Positions 1 through 64,000 of a DNA stretch of 64,000 nt are shown here, piece by piece. The notes under the pieces were generated by a model. It was not told where the DNA came from. It saw nothing but the letters and a program-made list of their open reading frames with translations, and made no database searches. The stretch covers positions 1 to 64,000 of the forward strand of contig NZ_JAAAMU010000013.1 in NCBI RefSeq assembly GCF_009909195.1, read 5' to 3'. Both the position numbers and the translations under genes were made by a program. How positions within the stretch are numbered: position 1 is the stretch's first letter; each line of letters starts with the position of its first letter. The stretch comes from Paenibacillus sacheonensis (lineage in GTDB: Bacteria > Bacillota > Bacilli > Paenibacillales > Paenibacillaceae).

Positions 1-2
1 CG

Positions 3-530
3 CTTGCCGCGCGCGCCGCGGCAGAGCCCGAGGGCCGCCGCCGAAGCTGGGCGGCCCCGGGCTGGTTCGCGCCGCCCTTCGCCTACGGCGGCGCGAACCA
101 ATCCGGCATCCGGCTCCGCGTGATGCCGGGCGCCTGGTACGGGCAGTTCCGCGAAGCGGCCCGTACGGCGCTGAAGCGGGAGCGCTATCGCGTGGCTCCC
201 GCCTCCGACCGCATGGGGGTCCGCCTCTCCGGACCCCCGCTGGAACGAAGCGACAGCGCGGAACCGCTGTCGCACGGCGTCGTCGCCGGCACGATTCAGG
301 TGCCGGCCGGCGGGACGCCGATCATCCTCGCCGCCGATTGCCAAACCACCGGCGGCTACCCCATCATTGCCCATGTCGCAACGGTCGACTTGCCGCTGCT
401 CGCGCAGTGCAAGCCTGGCGACTGGGTCGCTTTCACGGAAATTACGCTGGCCCGGGCCCAGCAGCTGCACCTCGCCTTCGAGCGGGAGATGCGGCTGCTG
501 GCGGCTGCTTTGGCCATCCACGCTGTCTAA
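3..530 (+). CDS. pxpC: 5-oxoprolinase subunit C-like (biotin-dependent carboxyltransferase/KipA family), C-terminal part
   Basis: The frame is open from the window edge, so only the last ~175 residues are visible and the start is missing. The visible part holds the conserved C-terminal core of the KipA/PxpC family, including PPFAYGGANQSGIRLRV, a GTIQVPAGGTPIIL strand and the DCQTTGGYP signature. The family works with PxpA and PxpB in ATP-dependent cleavage of 5-oxoproline to glutamate; family members are often annotated as allophanate hydrolase subunit 2. A pxpA homologue follows immediately on the same strand, so the assignment rests on both sequence and context. Internal ATG codons (such as 120) are not credible starts, because conserved sequence continues upstream of them. 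Confidence 0.85.
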   Translation, partial: LAARAAAEPEGRRRSWAAPGWFAPPFAYGGANQSGIRLRVMPGAWYGQFREAARTALKRERYRVAPASDRMGVRLSGPPLERSDSAEPLSHGVVAGTIQVPAGGTPIILAADCQTTGGYPIIAHVATVDLPLLAQCKPGDWVAFTEITLARAQQLHLAFEREMRLLAAALAIHAV

Positions 531-589
531 CCTGCTCCGAAGCGAGAAGAGAGGAGCGTCTGCAAATCGAAAGCATACATAATGACACC

Positions 590-1363
590 TTGCCGGGTCC
601 ATGCCGGCAAATCGACTTGAACTGCGATTTCGGAGAAAGCTACGGCACGTATACGTTCGGTCAAGACGAAGCGCTGCTTGCCTTCGTCACGTCCGTCAAT
701 ATTGCCTGCGGCTTTCACGCCGGCGATCCGCATACGATCCGCGAAGCGGCGGAACGCGCCGTCGCGGCCGGGGCGGCGATCGGCGCGCATCCGGGCCTCC
801 CGGACCGTCTTGGCTTTGGCCGCCGCGAGATGGCGCTCGCGCCGCAGGACGTCTACGACTATACGCTGTACCAGATCGGCGCGCTCGAAGGTTTCGTGCG
901 CGCCGCCGGCGGCAGACTGCATCATGTCAAGCCGCACGGCGCGCTCTATCATATGGCCGGCCGTTCGCCCGAACTTGCCGATGCGTTCGTGCGGGCTGTC
1001 CGCGCATTCGACCCGGAGCTGATGCTGTACGCGCAATGGGGAAGCGCGCTGCTCGCGGAAGCGGACCGTCAGGGCCTGCGCCGCGCGGCGGAGATTTTCG
1101 CGGACCGCACGTACCGGACGGACGGCAGCTTAACGCCAAGATCGGAGCCGAACGCCGTGCACCTTCGCGCGGAAGATGCGCTTGCCCAGACGATCACGAT
1201 CATTACCGAAGGCCATATCGAGATCGGCGGCGCTCGCATACCCATGCAGGGAGATACGGTATGCCTGCACGGCGACGGGCCGCACGCGGCAGCATTCGCC
1301 GCTCGCCTTCATGAAGGGCTTCTTTCAGCAAACATCGAATTACGACCGCCTCATCGTCCATAA
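590..1363 (+). CDS. pxpA: 5-oxoprolinase subunit A (LamB/YcsF family)
   Basis: The protein shows the hallmark IDLNCDFGESYG opening, then NIACGFHAGDP, GAHPGLPD and VKPHGALYH blocks that carry the family's active-site residues, and a C-terminal PMQGDTVCLHGDGP. It is about 255 residues, the normal size. It acts with PxpBC in 5-oxoproline hydrolysis in the cytoplasm. The start is unclear: no ATG lies in frame near the conserved N terminus. TTG at 590 is the conventional choice but lacks a well-spaced ribosome site, while AGGAG at 552-556 sits just before a CTG at 560. The gene lies directly downstream of pxpC, so translational coupling is likely. Confidence 0.88.
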   Translation: MPGPCRQIDLNCDFGESYGTYTFGQDEALLAFVTSVNIACGFHAGDPHTIREAAERAVAAGAAIGAHPGLPDRLGFGRREMALAPQDVYDYTLYQIGALEGFVRAAGGRLHHVKPHGALYHMAGRSPELADAFVRAVRAFDPELMLYAQWGSALLAEADRQGLRRAAEIFADRTYRTDGSLTPRSEPNAVHLRAEDALAQTITIITEGHIEIGGARIPMQGDTVCLHGDGPHAAAFAARLHEGLLSANIELRPPHRP

Positions 1364-1415
1364 ACCGGCATAAGGCACGCACCCATCATGGACTAACTTG
1401 TTGAAGGAGGACGTT

Positions 1416-3542
1416 ATGTCGATAAACCGGGCGGAAAAAATTACGATGGGTACCGCATTTGCCGCTATTGTTAGTTTTGTTCTCCTGCGAGTTTTCCATC
1501 GCGGACTGTATGGGTCGATCCCGGCGCAATCCTACCTGTTCCTTCATTCCGGCATGGAACTGCTAAGCTTTGCTCTCTGTTTCACGATGCTGGTACTGGG
1601 CTGCTTGTTTTACTTCCCCTCGTTCTCGAAGCATCAGCTGTACCTGGCGGCATTGTTCGGGGCGGTCGGGATCTTCGAAATGCTCCATGGGCTGACTGCT
1701 GAAGGCATGCCGTTCTATCGGATGATCGGCGGGGCGATGCCGCTGTCGCTGCTTTTTACGCTGACGGCGCAGCTGGCCGGAGCCGTCGGAGTACTCGTTA
1801 TTCTGAGTCGCGGCGATGTCCCGGTGCCGGCCGGAAGACGATTGCCCGTCATCCTGATCGGAATCGGCCTTGCTAGCGCAGCAGCGGCGGTCTACTTTCA
1901 GCTGCCGCAGCATGCCGTGCCACTCTTGGATTCGGAACGAAGCGTGAAGATGCTGCGCTTCGCGGCTCAAACGGTGGTTGCTTTCGCTTATTTCGGCGCG
2001 TTGAGCATCGTGTTGTTCCGTAATCGGAACGAACGTCCGCAGGCATTGTTGACGATTATTCTATCGCTCGCTTTCTTGCTGCTATCGGCGCTCCAATTCA
2101 TGCTGAGCGCCCATCCGCATGACAGCGATTTTCTAATCGGCCATGCGTATAAGCTGGCGGGCTACTTCTTCCTGATGAACGGCATGTATGCCATGGCGAT
2201 CGGGGAGCCATTGCGGCAGTACGGGCACTCGGAATCCCGCATTCATTTGCTGTCCAATTACGATGAGCTGACCGGTTTATCCAATCGCCGGCTGCTGAAG
2301 GAGCAGCTGAACGAGGAGCTGAAGCAGGCACGGTCGTCCAACAGCCGCCTTGCCGTCTTCCTGCTCGATATCGACCGCTTCAAGACGATCAACGACGCGC
2401 TGGGGCATTCCTTCGGCGACCGGATCCTGCAGGCCGTCTCCGATCGGCTGCGGCTTGCGGCAAGCAAAGCGAACCGCCTCTATCGGATGGGCGGCGACGA
2501 ATTCGCCCTGCTCATGCCGGACGTGGACAAGGAAGGGGAGCCGATCGAGCAGCGAGCGAAAGCGATTATGGGTCTGTTCGATGCCCCGTTCGTGCTCGAT
2601 GAAGCCGAATACCATATTACGATCAGCCTCGGCATCTCGTTCTATCCTCAGGACGGGGACAGCGTCGATGTCCTGCTCAAGAACGCGGATACGGCGCTGT
2701 ATTCGGCGAAGGCGCATCGCAACGAGTTCTCGAGCTACGAGCCCGAGATGAACCGCGGCGCGCAGGATCGGCTGCGTCTCGAAAGCGATCTGCGCCGCGC
2801 GATCGATGAGGAGCAGTTTGCGCTGGCCTATCAGCCGCTCGTGAACTTAAACAGCGGCAAGGTCGTCGGCGTGGAAGCGCTGGTACGCTGGCATCATCCG
2901 AAGCGGGGGTTGCTGCCGCCGGGAGAATTCATTCCGCTGACGGAAGAGAACGGACTCATCCTGCAGCTTGGCGAATGGGTGCTGGGCGCGGCCTGCAGGC
3001 AGAACAAAGCCTGGCAGGATTCGGGTCTTCCCCCGATGATGATGTCGGTCAATCTGTCGATGCGCCAGTTCAGGCAGCAGCAGCTGGCGGAACGGATCAA
3101 GGAGATTCTGGAGCAATCCGGCATGCCGCCGCAATACTTGGAGCTGGAGATTACGGAGAGCATGACGAGCGACGTAGAGTTCGCGGCAGAGACGCTGTCC
3201 AGCTTGAAGGAGCTGGGCGTTCAGATCAGCATCGACGATTTTGGGACCGGCTACAGCTCGTTGGTCTCGCTCAAGCGATTCCCGATCGACAAGCTGAAGA
3301 TCGACCGGAGCTTCGTGAACGATCTGGCGCAGGGCGGCAGCGACGCGGCGATCATCCAGACCATTACGACGATGGCCAAGACGCTGAAGCTCAAGGTAAC
3401 CGCCGAAGGCGTGGAGAACGACGAGCAAATTCAGCTGCTGCGCGAGCGCAACTGCGAGGAAGCGCAGGGCTACTATTATACGCGGCCGATCCCGGCGAAT
3501 TTATTCGAGAATTGGTTCAGGCATCGCAGCCAGACGGCTTGA
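1416..3542 (+). CDS. membrane-bound GGDEF-EAL cyclic-di-GMP protein with MASE3-like sensor
   Basis: A 708-residue bifunctional c-di-GMP protein. Residues ~1-270 form a multi-helix membrane sensor resembling MASE3 (an HSGMELLSFAL helix, then FEMLHGLTAEGMPFY). A GGDEF domain follows with an intact GGDEF near residue 358. The C-terminal EAL domain has EAL near 486, EITES, DDFGTGYSSL, KLKIDRSF and AEGVEND, so the phosphodiesterase set looks complete. The RxxD product-inhibition site normally five residues before GGDEF is absent (SKAN there). The start at 1416 is chosen for AAGGAGG at 1404-1410; an in-frame TTG at 1398 lies upstream of that site. Whether it makes or breaks c-di-GMP cannot be told from sequence. 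Confidence 0.9.
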   Translation: MSINRAEKITMGTAFAAIVSFVLLRVFHRGLYGSIPAQSYLFLHSGMELLSFALCFTMLVLGCLFYFPSFSKHQLYLAALFGAVGIFEMLHGLTAEGMPFYRMIGGAMPLSLLFTLTAQLAGAVGVLVILSRGDVPVPAGRRLPVILIGIGLASAAAAVYFQLPQHAVPLLDSERSVKMLRFAAQTVVAFAYFGALSIVLFRNRNERPQALLTIILSLAFLLLSALQFMLSAHPHDSDFLIGHAYKLAGYFFLMNGMYAMAIGEPLRQYGHSESRIHLLSNYDELTGLSNRRLLKEQLNEELKQARSSNSRLAVFLLDIDRFKTINDALGHSFGDRILQAVSDRLRLAASKANRLYRMGGDEFALLMPDVDKEGEPIEQRAKAIMGLFDAPFVLDEAEYHITISLGISFYPQDGDSVDVLLKNADTALYSAKAHRNEFSSYEPEMNRGAQDRLRLESDLRRAIDEEQFALAYQPLVNLNSGKVVGVEALVRWHHPKRGLLPPGEFIPLTEENGLILQLGEWVLGAACRQNKAWQDSGLPPMMMSVNLSMRQFRQQQLAERIKEILEQSGMPPQYLELEITESMTSDVEFAAETLSSLKELGVQISIDDFGTGYSSLVSLKRFPIDKLKIDRSFVNDLAQGGSDAAIIQTITTMAKTLKLKVTAEGVENDEQIQLLRERNCEEAQGYYYTRPIPANLFENWFRHRSQTA

Positions 3543-3566
3543 ACCTTCGATAGGAGGCTGCAGCCG

Positions 3567-3979
3567 ATGAATGAGCGGCGGTTTACGGTCTTTATTTACG
3601 GATCGCTTCTTCCGGGACAGGCGAATCATCATGTGGCGGCTCCGTTTATCCGCGATCAGGAGCCGGGCCGGATTCGCGGCCGCCTGGTCGATTGCGGTTC
3701 CTATCCCGCGCTGCTGCGCGACGAAGAGGCCGATGCGGACGGTATGGCGGTTCGCGGGTTATGGATCACGGTCGATGAACAAGGGCTCAGGCAGATGGAC
3801 GAGCTGGAAGCGTTCTACGGATCGAAGAGGAGAATGATTACGAGCGCGTATGGGCTGTCGATCTGGAGTCATCGGCAAGGCAAGGTTGGGTATACGTGTG
3901 GGAGAAGCCGCGGGACTGCCCGGCCATCGAGGAGTCGTATTGGCCGGACTATGCAGCCCGCAGGGCAGAATTGCAATAA
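3567..3979 (+). pseudogene. gamma-glutamylcyclotransferase-like gene with a single-base frameshift
   Basis: The first ~84 codons encode a GGCT/AIG2-like fold with the FIYGSLLPGQANHH substrate loop. Reading then breaks at 3819-3822. Moving to the other frame from 3821 restores a sensible tail (EENDYERVWAVDLESS, then WPDYAARRAELQ) ending at the TAA at 3977-3979. One missing A in GGA(A)TCGAAGAG would rejoin the two frames as DELEAFYGIEEENDYER. No slippery heptamer is visible, so programmed shifting is unlikely. It is either a genuine recent mutation or a sequencing error. A ribosome site (AGGAGGC at 3552-3558) precedes the start. Confidence 0.75.
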
Positions 3980-3982
3980 GAG

Positions 3983-4726
3983 CTATTTGCCTGTGAAGGC
4001 AGGGGATATGGTAATGGAGAAGGGAAATAATTCGTCACGCTCAGCGGCATCGTCGCTGAGCGTTTTTGCGTTATTCATCGTATGAATGACTCCGAATGCC
4101 AAGAGCATGAAGGCCATGGTGATAAAGACGACCCGTTTAATCAGATGTATGGTCGACGTGCCGTCATCCCGGTGAATGCGCCGGTGACGGACCGATTGCC
4201 GCCATATCAGTACGGCGGGCGACATGAGTACGAACAAGCCGATAACCAGCATTTGCTTCCGAAGCGCCATGCCAAGCGGGAAAACATTGATGGAGGCGTA
4301 CAGAAGCGCTTCGATGACGAGTACCTGAATCGGTACGACAAGTCTCACTTCGGAGGCGGCACGGCGTTTCGTGCGGCTGATCGCCGCTTCCGATTCGCGG
4401 GGCCGCAGCTTGGCCAGCTGAAGCAGGCGGGGGAGCGAGAAGAAGGCGATGGCGATCGTGGGGACCACGATGAGCGTCAGGAACAGCAGCGCCGAGTCAA
4501 GGACGAACCAGCTGCGATACGAATACGTCGCAATGAGCATGGTTACTTTTCCGATGGAGATCAGCGTCATCAAACCGATCAAGGCCAGCGTCGCGAGGGA
4601 TGTGCGCTGCAGCGATTCTTCCGTTTTGCGGAAAGCAAGACTGCCCGACAAGAAGCCTGCGCATAACGCGAGCAGGAGCAGCAGGACGGCTAAAGCCGCA
4701 TTAATGACATAAATTTGTTGAGACAT
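3983..4726 (-). CDS. six-helix membrane protein of unknown function
   Basis: A 247-residue hydrophobic protein with about six predicted transmembrane segments: one at residues ~4-28, then around TLALIGLMTLI, LLFLTLIVVPTIAIAFF, VLVIEALLYASINVF, MLVIGLFVLMSPAVLIW and VVFITMAFMLLAFGVI. A basic cytoplasmic loop (RPRESEAAISRTKRR) lies in the middle. I do not recognise the family. The ATG at 4726 is preferred because GAGGG lies about eight bases upstream; an in-frame GTG at 4747 lies before that site. Its 3' end overlaps a hairpin that can terminate the convergent gene, so the two genes share their 3' region. Confidence 0.7.
   Translation of the reverse strand: MSQQIYVINAALAVLLLLLALCAGFLSGSLAFRKTEESLQRTSLATLALIGLMTLISIGKVTMLIATYSYRSWFVLDSALLFLTLIVVPTIAIAFFSLPRLLQLAKLRPRESEAAISRTKRRAASEVRLVVPIQVLVIEALLYASINVFPLGMALRKQMLVIGLFVLMSPAVLIWRQSVRHRRIHRDDGTSTIHLIKRVVFITMAFMLLAFGVIHTMNNAKTLSDDAAERDELFPFSITISPAFTGK
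4038..4067 (+). terminator. intrinsic terminator after the GGCT-like gene
   Basis: CGCTCAGCG pairs with CGCTGAGCG across a short loop and is followed by TTTTT. It lies inside the last codons of the convergent membrane gene, which is unusual but possible for a shared 3' end. Confidence 0.7.
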
Positions 4727-5179
4727 ATGTGATACCCTCTTTTCCACGATCGTTCTTCATCAAGTGTACACGGATGTCCGGAAAGCGTGATAACGGCTGC
4801 AGTCTGGTTTTGCGGCTGGACTTTAGTCTTGCGCGTCAATGTTCGGCAGCGGAGTTACGGTTTCGGTCCGGTACTGCGTTCGCGATACCCGTTGTAGGCG
4901 GTGAAACGCTTCGTAACTTGGATGAATGGTGGCGGATAGCCGAGTCCCTTCGCAATCGATTACGACGCCGATTCCTTGCGCGGCGGAGGCTTGTAGCCTA
5001 TCCGTGCGTCGAATCGGCTTCGGGGGAGACGGCGGCTTCTGGAAGCTTCCGTAAGCAGCAAGCATAGAATGAGATGATACGTACAAGTCTAAGCGGCTTC
5101 TTTACGTATTGTACCATGAAGGGAGCATTTCCCGAAACGTTCTAATCATGTCCAACTCGCTCGGGCCGCATTCGCGCGC
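4727..5179. other. intergenic stretch without a supported gene
   Basis: About 450 bases between the membrane protein start and the nrdB terminator. Two overlapping open frames of 87-112 codons exist on opposite strands, but neither has a ribosome site or recognisable protein features. The promoter of the minus-strand membrane gene must lie at the low-coordinate end; I could not place it convincingly. Confidence 0.5.
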
Positions 5180-5222
5180 AAAAAACCGCCTCCTGCCCTT
5201 GAGACGGGCCAGGAAGCGGTCG
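5178..5222 (-). terminator. intrinsic terminator after nrdB
   Basis: On the minus strand ACCGCTTCCTGGCCC pairs with GGGCAGGAGGCGGT and runs into TTTTTT. It sits 15-60 bases after the nrdB stop codon and ends the nrdAB transcription unit. Confidence 0.88.
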
Positions 5223-5236
5223 ATGAAGGATCGGTT

Positions 5237-6274
5237 TTACAGATCGCCCCAGTTGAGGTTGGACGATTTGCTGTAGTTCGTGACCTTCTGTTCGAAGAAG
5301 TCGGTTTTCATGCCGTTCATGTTGCTGAAGCTTTCAACCCATCTCATGGGATGTTCGACGATCTCCGGATACAAGATGTCCAGGTTCAGCTTGCGCAGCC
5401 GTTCGTTGGACAAGAACTTGATGTAGTGCTCGATGATCTCGTCGGTGAGGCCTGGAATTTGGTTGTTCGTGATGTATTGTCCCCACTCGATTTCATGTTC
5501 CACCGCAGTGCGCATCATTTGACGCAGCTCTTCGATCAGAACCGGCGTGAACATGTCGGCGTTTTCCTTGCGGATCTCCCGGAAAATCCCTTGGAACAAG
5601 GCCAGGTGAGTCAGCTCGTCGCGCTGAATGTATTTGATTTCGGATACCGTTCCGAGCATCTTGCCTTGACGGCCCAGGGCATAGAAGAAGCTGAAGCCGC
5701 TGTAGAAATAGATGCCTTCCAGGATATAGTTAGCCATAATCGTCTTGATCAGGTTCTGCGAAGACGGATTGGCAATAAAATTCTCATACAGGTCGGTAAT
5801 GAACCGATTGCGTTTCAGCAAATTCTTATCTTCACGCCACAAGTTATAAATCTGGTCGCGCACCTCCGGCGCGCAAACGCTGTCTAAGATGTAGGAATAG
5901 GATTGGCTGTGGACGGCTTCCTGGAATGTCTGAACGGTCAGACAGAGGTTAACTTCGGGTGCGGTAATGTACTCGTTGATATTCGGCAGATTCGCCGTTT
6001 GCAGCGAATCCAGGAAGATCAGAAAGCTGATGATTTTATCGTAGCTGTTACGCTCGGAGAGCGACAGGTTTTTGTAGTCTTTGGCATCCTGGGAGAGCGG
6101 AATTTCTTCCGGAATCCAGAAGTTGTTCATCATGTTGCGGTACATCTTCGTGGCCCAGTCGTATTTCACGTTGTTCAGCTCGATGAGGTTCGTGGTGTTG
6201 CCGCCGATCATGCGGCGCTTACCCCAGTCGCGGTCGCCGTCTTCGTTGAAAAGTTTCTTCTTCTGCAGTTCCAT
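5237..6274 (-). CDS. nrdB: class I ribonucleoside-diphosphate reductase, beta subunit
   Basis: The 345-residue radical subunit of aerobic ribonucleotide reductase. Iron ligands and the radical tyrosine are visible: Asp in FLIFLDSLQ, Glu and His in FQEAVHSQSY (the final Tyr is the radical position), Glu in LEGIYFYSGF, and Glu/His in IQRDELTHL. It pairs with NrdA to reduce NDPs to dNDPs. It follows nrdA by 239 bases on the same strand, an unusually long gap filled by a strong inverted repeat. AAGGAGG precedes the ATG, about 11 bases away. Length and motifs are complete. Confidence 0.95.
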   Translation of the reverse strand: MELQKKKLFNEDGDRDWGKRRMIGGNTTNLIELNNVKYDWATKMYRNMMNNFWIPEEIPLSQDAKDYKNLSLSERNSYDKIISFLIFLDSLQTANLPNINEYITAPEVNLCLTVQTFQEAVHSQSYSYILDSVCAPEVRDQIYNLWREDKNLLKRNRFITDLYENFIANPSSQNLIKTIMANYILEGIYFYSGFSFFYALGRQGKMLGTVSEIKYIQRDELTHLALFQGIFREIRKENADMFTPVLIEELRQMMRTAVEHEIEWGQYITNNQIPGLTDEIIEHYIKFLSNERLRKLNLDILYPEIVEHPMRWVESFSNMNGMKTDFFEQKVTNYSKSSNLNWGDL

Positions 6275-6403
6275 GAAATGGGCTGCCTCCTTCTATTCCT
6301 GCTGTTCCTCTGCTCTAATAAGTGGTTGCAGATCTTTTGTAATTGCCGAGAATTAATGAAGCCCGGAGGGCGAAACGGAGTCGGAGAAACGTAAGTGGTC
6401 GCC

Positions 6404-6460
6404 TTGTAACCGGATTATAACCATTTCTGAATTCACCAATTCAAAATAATCCGGTTACAA
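6404..6460. repeat. perfect 15-bp inverted repeat between nrdA and nrdB
   Basis: TTGTAACCGGATTAT (6404-6418) is exactly inverted at 6446-6460. The 27-base loop contains a second small palindrome, TGAATT-CACC-AATTCA. No T-run follows on either strand, so it is not a classical terminator. It could be a processing or mRNA-stability hairpin, or a protein site, affecting the nrdA:nrdB ratio. Confidence 0.8.
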
Positions 6461-6513
6461 CAGCGATCGGAGACCCGTTTTCGCCAGCAGGGCGAATTTT
6501 ATTCTCGGATTGC

Positions 6514-8739
6514 TTATGAGCTGCAGCTCACGCAATCCTCGACTTCGAGGCTCTTATTGCGGCAATAGTAAACGGTTTTCAGCCCGTTTTCCCATGCGGA
6601 CATATACAGATCCATGAACTCTTTCGCCGAGTAGTTCGGCGTGATGTACAGGTTGAACGATTGCGCCTGATCGATATGGCGCTGACGGCGGCCCGCGGCG
6701 CGGATGCTCCAGTGTTGATCGATCGTGTGCGCTTCCTTGTAGTACCAGAACGTTTCTTCGTTCAGGTTAGGCGCCGTTTGCGGGATGACCGCGTTCTTCT
6801 TCTCTTCCACGAAGAACTTGTTGAAGATCGGATCGATGCCTGCCGTAGAGCCGGCGATCAGCGACGTAGAAGCCGTAGGCGCGATGGCGAACATCCAAGC
6901 GTTGCGGACGCCGTGCTCGGCTACGTCTTTCTTTAGCTTCTGCCAGTGCGGGGCATCGTAACCGCGCTGCTCGAAATAAGCGCCGGTCTGCCATTCGCTG
7001 CCTTCGAATACGCGGTAAGCGCCTTTTTCCTTGGCGATTTCCATCGATGCTTTGACGGCGCAGTAGTTGATCCACTCGTACAGCTCGTCGGCGCGGTCCA
7101 GATGCTCTTCGGATTCCCAGGCGATGGCGTTCAAAGCAAGCCATTGATGGTAGCCGCTCGTGCCGAGGCCGACGGCGCGGTACTTCTTATTCGTGATTTC
7201 CGCTTGCGGAATCGGATAGTGGTTCAAGTCGATGACGTTGTCCATCATGCGCATTTGGCAGCTGACGACCTCCGCGATCTCTTCCTTGGAGCGCGTGCGT
7301 CCAAGATTGAGGGAAGAGAGATTGCAGACGACGTAGTCGCCGGATTTCACTTGCGTCGAGATAATGCCGTCCTCGTGAGTCGTCGAGATATACTCCGTCG
7401 GGCTCATGTTTTGGCAGATCTCGGTGCACAGGTTGGAGCAATATACGATACCTTTGTGCTTGTTCGGATTCGCGCGGTTAACGGTATCGCGATAGAAGAT
7501 GAACGGCGTACCCGTCTCGAACGAGCTGGCCAGGATCCGTTTCATGATCTCGATGGCCGGCACTTCTTCGCGGGAGAGCTCGGGATGGTTCACGCACTCT
7601 TCGTAACGGCGTTCCCACTCTTCGCCCCATGCGTCTTCGAGGGCAAAGCCCAAGTAGCTGCGCACTTCATGCGGGTCGAACAAGTACCAGGAATCACGCT
7701 CCTGCACTTTGCGCATGAACAGATCGGGGATACAGACGCCCGGGAAGATATCATGCGCCTTCATCCGATCGTCGCCGTTGTTCGTTTTCAAGTTCAGGAA
7801 GTCGAAAATATCTTTATGCCATACGTCGAGGTAGACGGCGACGGCGCCGGAACGAACGCCAAGCTGATCGACCGCGACGGCCGTGTTGTTGTAGTTCTTG
7901 ATCCAAGGTACGACACCGCCGGCAACGCCTTTAAATCCGCGAATGTTGGAGCCGCGGCTGCGCACTTTGCCGATGTAGATGCCCATGCCGCCGCCGAATT
8001 TGGATACTTGGGCGAAGCTGGAGTCGACATTGTAAATACCCCACAGATTGTCGGGAACCGTATCGATGAAGCAGCTCGACAGCTGGTGGAACGGCTTGCG
8101 CGCATTGGCGAGCGTCGGCGTGGCGACCGTCATCTGCAGGCGGCTCAGCACGTCGTAGAACTTGCGGGCCCAGCCCAGCTTGTCTTCTTCTTTCATAGCC
8201 AAATGCATCGCTACGCCCATGAACAGCTCTTGCGGCAGTTCAAGCACGTCGCCGCCGAAGCTCTTAATGAGATAACGGTCAGCCAGCGTCTTCAGGCCGA
8301 TGTAGTTGAACAAGTAATCGCGTTCCGGGGCAATGTAATTGCCAAGCTCGCGGATTTCGTCGCGGGAATAGTGTTCCAATATGTAGCTGCCGTATAAGCC
8401 TTTATCGGTCAGGTACGTGATCAGAGAGTAGAAATCACCGTATCCGAAATAACCGTATTTGCGGTTGATCGCGGATTCTTTATAGAGATCGTACACGAGA
8501 AGCTTGGCCGCAACATACTGCCAATTCGGTTGTTCGATGCTGGTTTTCTCCACCGCAACCTGCGTCAGCGTACGTTGAATTTCTTTGGTCGTGATGTTGT
8601 TGCGGAAATACGGAAGCAGAGCTGTTTCCAGTTCCAGCGGATCGCAATCGCTGTAACCGTCACACGCGAAATCAATGACTTTCTTCAGCTTGGAAAAGAT
8701 AAGTTCTTCTTTCTGTCCATTCCTTTTAATGATATCCAC
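6514..8739 (-). CDS. nrdA: class I ribonucleoside-diphosphate reductase, alpha subunit
   Basis: The catalytic subunit of ribonucleotide reductase. It has an N-terminal ATP-cone (VDIIKRNGQKEELIF onward), the substrate-site Cys in LSSCFID, the radical-site triad in NLCTEI, the partner Cys in VVCNLSSLNLG and the C-terminal redox pair in EDCVSCSS. Two starts are possible. GTG at 8790 gives 758 residues but lies inside an NrdR operator; GTG at 8739 (741 residues) follows AAGGAG by about 12 bases and starts at the ATP-cone. I prefer 8739. Regulation by NrdR is strongly suggested by the paired boxes just upstream. Confidence 0.93.
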   Translation of the reverse strand: MDIIKRNGQKEELIFSKLKKVIDFACDGYSDCDPLELETALLPYFRNNITTKEIQRTLTQVAVEKTSIEQPNWQYVAAKLLVYDLYKESAINRKYGYFGYGDFYSLITYLTDKGLYGSYILEHYSRDEIRELGNYIAPERDYLFNYIGLKTLADRYLIKSFGGDVLELPQELFMGVAMHLAMKEEDKLGWARKFYDVLSRLQMTVATPTLANARKPFHQLSSCFIDTVPDNLWGIYNVDSSFAQVSKFGGGMGIYIGKVRSRGSNIRGFKGVAGGVVPWIKNYNNTAVAVDQLGVRSGAVAVYLDVWHKDIFDFLNLKTNNGDDRMKAHDIFPGVCIPDLFMRKVQERDSWYLFDPHEVRSYLGFALEDAWGEEWERRYEECVNHPELSREEVPAIEIMKRILASSFETGTPFIFYRDTVNRANPNKHKGIVYCSNLCTEICQNMSPTEYISTTHEDGIISTQVKSGDYVVCNLSSLNLGRTRSKEEIAEVVSCQMRMMDNVIDLNHYPIPQAEITNKKYRAVGLGTSGYHQWLALNAIAWESEEHLDRADELYEWINYCAVKASMEIAKEKGAYRVFEGSEWQTGAYFEQRGYDAPHWQKLKKDVAEHGVRNAWMFAIAPTASTSLIAGSTAGIDPIFNKFFVEEKKNAVIPQTAPNLNEETFWYYKEAHTIDQHWSIRAAGRRQRHIDQAQSFNLYITPNYSAKEFMDLYMSAWENGLKTVYYCRNKSLEVEDCVSCSS

Positions 8740-8786
8740 GGGCAGAGCCACTCCTTGTCGAAGGTTGTCGTCCGACAACCCGTTAT

Positions 8787-8833
8787 ACACAATATGTTGT
8801 AAGTACTACCATAAGTTACACCGATATATAGTG
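8787..8833 (-). promoter_or_regulatory. tandem NrdR boxes upstream of nrdA
   Basis: Box 1 (8787-8802, ACACAATATGTTGTAA) and box 2 (8818-8833, ACACCGATATATAGTG) both resemble the NrdR consensus acaCtAtATaTtGTgt. Their centres are 31 bases apart, the three-turn spacing typical of NrdR operators. They lie between the nrdA promoter region and coding start, as expected for repression by ATP/dATP-bound NrdR. Confidence 0.82.
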
Positions 8834-9195
8834 GCTGTCAAGGCTAACAATTCGACATCCAGGTGCTCCGAAATGGCCGTTTTCTTCATGAAAAATCAAT
8901 GAAAACGTACAGCCGCGCCCTTTGCAAACGGATCGGGGGAAGCGGATCGCCCCGAATAAAAAATAAAAAAAAGTAAGTAAGCGAAAAACCATTATAGCAT
9001 TTCCTGCCGCGATTGTGTCGTGACAATAACAGGGACTTTAGCCGCAATCGGGTCAAGCTCGCATTCGTTCAAACAAAAGTTGGATTTTCGGTTGGTGCTT
9101 GGCTGTTCCCTCGAGTACACTTAGGCTTAGTTAAAGGTATCGATCGCTTGGGATAGATTAAAATAGCAATAGTTGAAAGGACGTGACGACACAAC
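8834..9195. other. divergent intergenic region between nrdA and copCD
   Basis: It must hold the nrdA promoter (minus strand) and the copCD promoter (plus strand). An AT-rich stretch occurs near 8955-9000. GAAAGGA near 9176-9182 is the probable copCD ribosome site. No gene is supported here. Confidence 0.5.
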
Positions 9196-10857
9196 ATGTT
9201 GATCGGCCGCAGGTCTATGCAACGAAAACCGGCGTATTTCTTCTTACAAGCTGCGGTGCTCTGCCTATGGGCAAGCTTTCTGCTGTTCGGGGGGGCTTCG
9301 GCAGCCTTCGCGCATTCCGAGCTTGAACGCACCGCGCCGGAACCGAATACCAAATACGAGCAAAGCCCGAGGCTGGTCGAGCTGGGCTTTAATGAAGCAA
9401 TCGAAGCGAAGGTCGGATCCGTCGAGGTGCTCGACGACAAATCGAGGCGGGTGACGGATGCGAAGCCGCAGACGAGCGCCGACCATAAATCGATCTCGCT
9501 GGCGCTGCCCGAGCTTGGCGAAGGCGTCTATACGGTGTCGTATGCGATCATATCGGCAGACGGCCATCCCGTCAGCGGATCGTACGTCTTCGTCGTCGGC
9601 AACCCGCCCGAAGCTGTGGATGCTTCGGCATTCGACCCGCATAAGGAGCTGGGGCACGAAGGACACGGCGCCTCTACGCAGTTGACGACCAATCAGTTCA
9701 TTATCTATGCCGTGCGTTCTTTATACTATGCGGCATTGCTGTGGACGGCAGGGCTGATGCTTTGGCCGCTTCTCACGAGAGGCCGGGGCGTTATCCTGCC
9801 GGGCATTCTGAAAAAGTGGGAGCCGATCGCGCTCCGTACGCTGCTCGTCGCCGTGCTAGTTTATATTTTCGCGCACGCGCGTGAAATTCTGAAGGGCTAT
9901 CCTTCTGGCGATTACGACAAGCTGTTCCTGGAAACGACGGTAGGCAAGGAATGGATCGCGCTGCTCGCGCTGTCGCTGGCCGGTTTTCTATTCGTTCGCA
10001 TGCACCCGATCGCAAGGGCCATATGGGCTGCCGCGATTCTCGCCGTCGAGAGCTGGAGCGGGCATGCCGCCGTATTCTCGCCGAAGTCGGCGTCGGTCCT
10101 GTTCGATTTCGTTCATCTGGCCGCCGGCGCGGTATGGGCAGGCGGCTTGATGCTGCTGCTCGCGCTGTGGCAGAAGGATCGCAAGGAAGCAGGCCGGTTC
10201 GCCGCCTTGTTCTCGCGGGCCGCGCTGCTGTCATTAGTGCTGCTCACCTTATCTGGCGTCGGCATGACGCTGCTGTTCCTGCCGAGCCTGAAATACTTAT
10301 TCTATACTTCATGGGGCACGCTGCTGTTGATCAAGACGGGCCTCGTCGTCCTGGTGCTTGGCGTAGGCGGCGCGCTTCATATGAAAATCCGGAAAGGCGG
10401 TTTGCCGGTGCCTGCGCTGCTGCGCGTGGATGCTTCGCTAATGGCGCTCATTATCGTCGTTGCTGCATTGTTCACGTATATCAGCCCTCTGCCGGCCAAT
10501 AGCCCGGTGACGTATCATCAAATGGGCGACAAGCTGCACGTTTCCCTCAGGGTTACGCCGAACAAAGCGGGCATTAACGAAATCACGCTCAAAGTATGGC
10601 TGCCGGATGCAGTCGGCGCGGCTAAAGCGGTCCAGGTCCGCCTGTTCTCGCAGGACCGCAAGGAGCTCGGGCCGATCGAAGTGCCGCTCCAAACGTACGA
10701 GGATACGGAGCTCACGGACTTCGACGGCTTCGTGAAATCCGCCTACAAGGCGGAAGGTCCGTTCATTCCGTTCGCCGGCCGCTGGCAGGCGGAGATCCGA
10801 GTTAGGGATAAGGACGACAACGAGACGGTACAGAAAGTGGATTTCCGCAACTATTAG
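9196..10857 (+). CDS. CopC-CopD fusion copper protein (YcnJ type)
   Basis: A 553-residue membrane protein. A signal peptide ends at AAFA, leaving a mature N-terminal His (HSELERTAPEPN), the copper ligand of CopC domains; a second His lies in SADGHPVSGSY. The CopC domain (~41-135) is followed by a His-rich link (GHEGHG), eight or so membrane helices of the CopD domain (~165-435), and an extracellular beta-rich C-terminal domain of YtkA type (~445-553). B. subtilis YcnJ has this architecture and imports copper. It is followed by a two-component system and a YcnI-like protein, so the cluster resembles ycnKJI with another regulator. The start at 9196 is plausible; 9217 is an in-frame alternative. 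Confidence 0.88.
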   Translation: MLIGRRSMQRKPAYFFLQAAVLCLWASFLLFGGASAAFAHSELERTAPEPNTKYEQSPRLVELGFNEAIEAKVGSVEVLDDKSRRVTDAKPQTSADHKSISLALPELGEGVYTVSYAIISADGHPVSGSYVFVVGNPPEAVDASAFDPHKELGHEGHGASTQLTTNQFIIYAVRSLYYAALLWTAGLMLWPLLTRGRGVILPGILKKWEPIALRTLLVAVLVYIFAHAREILKGYPSGDYDKLFLETTVGKEWIALLALSLAGFLFVRMHPIARAIWAAAILAVESWSGHAAVFSPKSASVLFDFVHLAAGAVWAGGLMLLLALWQKDRKEAGRFAALFSRAALLSLVLLTLSGVGMTLLFLPSLKYLFYTSWGTLLLIKTGLVVLVLGVGGALHMKIRKGGLPVPALLRVDASLMALIIVVAALFTYISPLPANSPVTYHQMGDKLHVSLRVTPNKAGINEITLKVWLPDAVGAAKAVQVRLFSQDRKELGPIEVPLQTYEDTELTDFDGFVKSAYKAEGPFIPFAGRWQAEIRVRDKDDNETVQKVDFRNY

Positions 10858-10865
10858 CTCAGGCT

Positions 10866-11120
10866 TGCAAAGCGGCTGAATGCTGCATTCCCGTCTCTCA
10901 GCACGAAGAAGCTGGCGAAAGCTGCATTCCCCGACCTCCGTCGGTGAACGCAAACCAATCGCCTTAAGCAAACCAATAAGCTCAGCGGATGCTTACGAAG
11001 CGGCTGAATGCTGCATTTCCGTCTCGCGCCGGCAACGCAAACCAATCAGCTCAGCGGATGCTTACGAAGCGGCTGAATGCTGCATTTCCGTCTCGCGCCG
11101 GCAACGCAAACCAATCAGCT
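10866..11120 (+). repeat. extragenic repeat array with a perfect 69-bp tandem duplication
   Basis: Directly after the copCD stop. Positions 10981-11049 and 11050-11118 are identical 69-base units. Each contains GAATGCTGCATTTCC and, about 20 bases on, GCAAACCAATCAGCTC. Two more diverged copies precede them (10883-10965; one holds the small stem CCGAC-ctcc-GTCGG). The same core recurs at 23275-23406. The last unit ends where the ribosome site of the histidine kinase begins (CTCAGGAGGG). Confidence 0.9.
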
Positions 11121-11134
11121 CAGGAGGGCAGAGC

Positions 11135-12001
11135 ATGACGTACAAGCGCATCAAATGGCTCATATTATGGACGCCGACCTTGACGGTCGCCCTGTGGGAA
11201 TACTTGCGCCATACGCTGCTGCTGCCCTACTTGTCGATGGGACTCGGCAACGCGTTGACCCCCCTGATCGTCATTACGGTGACGGCCACGCTGCTGCTCA
11301 AGCTCTTTCGAATGTTGGAGGATACCCAGGAAACGCTGCAGCAGTCCAAGGCGGCCGAGGCGGCCTTCATGGAACGGGAGCAGCTGGCGCGGGAGCTGCA
11401 CGACGGCATCTCGCAGTCGCTGTTCCTGTTGTCCGTGAAGCTGGATAAGCTGGAGCAGGCCCGGGATCCCGAGCTTGTCGCGGATACGGCGCAACAGCTG
11501 CGCAGGACGGTCAAGCATGTCTACGAGGACGTGCGCCAATCCATCGCAAGCTTGCGAAGCGAGCCGTCCAAGACCGACGTGCAGTGGATGCAGGCGGTGC
11601 GCGACATGGCTGCGGAGTTGTCGCTTGGGGGATTGCACGTCGAGCTTGACTGGCGGCTGACGGATGCCAAGCTGACGGGCAAAGAGAAGGTGGAATTGCT
11701 CGCCATCGTGCGGGAAGCGATGCTCAACGTGCAGAAGCATGCAGGGGCTTCCCGCTTGGTCGTGCGCGCCGTGACGGGAAACGACGGGGACGAGGCATCG
11801 TTTCGCTGCACGGTCCGCGACGACGGCGTCGGCGCAGAGCCGGAGCAGCTGATGGCGAAGGGCCGTTACGGCGTTCGCATGATGCAGGGCAGGGCGGACG
11901 CTATGGGCTGGCAATTTAGCGTGCGCAGCGTCGGCTCGGCAGAAGAGCGCGATGGTTCATCGGGCGGCGGCACGATCGTAGAAGTCTTGAAGGGAGGATG
12001 A
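11135..12001 (+). CDS. NarL/LiaS-type sensor histidine kinase
   Basis: A 288-residue membrane kinase. Two N-terminal hydrophobic segments (~7-32 and ~40-58) enclose a very short external loop, so it is probably an intramembrane-sensing type. The HisKA_3 box QLARELHDGISQS places the phospho-His at residue 89. The ATPase domain shows EAMLNVQKHA (N box) and RDDGVGAE (G1). GGAGGG at 11123-11128 sets the start. The open frame runs upstream through the repeat array, but that extension lacks a start signal. It overlaps or abuts the response regulator; the copper genes on both sides suggest it controls copper handling, which is inference. Confidence 0.88.
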   Translation: MTYKRIKWLILWTPTLTVALWEYLRHTLLLPYLSMGLGNALTPLIVITVTATLLLKLFRMLEDTQETLQQSKAAEAAFMEREQLARELHDGISQSLFLLSVKLDKLEQARDPELVADTAQQLRRTVKHVYEDVRQSIASLRSEPSKTDVQWMQAVRDMAAELSLGGLHVELDWRLTDAKLTGKEKVELLAIVREAMLNVQKHAGASRLVVRAVTGNDGDEASFRCTVRDDGVGAEPEQLMAKGRYGVRMMQGRADAMGWQFSVRSVGSAEERDGSSGGGTIVEVLKGG

Positions 12002-12006
12002 CGGCA

Positions 12007-12720
12007 ATGGGCGGAATCGGGACGGTCAGAGTGCTGTTGGCGGACGATCATCCGCATGGACGGGAAGGGATGCGCGACATCCTGGGCGGCGCAGCGGAGT
12101 TCGAGATCGTGGGAGAAGCCGCGAACGGCGAGCAGGCGGTCATGTTGGCGGCCGATCTGGCCCCCGATCTGGTGCTGATGGATATCAACATGCCCGTTAT
12201 GACGGGCTTGGAGGCGACCGCGCTCATTAAATCCATCGATCCGCGTATCAAAATCATCATGGTGACGGTTTCCGACGATATTACGGACCTGTTCGAATCC
12301 ATCAAGCGGGGCGCCCAGGGCTATCTGCTGAAGAATCTGTCGCCTTCGTCCTGGCTGGAATATTTGCGGGCCGTGGCATTGGATGAAGCGCCGCTGTCCA
12401 AGGAGCTTGCCTTCCGCATGCTTCAGGAATTCAACGGCGGCAGCGGCGCCGGCAAGGAACTGAGTCCTGGAGGCCAAGCGGCGGCGAGGAACAAAAGCCA
12501 GGCGGGATCAGAAACGTTCCATACCGCGCTGACGCAGCGCGAACGCGAAGTGCTGGAGCAGGTCGCCTTGGGCGGCTCCAATAAGCAGATCGCCGAGAAC
12601 TTCGGACTCTCCGAGCATACGGTCAAGAACCATTTGAAGAACATCTTGCAGAAGCTCCATCTCGATAACCGGGTTCAGCTGACCCGTTACGCGCTGGAGA
12701 AAGGGCTCGTGAAAGACTGA
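12007..12720 (+). CDS. NarL/LuxR-family response regulator
   Basis: A 237-residue regulator with a receiver domain (LLADDH acidic pocket, phospho-Asp near residue 59 in LVLMDINMP, Thr/Lys switch residues in MVTVSD and GYLLKN). A Gly/Ser-rich linker leads to a LuxR-type helix-turn-helix (LTQREREVLEQVALG then IAENFGLSEHTVKNHLKNI). GAAGGGAGG abuts the ATG at 11998 with no spacing, so the ATG at 12007 (nine bases later) is the better start. It partners with the kinase just upstream. Confidence 0.92.
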   Translation: MGGIGTVRVLLADDHPHGREGMRDILGGAAEFEIVGEAANGEQAVMLAADLAPDLVLMDINMPVMTGLEATALIKSIDPRIKIIMVTVSDDITDLFESIKRGAQGYLLKNLSPSSWLEYLRAVALDEAPLSKELAFRMLQEFNGGSGAGKELSPGGQAAARNKSQAGSETFHTALTQREREVLEQVALGGSNKQIAENFGLSEHTVKNHLKNILQKLHLDNRVQLTRYALEKGLVKD

Positions 12721-12878
12721 GCGGCATGCGCCTTCTCCGCCGGGACACGAATTCGTAACATTCGCATAGCTCGTTCGAGTCATGCCGTCCGGATGGGACT
12801 TAAGGTATACTCGCTCATAGATAAACGAATGAGGCGAAGCAGATGAAGATCATTTGCTTACGAGGAGGATGTAACCAG

Positions 12879-13541
12879 ATGTTGAAACGGTTGAAGAAAA
12901 TGTCCATTTTGGGAGCGGCGGTGTTGTCGCTGTTCCTGTTCGCTTCGATGGCAAGCGCGCATGTAACCGTGCAGCCGAAGCAGACGACGCAAGGCACTTA
13001 CGAAGTATTCTCGGTGCGCGTGCCGAGCGAGAGCGAGAACGTGACGACGACGAGCGTGAAGGTCACCGTGCCGGACGGCGTCGCGGTCAGCCGCGTGGAA
13101 CCGAAGGCAGGCTGGAAATACGAGCTGGAGTTCGCGGCCGACACGAAAGCGATCAAGTCCATCACGTGGACGGCGGAAGGCAGCGGCCTGTCGCAGACGG
13201 AATTCACGGATTTCCGTATTTCCGGCAAAGTGGCGGACGATGCGACGGAGCTGACATGGAAAGCTTACCAAACCTACAGCGACAAGTCGGTCGTAGAATG
13301 GGTCGGCGCGGACGGGTCGGATCATCCGGCATCCGTGACGACGGTAGCGGCGGGTGCGGCTGATGGCGACGGACACGGCGCGCCGGCCGCGGCTGGAGAT
13401 GGCGCGGCGGCGGATTCGCACGATGCGTCAGGCGGCGACGGGAGCAGCACGAAAGAGAACGTTACTTTGGGCTTGGCGATCGCGGCAGTCGTCCTAGGCG
13501 CGCTCGCGCTTATCGCCGCGCTTGCCCGCAAGAAGCGCTAA
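12879..13541 (+). CDS. ycnI: YcnI-family (DUF1775) copper-binding membrane-anchored protein
   Basis: A 220-residue exported protein. The signal peptide ends at MASA, leaving His as the mature first residue (HVTVQPKQTT); with the conserved Trp of SITWTAEG this forms the mononuclear copper site known from B. subtilis YcnI. The DUF1775 domain spans ~26-155. A Gly/Ala/Asp/His-rich linker follows, then a C-terminal membrane helix (LGLAIAAVVLGALALIAAL) ending in ARKKR. CGAGGAGG at 12861-12868 supports the ATG at 12879. It completes a copper cluster with copCD and the two-component pair. Confidence 0.88.
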   Translation: MLKRLKKMSILGAAVLSLFLFASMASAHVTVQPKQTTQGTYEVFSVRVPSESENVTTTSVKVTVPDGVAVSRVEPKAGWKYELEFAADTKAIKSITWTAEGSGLSQTEFTDFRISGKVADDATELTWKAYQTYSDKSVVEWVGADGSDHPASVTTVAAGAADGDGHGAPAAAGDGAAADSHDASGGDGSSTKENVTLGLAIAAVVLGALALIAALARKKR

Positions 13542-13654
13542 ACGTAACTCGAGGCTCAAAGGACGGCGAGGCGCAAGTTGCATCCCGCGGAGGCGCGAAG
13601 TTCGGAGAGAACGATGCATGCGGACGGCATTTGTCGAAAGACTCCGGAGCAGAC

Positions 13655-13684
13655 TTGCGAAGAGAGCTGGAAATTTCGTATACT
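13655..13684 (+). promoter_or_regulatory. sigma-A promoter of the pheST T-box transcript
   Basis: TTGCGA (-35, 13655-13660) and TATACT (-10, 13679-13684) are 18 bases apart. Transcription would start near 13691, just before the T-box leader. Confidence 0.7.
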
Positions 13685-13699
13685 AGATCCATATACGCC

Positions 13700-13979
13700 A
13701 ATGCAATGAGGAAGAAGAGTACGCAGTGCTTTCTTAACAGGGAGAAGACGCCGTCAGACTGAGAGCGTCTTTAGGAAATCAGGCTGCCGAAGTTCGCTTC
13801 CGAGCAGGCTTCTGAACGGGTGCGGCCACAGCGCTGCATGAGGTAGGGAGCACCGGTCGTCCGGCCGATATCCGGAATGATGAGGAATTGCTCGTGGGCT
13901 TCGTTCATGGCCGGGCAATTTGAATTAGGGTGGTAACACGGTTCTTTCGTCCCTTACGGGGAGAGAGGACCGTTTTTTT
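13700..13979 (+). promoter_or_regulatory. T-box riboswitch (tRNA-Phe responsive, by context)
   Basis: The leader ends with the conserved T-box AATTAGGGTGGTAACACG (13923-13940), whose core pairs with uncharged tRNA acceptor ends. It is directly followed by a terminator hairpin and then pheS. A long stem I region starts near GAGGAAGAAGAGTACG (13708). A TTC triplet in GAAGTTCGCTTCC (about 13788-13800) is a candidate Phe specifier, but I could not fold stem I with certainty. Low charged tRNA-Phe should favour antitermination. Confidence 0.85.
13939..13979 (+). terminator. T-box regulated terminator
   Basis: CGGTTCTTTCGTCCC pairs with GGGGAGAGAGGACCG across TTAC and is followed by seven Ts. Its 5' arm overlaps the T-box sequence, as needed for mutually exclusive antiterminator formation. 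Confidence 0.88.
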
Positions 13980-13999
13980 ATTTTCGCAGAAGGGGCTGA

Positions 14000-15037
14000 A
14001 TGGTAATGAAAGAGCGTTTGGAAGCACTGCGCGCCGAGGCGCTGCAGGAGCTGCAGGGAGTCGCCGGTCCGCAGCAGCTGAACGACCTGCGGGTCAAATA
14101 TTTGGGCAAAAAAGGCGCGCTGACGGAAATTCTCCGCGGCATGGGAAGCTTGAGCGCCGAGGAGCGTCCGGTCATCGGACAGGTCGGCAACGAGGTGCGC
14201 GCCGCCATCGAAGAAGTCATCGAGACGAAACAGGCCGCGTTCCAGCAGGCCGAGACGGAGAACCGCCTCCGCGCGGAAACGATCGATGTCACGCTGCCTG
14301 GCAAGAAGCTCGCTGCCGGCGCGGTTCACCCGCTGAACAAGGTCGCGCAGGAAATCGAGGATGCGTTCATCGGCATGGGTTATTCCATCGCGGAAGGACC
14401 GGAGGTCGAGACGGACTTCTTCAACTTCGAGGCGCTGAACCTGCCGAAGAACCACCCGGCGCGCGATATGCAGGATTCCTTCTACGTAACGGACGAGATC
14501 CTCATGCGAACGCATACTTCGCCGGTACAGGTCCGGACGATGAAGGCGATGAACGGCAAGCCGGTGAAGGTCATTTGCCCGGGTAAAGTGTACCGCCGCG
14601 ACGATGACGACGCGACGCATTCGTTCCAGTTCAACCAAATCGAAGGCCTCGTCATCGGACCGAACATCCGAATGAGCGACCTCAAAGGCACGCTGCTGCA
14701 GTTCGTGCAGCTGATGTACGGCAAGCAGGCGCAAATCCGTCTGCGGCCGAGCTTCTTCCCGTTCACGGAGCCGAGCGCGGAAGTGGACGTGACCTGCGTG
14801 AAATGCGGCGGCCACGGCTGCCGGATGTGCAAGCATACCGGCTGGATCGAAATCCTCGGCTGCGGCATGGTGCACCCTCGCGTGCTCGAGATGGGCGGCT
14901 ACGATCCGAACGAAGTCAGCGGTTTCGCGTTCGGCATGGGCGTCGAGCGGATCGCGATCTTGAAATACGGCATTGACGACATTCGTCATTTCTATACGAA
15001 CGACCTGCGCTTCCTGAGCCAGTTTGTCCGAATGTGA
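14000..15037 (+). CDS. pheS: phenylalanyl-tRNA synthetase alpha subunit
   Basis: The 345-residue catalytic subunit of the alpha2beta2 enzyme charging tRNA-Phe. An N-terminal coiled arm (~1-85) precedes the class II core with motif 2 ([19 protein letters not shown]) and motif 3 ([17 protein letters not shown]). A CxxC-like cluster ([16 protein letters not shown]) is typical of Bacillota PheS. AGAAGGGG at 13988-13995 precedes two possible ATGs, 14000 and 14006. pheT follows 16 bases later. Confidence 0.97.
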
Positions 15038-15053
15038 GAGGGAGGCATATACG

Positions 15054-17498
15054 ATGAACGTATCTTATAAATGGTTGAGTCAATATATCGATTTGGACGG
15101 CTACACGGGCAAGCAGCTGGCCGAGCTGATGACGAGCGGCGGCATCGAGATCGACGTGGTCGAGTCCCGCAACAAAGGCGTGACCGGCGTCGTCGTCGGC
15201 CGCGTGCTGACGAAGGAAAAGCACCCCGACGCGGATAAGCTGAACGTGTGCACGGTAGACGTCGGCGGTCCGGAAGCGCTGCAGATCGTCTGCGGCGCGA
15301 AGAACGTAGACGCGGGCCAACTCGTTCCCGTTGCGACGATCGGCGCGGTGCTGCCCGGCGACTTCGCGATCAAGAAGGCGAAGCTGCGCGGCGTGGAGTC
15401 CCAAGGCATGATCTGCTCCGCGAAGGAATTGGGCTTGAACGACAAGCTGCTGCCGAAAGAACTGCAGGAAGGCATTCTCGTGCTGCCGGATAACACCGCG
15501 GTCGGCGCATCCATTCTGGATGTGCTCGGCATCGACGATGAAGTGCTGGAGCTCGATTTGACGCCGAACCGTTCGGACTGTCTCAGCATGCTGGGCGTCG
15601 CTTACGAAGTGGGCGCATTGACCGGCCGCGCGGTGAAGCTGCCTGACACGCGGATCAGCGATTCTTCGGAGCAGGCTTCCGCCCATGCGTCGGTCCGGAT
15701 CGAAGCGAAGGAACAATGCGCGCACTATGCCGCGCGGTACATCAAGGGCGTTAACGTCGGCCCATCGCCGCTCTGGCTGCAGAACCGTCTCATGGCTGCG
15801 GGCATCCGTCCGATCAGCAATGTCGTGGATATCACGAACTTCGTCATGCTGGAATACGGTCAGCCGCTGCACGCGTTCGACGCCGATCGCATTCCGGAAG
15901 GCCGCATCGTCGTACGCTTGGCGAACGAGGGCGAGACGATGAGGACGCTGGACGGGCAGGAACGAAAGCTGGAGCCGCATATGCTGGTCATCACGAACGG
16001 CGAGTCGCCGCTGGCGCTTGCTGGGGTCATGGGCGGGGCAGATTCCGAAGTAACGGCTTCGACGGTGAACATTTTGCTCGAATCCGCGCGTTTCGAAGGC
16101 GGCACGGTTCGCAAGACGTCCCGTCAAGTCGGCCTGCGTTCGGAATCCAGCGTGCGCTTCGAGAAAGGCGTCGACCCTGCGAGAATCATTCCTGCGCTGG
16201 ACCGCGCGGCAGCGCTGATGGCGGAGTATGCCGGCGGTCACGTGCTCGACGGCATCGTGGAAGAAATCTCGGAACCGGCCGAGCAAACGGTCGTTACGGT
16301 CTCGATCGCCAAGATTAACCGCTACCTTGGAACGGAGCTTTCGAAGCTGGAGCTGGAGACGATTTTCAGCCGCCTGCAATTCCCGTTTCAATTATCCGGC
16401 GATGGGGTATTTACCGTAAATGTGCCGACAAGACGCGGCGATATTACCCGCGACGTCGACTTGATCGAAGAAGCGGCCCGCTTGCACGGCTATGACAACA
16501 TCCCGACGACGGCTATCGAAGGTGCCGCGACACCGGGCGCGTTGACCAAGCCGCAGGCGATTCGCCGCGAGCTGCGCAAGCGTCTCACGGATGCCGGGCT
16601 GCATGAAGTGATCAGCTATTCGTTCACGCATCCGGACCGCACGAAGCTGTTCCCTGCACTGAACGGCGCCGGCATACTTCCGGTTCGCCTGGCGCTTCCG
16701 ATGAGCGAGGATCGCAGCGTGCTTCGCACGAGCCTGCTTCCGCAGCTCCTCGAGACGGCAGCGTACAACCGCAATCGCAAGAACGACGATGCCGCGATTT
16801 TCGAGATCGGCAGCGTCTTCCATACGGACGAAGAAACGTTGACGCGTCTCCCGCATGAGAAGCACCGCTTGGCTATACTGCTGTCCGGCAGCCGGAGCCG
16901 CGCGGAATGGAATCGCAAAGCGGAAGCGTACGATTTCTACGACCTGAAGGGAATCGTCGAAACGCTGGCCGACGTGCTCGGCGTGAACGGATCCATCGGC
17001 TATGAAGCCGCGCAGCCGGAGCATATGCATCCCGGCCGTACGGCAGCTATCGTACTGCAAAGCGAACGCGGTCCGGTAACGATCGGTTATTTGGGCCAAC
17101 TGCATCCGGGCGTTCAAATCGACCACGATCTCGCCGATACGTACGTGCTCGAAGTCGAGCTGGCGCCCCTGTACGAAGCGGCCGATTCCGCGATCGTCTA
17201 CAAGGCGCTGCCGCGTTACCCGGCCATGGAACGGGATATCGCCGTCGTGCTGAATCGCGGGGTGGAAGCAGGCAAGCTGATCGAGGCTGCCGCCAAGACC
17301 GCAGGCGAACTTCTGGAGTCGATTCGCATCTTCGACATCTTCACCGGCGAGAAGCTTGGCGCGGATAAGAAGAGCGTTGCGTTGTCGCTCGTATACCGGC
17401 ATGCGGAGCGTACGCTGACGGACGAAGAAGTGACGGAAGTTCACGGCAAGGTCGTCGATAAATTAGAACAATCTTTTGAAGCAGAATTGCGTAAATAG
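15054..17498 (+). CDS. pheT: phenylalanyl-tRNA synthetase beta subunit
   Basis: An 814-residue subunit of PheRS. Domains in order: EMAP-type tRNA-binding domain (~40-150, VVVGRVL, HPDADKLNVC), B3/4 editing domain (~210-390), B5 domain (~400-480) and C-terminal anticodon-binding FDX-ACB domain (~720-813, PRYPAMERDIAVVL). MNVSYKWLSQYIDL is the usual N terminus. GAGGGAGG at 15038-15045 sets the start at 15054. It is co-transcribed with pheS under T-box control and ended by a terminator just downstream. Confidence 0.97.
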   Translation: MNVSYKWLSQYIDLDGYTGKQLAELMTSGGIEIDVVESRNKGVTGVVVGRVLTKEKHPDADKLNVCTVDVGGPEALQIVCGAKNVDAGQLVPVATIGAVLPGDFAIKKAKLRGVESQGMICSAKELGLNDKLLPKELQEGILVLPDNTAVGASILDVLGIDDEVLELDLTPNRSDCLSMLGVAYEVGALTGRAVKLPDTRISDSSEQASAHASVRIEAKEQCAHYAARYIKGVNVGPSPLWLQNRLMAAGIRPISNVVDITNFVMLEYGQPLHAFDADRIPEGRIVVRLANEGETMRTLDGQERKLEPHMLVITNGESPLALAGVMGGADSEVTASTVNILLESARFEGGTVRKTSRQVGLRSESSVRFEKGVDPARIIPALDRAAALMAEYAGGHVLDGIVEEISEPAEQTVVTVSIAKINRYLGTELSKLELETIFSRLQFPFQLSGDGVFTVNVPTRRGDITRDVDLIEEAARLHGYDNIPTTAIEGAATPGALTKPQAIRRELRKRLTDAGLHEVISYSFTHPDRTKLFPALNGAGILPVRLALPMSEDRSVLRTSLLPQLLETAAYNRNRKNDDAAIFEIGSVFHTDEETLTRLPHEKHRLAILLSGSRSRAEWNRKAEAYDFYDLKGIVETLADVLGVNGSIGYEAAQPEHMHPGRTAAIVLQSERGPVTIGYLGQLHPGVQIDHDLADTYVLEVELAPLYEAADSAIVYKALPRYPAMERDIAVVLNRGVEAGKLIEAAAKTAGELLESIRIFDIFTGEKLGADKKSVALSLVYRHAERTLTDEEVTEVHGKVVDKLEQSFEAELRK

Positions 17499-17513
17499 GC
17501 AGGAGATGCCCTT

Positions 17514-17566
17514 AGCCGCATCGAATTAGTTCCTTGCGAACGAATCTCGATGCGGCTTTGTTTTAT
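17514..17566 (+). terminator. intrinsic terminator after pheT
   Basis: AGCCGCATCGA pairs with TCGATGCGGCT and is followed by TTGTTTTATTT. The loop is about 22 bases and includes a small inner pairing (TTCCTTGCGAACGAA). Confidence 0.85.
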
Positions 17567-17764
17567 TTGGGCCAGGCTGGATTGGTTAAAGGCCGGAGCT
17601 GCCGCAATGTAAGCGTTCGCGACAACGAGTATTCGGTTCAGGTTTGCGCCAGGGAAATACGCAGCAAGAGTTAACGGAAACTGACGACAACAGAAGATCT
17701 GAACGTGATGAATGTCGAAAAGGGATTATGAAATTTTCACCCGGAACAATAGGAGGATACCCTC

Positions 17765-20700
17765 ATGAACGCTGCCGATCGGACACGTGTGACGGTTGAC
17801 ATATACGGTAACCAATTCAAATTGACAGGTCATAATAACCCGGAATATATTAAGCGGATTGCCGCTTTCGTGGACGAGAATCTACATAAACTCGCCAAGG
17901 GCTATCCGCGCTTGGATCTGCCCAAGCTCGCGATGCTGGCATCGGTCCAAATGGCGGAGGACGTGTTCCGTCTTCGAGTGGAGAACGAGCATATGCTCGA
18001 GACGGAAGAGCGCCGCAAAGCCGCCGTGGCCGAAATGGAGCAGGCGAAGCTGATCCTGGATACGCTGCAGGGCGAGTTGGAGGCGGAGCGGCTCAGCGCG
18101 GAGACGGCGTTGGAAGCCGAACGCGAGCATGCCCGCGCGGAGCTGGAACGTTTGGGCGCCAGCCTGCAGGCTCGGCTGGAAGACGCGGTGCGGGAAGGCG
18201 AGGCTAAGCTTGCCGAAGCGGAAGCTGCGGCGAATGGCGAGCTGGCTCGCGTGCGCGCTGAGCTGGAGGCACAGCGCGAGCGCGACCTGGCTGCTGCGCG
18301 GGACGAGCTGGAGCTTGCGATGCTGGAGCATGAAGAAGCTCGCGAGGCTGCGCGGGCCGAGCAAGAGCGGTTGTTGGCGGAACAAGTCGCGGAGCGCGAG
18401 GCAGCGGAAGCGGCTTTCGTGCGAATGCGGGAAGAGCTGGAATGGGAACGCGAGGCGGAGCGCGAGGCCGCGCTGGAAGAGATGGAGCGTGTTGGCGCTC
18501 TGCTGCAGGGACGCATGGAGCAAGCGCTTCGAGATGCAGAAACGGCAGCGGCCGAAGAGCGCGAAGCCGCCGCGGCGGAGCTGGCGAAGGTCCGGGAAGC
18601 ACTCGAGGACGAATTGCTGCGCGTGCGCGGCGAATTGACCGAAGAGCAGGAGCGGCATGCAGCCTCCGTCCGATCGTGGCAGGATGTAGTGGATCAGGCG
18701 CAGCAGGAAGCGGATTCCGCGTTGTTGGCGGCGCGCGAGGCTGCCGCGGCCGAAACCGCCCGCGTGCGCGAAGAATTGGAAGGCGAGCTAGCCCAGCTGC
18801 GAGAGTCGCTGGAGCGCGAGCTTGAACAGCAGCGCCAGGCATTGGAACAGGAGCGGGAGAACCGTCTGCTGGAGACGCTGGAAGCCGAGGAGGCGTTGGC
18901 GGCGGCAAGACAAGCTGCCGAGACGCTTGCGGCATCCGAACGCGAAGCGGCCGCGGCTGAACTGGCGCGCGAGCGCGAAGCAGGCGAGGCTATGCTGGCG
19001 CTTGCGAAGGAAGCGGCAGCGGCAGAGCTTGAACGGGAACGCGAGTCGGCATCGGGCGAGCTTGCGCACGTGCGCGAAGCGCTGGAAGCCCAGCTGGCGC
19101 AGCAGCGCCTGGAGCTGGAGCAGGAGTGGGAGCGTCAGGATTTGGCGGCGCAGGCAGCTCAGGAGGCGCTTCAGTCCGTAGAGGCGAAGGCGGCAGCCGA
19201 GCTGGAAGCGATCGCGGCGGAACGCGCGCGGGATCGCGAAGCGGCCGCGTCGGAGCTGGCCCGTGTAATGGAAGCCGCGGCGGCCGAGCAGGCGCAGCTT
19301 CGGGAATCGCTGGAGGCCGAGCTTGCGCGGCAGCGTTCGGCGCTGGAGCAGGAACGGGACAGCCGCGAGCTGTCGGAGCTGGAGACGCTGGAGGCGCATG
19401 AACAGGCGCTGCGCGAAGCGGAAGCACGCGCGGCGGCGGAGCGCCAGACGCTCGAGCAGTCGCTGCAGGCACTGCAGGCGCAGGCCGCGGCAGCGCGCGA
19501 GGCTCATGAAGCCGCGCTGCGGGATGCGGAAGCGAAGGCAGTCGATGCGCTTGCCGCGGCCGAAGCGGCGCTTGCAGGCGCGCAGGCAGCGGCCGCAGCC
19601 GAGCTGACGGCCGTGCGTGACTTGGCGGCTTCGGAGCTGGCGGGCCTGCGTGCCGAGATGGATTCGCGGCTGGCAGAGGAGCGTGAGCTGCGCGAGCTGG
19701 CCGAGCTCGAGGCGCTGGAAGCGCACGAGCAGGCGGTGCGCGAATTAGAAGCGCGGGCGGCAGCGGAACGCGAGCTGTTGGAACGCGAATTGCTGTCGGC
19801 GCAGTCGCAGGCAGCGGCAGAGCGCGAAGCGGCCGAGGCCGAGCTGGTCCGCATGCGAGAAACGTCCGAAGCGGAGCTGACGGCGGCCAAAGAAGCGGCT
19901 GCATCGCAATTCGCCCGTTTGCGCGAATCGCTGGAGTCGCAGCTGGCGGAAGAACGCGAACTGCGCGAGCTGTCGGAGCTGGAGGCGCTGGAAGCGCACG
20001 AGCTTGCCTTGCGCGAAGCGCATGAGCAAGCGATGCGGGCAGCGGAAGCGCAGACGGCAGAGCGCGAAGCGTCCGAGCAGGCGCTGCGCGAGGCGCATGA
20101 GCACGCGCTTCGTGCAGCGGAAGCGCAGGCGGCCGAGGAGCGAGAAGCGCTCGAGGAGGCGCTGCGCGAAGCGCATGAGCAGGCGATGCGGGCAGCGGAA
20201 GCCCAGGCGGCAGAGCGCGAGGCGTCCGAGCAGGCCTTGCGCGAGGCGCATGAGCAAGCACTGCGTGCAGCGGAAGCGCAGGCGGCTGAGGAGCGAGAAG
20301 CGCTCGAGCAGGCGCTGCGCGAAGCGCATGAGCAGGCGATCCGGGCACAGGAAGCGCAAGGGGCAGAGCGCGAGGCGTCCGAGCAGGCGCTGCGCGAGGC
20401 GCATGAGCAGGCGATGCGGGCAGCGGAAGCGCAGGCGGCCGAGGAGCGAGAAGCGCTCGAGCAGGCGATTCGGGGACAGGAAGCACAAGCGGCAGAGCGT
20501 GAGGCGTCCGAGCAGGCGCTGCGCGAGGCGCATGAGCAAGCGCTGCAAGCGACAGCAGCGAAGTCGGCCGAGGAGCGCGATGCTTATGAGCAGATGCTGC
20601 TTGCTTCGGCTTCGCGGGCGGCGGAAGAGCGCAGGGCGCACGAGAGAGCGCTCCGCGAAGCGGAAGCTGTCGCCGCAGAGGAACTGGAGCGCAGGAGAAC

Positions 20701-22165
20701 GGAAGCGGCCGCGGAATTGGCCGAGCTTCGCGAAGCCATGGAGGCCCAGCTGGCGGAGCATCGCCGAGCCATGGAAGCCCAGCTTGCGCAGCAGCGCGAA
20801 GCCGCGCATGCCGAGCTGGAGCTAGAACGCGAAGCGGCTATGGTGGAGCTGATCGAGGCGCAGGACAAGTACGAGGAAGAGCTGAGGCGCGAACGTGCGC
20901 TGCAGGAAGCGACCGCGTCGACGGCCGCCGAGCAGTTGGCGGAGGCGAGGGCGGAGCTGCTGGCGCAGCTTGAGCAGGCAAGAGCGGAAGCTGAACGCTC
21001 ATTGCAGGAAGCAAGCGAGCTGGCGGTACGCATGCAGAGCGAAGCCGAGCTGGCCGCGGCGGAAGCAGTCGCCGCAGAAGCCGAGCTGCGTGATCAGCTG
21101 GCTCGGCTGCGTGCGGCGCTGGCCGAGGAGCAGGAGGCTGCCGCAGCGAAGCTGGTGCAGGAACGCGAAGCTGCGCAGTCGCTGCTGGAGCAGTCGCTGC
21201 AGGCAAGCGTCGACGAAGCTGCCGAACGTGCAGCGGACTACGAGCGGCAGTTGGAAGAGGTCCATGCCGCAGCGGCAGCACGCGAGCAGTCGCTGCAAGA
21301 CGAGCTTCGCAGCCTGAGCGAAGCGCTGCAACAAGAGCGGGGGCAGCTCGCGGAGCAGCTGGACGCAACCCGAACAGAGCTGGAGAGCCTGCGCAAGCAG
21401 CTGCTTGAAGCGCATGAAAACGGAGAGCTGCTTCTGACGGAAGCGGCCGAGCAAGAAACGAAGCAGCGCTTGACGATCGAAAGACTGGAGCGCGAGCTGC
21501 AGGAGCGGGAATTCGCCGCCGAACAGCTGCATCAGCACGCGGAGCAGCTGCAACGAAACGAGCAGCGCCGTGCGGAAGCATTCCAGCAGCAGGAAGAGCG
21601 GATTGCCGAGCTGAACAGTTTGCTGCAGGAAGCGCAGATCAGCGCGGAAGATGAGCTGCAGGTACGGCTGGAGTTAAGCCGCCAACGGGACAACGTGCGT
21701 CAGGAACTGGAGCTGTTGAATAATCGGAACGCCGAGCTGACGGAAAGGCTGCAGGCGGCGGAAGATCGCGCAGCCGATCTCATGCGCGAAGCGCGGCAGC
21801 AGATGGCGGAGGTGGAACGCGTCTCTGACGAAGCCGCCGCAGAGCTGGAGCGCCAGGCAAGAGAAGCGGAGGCGGAGATCGAGCTCGCAAGGCAGCAGGC
21901 GGCCGCGCATGCCGAGTCGGAAGCTGGATTACTGGAGCAGCTGCGTCTGATCGAAGACGAAGCCCGCGCGTCGAAGCAGCATTCGCAGCAAATCGACGAA
22001 CGATTCTCGGAGCTGGAGTCGGCGCTGAACGAGGCCGTGCAGGACAAGCAGGAGCTTCGAACCGTTCATGAGAAACTGCAGGCCGAGCATGGCAAGCTGG
22101 TGACCGAATATCGGAAGCTGCAAACCGAGTTCAACGATTGGATCGAGCTGATCGAGAAAAGCTAG
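17765..22165 (+). CDS. giant ZapA-domain protein with ~1,370-residue coiled coil
   Basis: A single uninterrupted 1466-codon frame. Residues ~6-95 match the cell-division protein ZapA (RVTVDIYGNQFKLTGHNN, IKRIAAFVDENLHKLAKGYP, LPKLAMLASVQMAEDVFRLR), which binds and bundles FtsZ. Ordinary ZapA ends near residue 85-110. Here it continues into an Ala/Glu/Arg/Gln/Leu-rich sequence almost free of Gly and Pro, i.e. predicted continuous alpha-helical coiled coil, to the C terminus. Fully extended, this would be about 200 nm. Residues ~769-940 are near-perfect 51-residue repeats. AGGAGG at 17752-17757 supports the start. The position after pheST and before mutS2 matches the zapA locus of Bacillota, so this is the resident zapA, not an extra copy. 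There is no signal or membrane anchor, so it is cytoplasmic. Confidence 0.9.
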   Translation: MNAADRTRVTVDIYGNQFKLTGHNNPEYIKRIAAFVDENLHKLAKGYPRLDLPKLAMLASVQMAEDVFRLRVENEHMLETEERRKAAVAEMEQAKLILDTLQGELEAERLSAETALEAEREHARAELERLGASLQARLEDAVREGEAKLAEAEAAANGELARVRAELEAQRERDLAAARDELELAMLEHEEAREAARAEQERLLAEQVAEREAAEAAFVRMREELEWEREAEREAALEEMERVGALLQGRMEQALRDAETAAAEEREAAAAELAKVREALEDELLRVRGELTEEQERHAASVRSWQDVVDQAQQEADSALLAAREAAAAETARVREELEGELAQLRESLERELEQQRQALEQERENRLLETLEAEEALAAARQAAETLAASEREAAAAELAREREAGEAMLALAKEAAAAELERERESASGELAHVREALEAQLAQQRLELEQEWERQDLAAQAAQEALQSVEAKAAAELEAIAAERARDREAAASELARVMEAAAAEQAQLRESLEAELARQRSALEQERDSRELSELETLEAHEQALREAEARAAAERQTLEQSLQALQAQAAAAREAHEAALRDAEAKAVDALAAAEAALAGAQAAAAAELTAVRDLAASELAGLRAEMDSRLAEERELRELAELEALEAHEQAVRELEARAAAERELLERELLSAQSQAAAEREAAEAELVRMRETSEAELTAAKEAAASQFARLRESLESQLAEERELRELSELEALEAHELALREAHEQAMRAAEAQTAEREASEQALREAHEHALRAAEAQAAEEREALEEALREAHEQAMRAAEAQAAEREASEQALREAHEQALRAAEAQAAEEREALEQALREAHEQAIRAQEAQGAEREASEQALREAHEQAMRAAEAQAAEEREALEQAIRGQEAQAAEREASEQALREAHEQALQATAAKSAEERDAYEQMLLASASRAAEERRAHERALREAEAVAAEELERRRTEAAAELAELREAMEAQLAEHRRAMEAQLAQQREAAHAELELEREAAMVELIEAQDKYEEELRRERALQEATASTAAEQLAEARAELLAQLEQARAEAERSLQEASELAVRMQSEAELAAAEAVAAEAELRDQLARLRAALAEEQEAAAAKLVQEREAAQSLLEQSLQASVDEAAERAADYERQLEEVHAAAAAREQSLQDELRSLSEALQQERGQLAEQLDATRTELESLRKQLLEAHENGELLLTEAAEQETKQRLTIERLERELQEREFAAEQLHQHAEQLQRNEQRRAEAFQQQEERIAELNSLLQEAQISAEDELQVRLELSRQRDNVRQELELLNNRNAELTERLQAAEDRAADLMREARQQMAEVERVSDEAAAELERQAREAEAEIELARQQAAAHAESEAGLLEQLRLIEDEARASKQHSQQIDERFSELESALNEAVQDKQELRTVHEKLQAEHGKLVTEYRKLQTEFNDWIELIEKS
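20069..20580 (+). repeat. 153-bp tandem repeats inside the ZapA coiled-coil gene
   Basis: GCGTCCGAGCAGG begins at 20069, 20222, 20375 and (as the last, truncated step) 20504. The period is 153 bases (51 codons), then 129, i.e. loss of eight codons. Each unit encodes two similar ~25-residue blocks (EASEQALREAHEQAL.. and EALEQALREAHEQAM..). Near-identity at DNA level points to recent expansion. Confidence 0.92.
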
Positions 22166-22247
22166 AAGCCTGCGCTGCGTTTTATCGTTTTATGATCTAC
22201 CCCGAACGAACTTATAGCCTTATCGATATTCCCATGGAACGACCAGA

Positions 22248-22307
22248 AAGAGGACAGAGCCGGCAGCGGATTCGAAAGAATCCATGTCGGTCGCTGTCCT
22301 CTTATTT
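22248..22307 (+). terminator. terminator between the ZapA-like gene and the convergent SDR
   Basis: AAGAGGACAG pairs with CTGTCCTCTT, with an inner GGATTC-GAAA-GAATCC stem, followed by ATTTAAT. It probably works in both directions between the convergent genes. Confidence 0.7.
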
Positions 22308-22345
22308 AATGAAGCTATCTTTCGGCTATGCGATAAGAGGCTGTC

Positions 22346-23032
22346 TTAATAAGCGGCAATCGTTCCCGTCGCACCGTGCTGCGGCAGCGTCGCCAGACGA
22401 ATCAGCTCCGGCGTAACCGCATGGGGGTCTTTACCCGTGGCGTGCATTTCGGTGCGGATGGTGCCGGGATTGAAGGCGTTGACGAGGATGCCGTAAGGCT
22501 GTTCCTCATCGGCCGTCGTGCGCGTGAGCGATTCCAAGCCCGCTTTGGACGCGCTGTAGGCAGCATATCCTCCTGCGCCGTTGTTTGCGAGGCCGGAGGT
22601 GATATTGATAATCCGTCCGTAACGGGCGCGTCTCATAATAGGGAGAACGGCCTGCGTCAACAGAAAGGGGCCGGTTAAGTTCGTCGCGATTTGTCTCGAC
22701 CATTCCTGGACATCCAATTCCAGTACGGTTCCGGGCTCGAAGGCGGCTGCATTGTTCACCAGAATATCGATCGTACCCAGCTCGGCGGTTATCCAGCCGA
22801 TCGCATGTAGAACATCCTGTTCGGAGGAAACGTCGCCCTGCACGGCGAGAACGCGTCCTGTTCCGCCTGCTTGGCGAATGGCCGCCGCCGTCTCTTCCAG
22901 CTTGCCCGATCGGCGTCCGATCAACGCGACGCGGGCTCCTGCCTGAGCAAAGTCGAGCGCCGCCGCTCTTCCGAGCCCGGTGCCTGCTCCCGTAATGACG
23001 GCGACCCGCCCATGTAGTATGCCTGCTGCCAT
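22346..23032 (-). CDS. SDR-family oxidoreductase
   Basis: A 228-residue classical short-chain dehydrogenase. It shows the TGAGTGLGR nucleotide-binding loop, NNAA, the catalytic Ser in INITSG and the YSASK Tyr/Lys pair. The substrate is unknown. The Arg at the end of the second strand (IGRRSGK) suggests NADP(H). GAGGGTGGAG immediately upstream supports the ATG at 23032; the frame is open further upstream but without support. It lies alone on the minus strand between zapA and a CuA lipoprotein gene. Confidence 0.88.
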   Translation of the reverse strand: MAAGILHGRVAVITGAGTGLGRAAALDFAQAGARVALIGRRSGKLEETAAAIRQAGGTGRVLAVQGDVSSEQDVLHAIGWITAELGTIDILVNNAAAFEPGTVLELDVQEWSRQIATNLTGPFLLTQAVLPIMRRARYGRIINITSGLANNGAGGYAAYSASKAGLESLTRTTADEEQPYGILVNAFNPGTIRTEMHATGKDPHAVTPELIRLATLPQHGATGTIAAY

Positions 23033-23103
23033 AATCTCCACCCTCATTCGTAAATGTTGCAGCCATCGTACCAAATAACGCCGCACCGATGGAATAGGAA
23101 TGG

Positions 23104-23132
23104 TATCAGACTTTCTTATATGAGGGAGTCAA
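23104..23132 (-). promoter_or_regulatory. possible promoter of the SDR gene
   Basis: On the minus strand TTGACT (23132-23127) lies 17 bases before CTGATA (23109-23104), a weak -10. This is the best candidate in the AT-rich region upstream of the SDR start. Confidence 0.35.
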
Positions 23133-23227
23133 TTACCATATATTTAAGGGTTTTACACGCAAAAATATCGCTTCATCAGCGATGCTTATACGTACAATCA
23201 GAAATCGATATAGCAGCAGAGGAATAA

Positions 23228-23274
23228 TAAAAACCCCGAAACCCGGCAAATATATTCCGGATTTCGGGGTTTCT
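23228..23274 (-). terminator. intrinsic terminator after the CuA lipoprotein gene
   Basis: On the minus strand AAACCCCGAAATCCGG pairs with CCGGGTTTCGGGGTTT and continues into TTTTATTATT. It lies beyond the repeat array that follows the lipoprotein gene, so the repeats are transcribed in its 3' UTR. Confidence 0.85.
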
Positions 23275-23406
23275 GACGATTGCTGCATTCCCTATCGGTT
23301 CTGCAAACCAATCGCTTTTGAACGAATGCTGCAGGTCCTCCCGGACCTGCAAACCAATCGCTTTTTGAACGAATGCTGCAGGTCCTCTCGGACCTGCAAA
23401 CCAATC
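23275..23406. repeat. extragenic repeat array, three copies, about 47-bp period
   Basis: Three tandem copies of an element with GAATGCTGCA and GCAAACCAATCGCTT ends (starting near 23278, 23322 and 23371). Two copies fold as TGCAGGTCC-TCTC-GGACCTGCA. The core is shared with the array at 10866-11120. It lies between the CuA lipoprotein stop codon and its terminator. Confidence 0.9.
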
Positions 23407-23410
23407 GTTC

Positions 23411-23806
23411 TTAACTAACTTCGATCTTAGCGACCATCTTCGCATGACCGCCGCCGCACGGGATATCGCAATGGAACTCGTACGTGCCCGCGTCATTGAA
23501 AGTGACCACTTTCGGTTTGCCGCTGCTGAGCTTCAGATCGTTGAAATCCGGGATTTCGACGCCATGTACGCCGTCTTCGGAAACGACGGTGATTTCCGTC
23601 GGCTCGCCTTTTTTGATTTTGTACACGGGCTGGTCGAATTCATACTTCTTCGCTTTGATCGTTACTTTGGCGGAGGCGGCCGTGCCGGTATCTTCGACGT
23701 TCGTGCCGTTGCCCGTGTTCGTATTGGAATTCGAATTTGAACCGCAAGCAGCGAGAACGAAGATGGCTGCGGCAAGCATCAAGGACATGAGCAGTAGTTT
23801 TTTCAC
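23411..23806 (-). CDS. CuA-type cupredoxin lipoprotein (soluble cytochrome oxidase subunit II-like)
   Basis: A 131-residue protein with a lipoprotein signal (lipobox VLAAC, Cys at ~21), an Asn/Ser/Thr/Gly-rich spacer and a cupredoxin fold. The copper ligands match a binuclear CuA site: an upstream His (GVHGVE) and the C-x3-C-x3-H-x2-M motif (CDIPCGGGHAKM). It lacks the membrane helices and Trp-rich region of true CoxB, so it is a stand-alone CuA carrier on the outer face of the membrane. The start is GTG with AAGGGGA about ten bases upstream. A role in copper delivery to, or electron transfer with, a terminal oxidase is inference. Confidence 0.85.
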   Translation of the reverse strand: MKKLLLMSLMLAAAIFVLAACGSNSNSNTNTGNGTNVEDTGTAASAKVTIKAKKYEFDQPVYKIKKGEPTEITVVSEDGVHGVEIPDFNDLKLSSGKPKVVTFNDAGTYEFHCDIPCGGGHAKMVAKIEVS

Positions 23807-23898
23807 GGTAGTCTATCCCCTTCTCTTACATGGAATGATGAAGCAATTCCATTATAACGGAACTGGGACAAAATTACTGTGACGATCTCTTGAATCCG

Positions 23899-24261
23899 TT
23901 ACGCGCGACCTCTGTCCCGTCCGGCTTCGTACGGCGTGCTGACCGGAATGAACAAGTCGATGATGCCGATGACGAGCGCGGCCAGAATGGCTCCGAGCCA
24001 CGTGACTTCAACGCCGCCGACGATAAACTGCGCCACCCAGATGACGAGCGCGCTCATCAAGAAGCCGACGATCCCCCGCCCGAACGGCGTGACTCTTTTG
24101 CCGAAAATCCCTTCGACGATCCAACCCAATGCGGCGATGACCAGCGCCAGCAAGAGCGCGCTCCAGAAGCCGCCAACGCTGAACTGCGGAACGATATAAC
24201 CGACGATCATCAGCACGATCGCGGATACGATAAACCTAACGACATGACCCAAGAAATGCAT
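23899..24261 (-). CDS. holin-4/YvlD-like small membrane protein
   Basis: A 120-residue protein with four predicted helices (FIVSAIVLMIVGYIVPQFSV, ALLLALVIAALGWIVEGIF, IVGFLMSALVIWVAQFIVG, LGAILAALVIGIIDLFIP). The pattern fits the phage_holin_4_2 family, which in Bacillota is mostly chromosomal (YvlD-like) and of unknown role; nothing else phage-like is nearby. AAGGAGG about ten bases upstream fixes the ATG at 24261. Upstream in-frame codons are ignored because they lack features. Confidence 0.82.
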   Translation of the reverse strand: MHFLGHVVRFIVSAIVLMIVGYIVPQFSVGGFWSALLLALVIAALGWIVEGIFGKRVTPFGRGIVGFLMSALVIWVAQFIVGGVEVTWLGAILAALVIGIIDLFIPVSTPYEAGRDRGRA

Positions 24262-24490
24262 ATCGATTACCCTCCTTGTAGTGGTATTGCCCCTGGCCTC
24301 GGCTTGGCGCCAGCCAAGCGGCATGATACGAAAAGCAAAGACCAATGAATCGGGAAGCGCGACATTTGGCGGGACTTCCCGTGTACATGTAGTGTTGCCC
24401 TTTTCCGCGGGACCATTCATGGACGCGCGAGGTCGTAGCGTAAGAGGGGGAGATTCGGCTATAATAGGAAACGAGAGGGGTTGTGCTCGC

Positions 24491-26854
24491 TTGGACAGCA
24501 AAATACTACACACACTTGATTATGCCAAAATTGTATATAAATTAGGCCAGCACGCCGCGACGGCTTTGGGAAAAGCAGAGGTCGAGGCGCTGCACCCGAG
24601 CCCGGATCTGGACGACGTCAAGCATGCGCTGCAGGTGACGGAAGAAGCCTATAAGGCCGACCGTCTCAAAGGCAGCGCGCCGTTCGGCGGCGTCGTGGAC
24701 ATTAAGCCTTCGCTGCTGCGTTCCAAGATCGGCGGTACGCTGAACCCGGCAGAACTGCTGGAAATCGCCGAAACGGTGCGCGGCGGACGCCGCGTCAAGC
24801 GGCATGTGCTGCAGCTGCACGACGATGACGAGGTGCCAATGCTGGCCGCGATGGCGGAGCAGCTGACGGAGCATAAACCGCTCGAGGACGCGATCTTCAA
24901 CTGCATCGACGATCAGGCCGAAGTGATGGACAGCGCCAGCGTCGAGCTCGCGAATATCCGCCGGGAGCTGCGCGCCGGCGAAGGGCGCGTGCGCGAGAAG
25001 CTCGAAGGCATGATCCGCTCGTCGTCCGTGCAGAAGATGCTGCAGGATGCCATCATTACCATACGGAACGACCGATACGTGATACCGGTGAAACAAGAAT
25101 ACCGCTCGAACTTCGGCGGGATCATTCACGATCAATCCGGCTCCGGCGCCACGCTCTTCATCGAACCGGAAGCGATCGTCGTCATGAACAACAAGCTCCG
25201 GGAATTGCGTTTGGCCGAAGAACGCGAAATCGAGAAAATCCTGCAAAAGCTGACGGCGCTGACGGCAGACTATGCCGACGATCTCATCATCGATCTGGAT
25301 CTGCTGGGCAAGCTGGATTTCGCCTTCGCGAAAGCGCGGCTGGCGCATGTCATGGGCGCTTCGCAGCCTCGCATGAACGACAGGGGCTATTTGAAGCTGC
25401 GCAAGGGCCGCCATCCGCTCATCGCGCGCGAACAGGTCGTGCCGATCGACGTGGAGCTCGGAAACAATTACACGGCGATTATCGTGACGGGGCCGAATAC
25501 CGGCGGTAAGACGGTATCGCTCAAAACGATCGGACTGCTCAGCCTCATGGCCATGTCCGGCCTGTTCGTGCCTGCCGAGGAAGGCAGCCAGCTGTGCGTC
25601 TTCGATGCGTTGTACGCCGATATCGGAGACGAACAGAGCATCGAGCAGAACTTGAGTACGTTCTCGAGTCATCTGACGAACATTATCCGCATTCTAAATA
25701 CAATGACGCCGAAAAGCCTTGTACTGCTCGATGAGCTCGGTGCCGGTACGGACCCGGCCGAAGGCTCGGCGCTGGCGATCGCCATTCTCGAGCATATGCA
25801 CAAGCTCGGCTGCCGCATTGTCGCGACGACGCATTACAGCGAGCTGAAGGCCTATGCCTATAATCGCAAGGGCGTTATCAACGCGAGCATGGAGTTCGAT
25901 GTCGCCACGCTGAGCCCGACGTACCGCCTCCTGATCGGCGTGCCGGGACGAAGCAACGCATTCGCGATCGCGGAGCGCCTCGGCCTGCAGCGCAGCATCA
26001 TCGATCACGCGCGAGGCGAAGTGAGCGAAGAGGACATTCGCGTCGAGACGATGATCGCGTCGCTCGAAGAAAACCGAATCGGCGCCGAGACCGAGCGCCA
26101 AACGGCGGAAGCGCTTCGCAAGCAGCTCGAAGAGCAGCGCGCCCGCCACGAAGCGGAGCTGCAGCGGTTCGAAGAGCAGCGCGAGAAGCTGCTTGCCAAA
26201 GCGCAGGACGAAGCCCGCGAGGTCATGCTTCGCGCGAAACGCGAAGCGGAAGAGATCATTGCCGATCTGCGTAAGCTCGCGCAGGAAGAAGGCGCAGCGG
26301 TCAAGGATCATAAGCTGACGGAAGCCCGCCGCAAACTGGACGAGGCAACGCCGGAAGCCCGCAAGGCGGAGAAGAGCAAAGCGAAGGCGAATAAGCCGCA
26401 GCAGATCGAGAACGGCGACGAAGTCATGGTATACAGCCTCGGCCAACGAGGCCATGTCGTGGAGCTGAGCGGCAGCGAAGCGCTCGTCCAGCTGGGCATT
26501 CTGAAGATGAAGGTCGCGATAAGCGATCTCGAGCTCGTGAAGCGCGCCGAGACGGCGAAGACGCAGCAGCCGAAGATCGCCGCCAGCTTGAAGCGGACGC
26601 GCGACGAGAACGCGCGCTCGGAGCTTGATCTGCGCGGTTCGAATCTGGAAGAGGCAATATTGGAAGTGGACCGCTTTCTCGACGAGTCCTTCTTGGCCGG
26701 TTTCGGCCAGGTTTTCATCATCCATGGCCATGGTACCGGCGTGCTTCGCAGCGGGATCAGCGATTTCCTGCGCAGGCACAAGCATGTCAAGGGCTACCGT
26801 CTGGGCAGGTACGGAGAAGGCGGAGCCGGCGTTACCGTAGCGGAATTGAAGTAA
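24491..26854 (+). CDS. mutS2: endonuclease MutS2
   Basis: A 787-residue MutS2. An N-terminal MutS core/clamp region (~1-310) leads to an ATPase with Walker A TGPNTGGKT and the DELGAGTDPAEG Walker B region. A coiled-coil segment (~515-640) and a KOW-like part follow, then a C-terminal Smr nuclease domain (LDLRGSNLEEA, IIHGHGTGVLR). MutS2 suppresses homologous recombination and, in B. subtilis, acts in ribosome rescue. TTG at 24491 is chosen because LDSKILHTLDYAKI is the family N terminus and GAGAGGGG lies ten bases upstream. DUF350 follows after 22 bases. Confidence 0.95.
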   Translation: MDSKILHTLDYAKIVYKLGQHAATALGKAEVEALHPSPDLDDVKHALQVTEEAYKADRLKGSAPFGGVVDIKPSLLRSKIGGTLNPAELLEIAETVRGGRRVKRHVLQLHDDDEVPMLAAMAEQLTEHKPLEDAIFNCIDDQAEVMDSASVELANIRRELRAGEGRVREKLEGMIRSSSVQKMLQDAIITIRNDRYVIPVKQEYRSNFGGIIHDQSGSGATLFIEPEAIVVMNNKLRELRLAEEREIEKILQKLTALTADYADDLIIDLDLLGKLDFAFAKARLAHVMGASQPRMNDRGYLKLRKGRHPLIAREQVVPIDVELGNNYTAIIVTGPNTGGKTVSLKTIGLLSLMAMSGLFVPAEEGSQLCVFDALYADIGDEQSIEQNLSTFSSHLTNIIRILNTMTPKSLVLLDELGAGTDPAEGSALAIAILEHMHKLGCRIVATTHYSELKAYAYNRKGVINASMEFDVATLSPTYRLLIGVPGRSNAFAIAERLGLQRSIIDHARGEVSEEDIRVETMIASLEENRIGAETERQTAEALRKQLEEQRARHEAELQRFEEQREKLLAKAQDEAREVMLRAKREAEEIIADLRKLAQEEGAAVKDHKLTEARRKLDEATPEARKAEKSKAKANKPQQIENGDEVMVYSLGQRGHVVELSGSEALVQLGILKMKVAISDLELVKRAETAKTQQPKIAASLKRTRDENARSELDLRGSNLEEAILEVDRFLDESFLAGFGQVFIIHGHGTGVLRSGISDFLRRHKHVKGYRLGRYGEGGAGVTVAELK

Positions 26855-26876
26855 GGTAAAGGAGATGGGCGCTTAG

Positions 26877-27296
26877 ATGGATCAGGAAGTCGACCAAATG
26901 CTCAGCAATTCCTTTGCGGCCTCGCTTGCCTACGTTTCGATAGCGGTTTTGGCGCTGCTCGTCTTCTTATATATCTTCGAGCTCGTCACGCGCTACAAAT
27001 GCTGGCAGGAAATCAAGAAAGGCAATATGGCCGTCGCGATGGCGACCGGGGGTAAAATTTTCGGGATCTGCAATCTGTTCCGATTCTCCATCGATGCGAA
27101 CGAGACCGTCTATCAGAGCCTCGTTTGGGCTATGTACGGGTATGCGCTTTTGCTTGCTGCTTACTTCTTGTTTGAGTTTCTGACGCCGGTTTTTCGAATC
27201 GACGACGAGATTCAGAAGGACAATCGGGCGGTCGGCTTTATCGCCATGATTATTTCCATCTCATTGTCTTACGTCATTGGCGCTACGGTCGCATAA
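26877..27296 (+). CDS. DUF350-family membrane protein
   Basis: A 139-residue protein with four helices and the family features KGNMAVAMATGGKIFG and IDDEIQKDNRAVGFIAMI. DUF350 (YjfL-like) proteins form small two-repeat membrane proteins of uncertain function. It lies 22 bases after mutS2 behind AAAGGAGATGG and is probably co-transcribed. Confidence 0.85.
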   Translation: MDQEVDQMLSNSFAASLAYVSIAVLALLVFLYIFELVTRYKCWQEIKKGNMAVAMATGGKIFGICNLFRFSIDANETVYQSLVWAMYGYALLLAAYFLFEFLTPVFRIDDEIQKDNRAVGFIAMIISISLSYVIGATVA

Positions 27297-27331
27297 GCAA
27301 GGTTTGAATAGTTTGGGGGATGGATGCACGG

Positions 27332-27409
27332 ATGAAATATCTATGGGGCACGCTGTTCGCGCTGGCTGCGCTGTTCGTGGTTTTCGGTGTCTTCTATTTA
27401 TTACGATAA
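27332..27409 (+). CDS. 25-residue single-helix membrane ORF
   Basis: ATGAAATATCTATGG starts a 25-codon frame encoding a basic N terminus and one hydrophobic helix (GTLFALAALFVVFGVF) ending in YLLR. GGGGGA lies about 11 bases upstream; an in-frame ATG at 27320 is an alternative. It sits 35 bases after the DUF350 gene. Coding is supported only by the clean helix, the ribosome-site-like sequence and the location. Confidence 0.5.
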   Translation: MKYLWGTLFALAALFVVFGVFYLLR

Positions 27410-27431
27410 GCGATTTCTATAAAATGCCGCG

Positions 27432-27479
27432 AGCATGTTGATTGGAGCAACGATCGGATCAAACCTCAATCAACATGCT
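27432..27479 (+). promoter_or_regulatory. 13-bp inverted repeat upstream of the zinc-ribbon gene
   Basis: AGCATGTTGATTG (27432-27444) is exactly inverted at 27467-27479 with a 22-base loop. It ends five bases before the ribosome site of the next gene and has no T-run, so it is a candidate operator or leader hairpin, not a terminator. Confidence 0.55.
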
Positions 27480-27501
27480 TCGGAACGAGGAGCGACGTTA
27501 C

Positions 27502-28047
27502 ATGAACGAACAACATCAACATGAACAACAGGACGGGCCGGTGATATGTCCTTGGTGCCAGAGCGAAATCGTCTGGGACGAAGAAATCGGACCGGAGCGC
27601 GAATGCCCGCATTGCGAGAACGAGCTGTCAGGATACCGTACGCTGCAATTCGATATGGACGGCAGCGAAGAGGATGAGCCGGAAGAGGATGAAGCAGCGA
27701 CGGATGCTTGGGAGGCGGACGGCTCGCCGGATTTGACCGACTTCGTGGAATACGGAAGCGAGCGGCTGGCGATGACCGGCGCGGTGGAGCGTCTGCTGGA
27801 GGATCAGCTGGAGGCGCCGGAATGCCCGTCCTGCCGCGAACTGATGCTCGAAGCCGGCACGCATGTCGTCAAGGGCGATCAGTTCCAGCCGAGAATTCCG
27901 GCGGCGCTCGGATTGCCAATCCTGGAGAAGCCCTTCTCCCTGGTCCTCTACGTGTGCCCGTCATGCTTCCATACCGAGAACCGATTGTCGGTTAAGGACC
28001 AGGAGCATCTTGTTTCGAGGCTGGCTTTGGCAGGGGACGAGCTATAA
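27502..28047 (+). CDS. zinc-ribbon protein of unknown function
   Basis: A 181-residue soluble protein. The N-terminal zinc ribbon has ICPWCQSE and CPHCENE; a second pair of Cys motifs lies further on (CPSCREL, CPSCFHTEN), so two metal sites are possible. The middle is very acidic (DGSEEDEPEEDEAATDAWE). I do not recognise a named family. ACGAGGAGCG lies about ten bases before the ATG. An inverted repeat precedes the ribosome site. Confidence 0.75.
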   Translation: MNEQHQHEQQDGPVICPWCQSEIVWDEEIGPERECPHCENELSGYRTLQFDMDGSEEDEPEEDEAATDAWEADGSPDLTDFVEYGSERLAMTGAVERLLEDQLEAPECPSCRELMLEAGTHVVKGDQFQPRIPAALGLPILEKPFSLVLYVCPSCFHTENRLSVKDQEHLVSRLALAGDEL

Positions 28048-28203
28048 GGTCGCGGAAACGAGTCAATAAAACATCATCGTGCAGTGCATATCGAAGAAAT
28101 TGGCAAGTTCATACAAATCTTGAATTCCGGCATGCCCGCTTCTCCAAGAGGGTACCTTACGCCTATTAGCTGCATGTAATGCGGCAGGCTGGAGGGATGC
28201 TGC

Positions 28204-29535
28204 TTGGAACAGGGAAAACATGCCGTGCAATCGCGCTGGCACGCGGGCAAAGCCCGGGGGAACATGCGAACCGTATCGGGCGAGGGCAGCGGGAAACGGG
28301 ATTTCACGACCCGCACCTTGGACGGACAAGCCGTACTGCTGTTGGCCGTACAGGCGCTGCTGGGGACGGCCAACGCATTATCCGGTACGTTCTTGCCGAT
28401 CTATCTATGGAAGTCCAGCCAGTCCTTCGCCGTGATCGGCTGGTTTAATTTGACGCAATTCCTCGTGAGCGGACTTACGTTCTGGCTTGCGGGGAAATGG
28501 GTCAAGGAGCACAACAAAATGAACAGTCTCCGGCTCGGCGTCGCGCTGTCCGGTTTGTTTTATTTTGTCGTCCTGCTGCTGGGCAAGTCGGCGGTCACGT
28601 ACGTTGTTCCGCTCGGCACGATGATCGGCATCGGGAACGGCCTCTTCTGGCTCGCGTTCAACGTCGTCTACTTCGAGGTCACGGAGCCGGGCAATCGCGA
28701 CCGCTTCAACGGCTGGGCCGGATTGCTCGGCTCGGGGGCCGGCATCGTGGCGCCGTGGATATCCGGCTGGCTCATCACGGTGAGCACGGGCGAGCGAGGC
28801 TATCATATTATTTTCACGGTCTCGTCCGTCATCTTCGCGGTTGCCGTCGTGCTCAGCTTCTGGCTGAAGAAACGAAAGGCTTCCGGCACTTATGAGTGGC
28901 TTCACGGCTATCGGCAGCTCCGCCAGAAGGGCAATCCGTGGCGTTACGCCGTTGCCGCGATCATCTGCCAGGGCGTACGCGAAGGCGTATACATGTTCTT
29001 CATCGGCTTGCTCGTGTTCCTAGCGACGAAGAACGAGGGAAAGCTCGGCAACTTCTCGCTTGTGACGTCGCTTGTGGCACTGGTCAGCTTCTGGCTGGTC
29101 GGACGGCTGCTGAAGCCGGAACGAAGACGCGCCGCAATGCTGATTGGCGCAATCGCGGTGACCGCGGTCATCGCGCCGCTCTTCTGGCCGCTGTCTTACC
29201 GGACGCTCCTGTTGTTCGGCATCGGCACGGCGCTGTTCATGCCGCTGTATATTTTACCGATGACGTCGACGGTATTCGACCTGATCGGCAGCACGGAAGA
29301 CAGCGCGAAGAAGCGCGAGGAATTCGTCGTTCTGCGCGAAGCCGGGCTTACAGCCGGCCGAATCGTCGGCGTTGCGGCGTATTTGCTCGTGCTGCCCTAT
29401 ATGGAGCAATCGACTTACGTCGTGCCCGGGCTTATGCTGGCCGTCGGCGCGTTTCCGATTCTGGGCTGGTGGCTGATGCGCGGCTTGGTAGGCCGGGCGG
29501 CGCGGGGACGACAAGAAACAGAAACCTCTTCATGA
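28204..29535 (+). CDS. MFS transporter
   Basis: A 443-residue transporter with about 12 helices. After a polar N-terminal ~38 residues come AVLLLAVQALLGTANALSG and the later helices; the central loop is basic (SFWLKKRKASGTYEWLHG). It resembles the YxiO/UMF1-like branch of MFS, with unknown substrate. TTG at 28204 is favoured by GGAGGGA at 28191-28197. ATG at 28264 is possible, but its GGGGGA is too close. A cysteine synthase gene follows after 26 bases. Confidence 0.85.
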   Translation: MEQGKHAVQSRWHAGKARGNMRTVSGEGSGKRDFTTRTLDGQAVLLLAVQALLGTANALSGTFLPIYLWKSSQSFAVIGWFNLTQFLVSGLTFWLAGKWVKEHNKMNSLRLGVALSGLFYFVVLLLGKSAVTYVVPLGTMIGIGNGLFWLAFNVVYFEVTEPGNRDRFNGWAGLLGSGAGIVAPWISGWLITVSTGERGYHIIFTVSSVIFAVAVVLSFWLKKRKASGTYEWLHGYRQLRQKGNPWRYAVAAIICQGVREGVYMFFIGLLVFLATKNEGKLGNFSLVTSLVALVSFWLVGRLLKPERRRAAMLIGAIAVTAVIAPLFWPLSYRTLLLFGIGTALFMPLYILPMTSTVFDLIGSTEDSAKKREEFVVLREAGLTAGRIVGVAAYLLVLPYMEQSTYVVPGLMLAVGAFPILGWWLMRGLVGRAARGRQETETSS

Positions 29536-29561
29536 GGAAGGGATATAGAGGAGGAGAAACA

Positions 29562-30479
29562 ATGCCGCGCATTGTGAATAACGTGACCGAATTAATCGGA
29601 GAGACGCCTGTCGTCGCGCTCCGCCGCATGCAGGAGCAGGGCTCCGCCGAGGTACTCGTGAAGCTCGAGCGCTTCAATCCGAGCGGAAGCGTCAAGGACC
29701 GGGCGGCTTCCGCGCTCATCGCGGCCGGCGAGGCGAAGGGAATACTGACGCCCGGCGCGACGATTATCGAGCCGACGAGCGGGAATACCGGTATCGGCCT
29801 GGCCATGAATGCCGCTGCCAAAGGCTATAAACTGATTCTCGTCATGCCCGACAATATGACGAAAGAACGTATCGGCCTGCTCAAGGCTTACGGCGCGGAG
29901 GTCGTGCTGACTCCGGCGGCCGAACGGATGCCCGGGGCCATCAAGCGAGCGTTCGAGCTGCAAGGGGAGCGTCCCGGGAGCTATATTCCGAATCAGTTCG
30001 AGAACGAAGCGAACCCGGACATCCATCGCGTGACGACGGCCAAGGAAATCCTGCGCCAAACGGACGGCAGGCTGGACGTCTTCGTCGCTTCGGCGGGTAC
30101 AGGCGGCACGATCACTGGAACGGGCGAGGCGCTTAAAGCCGCGCTCCCCGGACTGTATGTCGCGGTCGTCGAGCCTCTCGGTTCCCCTGTTCTGTCCGGG
30201 GGAAAGCCGGGACCGCATAAGCTCGTCGGCACGAGTCCGGGGTTTATCCCGGCGATCTTGAATACGTCGGTCTATGACGAAATCGTTCAAGTAGCGGATG
30301 ACGCGGCCGTGGATACGATGCGCCGGCTCGCCCGCGAGGAAGGACTGCTGCTCGGTCCTTCTTCCGGCGCCTCGGTATGGGCTGCAATGGAGCAAGCCCG
30401 CCGGATCGGGAAGGGCGGGCGCGTGCTGTGCATCGCCCCTGACAGCGGCGAGCGATATTTAAGTATGGGGTTGTTTTAG
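29562..30479 (+). CDS. cysK: cysteine synthase A (O-acetylserine sulfhydrylase)
   Basis: A 305-residue PLP enzyme making cysteine from O-acetylserine and sulfide. PLP Lys45 is in NPSGSVKDRAA, the substrate loop is PTSGNTGIG and the phosphate loop is GTGGTITGTGE; the PLP-N1 Ser lies in GPSSGASVW. GAGGAGG precedes ATG 29562; a long open frame further upstream overlaps the MFS gene and is not coding. It ends 12 bases from convergent cotH. Confidence 0.93.
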   Translation: MPRIVNNVTELIGETPVVALRRMQEQGSAEVLVKLERFNPSGSVKDRAASALIAAGEAKGILTPGATIIEPTSGNTGIGLAMNAAAKGYKLILVMPDNMTKERIGLLKAYGAEVVLTPAAERMPGAIKRAFELQGERPGSYIPNQFENEANPDIHRVTTAKEILRQTDGRLDVFVASAGTGGTITGTGEALKAALPGLYVAVVEPLGSPVLSGGKPGPHKLVGTSPGFIPAILNTSVYDEIVQVADDAAVDTMRRLAREEGLLLGPSSGASVWAAMEQARRIGKGGRVLCIAPDSGERYLSMGLF

Positions 30480-30491
30480 CGGCGGCTGCGA

Positions 30492-31565
30492 TTAATCCTT
30501 CCAAACCTCCAATTCTTCTTCTACGATGGCCCTGCGCTCTTCGATGTAGCTCCGGAACAATTCCGGCTCTTCCTCGAAGGAGCGGAAGGGCCATTTTCGC
30601 GTGAAATCGTCCCGGATGGCAGGGGTGATCTCCTCGTACATGCTTTGAATGACCGGTTCGATGGTGCCGATCGTGAATTTGCCGTCGAGCAGCTTTGCCA
30701 GAATTTTACGATACGCCTGCCTGCAGGATTTATAGGATAACACCTTGCGGGTGAGCGCGTTATAGCCTCTCACGTCTACCAAATCGCTGCCGCACAGCCG
30801 TCCATAGCAGTTGCGTCCCCATGTCCCCTCGTAATCCCACGGAATAATCCGATATTTCCCCGTGGTCGTATGCTCGTAGAGCGCATAGTTCTGATCGAAG
30901 CCGTCATAGTTCCCGGTAAGCACGGCACCGGCCAGCCATTTCAGATAAACGCTGACATCGAGTCGCTTGGCCATATAAGTGCGCAGTGTCCGCCTCGGCA
31001 GCCGATTGATGCTGCTTACGAAGCGCACGAGCCGTTTCTCCGTATTCACGTTCCCCTTCATCACGCGGTAGCCTTCCATGAGCGACTCTTTCCGCGCTTC
31101 CGTATCGGGATCGATCAAGCTGAAATTCGCCTTGTCGTTAACCGCATAGATCAGCGCCTTGGAACCGATGCTTCGCCTGCGGAAGAAGGCCGTATCCACC
31201 GATTCGATTTCCAAATAAACCCCGTGCGGGTAGCCGTTCCACTCCAGCCACATATGCTTCGTTCGCGGCGCGGGAACACCCATCATATTGAAGAAACGGA
31301 AGGAAAGCGCATTGCGGATCATCGACGGGTCGTCGAATTCCGCATTCCAATGAAGGATACCGTTATCCCCGAAATGGATTTCGTAGGATTTCTTCGGATA
31401 CGTCCGCGTGTGGCCTCCGCGAATCCTCAGCTTCGCATCCATCGTCTTGCCGTCCATCTCCAGCTTCACGGGGGCGAATTCATTGCTCCAGACATCGGCC
31501 AGTAGGCGCTGCAGATCGGCCTCGTCGATCGTTATCTTGCGAGTAGCCAGCCCTTCCCCGGACAT
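30492..31565 (-). CDS. cotH: CotH-family spore coat protein kinase
   Basis: A 357-residue CotH domain protein. CotH kinases are atypical secretory-kinase-like enzymes that phosphorylate Ser in coat proteins CotB and CotG. Visible motifs are LRIRGGHTRTYPKKSYEI, with the ATP-contacting Lys, and GNYDGFDQNYALYEH followed by IIPWDYEGTWG, which holds metal-binding Asp residues. AAGGAGA sits eight bases before the ATG. The upstream neighbour on the same strand is a Ser/Thr-rich Gly-X-Y repeat protein and the next gene is CotB with a Ser-rich tail. The cotH/cotG/cotB grouping of B. subtilis is therefore preserved in idea. Confidence 0.9.
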   Translation of the reverse strand: MSGEGLATRKITIDEADLQRLLADVWSNEFAPVKLEMDGKTMDAKLRIRGGHTRTYPKKSYEIHFGDNGILHWNAEFDDPSMIRNALSFRFFNMMGVPAPRTKHMWLEWNGYPHGVYLEIESVDTAFFRRRSIGSKALIYAVNDKANFSLIDPDTEARKESLMEGYRVMKGNVNTEKRLVRFVSSINRLPRRTLRTYMAKRLDVSVYLKWLAGAVLTGNYDGFDQNYALYEHTTTGKYRIIPWDYEGTWGRNCYGRLCGSDLVDVRGYNALTRKVLSYKSCRQAYRKILAKLLDGKFTIGTIEPVIQSMYEEITPAIRDDFTRKWPFRSFEEEPELFRSYIEERRAIVEEELEVWKD

Positions 31566-31591
31566 TAGACCATCTCCTTAGGCAAAAGATA

Positions 31592-31616
31592 AAGCCCATC
31601 GCATCGATAGGCTTCA
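31592..31616 (-). terminator. hairpin between the Gly-X-Y repeat gene and cotH
   Basis: On the minus strand AAGCCTATCG pairs with CGATGGGCTT over a three-base loop, followed by TATCTTTTG. It can act as a partial terminator, letting a fraction of transcripts enter cotH. Confidence 0.6.
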
Positions 31617-31660
31617 GCTTATTTACACTATGCGGGCGATCGTCTATTGGTCACTGCCGC

Positions 31661-32440
31661 TTATTTGCCGCCCCAGCCGCTGTTGTGGCTGCTGTTGCTG
31701 CGAGCGCCGCGGGAACCTTGCGTACCGCGGGAGCCTTGCGTGCCGCGGGAGCCTTGCGTGCCGCGGGAACCCTGCGTGCCGCGGGAACCTTGCGTGCCGC
31801 GGGAACCTTGCGAGCCTTGAGTACCTTGAATACCTTGCGAGCCTTGAGTACCTTGAGTACCTTGCATGCCTTGCGAGCCGTGCACGCCGCGAGAACCGCA
31901 GGAGCCTTGCGTACCTTTTGTGCCTTGCGAGCCTTGAGTACCGCGGGAACCTTGCGTATGCTCGCCGGGAGCTCCTTGCGTGCCTTTGGTACCATGCGAG
32001 CCATGGGAACCGCGGGAGCCGCGGGAACCTTGTGTACCTTTCGTACGGTCGCCGCAGGAACCTTGGGTGCCTTTGGTGCCATGCGAGCCATGGGAACCGA
32101 GGGGACCTTTCGTGCGGTCGCCGCAGGAACCTTGCGTGCCTTTGGAGCCATGCGAGCCATGGGAACCGAGGGGACCTTTCGTGCGGTCGCCGCAGGAACC
32201 TTGCGTGCCTTTGGTGCCATGCGAACCATGGGAACCGCGGGAGCCCTGGGAGCCTTGCGTACCTTGCGTGCGGTCGCCGCAGGAACCTTTCGTACCATGC
32301 GAGCCATGGGAACCGCGGGAGCCTTGCGTGCCTTTGGTGCCCTGCGAACCATGGGAACCGCGGGAGCCGTGCGTGCCTTTCGTACGGTCGCCGCAGGAAC
32401 TTTTATGTCCGCCGAGGTTTTTCTTTTGATTGTTTGCCAT
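31661..32440 (-). CDS. Gly-X-Y repeat, Ser/Thr/His-rich spore coat protein (CotG-like position)
   Basis: A 259-residue repeat protein. After a short start ([15 protein letters not shown]) nearly every third residue is Gly, with Ser/Thr at X and His/Arg/Lys/Gln at Y ([12 protein letters not shown]). The collagen-like register is interrupted by GSCGDRTKG blocks, repeated about every 23 residues and each carrying one Cys. The C-terminal third is a six-residue GSRGTQ repeat. Proline is almost absent, so a collagen triple helix is uncertain. The location beside cotH and cotB and the dense Ser/Thr-plus-basic pattern suggest a CotH substrate, analogous to CotG. AAAGGAG lies about 12 bases before the ATG. 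Long open frames on the other strand are artefacts of the repeats. Confidence 0.8.
31710..32400 (-). repeat. nested 18-bp and 69-bp coding repeats in the Gly-X-Y gene
   Basis: The C-terminal coding part (about 31713-31815) is an 18-base unit repeated five to six times. The central part repeats with a 69-base period (23 codons) marked by the GSCGDRTKG block. The units are nearly identical in DNA, so copy number is likely variable between strains. Confidence 0.85.
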
Positions 32441-32745
32441 TCTTCTCTTTCAACTCCTTTTGATAGATTCTATACAAGCTATGTCGCGAATCTATCAATC
32501 GCACCGGGTCATTGACTCATCTTATTAGAAATAGATATCAATCTAGTACCCTATGGATACAGGATACATATAAATACATTATAAATTGTCTCCCATGATA
32601 GATTTCACCGGGGCAAGCAATGGAGGGATGAATGCCGAAGAGAGTAGGATGAACCGTTATTTTGGCAGCAGGTATCGGATCGTGTTTGCACCCTTTGGTC
32701 TTTCATGGGGCAGGTTAGAATCTATTATTACGGAGGGATTTTGGT
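32441..32745. other. divergent control region between the Gly-X-Y gene and cotB
   Basis: About 300 bases, AT-rich between 32520 and 32590. It should contain late mother-cell promoters for both coat genes. CATATAAAT near 32569 vaguely resembles a sigma-K -10 element, but I cannot place a full promoter. GGAGGG at 32732-32737 serves cotB. Confidence 0.5.
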
Positions 32746-33561
32746 ATGAATTATTGCTGGGGAAACATGGGCAACATGGGCAACATGGGAAACATGGGTA
32801 ACGATGCAATCAGCTACAAACCGTACGGCGCGCTTGCCGGCCAAGGCAATCACAACGGCCATAAAAGCTGCAAAAGCCGCAAAAGCGGCGGTACCGGCGG
32901 CGAACGTTTCTTGAACGCGCAGGTCGGCATGAACGTTAAAGTGAACCGCGGCGGTCCGGAATCGCTCGAGGGCAAGCTTCTCGGCGTCCAACCCGGCTAT
33001 CTCGTGCTCAAATCGGCTAACGGACTCGTGTATGTGAATACCAGCCATGTGAAGAGCGTTACGGATCTTCCCGGCGGAACTGGCGGATCCCACGGTTCGA
33101 AAGGCGGATCGCGCCAATATATCATGGCAGGAAGCTTCGACGGCGTCCTTCGCCAGCTGACTCGCAGATTCGTGCAAATCAACTGGGGCGGACCCGAAAA
33201 GCTCGAAGGCTTCATCGGGCACGTCGGCAACGAATCGCTGCTGCTCGTCGTAGGTCAGGAACTGGTGCAAATCCCGCTTTATCACATCAAAACGGTTAAA
33301 ACCGCCGGCATGTATGCAAGCGGCGGCAGCAAAGGCAACCAAGGCAATCAAGGCAACCAAGGCAACAGCGGCAACAAGTCGTCTTCCAACAACAAATCGT
33401 CCTCCGGCCAAAAATCGTCCTCCGGCCATAAATCATCCTCCGGCAACCAATCGTCCTCCCGCGGCAACCGCAGTTCCAACCGGAACAACCGAACAAGCGG
33501 CAAAAAAAGCGGCAGAACCGCCAGCACGCGTACCGGCTCCATGCGCGATAAAAAAGGCTGA
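32746..33561 (+). CDS. cotB: CotB-family spore coat protein
   Basis: A 271-residue coat protein. The N terminus carries a GNM tripeptide repeated four times (nine-base DNA units). Two LSm-like CotB repeats follow: VNRGGPESLEGKLLGV..VNTSHVKSV (~65-105) and INWGGPEKLEGFIGHV..LYHIKTV (~145-185). The last ~80 residues are Ser/Asn/Gly/Lys-rich (KSSSGQKSSSGHKSSSG) and end in basic residues. B. subtilis CotB shares the RGGPE repeats and a Ser-rich tail that CotH phosphorylates. GGAGGG lies eight bases before the ATG. CotH is encoded 1.2 kb away. Confidence 0.9.
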   Translation: MNYCWGNMGNMGNMGNMGNDAISYKPYGALAGQGNHNGHKSCKSRKSGGTGGERFLNAQVGMNVKVNRGGPESLEGKLLGVQPGYLVLKSANGLVYVNTSHVKSVTDLPGGTGGSHGSKGGSRQYIMAGSFDGVLRQLTRRFVQINWGGPEKLEGFIGHVGNESLLLVVGQELVQIPLYHIKTVKTAGMYASGGSKGNQGNQGNQGNSGNKSSSNNKSSSGQKSSSGHKSSSGNQSSSRGNRSSNRNNRTSGKKSGRTASTRTGSMRDKKG

Positions 33562-33975
33562 TTAACGAAAGCTTCCGTAGCTGCCGGCGGCACCCATCTC
33601 CAGTTTCAGCGGCCCGGTCCGGTTCCCCAAGGACCCGGTCTTCGGCGCCGCTGAATGGAATGCCGTCGGCACTGCGGCCTTCGTTGTTCGCATGATTCCC
33701 GATTATGGCCGCATACGCTTCTCGTGCTGGAGATATGGCGGCGAAGACTTCCTGGCCGATCCTTTTCGTCTCGCGTTCGGTATCCATGCGATTGTGGACG
33801 CCTTCGGCGGGCTGCTGACGATCATGTCAACCCCTCATGAACAACAAACATGAAGTCGTTACCGGGATGTTGCCGCTGACCATTCATCAATCTCCTTCCC
33901 AAGCCGTGCAGCCGGCCAGTCTGTTCAGTCTCGGATGCAAGGACGCATCTGACAGGATGAAAGGAGGTCGATTTC
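33562..33975. other. intergenic region with a long GC-rich hairpin
   Basis: CAGCGGC..GGTCC at 33607 pairs with GGACC..GCCGCTG ending at 33652, a long imperfect stem without a T-run. One 90-codon frame (about 33587-33850, plus strand) reads smoothly but has no start codon or ribosome site. AAAGGAGG at 33959-33966 belongs to the next gene. Confidence 0.5.
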
Positions 33976-34644
33976 ATGAAATATCGTCACCCTTTATTAG
34001 ACCGCTTCATCGAACTAGATATTTCCGGCAAGACGATCACGATCCAAGGCAAGCTCATCGATATGGGCCAAGACATACTCGTTGTTCATAACGGTACACA
34101 ATTCCTTTATATTCCGCTCATTCACGTGCAGCAGCTGCGTTTGGCCAAAACCTTGGATGCGCAGGCAATCACGGTGCCCGAACTGCCCTTCGAACCGCAA
34201 AACGATCCGATTTCCTACCGCAAAGTGCTGATGAACGCCAAGGGCATGTTCTCTGAGATTTACATTACCGGCAACCAATCGATTCACGGCTATCTAACGA
34301 GCGTCATGAACGATTTCTTCGTCTTCTATTCTCCCGTGTACCATTCGGTGATCATATCTCTTCAGCATCTGAAGTTTCTGATTCCGTATAATCCGAACGT
34401 AACGCCGTACACGCTGACACCCGAGCAGTTTCCGCTTAAGCCGTCTCCCATAACGCTGGCTCGCACCTTGGATCAGCAGCTCCGCAAGTTGATCGGCGAG
34501 TTCGTGATATTGGATCTAGGCGAAAATCCGAACAAAATCGGCGTGCTCAAAAGCATCGACCAAAACATCATCGAGCTGTCGACCGCGGGAGGCAACTCCG
34601 TCTATCTGCACTTCGACCATGTCAAGACGGTCCATCTTCCGTAA
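33976..34644 (+). CDS. CotB-like protein with three LSm-type repeats
   Basis: A 222-residue protein built from three copies of a ~45-residue beta-rich unit: IELDISGKTITIQGKLIDM..IPLIHVQQL, EIYITGNQSIHGYLTSV..ISLQHLKFL and FVILDLGENPNKIGVLKSI..LHFDHVKTV. Each ends in the H-(V/L)-K-like motif also seen in CotB repeats. It lacks the Ser-rich tail. The similarity and its place directly after cotB suggest a coat or coat-associated protein. AAAGGAGG nine bases upstream gives a firm start. Confidence 0.75.
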   Translation: MKYRHPLLDRFIELDISGKTITIQGKLIDMGQDILVVHNGTQFLYIPLIHVQQLRLAKTLDAQAITVPELPFEPQNDPISYRKVLMNAKGMFSEIYITGNQSIHGYLTSVMNDFFVFYSPVYHSVIISLQHLKFLIPYNPNVTPYTLTPEQFPLKPSPITLARTLDQQLRKLIGEFVILDLGENPNKIGVLKSIDQNIIELSTAGGNSVYLHFDHVKTVHLP

Positions 34645-34663
34645 TCATCGCCGCCCGGTCCGG

Positions 34664-34683
34664 TTCTTCCCTTCGGGGAAGAA
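34664..34683 (+). terminator. UUCG-tetraloop hairpin after the CotB-like gene
   Basis: TTCTTCCC-TTCG-GGGAAGAA is a perfect 8-bp stem with a very stable loop, 19 bases after the stop codon. There is no T-run, so it may protect the 3' end instead of terminating. Confidence 0.5.
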
Positions 34684-34758
34684 GCGTTACATATTCAGCC
34701 CTATCTTGGACATACTAGGCAAGGATTATAATCCATGGAAACAGGAGGGATTACCTTG

Positions 34759-34983
34759 ATGCAAGCATTGACAGCCAAGGAGCTGGAATATTTAGTGGAT
34801 TCTCTGTCGAACGAGGATCTGCTGATCAAGCAAAACGCCGTGATGGCGGCTTCGGCCAGTAATCCGGCAATCAAGCAATTAGGCGCGAACATGATCCAAA
34901 CCCATCTGCAGCATACGCAAATGCTGCTGCAATCCATCGGGCAGCATCAACAGTTTGCCCCGACTCAGCCGCAATCGCACTAG
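34759..34983 (+). CDS. small CotF-like spore coat protein
   Basis: A 74-residue helical protein (LTAKELEYLVDSLSNEDLLI, NPAIKQLGANMIQTHLQHTQML) ending in a Gln/Pro/His-rich tail. It resembles the N-terminal half of CotF-type coat proteins and lies 36 bases before a full CotF-domain gene. The ATG at 34759 follows GGAGGGA with normal spacing; an upstream ATG at 34735 precedes that site and is less likely. Confidence 0.7.
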   Translation: MQALTAKELEYLVDSLSNEDLLIKQNAVMAASASNPAIKQLGANMIQTHLQHTQMLLQSIGQHQQFAPTQPQSH

Positions 34984-35019
34984 CCCGGCCATTTTAATCG
35001 ATAGGGAGGTTCAGACGAT

Positions 35020-35445
35020 ATGTACCAACAACAAGGACATGCCAAGCCGATGTTATCCGACGAGGATTTGGCTTATACGGTATTGGCGGATCTGAAGCGC
35101 GTCGCAAGCGAATACACCACGGCGGTAACGGAATCCAGCTGCCAGCAGGTACGCCAGCTGTTCACGAATTTGCTCAACAGCACGCTTCAGCTGCAGGGCC
35201 AGCTATACAAGGCGATGGAGCAGAACAACATGTACAGCGCGGCTTCGCCGGCGCTTCGCCAGGAGATCCAGAAGCAGCTTCAGTCGAACCAGCAAACCGA
35301 GCAAAAGACCGAGCAGTTTTTGCAGCAGTTCGGCTTCGGCCAGCCGGCGTTCAGAAGCCCGCAGTATCAATACCAGCAGCAGCCGATGCAGTATCAGCAG
35401 AACGGTCAGCAGCAAATGCAAGGCGGCAGCCAGACGTTTATGTAA
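35020..35445 (+). CDS. CotF-domain spore coat protein
   Basis: A 141-residue coat protein. The CotF domain (~11-75: LSDEDLAYTVLADLKRVASE, SSCQQVRQLFTNLLN, LYKAMEQNNMY) is followed by a Gln/Tyr-rich low-complexity tail (QYQYQQQPMQYQQNGQQQM). ATAGGGAGGT about 11 bases upstream supports the start. It forms a pair with the smaller CotF-like gene and ends at a strong terminator. Confidence 0.85.
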   Translation: MYQQQGHAKPMLSDEDLAYTVLADLKRVASEYTTAVTESSCQQVRQLFTNLLNSTLQLQGQLYKAMEQNNMYSAASPALRQEIQKQLQSNQQTEQKTEQFLQQFGFGQPAFRSPQYQYQQQPMQYQQNGQQQMQGGSQTFM

Positions 35446-35489
35446 TCGGCAGTCAAGAAACGGCTGCCGAATTTCGGCGCGCGCCGTTC

Positions 35490-35516
35490 AAGACCCTTCG
35501 GGGTCTTTTTGTTTTT
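35490..35516 (+). terminator. strong intrinsic terminator after the CotF pair
   Basis: AAGACCC-TTCG-GGGTCTT followed by TTTGTTTTT; a textbook tetraloop terminator. Confidence 0.95.
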
Positions 35517-35635
35517 GGGCCCGAAAAGCCAGAAGACGCGCCGGATGAGGGCGAGCCGGGGCGCTTTTCTTCTTTGCAGGAAGCTTGGATTCGTTGTAAG
35601 ATAAGGTTTATAGCTAAGATCAGGAGGGTTTGACG

Positions 35636-36127
35636 ATGGATGGACGGAAAATGCAAATACTCGAACTGCTGAAGGAAGATGCAAGGCGCTCGGCAGACTT
35701 GATCGCGACGATGATCGACGCGCCCGCGGACGAGGTCAAGCAGGCGATTGCGGAGATGGAGCAGGATCATATCATCGTCAAATACGCGACCGTTGTCAAT
35801 TGGAGCAAGGTTGAAGATGAGAAGGTTACCGCGTTGATCGAAGTTCAAATTACGCCGGAACGCGGCCGCGGCTTCGAGGGCATCGCGGAACGGATCTACT
35901 TATACCCGGAAGTGAAATCGGTCTACTTAATGTCGGGCGCGTACGATCTGCTCGTCGAGGTGCAGGGCAAGACGCTGAAGGACGTGGCGTCCTTCGTATC
36001 CAACAAGCTCTCGCCGATCGATGCCGTGCTGTCTACCAAAACCTTCTTTATTCTGAAAAAATACAAGCAAGACGGCATTATATTCGAAGAGCATGAGGAT
36101 GACCACCGTCTTCTTGTCTCGCCGTAA
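35636..36127 (+). CDS. Lrp/AsnC-family transcriptional regulator
   Basis: A 163-residue regulator with an N-terminal winged helix (MQILELLKEDARRSADLIA, DEVKQAIAEMEQDHII) and a C-terminal RAM/AsnC effector domain (VTALIEVQITPERGRGFEGIAE, VYLMSGAYDLLVEVQGK). CAGGAGGG at 35621-35628 supports the ATG. It is 11 bases upstream of an aminotransferase gene, so it probably controls amino acid metabolism including its own operon. Confidence 0.9.
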   Translation: MDGRKMQILELLKEDARRSADLIATMIDAPADEVKQAIAEMEQDHIIVKYATVVNWSKVEDEKVTALIEVQITPERGRGFEGIAERIYLYPEVKSVYLMSGAYDLLVEVQGKTLKDVASFVSNKLSPIDAVLSTKTFFILKKYKQDGIIFEEHEDDHRLLVSP

Positions 36128-36138
36128 GAGGTGTCCTT

Positions 36139-37353
36139 ATGATAATCGATGAGAAACAACAGAGCATCCCGGCCAAGCGCGAATCCATGGCGGACTATTT
36201 GTCGCCGCAGGTGAGAGCCATCAAGCCGTCCGGCATCCGGCGGTTTTTCGATTTGGCGGCGGGCCGCAAAGATATTATTACGCTCGGCGTCGGCGAGCCC
36301 GATTTCATCACGCCATGGCATGTGCGCGAAGCCTGCGTGTACGCGCTGGAGATGGGCAAGACGCAGTATACGTCGAACGCGGGTACGCCGGAGCTGCGCG
36401 AGGAGATCGCGCACTACTTGAACCATGAATTCCAAGTCGCCTACGATCCCGGCAAAGAAGTGCTCGTCACGGTCGGCGGCAGCGAAGCGATCGATCTCGC
36501 GCTGCGGGCGCTGATCGCGCCGGGCGACGAAATTCTCGTGCCGGAGCCGTGCTACATCTCGTATTCGCCGATTACGTCGCTTACGGGCGGCGTGCCGGTC
36601 GGCGTGGAGACGTTCGCGAAGGACCAGTTCAAGCTGACCGCGGAGTCGCTGCGCGCGGCGATCACGCCGAAGTCCAAGGTGCTCATTCTCTGCTATCCGA
36701 GCAACCCGACCGGCGGAATCATGACGCGCGAGGATTGGCTGCCGATCGCCAAAGTCGTCGAAGAGCACGATCTTATCGTTATCTCCGACGAGATCTACGC
36801 CGAGCTTACTTACGGCACGAAGCATGTCAGCTTTGCGGCCATGCCGGGCATGAAGGATCGCACGATATTGGTCAGCGGCTTCTCCAAGTCGTTTGCGATG
36901 ACGGGCTGGAGGATCGGTTATGCATGCGGTCATCCGGAGCTCATCGCCGCCATGCTCAAGATCCATCAATATACGGTCATGTGCGCCTCCAACATGGCAC
37001 AGGTGGCAGCGCTGGAAGCGCTCCGCAACGGCATGGAAGAGAAGGACCGGATGGTGGAGTCGTATAACCAGCGGCGCAGGTTGGTCGTGAAGGGTTTCCG
37101 GGACATCGGACTGGACTGCCACGAACCGCAAGGCGCGTTTTATGCGTTCCCATCCATCGCGGGACTGGGGTTGACGTCGGAGGAATTCGCGACGGGACTG
37201 CTTAACGAACAGAAGGTCGCGGCCGTGCCAGGGGACGTGTTCGGACTTGGCGGGGAAGGCCATCTTCGCTGCTCCTACGCGACGTCGGTCAGTCAGCTGA
37301 CGGAAGCGATCGATCGAATGGGACAGTTCGTCAGGAAAATTAAAGGAGAATGA
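36139..37353 (+). CDS. class I/II PLP aminotransferase (PatA/YugH-like)
   Basis: A 404-residue fold-type I aminotransferase. It shows GVGEPDFITP, YPSNPTGG, ISDEIYAEL and the PLP Lys in SGFSKSFAMTGWRIGY, plus the C-terminal Arg in LRCSYATS. The substrate is probably an aromatic or branched amino acid, or N-acetyl-diaminopimelate in PatA-type enzymes. The coupling to an Lrp-type regulator is a common arrangement in Bacillota (yugG-yugH). Confidence 0.88.
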   Translation: MIIDEKQQSIPAKRESMADYLSPQVRAIKPSGIRRFFDLAAGRKDIITLGVGEPDFITPWHVREACVYALEMGKTQYTSNAGTPELREEIAHYLNHEFQVAYDPGKEVLVTVGGSEAIDLALRALIAPGDEILVPEPCYISYSPITSLTGGVPVGVETFAKDQFKLTAESLRAAITPKSKVLILCYPSNPTGGIMTREDWLPIAKVVEEHDLIVISDEIYAELTYGTKHVSFAAMPGMKDRTILVSGFSKSFAMTGWRIGYACGHPELIAAMLKIHQYTVMCASNMAQVAALEALRNGMEEKDRMVESYNQRRRLVVKGFRDIGLDCHEPQGAFYAFPSIAGLGLTSEEFATGLLNEQKVAAVPGDVFGLGGEGHLRCSYATSVSQLTEAIDRMGQFVRKIKGE

Positions 37354-37370
37354 AAAAGAGATATTCTTTT

Positions 37371-37399
37371 TTGACATTCTTTGTTATAATTCATACTAA
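37371..37399 (+). promoter_or_regulatory. promoter of the Spo0E-like gene
   Basis: TTGACA at 37371-37376 and TACTAA at 37394-37399 are 17 bases apart. A second possible -10, TATAAT (37385-37390), lies inside the spacer but lacks a good -35. Confidence 0.6.
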
Positions 37400-37472
37400 C
37401 TTTATAAATTCTTTAACCTCGTCGTGCACAAGCGTCGTTAGGTAGCGTTGATTGAAGACTGGAGGGATGGCA

Positions 37473-37691
37473 ATGACTTGTGCAAGAACGGGTCTTAAGC
37501 TTGTATCCTCGTCGTCCGTACGTCGATTAGAAGACGAAATCTATGCGCTGCGCATGAAAATGGAGCAATCCTACGTGGAAGAAGAGACGTTCAGCTCGGA
37601 GAAAGTCATTGGCCTGAGCCGGCTGCTCGATACGAAGATTAATGAATACATGCGGTTTACGAACCATAGAGGCAAGGCACAGCTGAGCTGA
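37473..37691 (+). CDS. Spo0E-family aspartyl-phosphate phosphatase
   Basis: A 72-residue two-helix protein. The C-terminal helix has the family signature around SRLLDTKINEYMR (S-x-x-L-D), used to dephosphorylate Spo0A~P and hold back sporulation. GGAGGG at 37461-37466 sets the ATG at 37473; ATG 37467 overlaps the ribosome site. It has its own promoter and terminator, so it is monocistronic. Confidence 0.85.
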   Translation: MTCARTGLKLVSSSSVRRLEDEIYALRMKMEQSYVEEETFSSEKVIGLSRLLDTKINEYMRFTNHRGKAQLS

Positions 37692-37711
37692 CCATAGGCG
37701 CACAGCAGGAG

Positions 37712-37745
37712 AGAAGAGGTCCTTTACGGGACTTCTTTTCTTTTG
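37712..37745 (+). terminator. terminator after the Spo0E-like gene
   Basis: AGAAGAGGTCC-TTTAC-GGGACTTCTTTT followed by CTTTTGTTTTG. Confidence 0.9.
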
Positions 37746-37785
37746 TTTTGGCTTGCGCGCCGCTAGAGAAGGGAATCGAACATCC

Positions 37786-38961
37786 ATGAATGCCGTTGTT
37801 GGCTTACGTATGTACAATGTGTTATTTTTTGCTTTGCTTGCCATTTTTATCTCGTTTCTTCCCGTCTATTTGGATGCCCAGGGTTTATCCGCCGTGCGGA
37901 TCGGCATTATCGTCGGATCGGGGGGCTTCGTCTCGATCTTCTCCTCGCCGCTCTGGGGCATGGTCAGCGACCGGTTCCGGACGATCCGGGGCATCCTGCT
38001 CACGCTGATCGTCTGCTCCACTGTCGTCGGCTACTTCTTATATACGTCGAACAGCTTCGCGATGCTCGTCATCTTCACGATGCTGCTTTACTTCTTCCTG
38101 CTGCCGATGGACCCGCTCACGGAAAGCTTGAACTTCCAAACGTCGCAGGCTGCCGGCGTCAGCTACGGTTCGATCCGGATGTTCGGCGCGCTTGGTTATG
38201 CGGTCATGTCGCTCACGGTCGGCTATGTCATGCTGTATTTCGGCAAAGGCAGCCTCGGACTTCTGTTTGCCGCATTCGGCGCGGTCAGCTTCGTCGTCTG
38301 CCTGACGCTGCGCGATGCGCCGACCTCGGGCAAGCCCGTGTCCCTGCGAAGCTTGGGACGATTTCTGAGCCATCGCGAGACCTTGATGTTTCTGGTGCTG
38401 ATCTTCGTCGCGGCCGTTCCGTCCCGGATGAACGATACGTATCTCGGGGTCCATATGCGCGCCTTGGGAGGAAGCTCCGAGCTCGTGGGACAAGCGTGGT
38501 TCCTAGCCGCCGGCAGCGAGATTCTCGTCTTTGCCCTCAGCTTCTGGTGGATGCGCAGCGGCCGGGAAATGGCGCTAATCGCTTTCGCGAGCTTCTTTTA
38601 TTTCCTGCGGTTTTTCCTGTCGGCATGGATCACGGACCCGCATGCCATGACGTATTTGCAGCTGCTGCAGGTGTTCACGTTCCCGATATTGTATTCCGCC
38701 GCCATTCAATATTTGTACCGGATCGTGCCGGACGAGTGGAAAGCAACGGGGCAAACCGTGCTTGCGCTGCTGTTCTTCGGCATCTCGGGCATCGTGGCCT
38801 CCTATGCCGGCGGCTGGTTGTACGAGCGTCTGGAGGGGCACGGCTTCTATCTCTTGTTGTCGGGTATGTCCTTCGCGGCATTCCTGTTCAGTCTGGTGCT
38901 GCTGGCCGTTTATCGAAGCGGGCGGACGAGCGGAGCGGCGGAGGACCGGCAGACGGCTTGA
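37786..38961 (+). CDS. MFS transporter (nucleoside/sugar-permease-like)
   Basis: A 391-residue transporter of about 12 helices. It shows SSPLWGMVSDRFRTIRGILL after helix 2 (MFS loop motif G-x-x-x-D-R) and LPMDPLTESLNFQ and YGSIRMFGALGYAVMS, a pattern shared with MFS_1-like/LacY-nucleoside-permease-like proteins of Paenibacillus. The substrate is unknown. AGAAGGG lies about 12 bases upstream of the ATG. Confidence 0.85.
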   Translation: MNAVVGLRMYNVLFFALLAIFISFLPVYLDAQGLSAVRIGIIVGSGGFVSIFSSPLWGMVSDRFRTIRGILLTLIVCSTVVGYFLYTSNSFAMLVIFTMLLYFFLLPMDPLTESLNFQTSQAAGVSYGSIRMFGALGYAVMSLTVGYVMLYFGKGSLGLLFAAFGAVSFVVCLTLRDAPTSGKPVSLRSLGRFLSHRETLMFLVLIFVAAVPSRMNDTYLGVHMRALGGSSELVGQAWFLAAGSEILVFALSFWWMRSGREMALIAFASFFYFLRFFLSAWITDPHAMTYLQLLQVFTFPILYSAAIQYLYRIVPDEWKATGQTVLALLFFGISGIVASYAGGWLYERLEGHGFYLLLSGMSFAAFLFSLVLLAVYRSGRTSGAAEDRQTA

Positions 38962-39108
38962 TGGTCGACTAGAGGCGGAGGAAGTTGCAAGGGCGGGCTC
39001 GATGCGGCAGTCGCGCGCTGCCTTCCGCAAGCCGCGGCAAGGGGATTTATGCTATATTTAAAAGCAGCGCATTTTGGATGGTAAGAACCAAGGGAGGGAT
39101 CGTTGACG

Positions 39109-39684
39109 ATGAAACTTTATACGCGAACGGGAGACGGCGGAGAAACCTCGGTGAAGGGAGGCCGCGTCCGCAAGGACGACATCCGGGTTGAAGCTTACGG
39201 CACCATCGACGAGCTGAACAGCTTCGTCGGTCAAGCGGCTGCTCTGGCGGCAGCGGCAGGGCAGCTCGACGGGCTGGCCGCGGAGCTGCTGGAAATTCAA
39301 CAGGAGCTGTTCGACTGCGGGTCGGATCTCGCTTTCCGCGATCCAGCAGGACGCGACCTGAAGCTGACGCCGGAAGCGGCGGAACGGCTGGAGGGATGGA
39401 TCGACGCGCATACGGACGCCGCGCCCGAGATTACGCGCTTTATCCTGCCGGGGGGAAGCGAAGTATCCGCGGTGCTGCATGTATGCCGGACCGTGTGCCG
39501 GCGCGCGGAGCGCCGAGCCGTAACGCTGAGCGCGGAGGTCGAGGTGCCCGCGCCGGTCATGACGTATCTCAACAGGCTATCGGATTATTTCTTCGCGGCG
39601 GCACGCGCGGCTAACGCTAGATTAGGCGTGGAGGACACGGCCTATATCAGAAGCGCGGACGTCTTCCGCAAACGCGATTCGTGA
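39109..39684 (+). CDS. PduO-type cob(I)alamin adenosyltransferase
   Basis: A 191-residue ATP:corrinoid adenosyltransferase. Family motifs: KLYTRTGDGGETSVKGGRVRK (ATP site, first 20 residues), AYGTIDELNSFVG, FILPGGS and CRRAERR followed by LNRLSDYFFAAARAAN. It makes adenosylcobalamin in the cytoplasm. GGGAGGGA at 39092-39099 supports ATG 39109 over TTG 39103. Its stop overlaps the GTG start of the RluA gene by four bases, so the two are translationally coupled. Confidence 0.93.
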   Translation: MKLYTRTGDGGETSVKGGRVRKDDIRVEAYGTIDELNSFVGQAAALAAAAGQLDGLAAELLEIQQELFDCGSDLAFRDPAGRDLKLTPEAAERLEGWIDAHTDAAPEITRFILPGGSEVSAVLHVCRTVCRRAERRAVTLSAEVEVPAPVMTYLNRLSDYFFAAARAANARLGVEDTAYIRSADVFRKRDS

Positions 39685-40748
39685 GCGAGACGGCCTATTA
39701 CCCTCCGTTGACGGTGCGCGCGTCCGCAGAGGATGACGGCAAGATGGTACGGACCGTGCTGGAGCGGCGTCTCGGCGTTTCCCGCAAGCTATTGTCCCGC
39801 CTCAAGCTGACGGATCTCGGCATCACGGTCAACGGCGAGCGGGTCTATACCAACGACCGCGTAGCCGCGGGAGATCTCCTGGAGCTGCGGATGGAGCAGG
39901 AGGAGTCGGACGATATTTTGCCGGAGCAGATGGAGCTGGATATCGTGTACGAGGATGCCGATCTGCTCGTCGTGAACAAGCCGCCGGGGATCATCGTTCA
40001 TCCGACGCACGGGCACTATACGGGAACGCTGGCGAACGGGGTGGTCCACTACTGGAAGCTTCGCGGGGAACGGGTGCGTTTCAGGCCGATCCACCGTCTG
40101 GACGAGGAGACGTCGGGGCTTGTAGCCATCGCAAAGACAGCCTATATCCATCAGCAGCTGTCCGAGCAGCTGCAGCGGGGCGAGGTGGATAAACGCTATC
40201 GGGCGTACGTGTACGGGTCGCCGCCGGAACTGTCGGCGACCGTCGACGAGCCGATCGATCGCGACAAGGCTAATCCGCATCTGCGCGTGGTCGCGCCGGA
40301 CGGTTACCCGTCCGTGACGCATTACGAAGTGGAAGCGGTGTACGGAGACGGCGTCGCCGCCAAGGTGAATTTGAAGCTGGAGACGGGGCGAACGCATCAG
40401 ATCCGGGTTCACATGAAGCATGTCGGCTGCCCTTTGATCGGAGACAAGCTTTATGGTTATGCGGAACGAGCGGCAGCTAGCGGCAGCTTCAATGACGGCA
40501 GTAGAGCGGGAGAAGATTCCATGCTTGCCGGCGAGACAAGCCAAGGTCAGGGAGATCCGTCTCCTGCCGGGAACGGCGCGCCCGAGGAAGCGCCGCTGCT
40601 GGAGAAGGCCGTCGATCGGCAGGCGCTGCATGCCGCGATCCTGTCGTTCACGCATCCGATTACGCGCGCGCGGATGACCTTCGAAGCGTCGCTGCCGGAT
40701 GATTTGAGACGACTGGAGGCCGAGCTTGCGAAGCTGCAGCCGCGATGA
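39681..40748 (+). CDS. RluA-family 23S/tRNA pseudouridine synthase
   Basis: A 355-residue enzyme. An S4-like RNA-binding domain (~15-85, VSRKLLSRLKLTDLGITVNG) precedes the catalytic domain with PPGIIVHPTHG and the catalytic Asp in IHRLDEETSG, then LETGRTHQIRVH. An insertion of ~45 Ser/Gly/Glu/Pro-rich residues (SGSFNDGSRAGEDSMLAGE) sits between LIGDKLYG and HAAILSF; it is longer than usual and probably a disordered loop. The GTG start overlaps the upstream stop. Confidence 0.9.
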   Translation: MSETAYYPPLTVRASAEDDGKMVRTVLERRLGVSRKLLSRLKLTDLGITVNGERVYTNDRVAAGDLLELRMEQEESDDILPEQMELDIVYEDADLLVVNKPPGIIVHPTHGHYTGTLANGVVHYWKLRGERVRFRPIHRLDEETSGLVAIAKTAYIHQQLSEQLQRGEVDKRYRAYVYGSPPELSATVDEPIDRDKANPHLRVVAPDGYPSVTHYEVEAVYGDGVAAKVNLKLETGRTHQIRVHMKHVGCPLIGDKLYGYAERAAASGSFNDGSRAGEDSMLAGETSQGQGDPSPAGNGAPEEAPLLEKAVDRQALHAAILSFTHPITRARMTFEASLPDDLRRLEAELAKLQPR

Positions 40749-40851
40749 CGGGGACCGCGGCCGACGCCGCAGACCGCTAGGACAAGCAGCCTCGCAGACG
40801 GATCATCCGGAACCCTGACGGAGAACATGAACGGATGGAGATAGAGCAACG

Positions 40852-41211
40852 ATGAAGAAGCTGACGATCTATGAATATCCCAAATGCGGTACCTGCCGCA
40901 GCGCGATCAAGAATCTGAAGAGCAAGGATTATGAGCTGGAGCACCATAACGTGTTCGAGACGGCGCCGTCTGCCCAGGTGCTGGCGGACCTCGTGAAGAG
41001 AAGCGGGCTGGACGTGAAGAAGTTTTTCAACACTTCAGGCGAGGCGTATAAGGAAATGGGCCTGAAGGACAAGCTGCCCGGCATGTCGGACGGCGAGAAA
41101 ATCGCCCTGCTGGCTTCCAATGGCAGATTGATTAAGCGGCCTGTCGTGTCGGACGGCACTACGGTGACGGTCGGTTTCAAGGAAGAAGATTTCAATCGTA
41201 TTTGGAGCTAA
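40852..41211 (+). CDS. ArsC/Spx-family thioredoxin-like protein (YusI/YffB type)
   Basis: A 119-residue protein with YEYPKCGTCRSA (a CxxC at residues ~12-15), KFFNTSGEAYKEMGLKD and LIKRPVVSDG. Spx regulators also carry CxxC, but the RPVV-type C terminus and lack of Spx-specific residues fit the YusI-like arsenate-reductase-related group, whose role is unclear. It lies 100 bases after the RluA gene. Confidence 0.88.
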   Translation: MKKLTIYEYPKCGTCRSAIKNLKSKDYELEHHNVFETAPSAQVLADLVKRSGLDVKKFFNTSGEAYKEMGLKDKLPGMSDGEKIALLASNGRLIKRPVVSDGTTVTVGFKEEDFNRIWS

Positions 41212-41232
41212 GGCAGCGAGGGGGATAAGCGA

Positions 41233-42438
41233 GTGTCTACGAAATTATGGCGCGCGCAGCGGCTGTCGCGCCTTGGCTCCTCGATCTTCGCGGAGGTCGC
41301 GGAGTGGAAGCGGAACGCGGTTCTGCGCGGGCTGGATGTGATCGATCTCAGCATCGGCAGTCCCGACCTACCGCCATCCGAACCGATCAGGGAGGCGCTG
41401 AGCCAAGCCGCGCTGCGGGGCGATGCGTACGGTTATCCGGGGTCCCGAGGCACGGCGGCTTTTCTCGCGAAGGCGTCCGAGTGGCTGGCTTTCCGCTTCG
41501 GCATCGCGATCGATCCCGCGGAGGAGCTCGTCTCGCTGATGGGTTCGCAGGACGGCCTCGGCCATCTGGCACTCGCGCTGTGCGACCCCGGCGATATCGT
41601 GCTGCTGCCGGATCCGGGGTATCCGGTCTATGCGGCTGCATTGGCCTTGGCAGGAGTCGTGCCTTATCTCATGCCGCTGCGGGCCGAGAACGATTACTTG
41701 CCCGACTTCGCAAGCGTACCGAACGACGTTTGGCAGCGCGCGAAGTTCATGCTGCTCAATTATCCGGGCAATCCTGTATCCGCCGTGGCGGACCTTGCCT
41801 TCTTCGAGCTTGCGGTCGAGACTGCCAAGCGGCACGGCGTTCTCATTGTGCATGATTTGGCTTATTCGGAAATGGCGTTCGACGGCTGCCGCCCGCCAAG
41901 CATACTTCAGGTCGACGGCGCGATCGACACGGCGGTCGAATTTCATTCCTTGTCGAAAAGCTTCAATATGGCAGGCTGCCGGATCGGCTTTCTTGCGGGC
42001 AACCGCGAAGCCGTCGCGGCAATGCGCGAACTGAAGGCGAACATCGATTACGGCGTTTTCCTCCCCGTACAAGAGGCGGGAATCGTCGCGCTTGACATGG
42101 ATATAGCGGGAACCGGGCCGAAGGTCGGGCCCGTCTATGAGCGCCGCCGAGACGTGCTGACGGAAGCGCTGCGAGAGCAGGGCTGGGAAGTCGAACGTCC
42201 CAAAGCGACGATGTTCCTGTGGGCGAAGCTGCCTCGGATGCAGTGGCAGCTGACCGAGCCATGGGACTCGCGTCGAATTTCCCGGGAAATGCTCGAAAGA
42301 GCGGGAGTCGCGGTCATTCCCGGCGATGCTTTCGGCGCGGAAGGCGAGGGCTTCGTACGTATCGCGCTGGTCGAGGACGAAGCTCGCCTGAGAGAGGCCG
42401 CGACGCGCATCGGCGCATTTATTCGCGGCGAATACTAG
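41233..42438 (+). CDS. PLP aminotransferase, DapL/LL-diaminopimelate-aminotransferase-like
   Basis: A 401-residue fold-type I aminotransferase. It contains LSIGSPDLPPSEPI, YGYPGSRGTAAF, NYPGNPVSAVA, HDLAYSEMAFDG and the PLP Lys in FHSLSKSFNMAGCRIGF. The HSLSKSFNMAG form is typical of LL-DAP aminotransferase and MalY/YfdZ-type enzymes. Substrate is not determined by these motifs. GAGGGGATAAGC precedes the GTG start. It ends at a strong bidirectional hairpin. Confidence 0.87.
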   Translation: MSTKLWRAQRLSRLGSSIFAEVAEWKRNAVLRGLDVIDLSIGSPDLPPSEPIREALSQAALRGDAYGYPGSRGTAAFLAKASEWLAFRFGIAIDPAEELVSLMGSQDGLGHLALALCDPGDIVLLPDPGYPVYAAALALAGVVPYLMPLRAENDYLPDFASVPNDVWQRAKFMLLNYPGNPVSAVADLAFFELAVETAKRHGVLIVHDLAYSEMAFDGCRPPSILQVDGAIDTAVEFHSLSKSFNMAGCRIGFLAGNREAVAAMRELKANIDYGVFLPVQEAGIVALDMDIAGTGPKVGPVYERRRDVLTEALREQGWEVERPKATMFLWAKLPRMQWQLTEPWDSRRISREMLERAGVAVIPGDAFGAEGEGFVRIALVEDEARLREAATRIGAFIRGEY

Positions 42439-42516
42439 GCTGTTGGCCTCTTTCCGATTGGGAGCCTCACCTAACATGACTTAACGGACATAACGAGAAC
42501 GTGCGAAAGTTATCGA

Positions 42517-42567
42517 GAAAGCCGGCAGGCTGCATCAGACGAAGCTGATGCAGCCTGCCGGCTTTTT
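42517..42567. terminator. long bidirectional terminator
   Basis: AAAGCCGGCAGGCTGCATCA pairs perfectly with its complement over an eight-base loop and continues into TTTTT on the plus strand. It separates the plus-strand aminotransferase from the convergent sugar-oxidoreductase operon. Confidence 0.93.
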
Positions 42568-42596
42568 GGTTTTCAAACTTCTTACAAACTTCATGC

Positions 42597-42923
42597 TAAC
42601 GGGAGGAGGAAAGCTCGCGTGCCCAGCCCTCGATGCAAAAATCGATCCGGCGGCGGCCTTCGGTCTCCGATGCTTCGTGCGTATCGCGCAGCCATTCCGG
42701 AAGCGGGCCTTGATGCAGGCCCAAGTGCTCCATGCGCACCGTTTCGGGCTACGCGGCCGAATATATTCGGCTCCGGCGCCCATTCTCCGTAAATGTCGAC
42801 GATGCCGGCAGCCTCGAAGCCGGGCTTGCCCGGCCAATGCTCCAAGCCTTCCGTGCCAACCGGCAGAAGCCGCGGTTTACGCGGCTTCCCTGCAACGAAA
42901 GGTAAGGCCTCCGTCTGTTTCAT
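42597..42923 (-). pseudogene. small gene with a frameshift, last in the Gfo/Idh operon
   Basis: The ATG overlaps the stop of the upstream Gfo/Idh gene (ATGA). The first ~60 codons (FVAGKPRKPRLLPVGTEGLEHW, then YGEWAPEPNIFGRVA) are followed, in a frame shifted at the C-run 42746-42748 (GGG on plus), by ETVRMEHLGLHQGPLPEWLRD and a natural stop at 42597. One extra C explains the break. I do not recognise the family. The restored product would be about 108 residues, soluble. Confidence 0.65.
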
Positions 42924-43900
42924 CGTATGATTTTCACCGGTTGTCCGGATGCGGCCGACTCGTAGGCGGCCAGCGCGACGCGCACCGCCTCCAGCCCGTC
43001 CTCGCCCGTGACGGCGACGGGCTTGTCGTTGCGAATGCTGTCGACGAAGGAGGCCACCAGGCCCGCATCCATATCGGAACCCCAGTTGACCCAGGATGTT
43101 TTCATCGTTGCGTCTTTATGGACCACGATATTTTGCTTGAACAGATCGACTTTGCTGACGCCGGCGCTGCCGACGATTTCGAGCGTCACGTCGCCCCAGG
43201 TCGGGAAGGATTTGGTTCGCGACCAGGAAGGGTCGAGCGAAGCGATAACGCCGTTGTCGAATGCAAACACGAGCGTTCCGCAATCATCCGCTTCGATCTT
43301 GTGGAAGCGCGTGCCGATCTCCGCGTACACTTCGGTGATCTCCGCGCCCGGCATGATCCAACGCATCAAGTCGACGACATGGACCGTGTGGTCGATGACG
43401 GCTCCGCCGCCGGACTTGGCCTTCTCGATAAACCACCCGCCAGGCATGGAGCCGCGATTGGTGCCCTGTAAGGCGCGAATGCGGCCCAGCGAGCCGTTGT
43501 CGACGTCGCGCTTCATCGCCGCGGCTGCGGGGTGAAAACGGCAGGGGAATGCGGTCATCAGCTTGACGCCGTGGCGGTGCGCCGCTTGGACGATCTCCTC
43601 GGCGCTTTCCAAGGAGTCGGCAAGGGGCTTTTCGCACAAAATGTGTTTGCCGGCATGCGCCGCGGCAACGGCCAGCTCGCGATGGAGGGCATTCTCGGAG
43701 CAAACGACGACCGCCTCGATATCCGATGCCAGCAGCTTCTCGTAGTCTTGTTCCCAATGGGTGCCGAAGTCGTGCGCAGCCTGGCGGCCGCGATTCTCTT
43801 CGGCTTCGGCGACGCCGGCGATTTCAACGCCAAGCTGGCGCAGGCCGTGCACATAAGCGTAGACATGCATGTGGGCAACGCCCAGTAGGCCGATCTTCAT
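42920..43900 (-). CDS. Gfo/Idh/MocA-family oxidoreductase
   Basis: A 326-residue NAD(P)-dependent sugar-type dehydrogenase. The N-terminal Rossmann segment is MKIGLLGVAHMH, with the usual glycine loop altered; the CEKPLADS motif carries the catalytic-region Lys and Pro, and IDHTVHVVDLMRW holds the active-site His and Asp. Its start overlaps the previous gene's stop by one base. It is the third intact gene of a minus-strand operon with an aldo/keto reductase and another family member, suggesting successive oxidation steps on a sugar or inositol derivative. Confidence 0.9.
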   Translation of the reverse strand: MKIGLLGVAHMHVYAYVHGLRQLGVEIAGVAEAEENRGRQAAHDFGTHWEQDYEKLLASDIEAVVVCSENALHRELAVAAAHAGKHILCEKPLADSLESAEEIVQAAHRHGVKLMTAFPCRFHPAAAAMKRDVDNGSLGRIRALQGTNRGSMPGGWFIEKAKSGGGAVIDHTVHVVDLMRWIMPGAEITEVYAEIGTRFHKIEADDCGTLVFAFDNGVIASLDPSWSRTKSFPTWGDVTLEIVGSAGVSKVDLFKQNIVVHKDATMKTSWVNWGSDMDAGLVASFVDSIRNDKPVAVTGEDGLEAVRVALAAYESAASGQPVKIIR

Positions 43901-44910
43901 CAGGCATTCCCCTTTCCGAAGCTTTCCATTTCGACAGCCGTACCGGTTATGGCCGAATGCATGCAGGCGAGACTGATGCGCAGCGCTTCGAACGCATCCT
44001 CGGCAGTCAGGACGGGCTCGATGCCATCGGCGATGCAGCGCAGAAAATGATCGAGCTCCACGTCGTACGGGCTATGGGTTAGGGCGCTGTGCGGCACTTG
44101 CACGGCCGCCTGGTTGACTTCCTTCGCAGCCAGTTGGACGCGGTTCGTGACGGCATCCTCCGAGTTGACCGACAGAATGCCGCCATTCCCGGCAACCTCG
44201 AGACGCGTGGCGAACCCTTCGGGATAAGCCCACGACCCATTGGCATAGCCGATCGCTCCGCTGCCGAAGCGCAGCGTAACGAAGGCATGATCCGGTTCCT
44301 CGGTGTCGCCGGAAGCGAGCAGGCTGCGCGCGTAGACGCGGTCTACTTCGCCGAACGTCCAGCGCAGCCAGTCGAAGTCATGCAGCATCAGATCGAGCAG
44401 CACGCCGCCGGATTTGGAAAAATCCAGATACCAGCCGTCATAGCCGCGCGGACAGGCACTGACGCGCTCCGTGCGGATCGTGCCGACTTCTCCGATCTCG
44501 CCGCTTCGGATCAGGTCCCGAACTTGCGCGTATTCCGGGAAGAAGCGCAGCACATGGCCGACGTACAGCTGAACGCCGGCCGCCTTGCAGGCCTCGATCA
44601 TCTCCCGCGCGTCCGCGAGGCTGCCGGCGATCGGCTTCTCGCAGATGACGTGCTTGCCGCAGGATGCGGCGCGCAGAACGTATTCTTTGTGCATGAACGT
44701 AGGAAGACAGATATCGAGGACATCGGGAGTTTCGGCAGCCATGAGCTCGTCGAGCGTGGCATAGGCGCGCGTCCCAAGCCGCTCCGCTAGAGCGGCGGCC
44801 GTCTCCAGCCGGGAATCGACGATGCCGGCGAGCTCGGCGCGCGGATTGCGCGCATGTGCCTCGGCATGGACGGTGCCCATGGCCCCGGAGCCGATAAGTG
44901 CGATTCGCAT
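43900..44910 (-). CDS. Gfo/Idh/MocA-family oxidoreductase
   Basis: A 336-residue dehydrogenase with the Rossmann motif IGSGAMGTVHAEAH, CEKPIAGS and LLDLMLHDFDWLRW (catalytic Asp/His region). It shares about the same architecture as its downstream neighbour but is clearly divergent in sequence, so this is an old duplication or separate recruitment. AGGAGGGG lies five bases before the ATG. The frame is open for another 106 codons upstream, but these carry no conserved features and would read through the operator region. Confidence 0.9.
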   Translation of the reverse strand: MRIALIGSGAMGTVHAEAHARNPRAELAGIVDSRLETAAALAERLGTRAYATLDELMAAETPDVLDICLPTFMHKEYVLRAASCGKHVICEKPIAGSLADAREMIEACKAAGVQLYVGHVLRFFPEYAQVRDLIRSGEIGEVGTIRTERVSACPRGYDGWYLDFSKSGGVLLDLMLHDFDWLRWTFGEVDRVYARSLLASGDTEEPDHAFVTLRFGSGAIGYANGSWAYPEGFATRLEVAGNGGILSVNSEDAVTNRVQLAAKEVNQAAVQVPHSALTHSPYDVELDHFLRCIADGIEPVLTAEDAFEALRISLACMHSAITGTAVEMESFGKGNA

Positions 44911-44929
44911 GTGTTCCCCTCCTAAACAT

Positions 44930-45011
44930 AAACTTAGTTTTGCGGGCGAAGTCTCGCAGCCGTCAATAAAACAAGAAAGCAAACCTACATCGGAAGCAAA
45001 AACTAAGTTTT
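44930..45011 (-). promoter_or_regulatory. pair of AAAACTWAGTTTT palindromes upstream of the Gfo/Idh genes
   Basis: AAACTTAGTTTT (44930-44941) and AAAACTAAGTTTT (44999-45011) are near-identical palindromes about 69 bases apart, each followed by GCG. They flank a TTGACG hexamer on the minus strand. Paired operators around a promoter suit a looping repressor, for example of ROK or MarR type; the regulator is not in the window. Confidence 0.6.
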
Positions 45012-45029
45012 GCGATGGCAAAGCCTCTC

Positions 45030-45995
45030 TTAAACTTTCGCAATCCGCCTGCGGTTCCAAGCATCGAGAGACTGCCAGAACGATTCCGGGACGGGATAGC
45101 GCAGCGCCTCGAGCGTGGAGAGCAGCTCGCCCTCGTCCTTCGGACCGGTCAGATTCATGACGATATCCGTGCAGCGCAGCGGATACTGCAGGGCAGCGGC
45201 TAATAAAGGAATGCCGAAGGCGGCGCACAGATCATAGACTTCCCCGGCGAGCTTGCGCCGTTTGACCGACTCCTCGTGCCTTTCCGACACCAGCAGCGTC
45301 CGAGGATCCGCGCCGGACAGGATGCCGGCGGACAGCGGGCTGCCGTTCACGATGCCGGCATTCCGTTCGGCGCCGAGCCGGATCAGCGTATCTGCGCTTT
45401 GATCGATCGGCGTATAATCCGAATACGTGAGCACGGAATCCACGTGACCGTTCGCAATGACTTCCTCGAGCAGATCCAGCGGGCGGGTGCCCAGACCGAC
45501 GTAGCGGATTTTGCCGGCGCTTCTCGCTTCCCTCAGCGCTTCCAGCGCACCGCCGGGGACGGTGACTTGGCTGAGCGTATAGACGTCGTGGATTTGCAGC
45601 AGGTCGATATAATCCGTTTGCAAACGCCGCAGGCTTTCGTCGATGCCGCGCGTTACATGCGCTTTCGCTTCTCCCGGCGTCAGCTCCTTGGGGATCGGCG
45701 CCTTCGTCGCCGCGAAGACCGAGGAGCGAAGTCCGCCGAGCCCCTTGATGAACGAGCCGACGACGAACTCGCTGTCTCCATAGGCCGCGGACGTATCGTA
45801 ATAGCGGATGCCGAGCTCGTAGGCATGTTCCAATACTGCCGTATCCCGCTTGAGACGGGCGGCATCCAGGCCGTCTCGTCCGAGCCAGGCGGCCCCGACG
45901 CCATATGCCCAATCGTCTCCGCCGTTACGCAGCCGGAACCGGCGGACTTCTTCGTTAAACGGCGGCATGGTTTCGTTAAGCAGGTGCGTTGACAA
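45030..45995 (-). CDS. aldo/keto reductase family oxidoreductase
   Basis: A 321-residue TIM-barrel reductase. The catalytic tetrad is visible: Asp in YYDTSAAYG, Tyr in the same block, Lys in FAATKAP and His in LQIHDVY. Its branch is similar to L-fucose/D-threo-aldose dehydrogenases (ends ALQYPLRCTDIVMNLTGPK). TTG at 45995 follows GGAGGTGG closely and is preferred to upstream starts that lie in a decayed gene. It is first of the intact genes in the operon. Confidence 0.88.
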   Translation of the reverse strand: MSTHLLNETMPPFNEEVRRFRLRNGGDDWAYGVGAAWLGRDGLDAARLKRDTAVLEHAYELGIRYYDTSAAYGDSEFVVGSFIKGLGGLRSSVFAATKAPIPKELTPGEAKAHVTRGIDESLRRLQTDYIDLLQIHDVYTLSQVTVPGGALEALREARSAGKIRYVGLGTRPLDLLEEVIANGHVDSVLTYSDYTPIDQSADTLIRLGAERNAGIVNGSPLSAGILSGADPRTLLVSERHEESVKRRKLAGEVYDLCAAFGIPLLAAALQYPLRCTDIVMNLTGPKDEGELLSTLEALRYPVPESFWQSLDAWNRRRIAKV

Positions 45996-46501
45996 GTCGT
46001 TCCACCTCCATTTCAAGACGCAATTGGGTCGCTGGCTGCAGGAGTACCAGAAACTCCCGGTCATGAATGTCGTGATGCGCAGTCACCGTTCCGGCTTCCA
46101 TGCAAGAAGAAGCGCGAACGGAGCGATGCTCGCCGAAGGCGCCCGCCAGCAGACGAAGCTCCCTGACTTCGCCGTCCTAGGCACGTCGCCGACCGACAGC
46201 CAGCCATGCGGCCATGTCCAGCCGTAGTAACCAGCATACCATTTGCCCCCAGTGTCTCCCCGATTTCGCCGGACAAACCGACGTTGTCGGGGACGAGACC
46301 GCCGTTCCGCTCGGCACGCGCAATCCAGGCATCCACGTATTCTTTCACCCTCGTACCGTACTTTTCCTCCCCGGTATGCAGGAAGGCGTTCGCAACCATC
46401 GTCGTGGCTGCCAAATTCGCGATCACGTCGCCGCGCGACACCCGCTCGCGTATGACGGCCCCCATCGCCGCGTGCTCGGGACGGCGGATATCTTCAAACT
46501 C
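45976..46501 (-). pseudogene. remnant of a large carbohydrate-active or six-hairpin-like protein
   Basis: Recognisable pieces in three frames run in order: EFEDIRRPEHAAMGAVIRE, IANLAATTMVANAFLHTGEE, VPDNVGLSGEIGETLG, then (frame shift at the C-run 46246-46250) GKWYAGYYGWTWPHGW, then (second shift near 46180) REFLVLLQPATQLRLEMEVE with a natural stop at 45976. The fragment lacks its N-terminal part and probably an internal part. It resembles hypothetical heparinase/six-hairpin-type proteins found with Gfo/Idh operons in Paenibacillus. Its end overlaps the aldo/keto reductase start, so it was once the first gene of this operon. Confidence 0.7.
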
Positions 46502-46520
46502 ACATGCGCTGCGCGAAACA

Positions 46521-46910
46521 ACGGAAGTCCTCCCTCCACATTCCCCAAGGTACTCGTTTTATGGGAAAGTTAGTCGTGTCGGTTTTGAAGATCAGCGTCT
46601 AATTCGAATTTCATTGAGGACGGGGACGAACGACAGGCGACAGCAAAATTTGAGGCTGCGAAGCAAATGTATCGACTCTGCGGAGGTACTGGCTTGCCCT
46701 TGCCGAGCATGCGTCAGAGCCCCATCAAACCTGGGTAGGCGATTAGGGTTAGATACGTTCCCATGAGGCACGATTACGGACCAATACGAGGATCAGCGGC
46801 AACTATCGCATGTTTTGGGGGTCCCGATTAATAGGAGGAGGTTATTCGTCTTATTCGGGAGAATGCAGCGAGCACGGCAAGACTGGGGGAAGACTGGGGG
46901 AGTGATAGAA
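46521..46910. other. intergenic stretch without a supported gene
   Basis: About 390 bases next to the decayed operon gene. Open frames here lack ribosome sites and recognisable sequence. It may hold further erased remnants of the same gene. Confidence 0.5.
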
Positions 46911-46945
46911 TTAGAAAGGCCCGGCCATGCAGTCATGGCCGGACC
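46911..46945 (-). terminator. terminator after the small hypothetical gene
   Basis: On the minus strand GGTCCGGCCATG pairs with CATGGCCGGGCC over a four-base loop and is followed by TTTCTAATTC. Confidence 0.75.
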
Positions 46946-46961
46946 CGGACGAACGTACGGT

Positions 46962-47228
46962 TTAAGACTGCGAATCGCAGCGGTAAACCTTGCACTTTTC
47001 CTGCTCCATAAGCGCGTGCACTTCTTCGATTTTCTTGGCGATGGCGAGAAGCAGCCGGTTGAATTCCTCGTCCGTCAGCGCGGAGGGAGGGGGTTCTATG
47101 TACGCGTCGTTTTGTTTGAACTTATCCATGATGTTCTCCTGCCATGTGAAGTCTCCGATTGCTGCCGCATAGTCGTAAAGATCCAGGTCGTCGCTCAAAC
47201 CACTGAATGCTCCTTTGCCGTCCTGCAT
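46962..47228 (-). CDS. small hypothetical protein
   Basis: An 88-residue acidic protein (SGLSDDLDLYDYAAAIGDFTW, IEPPPSALTDEEFNRLLLA, helix IAKKIEEVHALMEQEK) with two Cys near the C terminus (KCKVYRCDSQS). I recognise no family. The start is doubtful: a good GGAGGAG site lies just before an ATG in another frame, and this frame's ATG at 47228 is 16 bases from that site. Either the start is weak or one base has been lost near the 5' end. A terminator follows directly. Confidence 0.55.
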   Translation of the reverse strand: MQDGKGAFSGLSDDLDLYDYAAAIGDFTWQENIMDKFKQNDAYIEPPPSALTDEEFNRLLLAIAKKIEEVHALMEQEKCKVYRCDSQS

Positions 47229-47454
47229 CAATCATTGTCATTGTCTCCTCCAAAATGAAACAATAGATACTCTTCGAACGTATAACGATGCAAGAAAGAA
47301 AATAAATCCAAATAGTGGATAACGCAACGATTTTGCTCACCACTATGCTAAAATTATAGTAAACTTTACGTTACATATCCGTTACATGTTTCGTTCCGCA
47401 GGCGAGCATTTATCATAATCGACCGGGGCAGAGGTCTTGCGTGGAGGCATTGAA

Positions 47455-48930
47455 ATGTCAGACTTGAACGATCAGAATTCGATCATGACCTACCGTTACC
47501 GGCAATCAAGCCGAGCGGCGGCGGAAACGCTTCTGCTCCTTCATGGAAACGGCTTCAACAGCTCGTTTTGGGGCGAAATGGCCGAGCGTTTGAATGAGCG
47601 TTACCATCTGCTTTTCATCGATTTGCAGGGAGGCTTTGAAGGCGAGATTACCTGGGATATCCTGTCCAATGCGCTGTTCGGCGTGTTGGATGCGCTTGCG
47701 GTTCGAGAGGTTCATATCGCAGGGCACAGCTTCGGCGGCTCGCTGGCGGTCGCGTTCGCGGAACGGAATCCCAGCAGGGTCAAATCGCTCGTCCTGTTAT
47801 CGATCGCCATGTTCTATCCCGCCGTCGAAGGGGAGCATATCGTTCATTCCTACCTGAAGCTCATAGAGAAGGAGGGGCTTCGGGCCGTCGCCCGGCGCGA
47901 GTTCATTCCGTTCCTCACGCTGCTCCCGGATGGACATGAGACGATTCAGCGGATTTACGACGCTTACGATCGGATGGACGGACGGCTGTACGTCCAATTG
48001 TTTCGACTGCAAATGCTGGAACGGCCCATTCATGAGCGGCGCAAAATCAACTGCAAGACGCTGCTGCTTGCCGGTGAGCGGGACAAGCTGTATCTTCCGC
48101 AGCTGCAATCGATTACGGCAGGCTACTTCGAGCAAGGATCGTTCCTGGTCGTGCCGCATGCGGCGAATGCGGTGTTCATCGACCAGCCGCTGTTGACGGC
48201 CCAGTGGATCGACGAGTTCATAACCAGAGCTTCGGATCGCGAGCTGCCGCAGGTGGAGAAGGAAACCATGGCCAGCCGAATCCCGTCCGTTCTTCATTCC
48301 GTCATGCAAACGGTCGCTCAGGCTTCGAGCTCTACCGCGGGCAGGCAGTTCGAGCCCACGCTCAGCGTCGCGTTGTTTCATCCGTTTCAAGTGCAACTGA
48401 ACGGCGTTCCGATTGCGGATGGCTGGGATAAACGTTATGCGCGCAATATATTGGCCTATGTCGCGATACATCCCGCATGCACGCGGGAAGAGCTGTGCGA
48501 TGCCTTGTTTCCGGACGTGCACCGGTCGGCTGCGCTTAATAATCTGCGGGTCTACTTAGGGCACTTAAAGAAGCTGCTCGAGCTGCCGGGCGGAGATTCC
48601 CTTCTTGACGCGGGCCGCAGGCATATCCGATTGAAGGCCGTCGTCGAATGCGATCTCCAAACCTATGCGGCCGCCATGAAGCGAATCCTGCTCATCGCGG
48701 ATGAAGAGGCCAAATACGCGGCGGCCAAACAATTCCTGCCGCTGCTCGGCGAGGCGCCGTTCATGACGGGCATCTATGATCAGTGGTTCATCGATTTTCG
48801 CTCCGATTTCGAAGAGTTGATCGCCGAGCTATCCAAATGGACGGCATTGCGGGAAAAGCAGCTGAATCGGCCGGATTCGGCGCTGTACTTCGAGAAATTC
48901 GCCGGCAGCATTCTGGACGACTCTATGTAA
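47455..48930 (+). CDS. alpha/beta-hydrolase fused to a SARP/BTAD-like DNA-binding region
   Basis: A 491-residue protein of two parts. Residues ~15-265 are an alpha/beta-hydrolase: oxyanion region LLLLHGNGFNSSFW, nucleophile Ser92 in AGHSFGGS, acid in LLAGERDKLY and a His in VVPHAANAVF. After a Ser/Gln linker, ~300-375 is a winged-helix of the OmpR/SARP type (LSVALFHPFQVQLNG, DKRYARNILAYVAIHP, LFPDVHRSAALNNLRVYLGHLKKLLE), followed by a short BTAD-like helical part. SARP-type regulators are typical of actinomycetes. The fusion suggests a transcription factor that senses or hydrolyses an ester or lactone ligand, which is inference. The ATG at 47455 follows GTGGAGG; there is no signal peptide. 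Confidence 0.82.
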   Translation: MSDLNDQNSIMTYRYRQSSRAAAETLLLLHGNGFNSSFWGEMAERLNERYHLLFIDLQGGFEGEITWDILSNALFGVLDALAVREVHIAGHSFGGSLAVAFAERNPSRVKSLVLLSIAMFYPAVEGEHIVHSYLKLIEKEGLRAVARREFIPFLTLLPDGHETIQRIYDAYDRMDGRLYVQLFRLQMLERPIHERRKINCKTLLLAGERDKLYLPQLQSITAGYFEQGSFLVVPHAANAVFIDQPLLTAQWIDEFITRASDRELPQVEKETMASRIPSVLHSVMQTVAQASSSTAGRQFEPTLSVALFHPFQVQLNGVPIADGWDKRYARNILAYVAIHPACTREELCDALFPDVHRSAALNNLRVYLGHLKKLLELPGGDSLLDAGRRHIRLKAVVECDLQTYAAAMKRILLIADEEAKYAAAKQFLPLLGEAPFMTGIYDQWFIDFRSDFEELIAELSKWTALREKQLNRPDSALYFEKFAGSILDDSM

Positions 48931-49022
48931 ATGCATCCATTCGGGCAATATCGTTGCGGTCATGGGCGGTCCTATTCTATGATAGACGTACATAAACCGA
49001 TAGAAATGGATGGAAGCGACTT

Positions 49023-49883
49023 ATGAACGAAAACAAGATATTGATCGTCGACGGAATGGCGCTGCTCTTCCGCGCGTATTTTGCGCAGTCGTACGATGCG
49101 CGCAGGACGGCGGACGGCACGCCGACGAATGCCGTATACGGCTTTCTGCAATATTTATTCGATGCGGTCAAGCAATTCTCGCCGACGCATGTATTGTGCT
49201 GCTGGGACATGGGGAGCAAGACGTTCCGCACGGAGATGTACGCGAACTATAAGGCGAACCGGCCGGAAGCGCCGGAAGACCTCATCCCGCAATTCTCGCT
49301 CGTGAAGGACATCGTCGCCGCGCTCGACATTCCGAACGTCGGGCTGGAGGGCTACGAGGCCGACGATTGCATCGGCACGTTGTCTCAGAAGCTCAGCGCG
49401 CTCGGCCATGTGTACGTGCTGACGGGCGACCAAGATATGCTGCAGCTGGTGTCGGACCGCATCCATGTCGTCATCATGAAGAAGGGACGCGGCAACTATG
49501 CGGTGTACGATCTGGATTTCCTGCGGACGGACAAAGGCGTGCACCCGTTCCAAATCATCGAGATGAAAGGGTTGACGGGCGACACGAGCGACAATTATCC
49601 CGGCGTCAAAGGAATCGGCGAGAAGACCGCGCTGAAGCTGCTGCAGGAATACGAATCGATCGACGGGATCTTGGCCAATCTGGATTCCTTGTCCAAGAGC
49701 GTCAAGACGAAGATCGAATCCGATCTCGACATGCTGCACTTATCCCGCACGCTCGCGCGCATCAATATCGAAGTGCCGATCCATTGCGAGCTGGATGCTT
49801 GCCTGTGGGCGGTGCCGCTGGAAACCGCGCAGCCGGTGTTCGAGCAGTATCGATTGACGTCGCTGCTGAAGCTGATTGGTTAA
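49023..49883 (+). CDS. 5'-3' exonuclease (PolI N-terminal domain type, YpcP-like)
   Basis: A 286-residue stand-alone FEN/PolI-type nuclease. It carries ILIVDGMALLFRAYF, the arch region TFRTEMYANYKANRPEAP, metal-binding acids in GYEADDCIGTL and LTGDQDMLQL, and the helix-hairpin-helix GVKGIGEKTALKLL. It removes RNA primers or flaps, in addition to or redundantly with PolA. GGAAGCG lies just upstream. It is monocistronic with its own terminator. Confidence 0.93.
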   Translation: MNENKILIVDGMALLFRAYFAQSYDARRTADGTPTNAVYGFLQYLFDAVKQFSPTHVLCCWDMGSKTFRTEMYANYKANRPEAPEDLIPQFSLVKDIVAALDIPNVGLEGYEADDCIGTLSQKLSALGHVYVLTGDQDMLQLVSDRIHVVIMKKGRGNYAVYDLDFLRTDKGVHPFQIIEMKGLTGDTSDNYPGVKGIGEKTALKLLQEYESIDGILANLDSLSKSVKTKIESDLDMLHLSRTLARINIEVPIHCELDACLWAVPLETAQPVFEQYRLTSLLKLIG

Positions 49884-49918
49884 CGGGACTCATGAATGTC
49901 ATTATTTGTTGCTTGGAG

Positions 49919-49960
49919 AAACGGGATGGCGCGGCTGAGACTGCGCTGTCCCGTTTTTTC
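49919..49960 (+). terminator. terminator after the exonuclease gene
   Basis: AACGGGAtgGCGC pairs with GCGCtgTCCCGTT and is followed by TTTTT. Confidence 0.9.
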
Positions 49961-50014
49961 GTTCATCCGTTTGTTATCGACAGAATCTATCAAATGCGGT
50001 ATTGTATGTTTAAA

Positions 50015-50034
50015 AGGAACATTATTATGTTCCT
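50015..50034 (+). promoter_or_regulatory. 20-bp palindrome upstream of the alpha-mannosidase gene
   Basis: AGGAACAT-TATT-ATGTTCCT lies about 33 bases before the start, close to a possible -10 (TATGTTTAAA at 50005). It is a likely repressor operator for the glycosidase gene. The GAAC-N8-GTTC spacing rules out a standard LexA site. Confidence 0.55.
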
Positions 50035-50066
50035 AACAAACACATCTCGCTCGGGAGGCTGTTCCG

Positions 50067-52538
50067 ATGGCAAAGCTTCATCTGCTCAGTAACGCGCATT
50101 TGGATCCGGTTTGGCAGTGGGAATGGGAAGAAGGAGCGGCAGCGGCGGTATCGACGTTTCGCGCGGCGGCCGAGTTTTGCAGGGAGTACGACGGCTATAT
50201 TTTCAATCATAACGAGGTTATTCTGTACCGGTGGATCGAGGAGTACGAACCGGAGCTGTTCAAGGAAATCCAAGAGCTGGTCGCGCTTGGCAGATGGAAC
50301 ATCATGGGCGGCTGGTACCTGCAGCCCGATTGCAATATGCCGTCCGGCGAGTCCATTGTCAGGCAGATGCTGCATGGGCGCGCCTATTTCCTGGACAAAT
50401 TCGGGGCTAGACCGACGACGGCGATCAACTTCGATTCGTTCGGCCATTCCCGCGGTTTGGTGCAGCTGATGGCGAAGGCCGGCTTCGATTCGTATCTGTT
50501 CATGCGTCCGGACGACCGGACGATCGGGCCGGACAGGGACTTCCGCTGGGTTGGCCTCGACGGCTCCGAAGTGCTGGCGCATCAGACGTATTTCTACAAT
50601 ACGCAGATGGGCAAGGCGCGCCAATCGATTCAGCACTGGCTGGATCAGAACGCGGGCAAAGAGCTGGGCATCTTCTTGTGGGGCGTCGGCAATCACGGCG
50701 GCGGTCCGTCGCGGCAGGATTTGGACGATATCGGCGAGCTGATGCGGTCGAATGGCGAGGTCGACATCGTGCATTCCACGCCGGAGGCTTATTTTGCCGA
50801 CTTGGCGCAAGGGCCGGAGCTGAAGCGTCACGAGAACGATTTGAATCCGCGGTTTATCGGCTGCTATACGTCGATGATCCGGATCAAGCAGAAGCATCGT
50901 TTGTTGGAGAATGAGTTGTACCTGACGGAGAAAATGCTGTCCGCCGCGGCGGTTGCGGGCAAAATTGCCTATCCGAAGGCGGAATTGCGCGAGGCAGCAT
51001 ACGATCTGATGACGGCGCAGTTCCACGACATCCTGCCAGGCTCTTCGGTCCAGCCTGCCGAAGATGCATCGCTTCGCCTGCTCGGGCATGGTTTGGAGAT
51101 CGTTTCCCGTTTGAAGGCGCGCGCCTTCTTTGCGCTGGCCGCCGGAGAACGCAAGGCCGGCGAAGGGGAATATCCGATTCTCGTCTACAATCCGCATCCG
51201 TTCCCGGTCAAAGGCATATTCGCCTGCGAATTCATGCTTGCCGATCAGAACTGGAAACCGGAATTCTCGAACCCGATCGTGTACCGGGACGGCGTGCGCA
51301 TTCCATCCCAATCGGAGAAAGAACAGAGCAACATCAACCTCGACTGGCGCAAACGCGTCGTGTTCGAAGCGGAGCTCGCTCCTTCCTCCATGAATCGGTT
51401 CGACTGCCGCATCGAGATGCTCCCGGCGCGTCCGGAGCCGTCGGCCATCGCGGAGAACGGCCGTATCGTCTTCAATAACGGCACTTTGGAAGTCATCGTT
51501 AACACGAACACCGGCCTGCTCGATGACTATAAGGTAAACGGCGTGTCGTACTTGAAGCCGGGCGCGTTCCTGCCGGTCGTCGTCGCGGACAATGAAGATC
51601 CGTGGCGAATGGACACGAATCGCTTCGAACCGGATATCGGCTCGTTTCAGCTGATGGACCGCGGAGCGGGCTCGGACTTCTCGGGCCTGCGCCACGCGCT
51701 GCTGCCTTCGGTGCGCATCGTCGAGGACGGCGAGGTTCGGACGGTCGTCGAGGCCATGCTCGCGTACAACCAGTCGAAGCTTGTGCTGACCTACAAGCTT
51801 CCGAAGCGGGGAAGCCGGCTCGAGGTGCATGCGCGCGTCTATTGGAACGAAAAAGACAAGCTGCTGAAGCTGTCCATACCGACTGCGATCGCAGATCCGG
51901 CCTATTGCGGGCAAACGATATACGGCGTGCAGGAACTGGATACGGGAGGGCAGGAAGCCGTCGCCCAGAAATGGACGGCGTCGTATTCCCGCGCCGCGGA
52001 TACGGCGGTCACGCTGATCAACAACGGCACGTACGGCTCGGATTTCAAGGATGGAGCCATCCGTCCGACGCTGCTCCGCAGCCCGGGTTACACGACGCAT
52101 CCGATCATGGACCGGCCGTTGATCGTGCAGGACCGCTTCTCGCCTCGGATCGACCAAGGCGAGCGGGAATTCACGTTCTGGCTGAACGTGGGAACGGCTG
52201 CGGAACGGCTGGCGCATGTCGACCGCGAAGCTGCGCAGCTCGGCGAAGCGCCGTATGCCTTGTCCTTCTTCCCGACGGGCCGGGGCGAGAAGCCGCTGCC
52301 GCTCGTCGAACTGAAGGACGATGTGGTTCAACTCGGCGCCTTCAAGGCGATGGAGCGGGAGAATGACTATATTCTCCGGCTGCATGAGCCGACGGGCAGC
52401 TCGCGCGAAACGGAGGTTTCGCTGCCGGCGCTCGGCATCTCGAACCGCGTTCGGCTGAGTCCGTTCGAGGTCAAGACGTACCGCGTATCGGCGGTCAATC
52501 GCACGATGGAAGAAATTTCGTTGATGGAAGGCATGTAA
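50067..52538 (+). CDS. GH38-family alpha-mannosidase
   Basis: An 823-residue glycoside hydrolase. The N-terminal (beta/alpha)7 catalytic domain has the zinc-binding LSNAHLDPVW (His11, Asp13) and the nucleophile Asp123 in INFDSFGHS; FLWGVGNHGGGPS and QFHDILPGSS (zinc His/Asp) follow. A three-helix middle domain and a C-terminal beta-sandwich complete the normal GH38 length. No signal peptide, so it acts on imported mannosides or mannosylglycerate-like substrates in the cytoplasm. GGGAGGC lies upstream of the ATG. It stands alone, with an operator-like palindrome in front and a terminator behind. Confidence 0.92.
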   Translation: MAKLHLLSNAHLDPVWQWEWEEGAAAAVSTFRAAAEFCREYDGYIFNHNEVILYRWIEEYEPELFKEIQELVALGRWNIMGGWYLQPDCNMPSGESIVRQMLHGRAYFLDKFGARPTTAINFDSFGHSRGLVQLMAKAGFDSYLFMRPDDRTIGPDRDFRWVGLDGSEVLAHQTYFYNTQMGKARQSIQHWLDQNAGKELGIFLWGVGNHGGGPSRQDLDDIGELMRSNGEVDIVHSTPEAYFADLAQGPELKRHENDLNPRFIGCYTSMIRIKQKHRLLENELYLTEKMLSAAAVAGKIAYPKAELREAAYDLMTAQFHDILPGSSVQPAEDASLRLLGHGLEIVSRLKARAFFALAAGERKAGEGEYPILVYNPHPFPVKGIFACEFMLADQNWKPEFSNPIVYRDGVRIPSQSEKEQSNINLDWRKRVVFEAELAPSSMNRFDCRIEMLPARPEPSAIAENGRIVFNNGTLEVIVNTNTGLLDDYKVNGVSYLKPGAFLPVVVADNEDPWRMDTNRFEPDIGSFQLMDRGAGSDFSGLRHALLPSVRIVEDGEVRTVVEAMLAYNQSKLVLTYKLPKRGSRLEVHARVYWNEKDKLLKLSIPTAIADPAYCGQTIYGVQELDTGGQEAVAQKWTASYSRAADTAVTLINNGTYGSDFKDGAIRPTLLRSPGYTTHPIMDRPLIVQDRFSPRIDQGEREFTFWLNVGTAAERLAHVDREAAQLGEAPYALSFFPTGRGEKPLPLVELKDDVVQLGAFKAMERENDYILRLHEPTGSSRETEVSLPALGISNRVRLSPFEVKTYRVSAVNRTMEEISLMEGM

Positions 52539-52547
52539 CCCCCGCCG

Positions 52548-52595
52548 GGCCAGCCCAAGGTCATCGTACGATGACGTTCGGGCTGGCCTTTTTTG
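52548..52595 (+). terminator. terminator after the alpha-mannosidase gene
   Basis: GGCCAGCCCAAGGTCATCG pairs with CGATGACGTTCGGGCTGGCC, followed by TTTTTT. Confidence 0.95.
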
Positions 52596-52762
52596 CCGTT
52601 CCGCGCGGACAGTCCGATTTCTGGACGAAGGCACGTACGAAGACTCGCGTGCGCAGGCCGGGAAAGGACGGGAATGAAAAAAACCGAACGGATGCGGGAC
52701 CGATCCTTCGATCGGCGTTCGCTTCCATTCGGTTATCGGCGCTTGCCGGGGGTGCGTCATGG

Positions 52763-53023
52763 TCAAGGCTCGTCTATGGCATCCGGATAACTGTCTTCAC
52801 CGGGGTAATCGCGGTCAATCCCCTGGTGCAGATCGCGGTTCTCGTAATCGAATCTGTTCGGCGAGCGCATGTCGACCCGCCAGGGCGAGCTTTTCCCAAG
52901 CGACGCTTTCACGATATCGGAGCCGTAAGGGCCTTCCGGGAACTCTTCCGCTACGAGGTCGTTGCGCTGGGATTCCACCGATTTAAAATCCGTATACGTT
53001 TGACGATCTTCTTCTATGAACAA
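52763..53023 (-). CDS. small conserved cytosolic protein
   Basis: An 86-residue soluble, acidic protein. The pattern TDFKSVESQRNDLVAEEFPE, GPYGS, RSPNRFDYENRDLH and YPGEDSYPD matches a short Bacillota family often labelled only 'cytosolic protein'; function unknown. The start is TTG at 53023, set by AGGAGGTG with good spacing. An inverted repeat overlaps the ribosome site. Confidence 0.72.
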   Translation of the reverse strand: MFIEEDRQTYTDFKSVESQRNDLVAEEFPEGPYGSDIVKASLGKSSPWRVDMRSPNRFDYENRDLHQGIDRDYPGEDSYPDAIDEP

Positions 53024-53033
53024 GTCGGCACCT

Positions 53034-53078
53034 CCTGAAACGGTTAGTTGAGTTGGCGTGGCTTAATTACCGTTTCAG
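53034..53078 (-). promoter_or_regulatory. inverted repeat overlapping the ribosome site of the cytosolic-protein gene
   Basis: CTGAAACGGT (53034-53043) and ACCGTTTCAG (53069-53078) are perfectly inverted. The stem includes half of the AGGAGG ribosome site, so the folded RNA could limit translation, or the structure may simply end the upstream DUF3055 transcript. Confidence 0.5.
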
Positions 53079-53088
53079 TGTGCCCCGA

Positions 53089-53385
53089 TCAGTCGGTAAA
53101 ATTCACCGATCCGACCACCAATTCGAGAAATTGGCGCAAATCGGCGGCTTCCTCTTCCGTAATCTTGTACGTGTATTCCAGATAGCCCTCCTCGTCCAAA
53201 TCGTCCTGTCCCACGATCGCGGTGCGTCCGCTTTGCAGGTCGGTAATCAGCTTCTTGCCGTAGAAGCGGTTCGTCGTCATGATGGCCAGGTCGAACCGCT
53301 TCAAGTTCGGCGTGATGAACGTCACGAAGCGGGTCGTCGTTTGCTCGGTCGTATCCGACATAAAATCATAATCAGGCAGCAGCAT
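53089..53385 (-). CDS. DUF3055-family protein
   Basis: A 98-residue cytoplasmic protein with TRFVTFITPNLKRFDLAIM, RFYGKKLITDLQSGRTAIVG and the DDLDEEGYLEYTYKI stretch of DUF3055, a Bacillota family of unknown function. AAGGAGG lies eight to nine bases before the ATG. It may be co-transcribed with the small cytosolic-protein gene 65 bases downstream. Confidence 0.82.
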   Translation of the reverse strand: MLLPDYDFMSDTTEQTTTRFVTFITPNLKRFDLAIMTTNRFYGKKLITDLQSGRTAIVGQDDLDEEGYLEYTYKITEEEAADLRQFLELVVGSVNFTD

Positions 53386-53479
53386 CGGTCGTTCCTCCTT
53401 TAGCTGCGTCTATCATAGCATCCCCGTCGCAAACCCGGCAACAACACCCGAAGGAAGGAAGGAACAGGAAGTCTTTCTA

Positions 53480-53509
53480 TTGCCATCCATATCGGGGCTG
53501 TGCTATGAT
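53480..53509 (+). promoter_or_regulatory. sigma-A promoter upstream of the HRDC gene leader
   Basis: TTGCCA (53480-53485) and TATGAT (53504-53509) with an 18-base spacer. Transcription would start near 53516, about 140 bases before the HRDC start codon. Confidence 0.65.
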
Positions 53510-53538
53510 AGCAGCAATCGAATCGCTGCACGTGAGGA

Positions 53539-53585
53539 AGCACCTCTTATCGCCATTATATGGCGGCAAGAGGTGCTTTTTTTGC
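53539..53585 (+). terminator. intrinsic terminator in the HRDC gene leader (attenuator or small RNA end)
   Basis: AAGCACCTCTTATCGCC pairs with GGCGGCAAGAGGTGCTT and is followed by seven Ts. It lies only ~25 bases after the predicted transcription start and ~70 bases before the HRDC gene, with no plus-strand gene upstream to terminate. A smaller GCAGC..GCTGC stem (53511-53530) precedes it. Confidence 0.82.
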
Positions 53586-53656
53586 GTGTCTAGGGCCGGC
53601 TGCGGGATCGCCCGGAGGGGCTGGGTTTGATCAATACGAATGACGGAGGTATCTGC

Positions 53657-54673
53657 ATGCAGGTCGTATTTTTGAACACGTTTGAGAAGCAGGGCGGAGA
53701 GGACGGGGCAGCCGGCGAAGCGCAGCTGTCGATGTGCGAGCAGAACGGCGTATGGTCGGTCATCTGGACCGATTCTACGATCGGGCAGGCAGACGGGCAG
53801 CAAATTTGGTATGAGGGCGGGTCTTGGGAAGAGATGATGACCGCGTTCCGGCACGGGGTTGCCGTGCAGATGGGGAACGGCTTCTCGCCGCTGATCGACG
53901 GCATGCTCGAGGAACGCAGGAGCCTGGAGGGGACCGGCACGCTGTATTCGTTGATTCAATGCTACGGCGAGTTGAACGGCGATTCGGAATTGTATAACGC
54001 CCTGCGCGATTGGCGGCGCGCCAAGGCGGTCGCGATCAAGAAGTCGGCGTATTTGGTCGCGACGAACCGCATGCTGTGGATGATCAGCGCCTTCGTGCCG
54101 CATCAACCGGAGGAGCTGCTGCAAATCCCGGGCTGGGGCGAATCGAAGCAGGCCGCATACTGCGAGGAAGTGCTGGCGATTACGGGGGCTAGCCCGCGGG
54201 AGACGCAGTTCCCGCTCGACTGGGTAGCAGGCGCGCTGGATCCGAAGGCGTATACGAAATGGGTATTCAAGCAGAAAGAGAATAAGTTCAAGGCGCAGTT
54301 GGATCGTCAGATCGAGAAGCGGGAGCTGCTCCGGGCGATCGCCGAAGGCAAGACGATCGACGAGCTGCAGGCGCAGACCGAGCTTCCGCGCCGGGATTTG
54401 TTGGAAAGAATCGAGAAGCTGGACACGGAGGGCTACGATTTGGAGCCGCTTATCGAGCGGGAGCTGGCGCAGATGCCGGAATTCGAACAGCAGCTCGTCT
54501 GGGAAGCGATGCAAGCGATCGGCGACAGGTATCTGAAGCCTGTCCTGCATCAAGTATACGGAGAGCAAGCGGATCAAGGGAAAGGCAAATCGCTTGACGT
54601 TATCTACGACCGGCTGAGACTGATTCGGCTCCGGTACCGCAGGGCAAACGGCGGGCAGGACCGGGTCTCGTAG
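53657..54673 (+). CDS. HRDC-domain protein
   Basis: A 338-residue protein. Residues ~110-195 are a helicase/RNaseD C-terminal (HRDC) domain: LYNALRDWRRAKAVAIKKSA, LVATNRMLWMISAFVPH and ELLQIPGWGESKQ. The N-terminal ~100 residues are beta-rich and unknown; the C-terminal part is helical and includes a possible small wHTH (LQAQTELPRRDLLERIEKL), as in RQC-related proteins. No helicase motifs are present, so it is a nucleic-acid-binding accessory protein. CGGAGGT sets ATG 53657. Expression may be attenuated by the terminator in its leader. Confidence 0.8.
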   Translation: MQVVFLNTFEKQGGEDGAAGEAQLSMCEQNGVWSVIWTDSTIGQADGQQIWYEGGSWEEMMTAFRHGVAVQMGNGFSPLIDGMLEERRSLEGTGTLYSLIQCYGELNGDSELYNALRDWRRAKAVAIKKSAYLVATNRMLWMISAFVPHQPEELLQIPGWGESKQAAYCEEVLAITGASPRETQFPLDWVAGALDPKAYTKWVFKQKENKFKAQLDRQIEKRELLRAIAEGKTIDELQAQTELPRRDLLERIEKLDTEGYDLEPLIERELAQMPEFEQQLVWEAMQAIGDRYLKPVLHQVYGEQADQGKGKSLDVIYDRLRLIRLRYRRANGGQDRVS

Positions 54674-54686
54674 AAGCCGAGGTTCG

Positions 54687-55703
54687 CTACTGGCTGGAGC
54701 GCGGGCTTGCGGATTGCGGCCAGATGGGATCCTCGAACCGAATCGACAAGCCGCTGTCGCAGCCATAGCCGGTCTCGTAGGAACGGTTACCGATCGATTC
54801 CGTCGCGGATTCGCGAAGCTGCCGCTTGGACGGGACCGTCGTCTCCTGCATATCCTCGCGTTCCGGTCCATGGGCGCCTAGCCACAGCAGAACAGTCTTC
54901 ACGACGGTTACGCTTTCTTCCATCGCTTTATCCCACAATGTCCACACATCGTCGCCGTGCATGGTAAGCCCGTCTGTCGGGTCCAGCCATGGACGGCGCG
55001 CTTCGTTCAGAATATCCAGCATCGGCAGCCGGCTTTCGTACACGAACGGATCGATCCGCTTGAACGTCAGCATCCGCTTTAATCCGCTTGGATCATGAAA
55101 CAGCCGCTGCGCGCGAATCATGTCGCGCATGGCGATCCGCCAGTCTTCCCGCCGGATGCGCGCGGCAAGGTCGGGATAATGAACGGCAGCGATGCCCTCG
55201 AAGGCGTCGACGATCGGCTCCGGAAGCTCGCCTCCGATATCGATTTCGCGCCAGACGGCAGTCTTCCAGGTTTCCGTGCCAAGCAGCTTCCGCGCGATCA
55301 GCGTATCCATCATGACTTCGAAGCGCTGATGGTCCCACTTGCGAGAGCCCGAACGGCTGAAGACATAGGGATGCATGACACGGTCCAGGAGATGATGCAG
55401 CAGGAACCCAATGGCATATACAGTCGCCGCAGCTTTGGATGGATCGGCGGCGGGGATGCGGTCTACCGCGTCCAGCAGGTCCATGAGAACAGGGCCGCAG
55501 CTCCGCTGGTGCATGGCGCTCCCGAGCTTGTTCATCGCCTTGTTTGTCTGCCAGGGCAGGAACTGATGATAGAACAAGAAGTCGGGCCCCTGGCAGCCCA
55601 TATTAAACATGCGTTTGCGTTCCGTGAGCGCGACCAGTGACTCTACTCCTAGTGCTTCCAGGCATCGCTGTCCGAAAATCATGTGGGTCCAGACGTTTGG
55701 CAC
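54687..55703 (-). CDS. zinc-dependent phospholipase C-like protein
   Basis: A 338-residue protein of the Zn_dep_PLPC family: MPNVWTHMIFGQRCLEAL (N-terminal His ligand), MGCQGPDFLFYHQF, FLLHHLLDRVMHPYVFSRSG (His/Asp cluster) and RFEVMMDTLI. There is no signal peptide, so unlike secreted PLC it is likely cytoplasmic and its activity is unproven. AGGAGGTTATTCG lies upstream of the ATG. It converges on the HRDC gene with only 13 bases between. Confidence 0.85.
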   Translation of the reverse strand: MPNVWTHMIFGQRCLEALGVESLVALTERKRMFNMGCQGPDFLFYHQFLPWQTNKAMNKLGSAMHQRSCGPVLMDLLDAVDRIPAADPSKAAATVYAIGFLLHHLLDRVMHPYVFSRSGSRKWDHQRFEVMMDTLIARKLLGTETWKTAVWREIDIGGELPEPIVDAFEGIAAVHYPDLAARIRREDWRIAMRDMIRAQRLFHDPSGLKRMLTFKRIDPFVYESRLPMLDILNEARRPWLDPTDGLTMHGDDVWTLWDKAMEESVTVVKTVLLWLGAHGPEREDMQETTVPSKRQLRESATESIGNRSYETGYGCDSGLSIRFEDPIWPQSASPRSSQ

Positions 55704-55894
55704 GAATAACCTCCTAATAAATGGTATAAAACGGGCATAATACGGTGTATAGGCAAAAAGTTTAGCAGATCTTTAGGACGATGGTTCGACATATTTCCGC
55801 AAAAGACGATAAGGCATGGTATACTTGGCCTAAGTAATCTTGTATAATTGGAAATAGTTTCAACGACAACGTCGAAAAGGGGCGCTACCTCAAG

Positions 55895-56356
55895 ATGAAG
55901 GCTGAGTATATTAATCCCTTCCTGGAGTCCGCTAAAATCGTGATCGAGCAAGTGATTCAAATCAGACCTTCTACTGGGCAGCTCGGCATTAAAGACATAA
56001 AGTTCGTGGAAAATTACATATGGATTCAGATCGGTCTGAAAGGTCAAATGAACGGGGATATCGTATTCGGCTTAAGCGAGCAGGTAGCGCTCAAGATGGT
56101 TTCTGCCATGATGGGGGGCTATGCCATCGCCGAAATGGACGAGATGGGCAAGAGCGCGATCTCGGAGCTCGGCAATATGATAAGCGGCAACGCCAGCACG
56201 ATGCTGTTCAATCAAGGCGTCAGAGTGGATATCACGCCGCCGAAAGTGATTCATTCCGCGCAGGCCGCGGGCTTCTCGGCAACGAAGGCATTGACGATAC
56301 CGTTGATCATGGACGGTATTGGCGAATTGGATATCCAAGTGCTAATTGCATCGTAG
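55895..56356 (+). CDS. CheX-like chemotaxis phosphatase
   Basis: A 153-residue CheC/CheX-family protein. The single phosphatase helix motif ISELGNMISGNAS (E-x2-N, then GNA) is present once, as in CheX. FVENYIWIQIGLKGQMNGDI and the swapped sheet region fit. CheX removes phosphate from CheY~P. No other chemotaxis gene is nearby, common for cheX in Bacillota outside the fla/che operon. It ends at a compact terminator. Confidence 0.88.
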   Translation: MKAEYINPFLESAKIVIEQVIQIRPSTGQLGIKDIKFVENYIWIQIGLKGQMNGDIVFGLSEQVALKMVSAMMGGYAIAEMDEMGKSAISELGNMISGNASTMLFNQGVRVDITPPKVIHSAQAAGFSATKALTIPLIMDGIGELDIQVLIAS

Positions 56357-56364
56357 CATGATTC

Positions 56365-56388
56365 AAGCTCCCGCGGGAGCTTTTTTTG
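56365..56388 (+). terminator. terminator after cheX
   Basis: AAGCTCCCGCGGGAGCTT followed by TTTTT. Confidence 0.92.
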
Positions 56389-56458
56389 ATGCTCCGGTTT
56401 CCAGGGCACGGTTCGTTTTGCCTATTCGTACAGGTTGCGATAAACTGGGAGACAGGTG

Positions 56459-57238
56459 ATGCAGGTGTTGCAAGGGAAAATCATAGTCATAACCGGCGCG
56501 GCGAGCGGCATCGGCGCCGAGACGGCCAGGCAGTTGGCGGCGCAGGGCGCCGTTCCGATCCTGACCGGACGAAGCAAAGTCAAGCTGCAGCAGGTCTCCG
56601 ATACGATTGGCGGCAAGCACGGCGTATACGAAATGGACGTGACCGACGACGCGGCCGTTCAGTCCGTCATTCGTACGATCGCGGGCGATTACGGGCGGAT
56701 CGACGTCCTGCTCAACAATGCCGGTTTCGGAGTGTTCGAGCTGCTCGAAGATACGCCGCTGGAACGGTTCGAGGCCATGATGGATACCAATTATATGGGG
56801 ATCGTCCGCTGCACTAAGGCGGTGCTTCCGGTCATGAAGGCGCAGGGCGAAGGACATATCGTGAACGTCGCGTCCATGGCGGGCAAGCTAAGCACGGCTA
56901 AGGCTTCCGGTTATGCCGCGACGAAGCATGCGGTGCTCGGTTTCACGAATGCGATCCGTCCCGAGCTTGCCGGGATGCGCATAGCGGTGACGGCCATCAA
57001 TCCGGGGCCGATCGATACGCCGTTTCTGAAGTCGGCGGATCCGTCCGGGGATTATTTCAACCGTTTGAAAGGCTTCATGCTGCAGCCGGAGCAAGTCTCG
57101 GCAGCGATCGTGAAGGCGATTCGCAAGCGGACGCCGGAAGTGGATCTGCCGTGGACGGCATCCGTCGGCATTCGAATATACGGGCTGTTTCCGCGCATGG
57201 CCGACAGGCTGGCCGGAAGATGGCTCAACCGTAAGTAA
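56459..57238 (+). CDS. SDR-family NAD(P)-dependent oxidoreductase
   Basis: A 259-residue classical SDR: ITGAASGIGAE, LTGRSK (basic, so probably NADP), NNAGFGVFE, Ser in NVASMAG, and the YAATK pair. The extended C terminus (IRIYGLFPRMADRLAGRWLNRK) resembles YqjQ-like enzymes. ATG 56459 is used; GTG 56456 is three bases earlier. A DEAD-box helicase gene follows after 16 bases. Confidence 0.88.
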   Translation: MQVLQGKIIVITGAASGIGAETARQLAAQGAVPILTGRSKVKLQQVSDTIGGKHGVYEMDVTDDAAVQSVIRTIAGDYGRIDVLLNNAGFGVFELLEDTPLERFEAMMDTNYMGIVRCTKAVLPVMKAQGEGHIVNVASMAGKLSTAKASGYAATKHAVLGFTNAIRPELAGMRIAVTAINPGPIDTPFLKSADPSGDYFNRLKGFMLQPEQVSAAIVKAIRKRTPEVDLPWTASVGIRIYGLFPRMADRLAGRWLNRK

Positions 57239-57254
57239 GCATAAGAGGAGTTTG

Positions 57255-58772
57255 ATGCATGTGTCTTGGGAAAACTTGCAGCTGCAGCCGCAGCTGATAG
57301 AAGCATTACGAAAACATACGATCGAGGCGCCGACGCCCGTGCAGACGGAGACGATTCCGCTGCTCCTGGCAGGTCATGATATCACGGCAAAATCGCAGAC
57401 CGGCTCCGGCAAGACGCTGGCTTATATGCTGCCGGCCCTGCAGCGCGTCGATACGTCGAGCAGCGCCGTGCAGGTGATGGTTCTCGCGCCTACGCAGGAG
57501 CTCGCGATGCAAATATTCCGCGTGGCGGAGACCTACGGCGAAGTAATCGGCGTTCGTACGCAGCAGCTGATCGGCGGGGCATCGATGCAGCGCCAGGTGG
57601 AGAAGCTCCGCGAGCATCCGCATGTCGTGGTGGGCACGCCGGGAAGGATTCACGAGCTGGTGAAGTCCCGCAAGCTGAAGCTGCAGGGCATCCGATTCGT
57701 CATTATCGACGAAGCGGACCAAGTGTTCAATTTGGGTTCGACGGTCGAAGTGGAAGTGCTGCTCAAAGGCATGCTTCGCGACCGGCAGATCGCGTTCTTC
57801 TCGGCGACGAGGCCGCAGGCGATGGCCGAAGTAGAGGAGCGCTGGATGCGGGAGCCGAAGCAGGTGAACGTCACTCCCGACGCGCAGGCGAGCAGCAGAG
57901 TGGCGCATTATTTTGTCGTATGCGAGAAGCGGGACAAGGCGGACACCGCAAGAAGGCTCATCCATCTGCTGAAGCCGGCATCGGCGCTCATGTTTATTAA
58001 CGAGACGGACGAAATCGCGAATTACGAGGCGAAGCTGAAGTACGAAGGCTTCTCCGTGGAGACGCTGTACGGCGATGCGGACAAGCAGCGGCGCTCGGCC
58101 ACGCTGGCTCGTTTCAGGGAAGGACGCCTTCAAATTCTGCTGGCGACGGACGTGGCGGCCAGGGGACTCGATATCGCGGATTTGCCGCTCGTCGTTCACT
58201 TGGATCCGGCGCTGGATGCGGACCACTACGTTCACCGCTCCGGCCGTACGGGCCGGATGGGCAAATCGGGTACGGTCGTATCCGTCGTGACGCGCAACCA
58301 GCTGTTCATCATGGATAAATTCCGCAAGCAGCTCGGCATTCCGCTTCAGGAGAAGACGATGTACAAAGGCCAGCTGTGGACGCCGGGCGAAGAGCCGGGC
58401 GGACGGGCGGATGAAGGCTTGCGTCGCGGGAATGCGCCGCGGCGCGCGGAGACCGGAGCTGGCGCCGAGAAGTCCGGCACCCGTCAGGCGGACAGGCAGA
58501 CGGAGAAGCGCCCAAGCGCTCGGCAGGCTTCATCCGGCGAAGCTGGAGCGGCGGCACCGATTGCGGTGCGACGGGCAGCGGAAGGACCATTCGGACGAAC
58601 AGCGCGCGCGTCGGCCGGCCAAGGAGGAAGCGGCAGTGCGGGGGCGTCCCGCGCGGCCGATCCGCAGCGGTCAGCGAAGCCGGGGAAATCCAAGAAGGAA
58701 CTAGAGCGGGAACGGAAAAACAAAGGGGCGCCGAAATGGCTGAAAGCCAAGCGCGACGGCGAACCGCAATAA
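57255..58772 (+). CDS. DEAD-box RNA helicase
   Basis: A 505-residue helicase. Q motif (PTPVQTETIP), AKSQTGSGKT, APTQELA, GTPGR, DEAD in IIDEADQVF, FSAT, TDVAARGLDI and HRSGRTGRMGK are all present. The last ~120 residues form an Arg/Ala/Gly-rich basic tail (GRADEGLRRGN..KSKKELERERKNKG), which should give non-specific RNA binding in place of a DbpA-type domain. It is likely a ribosome-assembly or cold-shock helicase. AGAGGAG precedes ATG 57255. Confidence 0.92.
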   Translation: MHVSWENLQLQPQLIEALRKHTIEAPTPVQTETIPLLLAGHDITAKSQTGSGKTLAYMLPALQRVDTSSSAVQVMVLAPTQELAMQIFRVAETYGEVIGVRTQQLIGGASMQRQVEKLREHPHVVVGTPGRIHELVKSRKLKLQGIRFVIIDEADQVFNLGSTVEVEVLLKGMLRDRQIAFFSATRPQAMAEVEERWMREPKQVNVTPDAQASSRVAHYFVVCEKRDKADTARRLIHLLKPASALMFINETDEIANYEAKLKYEGFSVETLYGDADKQRRSATLARFREGRLQILLATDVAARGLDIADLPLVVHLDPALDADHYVHRSGRTGRMGKSGTVVSVVTRNQLFIMDKFRKQLGIPLQEKTMYKGQLWTPGEEPGGRADEGLRRGNAPRRAETGAGAEKSGTRQADRQTEKRPSARQASSGEAGAAAPIAVRRAAEGPFGRTARASAGQGGSGSAGASRAADPQRSAKPGKSKKELERERKNKGAPKWLKAKRDGEPQ

Positions 58773-58785
58773 CAGGGAATCGAAG

Positions 58786-58832
58786 GACCGGAATGAGCCT
58801 GGAGCTCATTTCGGTCTATTTTACGTTTTTTA
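58786..58832 (+). terminator. terminator after the DEAD-box gene
   Basis: GACCGGAATGAGC-CTGGA-GCTCATTTCGGTC followed by TATTTTACGTTTTTT. Confidence 0.88.
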
Positions 58833-58922
58833 CGTATTTTGCGTGTCTGAGAATGGTTAGATGAATGGCCGCATAAACGCGCGGGTTGGTTTCATTCATC
58901 CTTTTTCGAGCGAATTCATTAG

Positions 58923-58952
58923 TTGCCAAATTCAAGGCATTAAAGGTATGAT
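58923..58952 (+). promoter_or_regulatory. sigma-A promoter of the Gfo/Idh gene at 59131
   Basis: TTGCCA (58923-58928) and TATGAT (58947-58952) with an 18-base spacer. The untranslated leader to 59131 is about 170 bases and holds no clear structure I could identify. Confidence 0.65.
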
Positions 58953-59130
58953 AGCGTTTTCAGGACGATTTTCTCTCTTATGCTTGGGATGGAAAATTAC
59001 CTGCACCATAATTACTCTCAGAAGCTGGACGAATCGCATTCATGCTCGGGTATCGGGCGGACGAGCTGTTGCCTAGCAGCCGCAGTCATGTACCGCTTCA
59101 ACGAAATCAATGAGAGAGGGAGTTGTTGGC

Positions 59131-60198
59131 ATGGCAGAAAAGTTGAAAATCGGGGTAATCGGAGCGGGGGGCATCTTCCAATGGGCGCACTCCGCGCCGC
59201 TGAAAGCACATCCGGAGGTTGAGATCGTCGCGATCTGCGACATCGATCTGGAGAAAGCGACGGCTGCTGCCGCGCAGCACGGCATACCGCAAGCGTTCAG
59301 CGACTACCGCGACGTTATCGCGCTCCCGGATATCGATATCATCGACATTTGCACGCCGAACCTGTTTCATTCGGAAATCGCCGTAGCCGCGCTGGAAGCG
59401 GGGAAGCATGTCTTCTGCGAGAAGCCGGACGCGGTGAACCCGGGCGAAGTGCTTCGCATGAAGGAAGCATCCGAGAAAAGCGGCAAAGTGCTGATGGTCA
59501 TGCGCAACAACCGTTTCCGACCGGCTTCTCGTTACCTGAAACAGTGGATCGAACAGGGAAATCTGGGCCAAGCTTATGCTGGCCGCTGCGGCTGGACGCG
59601 CCGCCGGGGCATCCCGGGCAAAGGCGGATGGTTCACGACCAAAGAACTATCGGGCGGCGGTCCGCTGATCGACCTGGGTGTTCATTTTATCGATTTGGCC
59701 ATGTGGTTCATGGGCAATCCGAAGCCGGTATCGGTCACCGGCGCGACGTATACCAAGTTCGCCGACGGTCCGGATATCGCAGGTTCGGAGCACAGCAAAT
59801 TCGGCGAGAAAGCGGAAGGCGAAGGCATCTTCGACGTGGAGGACCTGGCGATCGGCTTTATTCGTTTCGACAACGGCGCTTCGCTGCAAATCGAATTCAG
59901 CTGGGCCTCGAACATCGAAGAAGAGGAGAATTTCGTCGAGCTGCGCGGCACGAAAGCCGGGTTTAAATTCAGCAACGGCAAGCTGGGCATCTTCGGCGAA
60001 AACAACGGCGTCGTTACCGACTTGGTCCCTCGTCTCGGGAAGGATACGGGCGGTCACGGCGAGAATTTGGCTCATTTTATCGACGTCGTGAAGGGCCGCG
60101 AAAAACCGATTTTCACCATCGACCAAGGCATCGATATGATCAAGGTGCTGTCCGCCATTTACGAGTCGGCCCGAACCGGCTCCGAGGTCAAGCTATAA
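59131..60198 (+). CDS. Gfo/Idh/MocA-family oxidoreductase
   Basis: A 355-residue dehydrogenase with IGVIGAGGIFQWAHSAPL, AICDIDLEKA (acidic after strand 2, so NAD-preferring), CEKPDAVN and the LIDLGVHFIDLAMWFMG catalytic helix. It belongs to a different branch from the two family members at 43-45 kb (for example the CEKPDAVN and GGHGENLAHFIDV features). GAGGGAG lies eight bases before the ATG at 59131. It is a single-gene unit with its own promoter and terminator. Confidence 0.9.
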   Translation: MAEKLKIGVIGAGGIFQWAHSAPLKAHPEVEIVAICDIDLEKATAAAAQHGIPQAFSDYRDVIALPDIDIIDICTPNLFHSEIAVAALEAGKHVFCEKPDAVNPGEVLRMKEASEKSGKVLMVMRNNRFRPASRYLKQWIEQGNLGQAYAGRCGWTRRRGIPGKGGWFTTKELSGGGPLIDLGVHFIDLAMWFMGNPKPVSVTGATYTKFADGPDIAGSEHSKFGEKAEGEGIFDVEDLAIGFIRFDNGASLQIEFSWASNIEEEENFVELRGTKAGFKFSNGKLGIFGENNGVVTDLVPRLGKDTGGHGENLAHFIDVVKGREKPIFTIDQGIDMIKVLSAIYESARTGSEVKL

Positions 60199-60208
60199 CG
60201 GCAGCTTC

Positions 60209-60248
60209 GCCATTTGTCGCCTCTCCGGGATGGCAGATGGCTCTTTTT
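60209..60248 (+). terminator. terminator after the Gfo/Idh gene
   Basis: GCCATTTGTC pairs with GGCAGATGGC and is followed by TCTTTTTT. Confidence 0.8.
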
Positions 60249-60406
60249 TGCTGCCCGCGGTTATCGCCGACGGCATTCTGTCCGTATAGGTATGATATGA
60301 CAAGTTTTTTCCGACGCTACCCCCTGAAAGCCTTTGCACTCTCCCGAACGATATGAGCGAACGTAAAAAGCGGCCTGGACCGCATCGCGAGGAGAGTGGC
60401 ATCACC

Positions 60407-61648
60407 ATGAAAAAAGCCATGTTGAAGAAGGCAGCAGTTACATCGATGGCGTTACTGACCCTAGCAGGAGGCGCCGGAAGCGCATTTGCCGACGGCAAGG
60501 GAAACGGACATAACGAACGCGACAATCACGGCGGCAAGAACGACGATAAATCCTACACGAGCAACGACAAGAATGGCGGAAAAGGCAACGGTTCCGGCAT
60601 CAACCTTCACTTCAAAGACGAGCAGGACCTTAAGTGGGCGCTTGAATATATCGTTCGTTTGGCTTCGAAAGGCGTATTCAACGGCTATGAAGACGGCACG
60701 TTCAAGCCGCAGCAGAAAATTACGCGCATCGAGTCCATCGTGGCGGCCGTCCGCCTGATGGGCTTGAAGGACCAAGCGGAATCGCAAGCCGAAATGGGCA
60801 CGAAGCTGAATTTCAAAGACGCGGATCAGCTGAAGAAGAAATATCCGTGGGCCGTCGGTTACGTGGCCGTCGCGCTGGAGAAGGATTTGTTCTCCGAGTC
60901 GGAAGACACGATCCAGGCTGACAAGCCGGCGACGCGCCTGTTCGCGGCGACGCTGCTCGTGAAGGCGCTGGGTCTCGAAGCCGAAGCGAAGGCAAAGGCG
61001 AACTCGACGCTTAACTTCCGCGACGCGGACAAAATTCCGGCGGGCTCTGTCGGCTACGTGCAAGTCGCGCTGGAGAAGAACCTGATCACCGGTTACCAGG
61101 ACAACACGTTCCGTCCGAATCAACCAGTGACGCGCGCCGAGCTGGCTGCCCTGCTTGACCGCACGGACACGCAGCTCCCCGATCACGACGCTGCGGCCAT
61201 CACGGGCAAGCTGAAAGCCGCTTCGGCGAACGGTTCGATCACGGTCGTGAAAGCGGACAACAGCGAAGTCGCGCTGGCGCTTGACCCGAACGTGTTCATC
61301 TTCCGCGATAATGTCAAAGCTTCCGTATCCGCGCTGAAAGCGGGCGACGAGGTGCTCGTGCGCACGTATCAGAACAAAGTCGTCTTCATCGAAGTGACGA
61401 AGAAGGCGCCGGAAGCTCCGCAGGCGACGACGCAAATCGGCGCATTCAGCTCGATGAAACTGAACGCGCAAGGCAGAATTTCCACGATTACGATCCTGAA
61501 GGCAGTCAATGGCGGCACGCAGGCTTCCGAATTGAACGTTTCCCCTGACGTTACGGTCATCGGCGAAGCGGCGCTGCTGGAATACGGGCATGCCGTAGAA
61601 CTGACGGTTCTGAACGGTATCGTCGTTTCGATTAAAGTCGTTTCTTAA
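60407..61648 (+). CDS. SLH-domain surface protein
   Basis: A 413-residue exported protein. The signal peptide ends near GSAFA. A Gly/Asn/Lys/Asp-rich spacer (~25-65) precedes three S-layer homology repeats (~68-275: WALEYIVRLASKGVFNGYEDGTFKP.., YPWAVGYVAVALEKDLF.., GYVQVALEKNLITGYQDNTFRPNQPVTRAELAALL), which bind pyruvylated secondary cell-wall polymer. The rest is two small beta-rich domains (ITGKLKAASANGSITVVK, IGAFSSMKLNAQGRIST). GAGGAGAG lies upstream of the ATG at 60407. Surface anchoring is well supported; the role of the C-terminal part is unknown. Confidence 0.88.
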   Translation: MKKAMLKKAAVTSMALLTLAGGAGSAFADGKGNGHNERDNHGGKNDDKSYTSNDKNGGKGNGSGINLHFKDEQDLKWALEYIVRLASKGVFNGYEDGTFKPQQKITRIESIVAAVRLMGLKDQAESQAEMGTKLNFKDADQLKKKYPWAVGYVAVALEKDLFSESEDTIQADKPATRLFAATLLVKALGLEAEAKAKANSTLNFRDADKIPAGSVGYVQVALEKNLITGYQDNTFRPNQPVTRAELAALLDRTDTQLPDHDAAAITGKLKAASANGSITVVKADNSEVALALDPNVFIFRDNVKASVSALKAGDEVLVRTYQNKVVFIEVTKKAPEAPQATTQIGAFSSMKLNAQGRISTITILKAVNGGTQASELNVSPDVTVIGEAALLEYGHAVELTVLNGIVVSIKVVS

Positions 61649-61710
61649 TTAGCGGATCGGCCTTTTCAGTAGACCGCAATATTCGGCAGGTCAACGTACC
61701 TGTGCTGCAG

Positions 61711-61758
61711 GCGCGCTTCCCTTCTTCCATCGCGGACGAAGGGAAGCGCGCTATTTGT
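61711..61758 (+). terminator. terminator after the SLH gene
   Basis: GCGCGCTTCCCTTC pairs with GAAGGGAAGCGCGC, followed by TATTTGTT. Confidence 0.8.
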
Positions 61759-61897
61759 TATGCTGCGGCCGGTAGCTGAGTCTCTTCGGTCTTAACCTGG
61801 AGTGAAGGGAGAGCAGGGGAGCGGAAGAGCGGCAGGGCGGCGGCTTTTCGCATAAACCTTTTTTTCGGTATAATGGAAGGACGAGGTGAGTTATGCG

Positions 61898-62668
61898 ATG
61901 AAGCCAATATTAGAAGTCAAAGGGCTGACGGGCGGATACAGTCCCAGGCGGCCCGTGCTGCATGATTTGAATTTTGAAGTCGCCGCAGGCGAAATGGTAG
62001 GCCTGATCGGCTTGAACGGCGCCGGCAAGAGTACCGCCATTAAGCATATTCTCGGGCTAATGCAGGCGCATGCGGGCGAGATCCGCATCGACGGCCATAC
62101 GCTTGCGGAACAGCCGGAGAACTATCGGCAGGCGCTCGCTTACGTGCCGGAATCGCCGCTGCTCTTCGACGAACTGACGGTGGAGGAGCATCTGCGTTTG
62201 ACGGGCATGGCTTACGGCGTCGAGGAACCGCTCTACGAGAAGCGCAGCGAAAGCCTGCTGGATGAGTTCTACATGACCCCGAAGCGCGGCGCATTCGCTT
62301 CGCATCTCTCGAAGGGGATGCGGCAGAAGGTCATGATCATGAATGCTCTTCTGGCGCGGCCGGCGCTGTACGTCATCGACGAACCGTTTCTGGGCTTGGA
62401 CCCGCTCGGTATCCGATCGCTGCTGGATAAGCTGGTCGAGGTGACGAAGGAAGGCTCGTCCGTGTTCATGAGCTCGCACATTCTGTCCACGGTAGAGTCG
62501 TATTGCAGCCGCTTCATCGTGCTGCACCAGGGCGTCATCGTCGCGCAGGGAACGCTGGCCGACGTCTGCGAGACGGCGGGCATGACGCGCGACACCGGCG
62601 CTGGTTCGCTGGAGGAAGCCTTCTACCGCCTGGTGGCAAATGGGGGATCGCATGGATCGTTCCGTTGA
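61898..62668 (+). CDS. ecsA: ABC transporter ATP-binding protein EcsA
   Basis: A 256-residue ABC ATPase: Walker A GLNGAGKST, signature LSKGMRQKV, Walker B YVIDEPFLGLD and switch His in SSHILST. The next gene encodes an EcsB-type permease overlapping its end, giving the EcsAB pair known in Bacillota to affect protein secretion, competence and site-2 protease activity. ATG 61898 follows GAGGTGA; GTG 61886 is upstream of that site. No ecsC is visible before the window ends. Confidence 0.92.
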   Translation: MKPILEVKGLTGGYSPRRPVLHDLNFEVAAGEMVGLIGLNGAGKSTAIKHILGLMQAHAGEIRIDGHTLAEQPENYRQALAYVPESPLLFDELTVEEHLRLTGMAYGVEEPLYEKRSESLLDEFYMTPKRGAFASHLSKGMRQKVMIMNALLARPALYVIDEPFLGLDPLGIRSLLDKLVEVTKEGSSVFMSSHILSTVESYCSRFIVLHQGVIVAQGTLADVCETAGMTRDTGAGSLEEAFYRLVANGGSHGSFR

Positions 62669-63896
62669 TGCGCTGTGGCGCAAGCGCGCCAAAGACTTTC
62701 GGCGCGGAAGCAGCCCGTACCTGCGCGACATGGCCCAAAGCGGGCTGCCCGGCGTCACGATCATGCTGCTCCTCGCCGGAATCGCAGGGTATGGCCTGCT
62801 GCTGCGCGACATGCCGGTGAATTTCCCGTTCACGCTTGTCGGCGTCGTTCTGTTGACGCCATTCATGAGTTGGAGCCCGCTGCGCACCTGGCTTCGGGAG
62901 GCGGATATCGTCTTCTTGGTGCCGCGCGAAGCGGAGATGCCCGCTTATCTTCGGCGCTCGTTCCGTTATAATACCTTTGCCTGCGCGGCTGCGGTCCTTA
63001 TCGTTTGCTTGGTTTACTTACCGCTTTATCTGGCAGGGCCGGCTGCGACGCCGCCCGTCCTCATCGTTATCTTCGCGCTGCTGCTGAAGCTGATGAACAC
63101 GGCCGGCGCCTGGCGCGAACGCCAGCTTGCGGGACGCGGACCGCGGCGCTTGATCCGGTTGCTCCGCTGGGGCGCGACCGCCGTCGCGGCTGGTGCGCTG
63201 CTGCAGACGGAGCTGTGGAAAACCGTGCTCTACCTGGTTGTGATCGCGGGCTTGTTTTGGCTGCTGTACGCGCGTTTGCCGCGTTATCCGCTGCCTTGGC
63301 TGACCTTGATCGCCGAAGAGCAAGTGACGCGCCGGCGGTATATGGCCTTCTTCAGCGCCTTTGCCGACGTGCCGACGGAGTCGGCAGCCGTCCGGTCACG
63401 GCCGTATATTTCGTGGCTGGCGCGATTTGTCCCGTATGGCAAACGAAACGCGTTTACGTATTTGTACGCGTATACGCTTGTTCGGACTGAACTTGGCGGC
63501 ATTATTTTGCGGCTGGCGGGCCTCGGCATCGTCTCCGGCATGCTGTCCGCTTACGCCGGCTTGCTCCAGGGCTGGGGCTCGGCCTGCGTCTGTCTGCTGT
63601 TCGTTTGGCTCAGCGGCATTCAGCTGGGCTCGCTCGCGCACTCGCATCGGCATTCCGTCTGGCGGCTCGTCTATCCGCTGCCGGAGCAGACGCGCCGCGA
63701 TGCCGTGCTGCGCGTCGATCGGATCACCGCGCTGCTCTGCGCCTTTGCGATCTGGCTGCCGCATGGCATTCTGCTGCCGGGGCAGGGCATGACCGTGCCC
63801 GCTCTGGCTGCGCTCGCGCTGTCTGTGCTGTATGTGCTGGCGCTCCGGCCGGCGCGGATGAAGAAGCTGTTGACGTTTGATCCGGACGACGATTAG
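62652..63896 (+). CDS. ecsB: ABC transporter permease EcsB
   Basis: A 414-residue integral membrane protein with about eight to ten helices. The EcsB-family N terminus (LWRKRAKDFRRGSSPYLRDM), WSPLRTWLREADIVFLVPRE and FVPYGKRNAFTYLYAYTLVRTE are recognisable. It overlaps ecsA by 17 bases; ATG 62640 is an alternative start. The C terminus ends in a short acidic tail (DPDDD). A tandem-repeat array begins seven bases after the stop. Confidence 0.9.
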   Translation: MDRSVDALWRKRAKDFRRGSSPYLRDMAQSGLPGVTIMLLLAGIAGYGLLLRDMPVNFPFTLVGVVLLTPFMSWSPLRTWLREADIVFLVPREAEMPAYLRRSFRYNTFACAAAVLIVCLVYLPLYLAGPAATPPVLIVIFALLLKLMNTAGAWRERQLAGRGPRRLIRLLRWGATAVAAGALLQTELWKTVLYLVVIAGLFWLLYARLPRYPLPWLTLIAEEQVTRRRYMAFFSAFADVPTESAAVRSRPYISWLARFVPYGKRNAFTYLYAYTLVRTELGGIILRLAGLGIVSGMLSAYAGLLQGWGSACVCLLFVWLSGIQLGSLAHSHRHSVWRLVYPLPEQTRRDAVLRVDRITALLCAFAIWLPHGILLPGQGMTVPALAALALSVLYVLALRPARMKKLLTFDPDDD

Positions 63897-63902
63897 AGGC
63901 TC

Positions 63903-64000
63903 GGTATTGCGATGGATGCTCTCGTGGTGCTCCGGTATTGCGATGGATGCTCCCGTGGTGCTCCGGTATTGCGATGGATGCGCTCGTGGTGCTCCGGTAT
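63903..64000 (+). repeat. 31-bp tandem repeat array cut by the window end
   Basis: GGTATTGCGATGGATGC recurs at 63903, 63934, 63965 and (partial) 63996, an exact 31-base period with only one or two varying positions (CTCTCG, CTCCCG, CGCTCG). It starts directly after the ecsB stop. The units are contiguous without spacers. Confidence 0.93.

Follow-up and report, generated by a model that had tools for sequence, protein, structure and literature searches.

A ZapA with a long, length-variable coiled-coil arm between its head and a conserved C-terminal tip in Paenibacillus sacheonensis and its order

ZapA is usually treated as a small FtsZ crosslinker of ~10 kDa. In the 64,000-nucleotide stretch of Paenibacillus sacheonensis DNA analysed here (the window), the gene at the zapA locus (17765..22165, forward strand) is one frame of 1466 codons with an ATG start and no internal stop in the ORF list and its translation, so that the protein, at 1466 residues, lies well outside the size expected of a ZapA (~85-110 residues). 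Is this protein still ZapA, where in the molecule did the additional residues arise, and what might a ZapA of such length do? A sequence-only reading had described a single continuous frame that begins as ZapA and goes on as an almost glycine- and proline-free helix, at the native locus. Table 1 collects the features of that locus.

Table 1. Features at and around the zapA gene, in window coordinates.
Feature	Position	Strand	Basis or remark
pheT, upstream neighbour	15024..17498	+	ORF list; pheT on the same strand in relatives' loci
Terminator-like hairpin and T-rich run, 3' of pheT	17515..17563	+	read by eye
Shine-Dalgarno sequence AGGAGG	17751..17756	+	8 nt 5' of the ATG, read directly in the sequence
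zapA head domain, residues 1-92	17765..18040	+	PF05164, match to 2MMV, AF2; FtsZ-binding by homology
Coiled-coil arm, ~1339 residues, length varying among species	18041..22057	+	composition, hydrophobic period, omega
Tandem array within the arm, 75/153-bp units (25/51 residues)	19991..20467	+	Tandem Repeats Finder
C-terminal tip (...EYRKLQTEFNDWIELIE), interpreted as ZapA's native C-end, moved outward by the arm	22058..22156	+	tip profile, short-ZapA matrix

Searched apart from the rest of the protein, the head matches Pfam ZapA (PF05164) over residues 9-91 (E 1.3e-14, 54.7 bits against a cut-off of 23.8), bearing out the ZapA start of the continuous frame. The whole 1466-residue protein gives no Pfam family at E<=0.001, the score appearing only with the head given apart, and the 1366 residues outside the ZapA match give none at E<=0.01. 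The closest solved sequence to the head is Geobacillus stearothermophilus ZapA (2MMV, E 2.1e-16). An AF2 model of residues 1-160 (pLDDT 94.5) contains two strands, a helix and then an unbroken helix from 52 to 159, that is, the ZapA fold of β-hairpin, helix and long C-terminal helix. In a 138-residue relative (G311) a single helix is predicted for residues 53-137, running through the C-terminal tip (pLDDT 91.6), and a fold comparison with the PDB, which rests on the model of this short relative, returns ZapA chains for all ten best matches, of which only the top one (E 2.4e-5) falls below an E of 0.001; three of the ten are 1T3U, labelled in the PDB as 'unknown conserved bacterial protein', which we take to be Pseudomonas aeruginosa ZapA. 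The 80-bit cut-off of the NCBI equivalog model NF010724 is reached neither by the head (64.2 bits) nor by the whole protein (59.3 bits), so we do not claim the equivalog label and place the protein in ZapA at the level of the domain.

The surroundings agree with this placement. In all 40 loci retrieved from relatives together with their flanks, pheT lies upstream of zapA in the same orientation, and mutS2 is found on the strand of zapA in 24 of the 40, many retrieved stretches ending before mutS2, which upholds the earlier view that the resident gene itself was extended. Among the other neighbours in these 40 loci are cupredoxin-like (31), holin-like (29) and SDR-like (9) genes, with stretches that often end early; in the window zapA and mutS2 are separated by three minus-strand genes, which by their resemblance we take to be SDR-like, cupredoxin-like and holin-like. 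The start of pheT is probably slightly 3' of that of the listed ORF, and the terminator-like hairpin between pheT and zapA suggests that zapA has its own promoter. A genome-wide search of P. sacheonensis (7.44 Mb, 46 contigs, 99.93% complete) finds one ZapA match, which is this gene; the second, normal zapA that the sequence-only reading had advised looking for was sought by this search and is absent from its matches.

Elsewhere in the window, a 259-codon frame (31661-32440, minus strand) carries collagen-like Gly-X-Y repeats with GTQGSR units and DNA repeats of 18 and 69 bp. It lies beside a gene (30492-31565, minus strand) that we take, by its resemblance, to be CotH-like, and the pair is perhaps related to the spore coat. 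Near-perfect tandem repeats occur at 10968-11123 (69 bp units), 23301-23407 (47 bp) and 63902-64000 (31 bp); the first falls within the listed N-terminus of a sensor-kinase-like frame, whose listed start may lie too far 5' and so take in a repeat that is intergenic.

The great length of the frame is not peculiar to this genome. Within the genus of the window, ZapA lies in an open frame of 805-1528 codons in 22 of 22 genomes, P. sacheonensis included, seven of them single-contig assemblies, and each has one genome-wide ZapA match; an assembly artefact, which the earlier reading had named as a possible explanation, is thereby excluded. In the family, 293 of 295 genomes have a ZapA match, in frames of 275-1616 codons among the matches listed, and in a sample of the order (60 genomes, 11 families, 28 genera) the frames range from 129 to 1746 codons. 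In two large families of the order a ZapA of more than 500 codons is usual, namely f1 (533-1470 codons) and f6 (511-1746, save one of 139). Shorter frames occur in other families: one family has 839 codons (f2), another 164 and 699 (f8), another 306 (f5), f7 has 238-425 with two genes broken by contig ends, and f3, f4, f9, f10 and f11 have 129-222. Outside the order, the above-cut-off ZapA matches of a class sample of 151 genomes are all in frames no longer than 258 codons, a sub-threshold partial match in a 1456-codon frame (G336) being set aside. Named relatives with the gene belong to Paenibacillus, Cohnella and Thermobacillus, the nearest among those listed being P. lycopersici, P. glycinis and P. 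artemisiicola. Loci with 36-69% GC have the same layout, making GC content or codon bias an unlikely source of the open frame, and a viral origin was likewise set aside, since nine pattern matches in viral contigs include none coding for a relative, in a search that covers close relatives only.

Assemblies show gaps or breaks inside the arm in several cases (N gaps in G012, G326, G329 and G330, a frame break in G020 and an early stop in L264), suggesting that annotation pipelines may often split or truncate zapA. In a phylum sample, the ZapA domain was found outside the class in frames of 660-687 codons in five genomes (G706, G489, G605, G690 and G713; families f65 and f77), and in frames of 248-354 codons in family f58, in both cases among the matches listed; these other extended ZapAs are possibly fusions.

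The end of the protein locates the extension. Complete genes end in a 34-residue tip with the consensus L..EYxKLQxEYNEWIELIE, or L..EYxKLQxEYNEWIELxE over 40 sequences from eight families; across these 40, L-10, L-3, E0 and W4 are invariant and E, Y, K, N and E nearly so. A profile built from 21 rows from the same genomes, the P. sacheonensis tip among them, has a single match in the P. sacheonensis genome (E 2.6e-15) and exactly one match each in 59 of the 60 order genomes. In 54 of these 59 the tip shares the open frame of ZapA, and in the other five (G320, G324, G326, G329 and G330) a contig end or gap interrupts the gene. The one order genome of 60 without a profile match is G296 (family f3), whose 129-codon gene has an apparently degenerate tip at its end. 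The profile has no match in 139 sampled Bacilli genomes outside the order. The pattern E[YFH][ND][ED]W is present in 75 of 82 extracted genes; it itself fixes some of the conserved columns, for which the 21-row profile search serves as a check. The seven genes without it comprise a contig end (G022), four N gaps (G012, G326, G329 and G330), G020, in which the frame breaks and the tip is found further on in another frame, and G296, a real lack. Among 80 named Paenibacillus, Cohnella and Thermobacillus loci, which overlap the other genome samples and are not independent of them, the tip ends the gene in 74 (length 303-1495, median 842.5); the remaining six comprise three contig ends, two N gaps and one stop after 183 codons.

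This tip resembles the C-ends that short Bacilli ZapA ordinarily have, such as DEYFRLKQEYDELLKLIE. When a matrix of 19 such C-ends was scanned past residue 100 of the 75 tip-bearing proteins, its best score fell on the tip, in exact register, in 70, as it did with the aromatic scores set to zero (70/75), while 200 column-shuffled matrices did so in 1.0 of the 75 on average and in 40 at most. Against the PDB, the tip profile matches ZapA 2MMV residues 65-81 at rank 7 of 16 marginal matches (E 0.13), the remainder being unrelated and several of them coiled coils. The agreement in register indicates that the arm was inserted ahead of ZapA's own C-end, inside the C-terminal helix, and we conclude that the tip is the native ZapA C-end and that the arm grew within this helix. 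The alternative is convergence of two heptad stretches. The extension proposed in the sequence-only reading is thus real as a long arm, but it does not follow ZapA: it is inserted between the head and the conserved tip. In several short relatives (G303, G301, G307 and G298) a break containing proline or glycine precedes the tip, which makes it look like a separable module. Taken by domain and locus, the gene is therefore a ZapA with a length-variable internal arm and, through nearly all of the sampled order, a conserved tip.

The arm itself is as helical in composition as had been described. Past residue 95 there is no proline in 1371 residues, and glycine makes up 1.3% of the arm; alanine, glutamate, glutamine, arginine and leucine together account for 82% in P. 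sacheonensis and roughly 56-82% among the species listed. Proline-free stretches reach 1642 residues across the genes extracted from relatives, at a local GC of 36-69%. The tandem array in the arm (Table 1) comprises 3.1 copies of its 153-bp unit with 90% matches, with smaller arrays close by; of the 10-mers of the arm 7% recur, and the arm is mostly not simple repeat. The hydrophobic period of the P. sacheonensis arm is 3.63, with a power of 25.1 against a shuffle mean of 5.6. Among 14 proteins the periodicity exceeds that of shuffles in all, weakly in G264: P. sacheonensis and five others have a hendecad-like period of 3.63-3.66, five have a heptad period of 3.49-3.52, and the remaining three lie at 3.54, 3.55 and 3.68. 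Together with the AF2 head and its unbroken helix, this answers to the coiled-coil and structure checks that had been proposed; in places, a single α-helix rather than a coiled coil may hold. The arm is acidic (net charge -171), which argues against DNA binding by the arm itself. The suggestion that it is ZapB-like finds no counterpart in profile searches, ZapB (PF06005) being absent at E<=1 from the C-terminal 41 and 166 residues of the P. sacheonensis protein and at E<=0.01 from its arm as a whole; one sub-threshold match (E 0.11) occurs in a short relative, L118.

The length of the arm changes readily. It differs several-fold among close relatives, a poor fit to a strict ruler, and short and long versions are mixed among one another on a tree of pheT from 41 taxa (of its 38 inner branches, 20 have good support and 12 are open), so that length has probably changed several times. 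Within a genus, different species share few arm 8-mers (0-123 of 644-1355); unaligned starts or ends account for a few low identities of the head and the tip in this comparison. Spearman correlations of frame length with genome size, which ignore kinship, take part of the family rows and drop broken genes, reach 0.79 in the Cohnella-like genus g12 (n=31), 0.63 in g17 (n=12), 0.49 over 79 family rows and 0.59 over 36 rows from other families; the values are 0.19 in the window's genus (n=20), -0.09 in f6 (n=16) and -0.46 in g4 (n=8). Length rises with genome size in g12 and does not in the window's genus or in f6; genome size was rejected as the driver of arm length.

Within one related genus the picture is steadier. 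Across 13 genomes in which the length stays at 906-941 residues, the median omega of four arm segments is 0.08-0.11, so the arm is under purifying selection there (omega ~0.1); the head and the tip, at a median of 0.04 each, are the most constrained parts. In genus g6 (L102, L166-L177), leaving aside the near-identical G076, synonymous divergence between close relatives is 0.02-0.06 in the head and higher, mostly 0.1-0.6, in the arm, a difference that recombination between arms, or constraint on the 5' end at the level of DNA or RNA, might produce.

These observations bear on the idea that the arm is a passive spacer or brush, which would ward structures off the ring or tune its fluidity by crowding, its length drifting by repeat slippage, with the tip merely capping or seeding the coiled coil. 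Such drift would sit well with frames of 129-1746 codons, with the repeats, with the scarcity of shared 8-mers and with the interleaving on the pheT tree, and heptads in the tip could let it seed a coiled coil. The tip is, however, more conserved across the 40 sequences from eight families than a generic coiled-coil end, and both the low arm omega and the steady length in the 13 genomes tell against a passive arm; we consider this reading unlikely. We regard as less probable still that the protein has left cell division, its head no longer binding FtsZ and the whole serving as a cytoskeletal scaffold with some other function, such as one in sporulation or at the poles. The head scores 54.2 bits in the genome search, below most short Bacilli ZapA (largely 59-86 bits in the class sample), and the missed equivalog cut-off points the same way, but the ZapA fold is kept, head and tip are the parts under strongest constraint, and the gene is the sole ZapA match in its own genome and in all 22 of the genus. 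FtsZ of P. sacheonensis, moreover, begins MLEF and so keeps a phenylalanine at position 4; PMC12216130 describes this residue as conserved in Gram-positive FtsZ, and ZapA as clasping the FtsZ N-tail.

How the chains run along the arm was approached through charge pairs in 64 arms, whose heptad registers were assigned without regard to charge sign. Opposite charges at i+1, i+3 and i+4 are enriched in every register, and at i+5 only from g to e, with a mean z of +1.64 (-0.97 to +0.18 in the other six registers). The g-to-e value is positive in all 64 arms, against -0.01 in the shuffled control, and amounts to +0.062 per pair, with up to +0.007 in other registers. This is the pattern of parallel in-register dimers. 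The arms of SMC proteins are antiparallel coiled coils, and 44 of them, with assumed arm limits, give +0.038 per pair for g to e and up to +0.025 in other registers; eight of the 30 SMC loci had no usable frame, and the homologues are close, so these arms are not independent. Because antiparallel SMC arms yield about half of the ZapA signal, we count the support for a parallel dimer as moderate.

The arrangement that this pattern weighs against is an antiparallel dumbbell, in which four helices would pack along the whole arm, each tip would lie at the opposite head, and arm length would set the gap between FtsZ filaments. It has structural precedent: in Klebsiella, a bundle of four C-terminal helices holds two ZapA dimers together as a D2-symmetric tetramer, and the FtsZ N-tail binds at a site that the free C-tail of ZapA overlaps (PMC12216130). 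The match of the tip to the native ZapA C-end would also suit it. Over the full overlap, though, antiparallel charge complementarity is absent from the 64 arms (mean z -0.04, s.e. 0.12), and the g-to-e signature, itself moderate, is that of the parallel arrangement. We favour tip-to-tip joining or docking on a partner over full antiparallel packing, which we judge improbable.

On balance, we think that the sole ZapA of P. sacheonensis has probably been rebuilt as a long-reach crosslinker or tether of the Z-ring, a reading drawn from sequence. A dimer of heads would grip FtsZ as in other bacteria, and the two chains would leave it side by side as a parallel coiled coil with a reach of ~200 nm (1370 residues at the textbook helix rise of 0.15 nm); a pair of tips at the far end would make the functional contact. 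As the C-terminal helices of Klebsiella ZapA join two dimers into a tetramer, the likeliest contact is between tips, joining two arms into a giant dumbbell that would link distant FtsZ filaments, although taken singly this is possible rather than probable. Next, and slightly less likely, the tip might dock on a different protein, for instance one of the membrane, the nucleoid or the septum. More generally, and tentatively, ZapA of the Paenibacillales may be a long-reach organiser of the ring, with a parallel arm of up to ~200 nm or more, its own C-end serving as the tip and tips joining each other or a receptor, so that the ring would be cross-braced beyond the reach of any known Zap protein, in bacteria with no close EzrA.

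The last clause follows from searches for EzrA (PF06160). There is no match in the P. sacheonensis genome; of the 60 genomes sampled from the order, 23 give a match of any strength and 7 one above the cut-off, the best at 71.9 bits, while in the class sample 95 of 151 genomes are above the cut-off, one of them from this order, with scores of up to 664 bits, though merely 68-93 bits in some families. Two of the four best matches in the order, L143 and L146, have a signal-like start and a Gly/Ser-rich tail, and we take them to be TPM-type. The other two, L144 and L145 (genus g30, f6), are frames of 554-568 codons in which the matching helical domain (62-69 bits) comes after a membrane segment; they have an EzrA-like layout and could be diverged EzrA, and we accordingly limit the claim to the lack of a close EzrA in the order. 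The genomes of L144 and L145 belong to species with the longest ZapA arms. In Bacillus subtilis, loss of zapA is silent alone and severe without ezrA, and EzrA consists of an N-terminal membrane anchor and spectrin-like repeats (PMC6126333). It is conceivable that long ZapA takes over ring-organising work done elsewhere by EzrA, a weakly supported clause that is not central to the proposal. Other families with short ZapA in the class sample likewise have no good EzrA match, which leaves EzrA replacement unsupported as a sufficient cause of the arm and the link between arm and missing EzrA suggestive only.

Comparing zapA length across relatives, as had been recommended, thus revealed that many members of a whole order carry a ZapA of 500-1700 residues with both ends conserved. 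No description of a long ZapA, or of ZapA in Paenibacillus, was found in the open-access literature searched by title and beginning of abstract, a scope outside which most subscription papers fall. A natural series of arm lengths with constant ends offers a rare test of whether the reach of a crosslink governs how the Z-ring is built. The tip could be used directly as bait for a division partner, should one still be missing, and the long ZapA bears on how the ring is organised in bacteria without a close EzrA.

Among known systems, EzrA (many Bacilli) is likewise a long helical protein acting on FtsZ, as the long ZapA would be, but the arm is a regular coiled coil without a membrane anchor. 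The enterobacterial coiled-coil partner of ZapA, ZapB, is comparable by analogy only, if the arm reaches a distant partner; ZapB shares no sequence match with it and is a separate small protein, whereas here there is one polypeptide. The closest solved structures are those of ZapA itself (2MMV from G. stearothermophilus, 1W2E from P. aeruginosa, 4P1M from Escherichia coli and 9ISJ/9ISK from Klebsiella pneumoniae). The long protein shares with ordinary ZapA its head domain, its single copy, the sequence of its C-end and the helix leaving the head, and differs in the up to ~1600 coiled-coil residues between head and C-end and in a tip with an N-E-W motif of its own.
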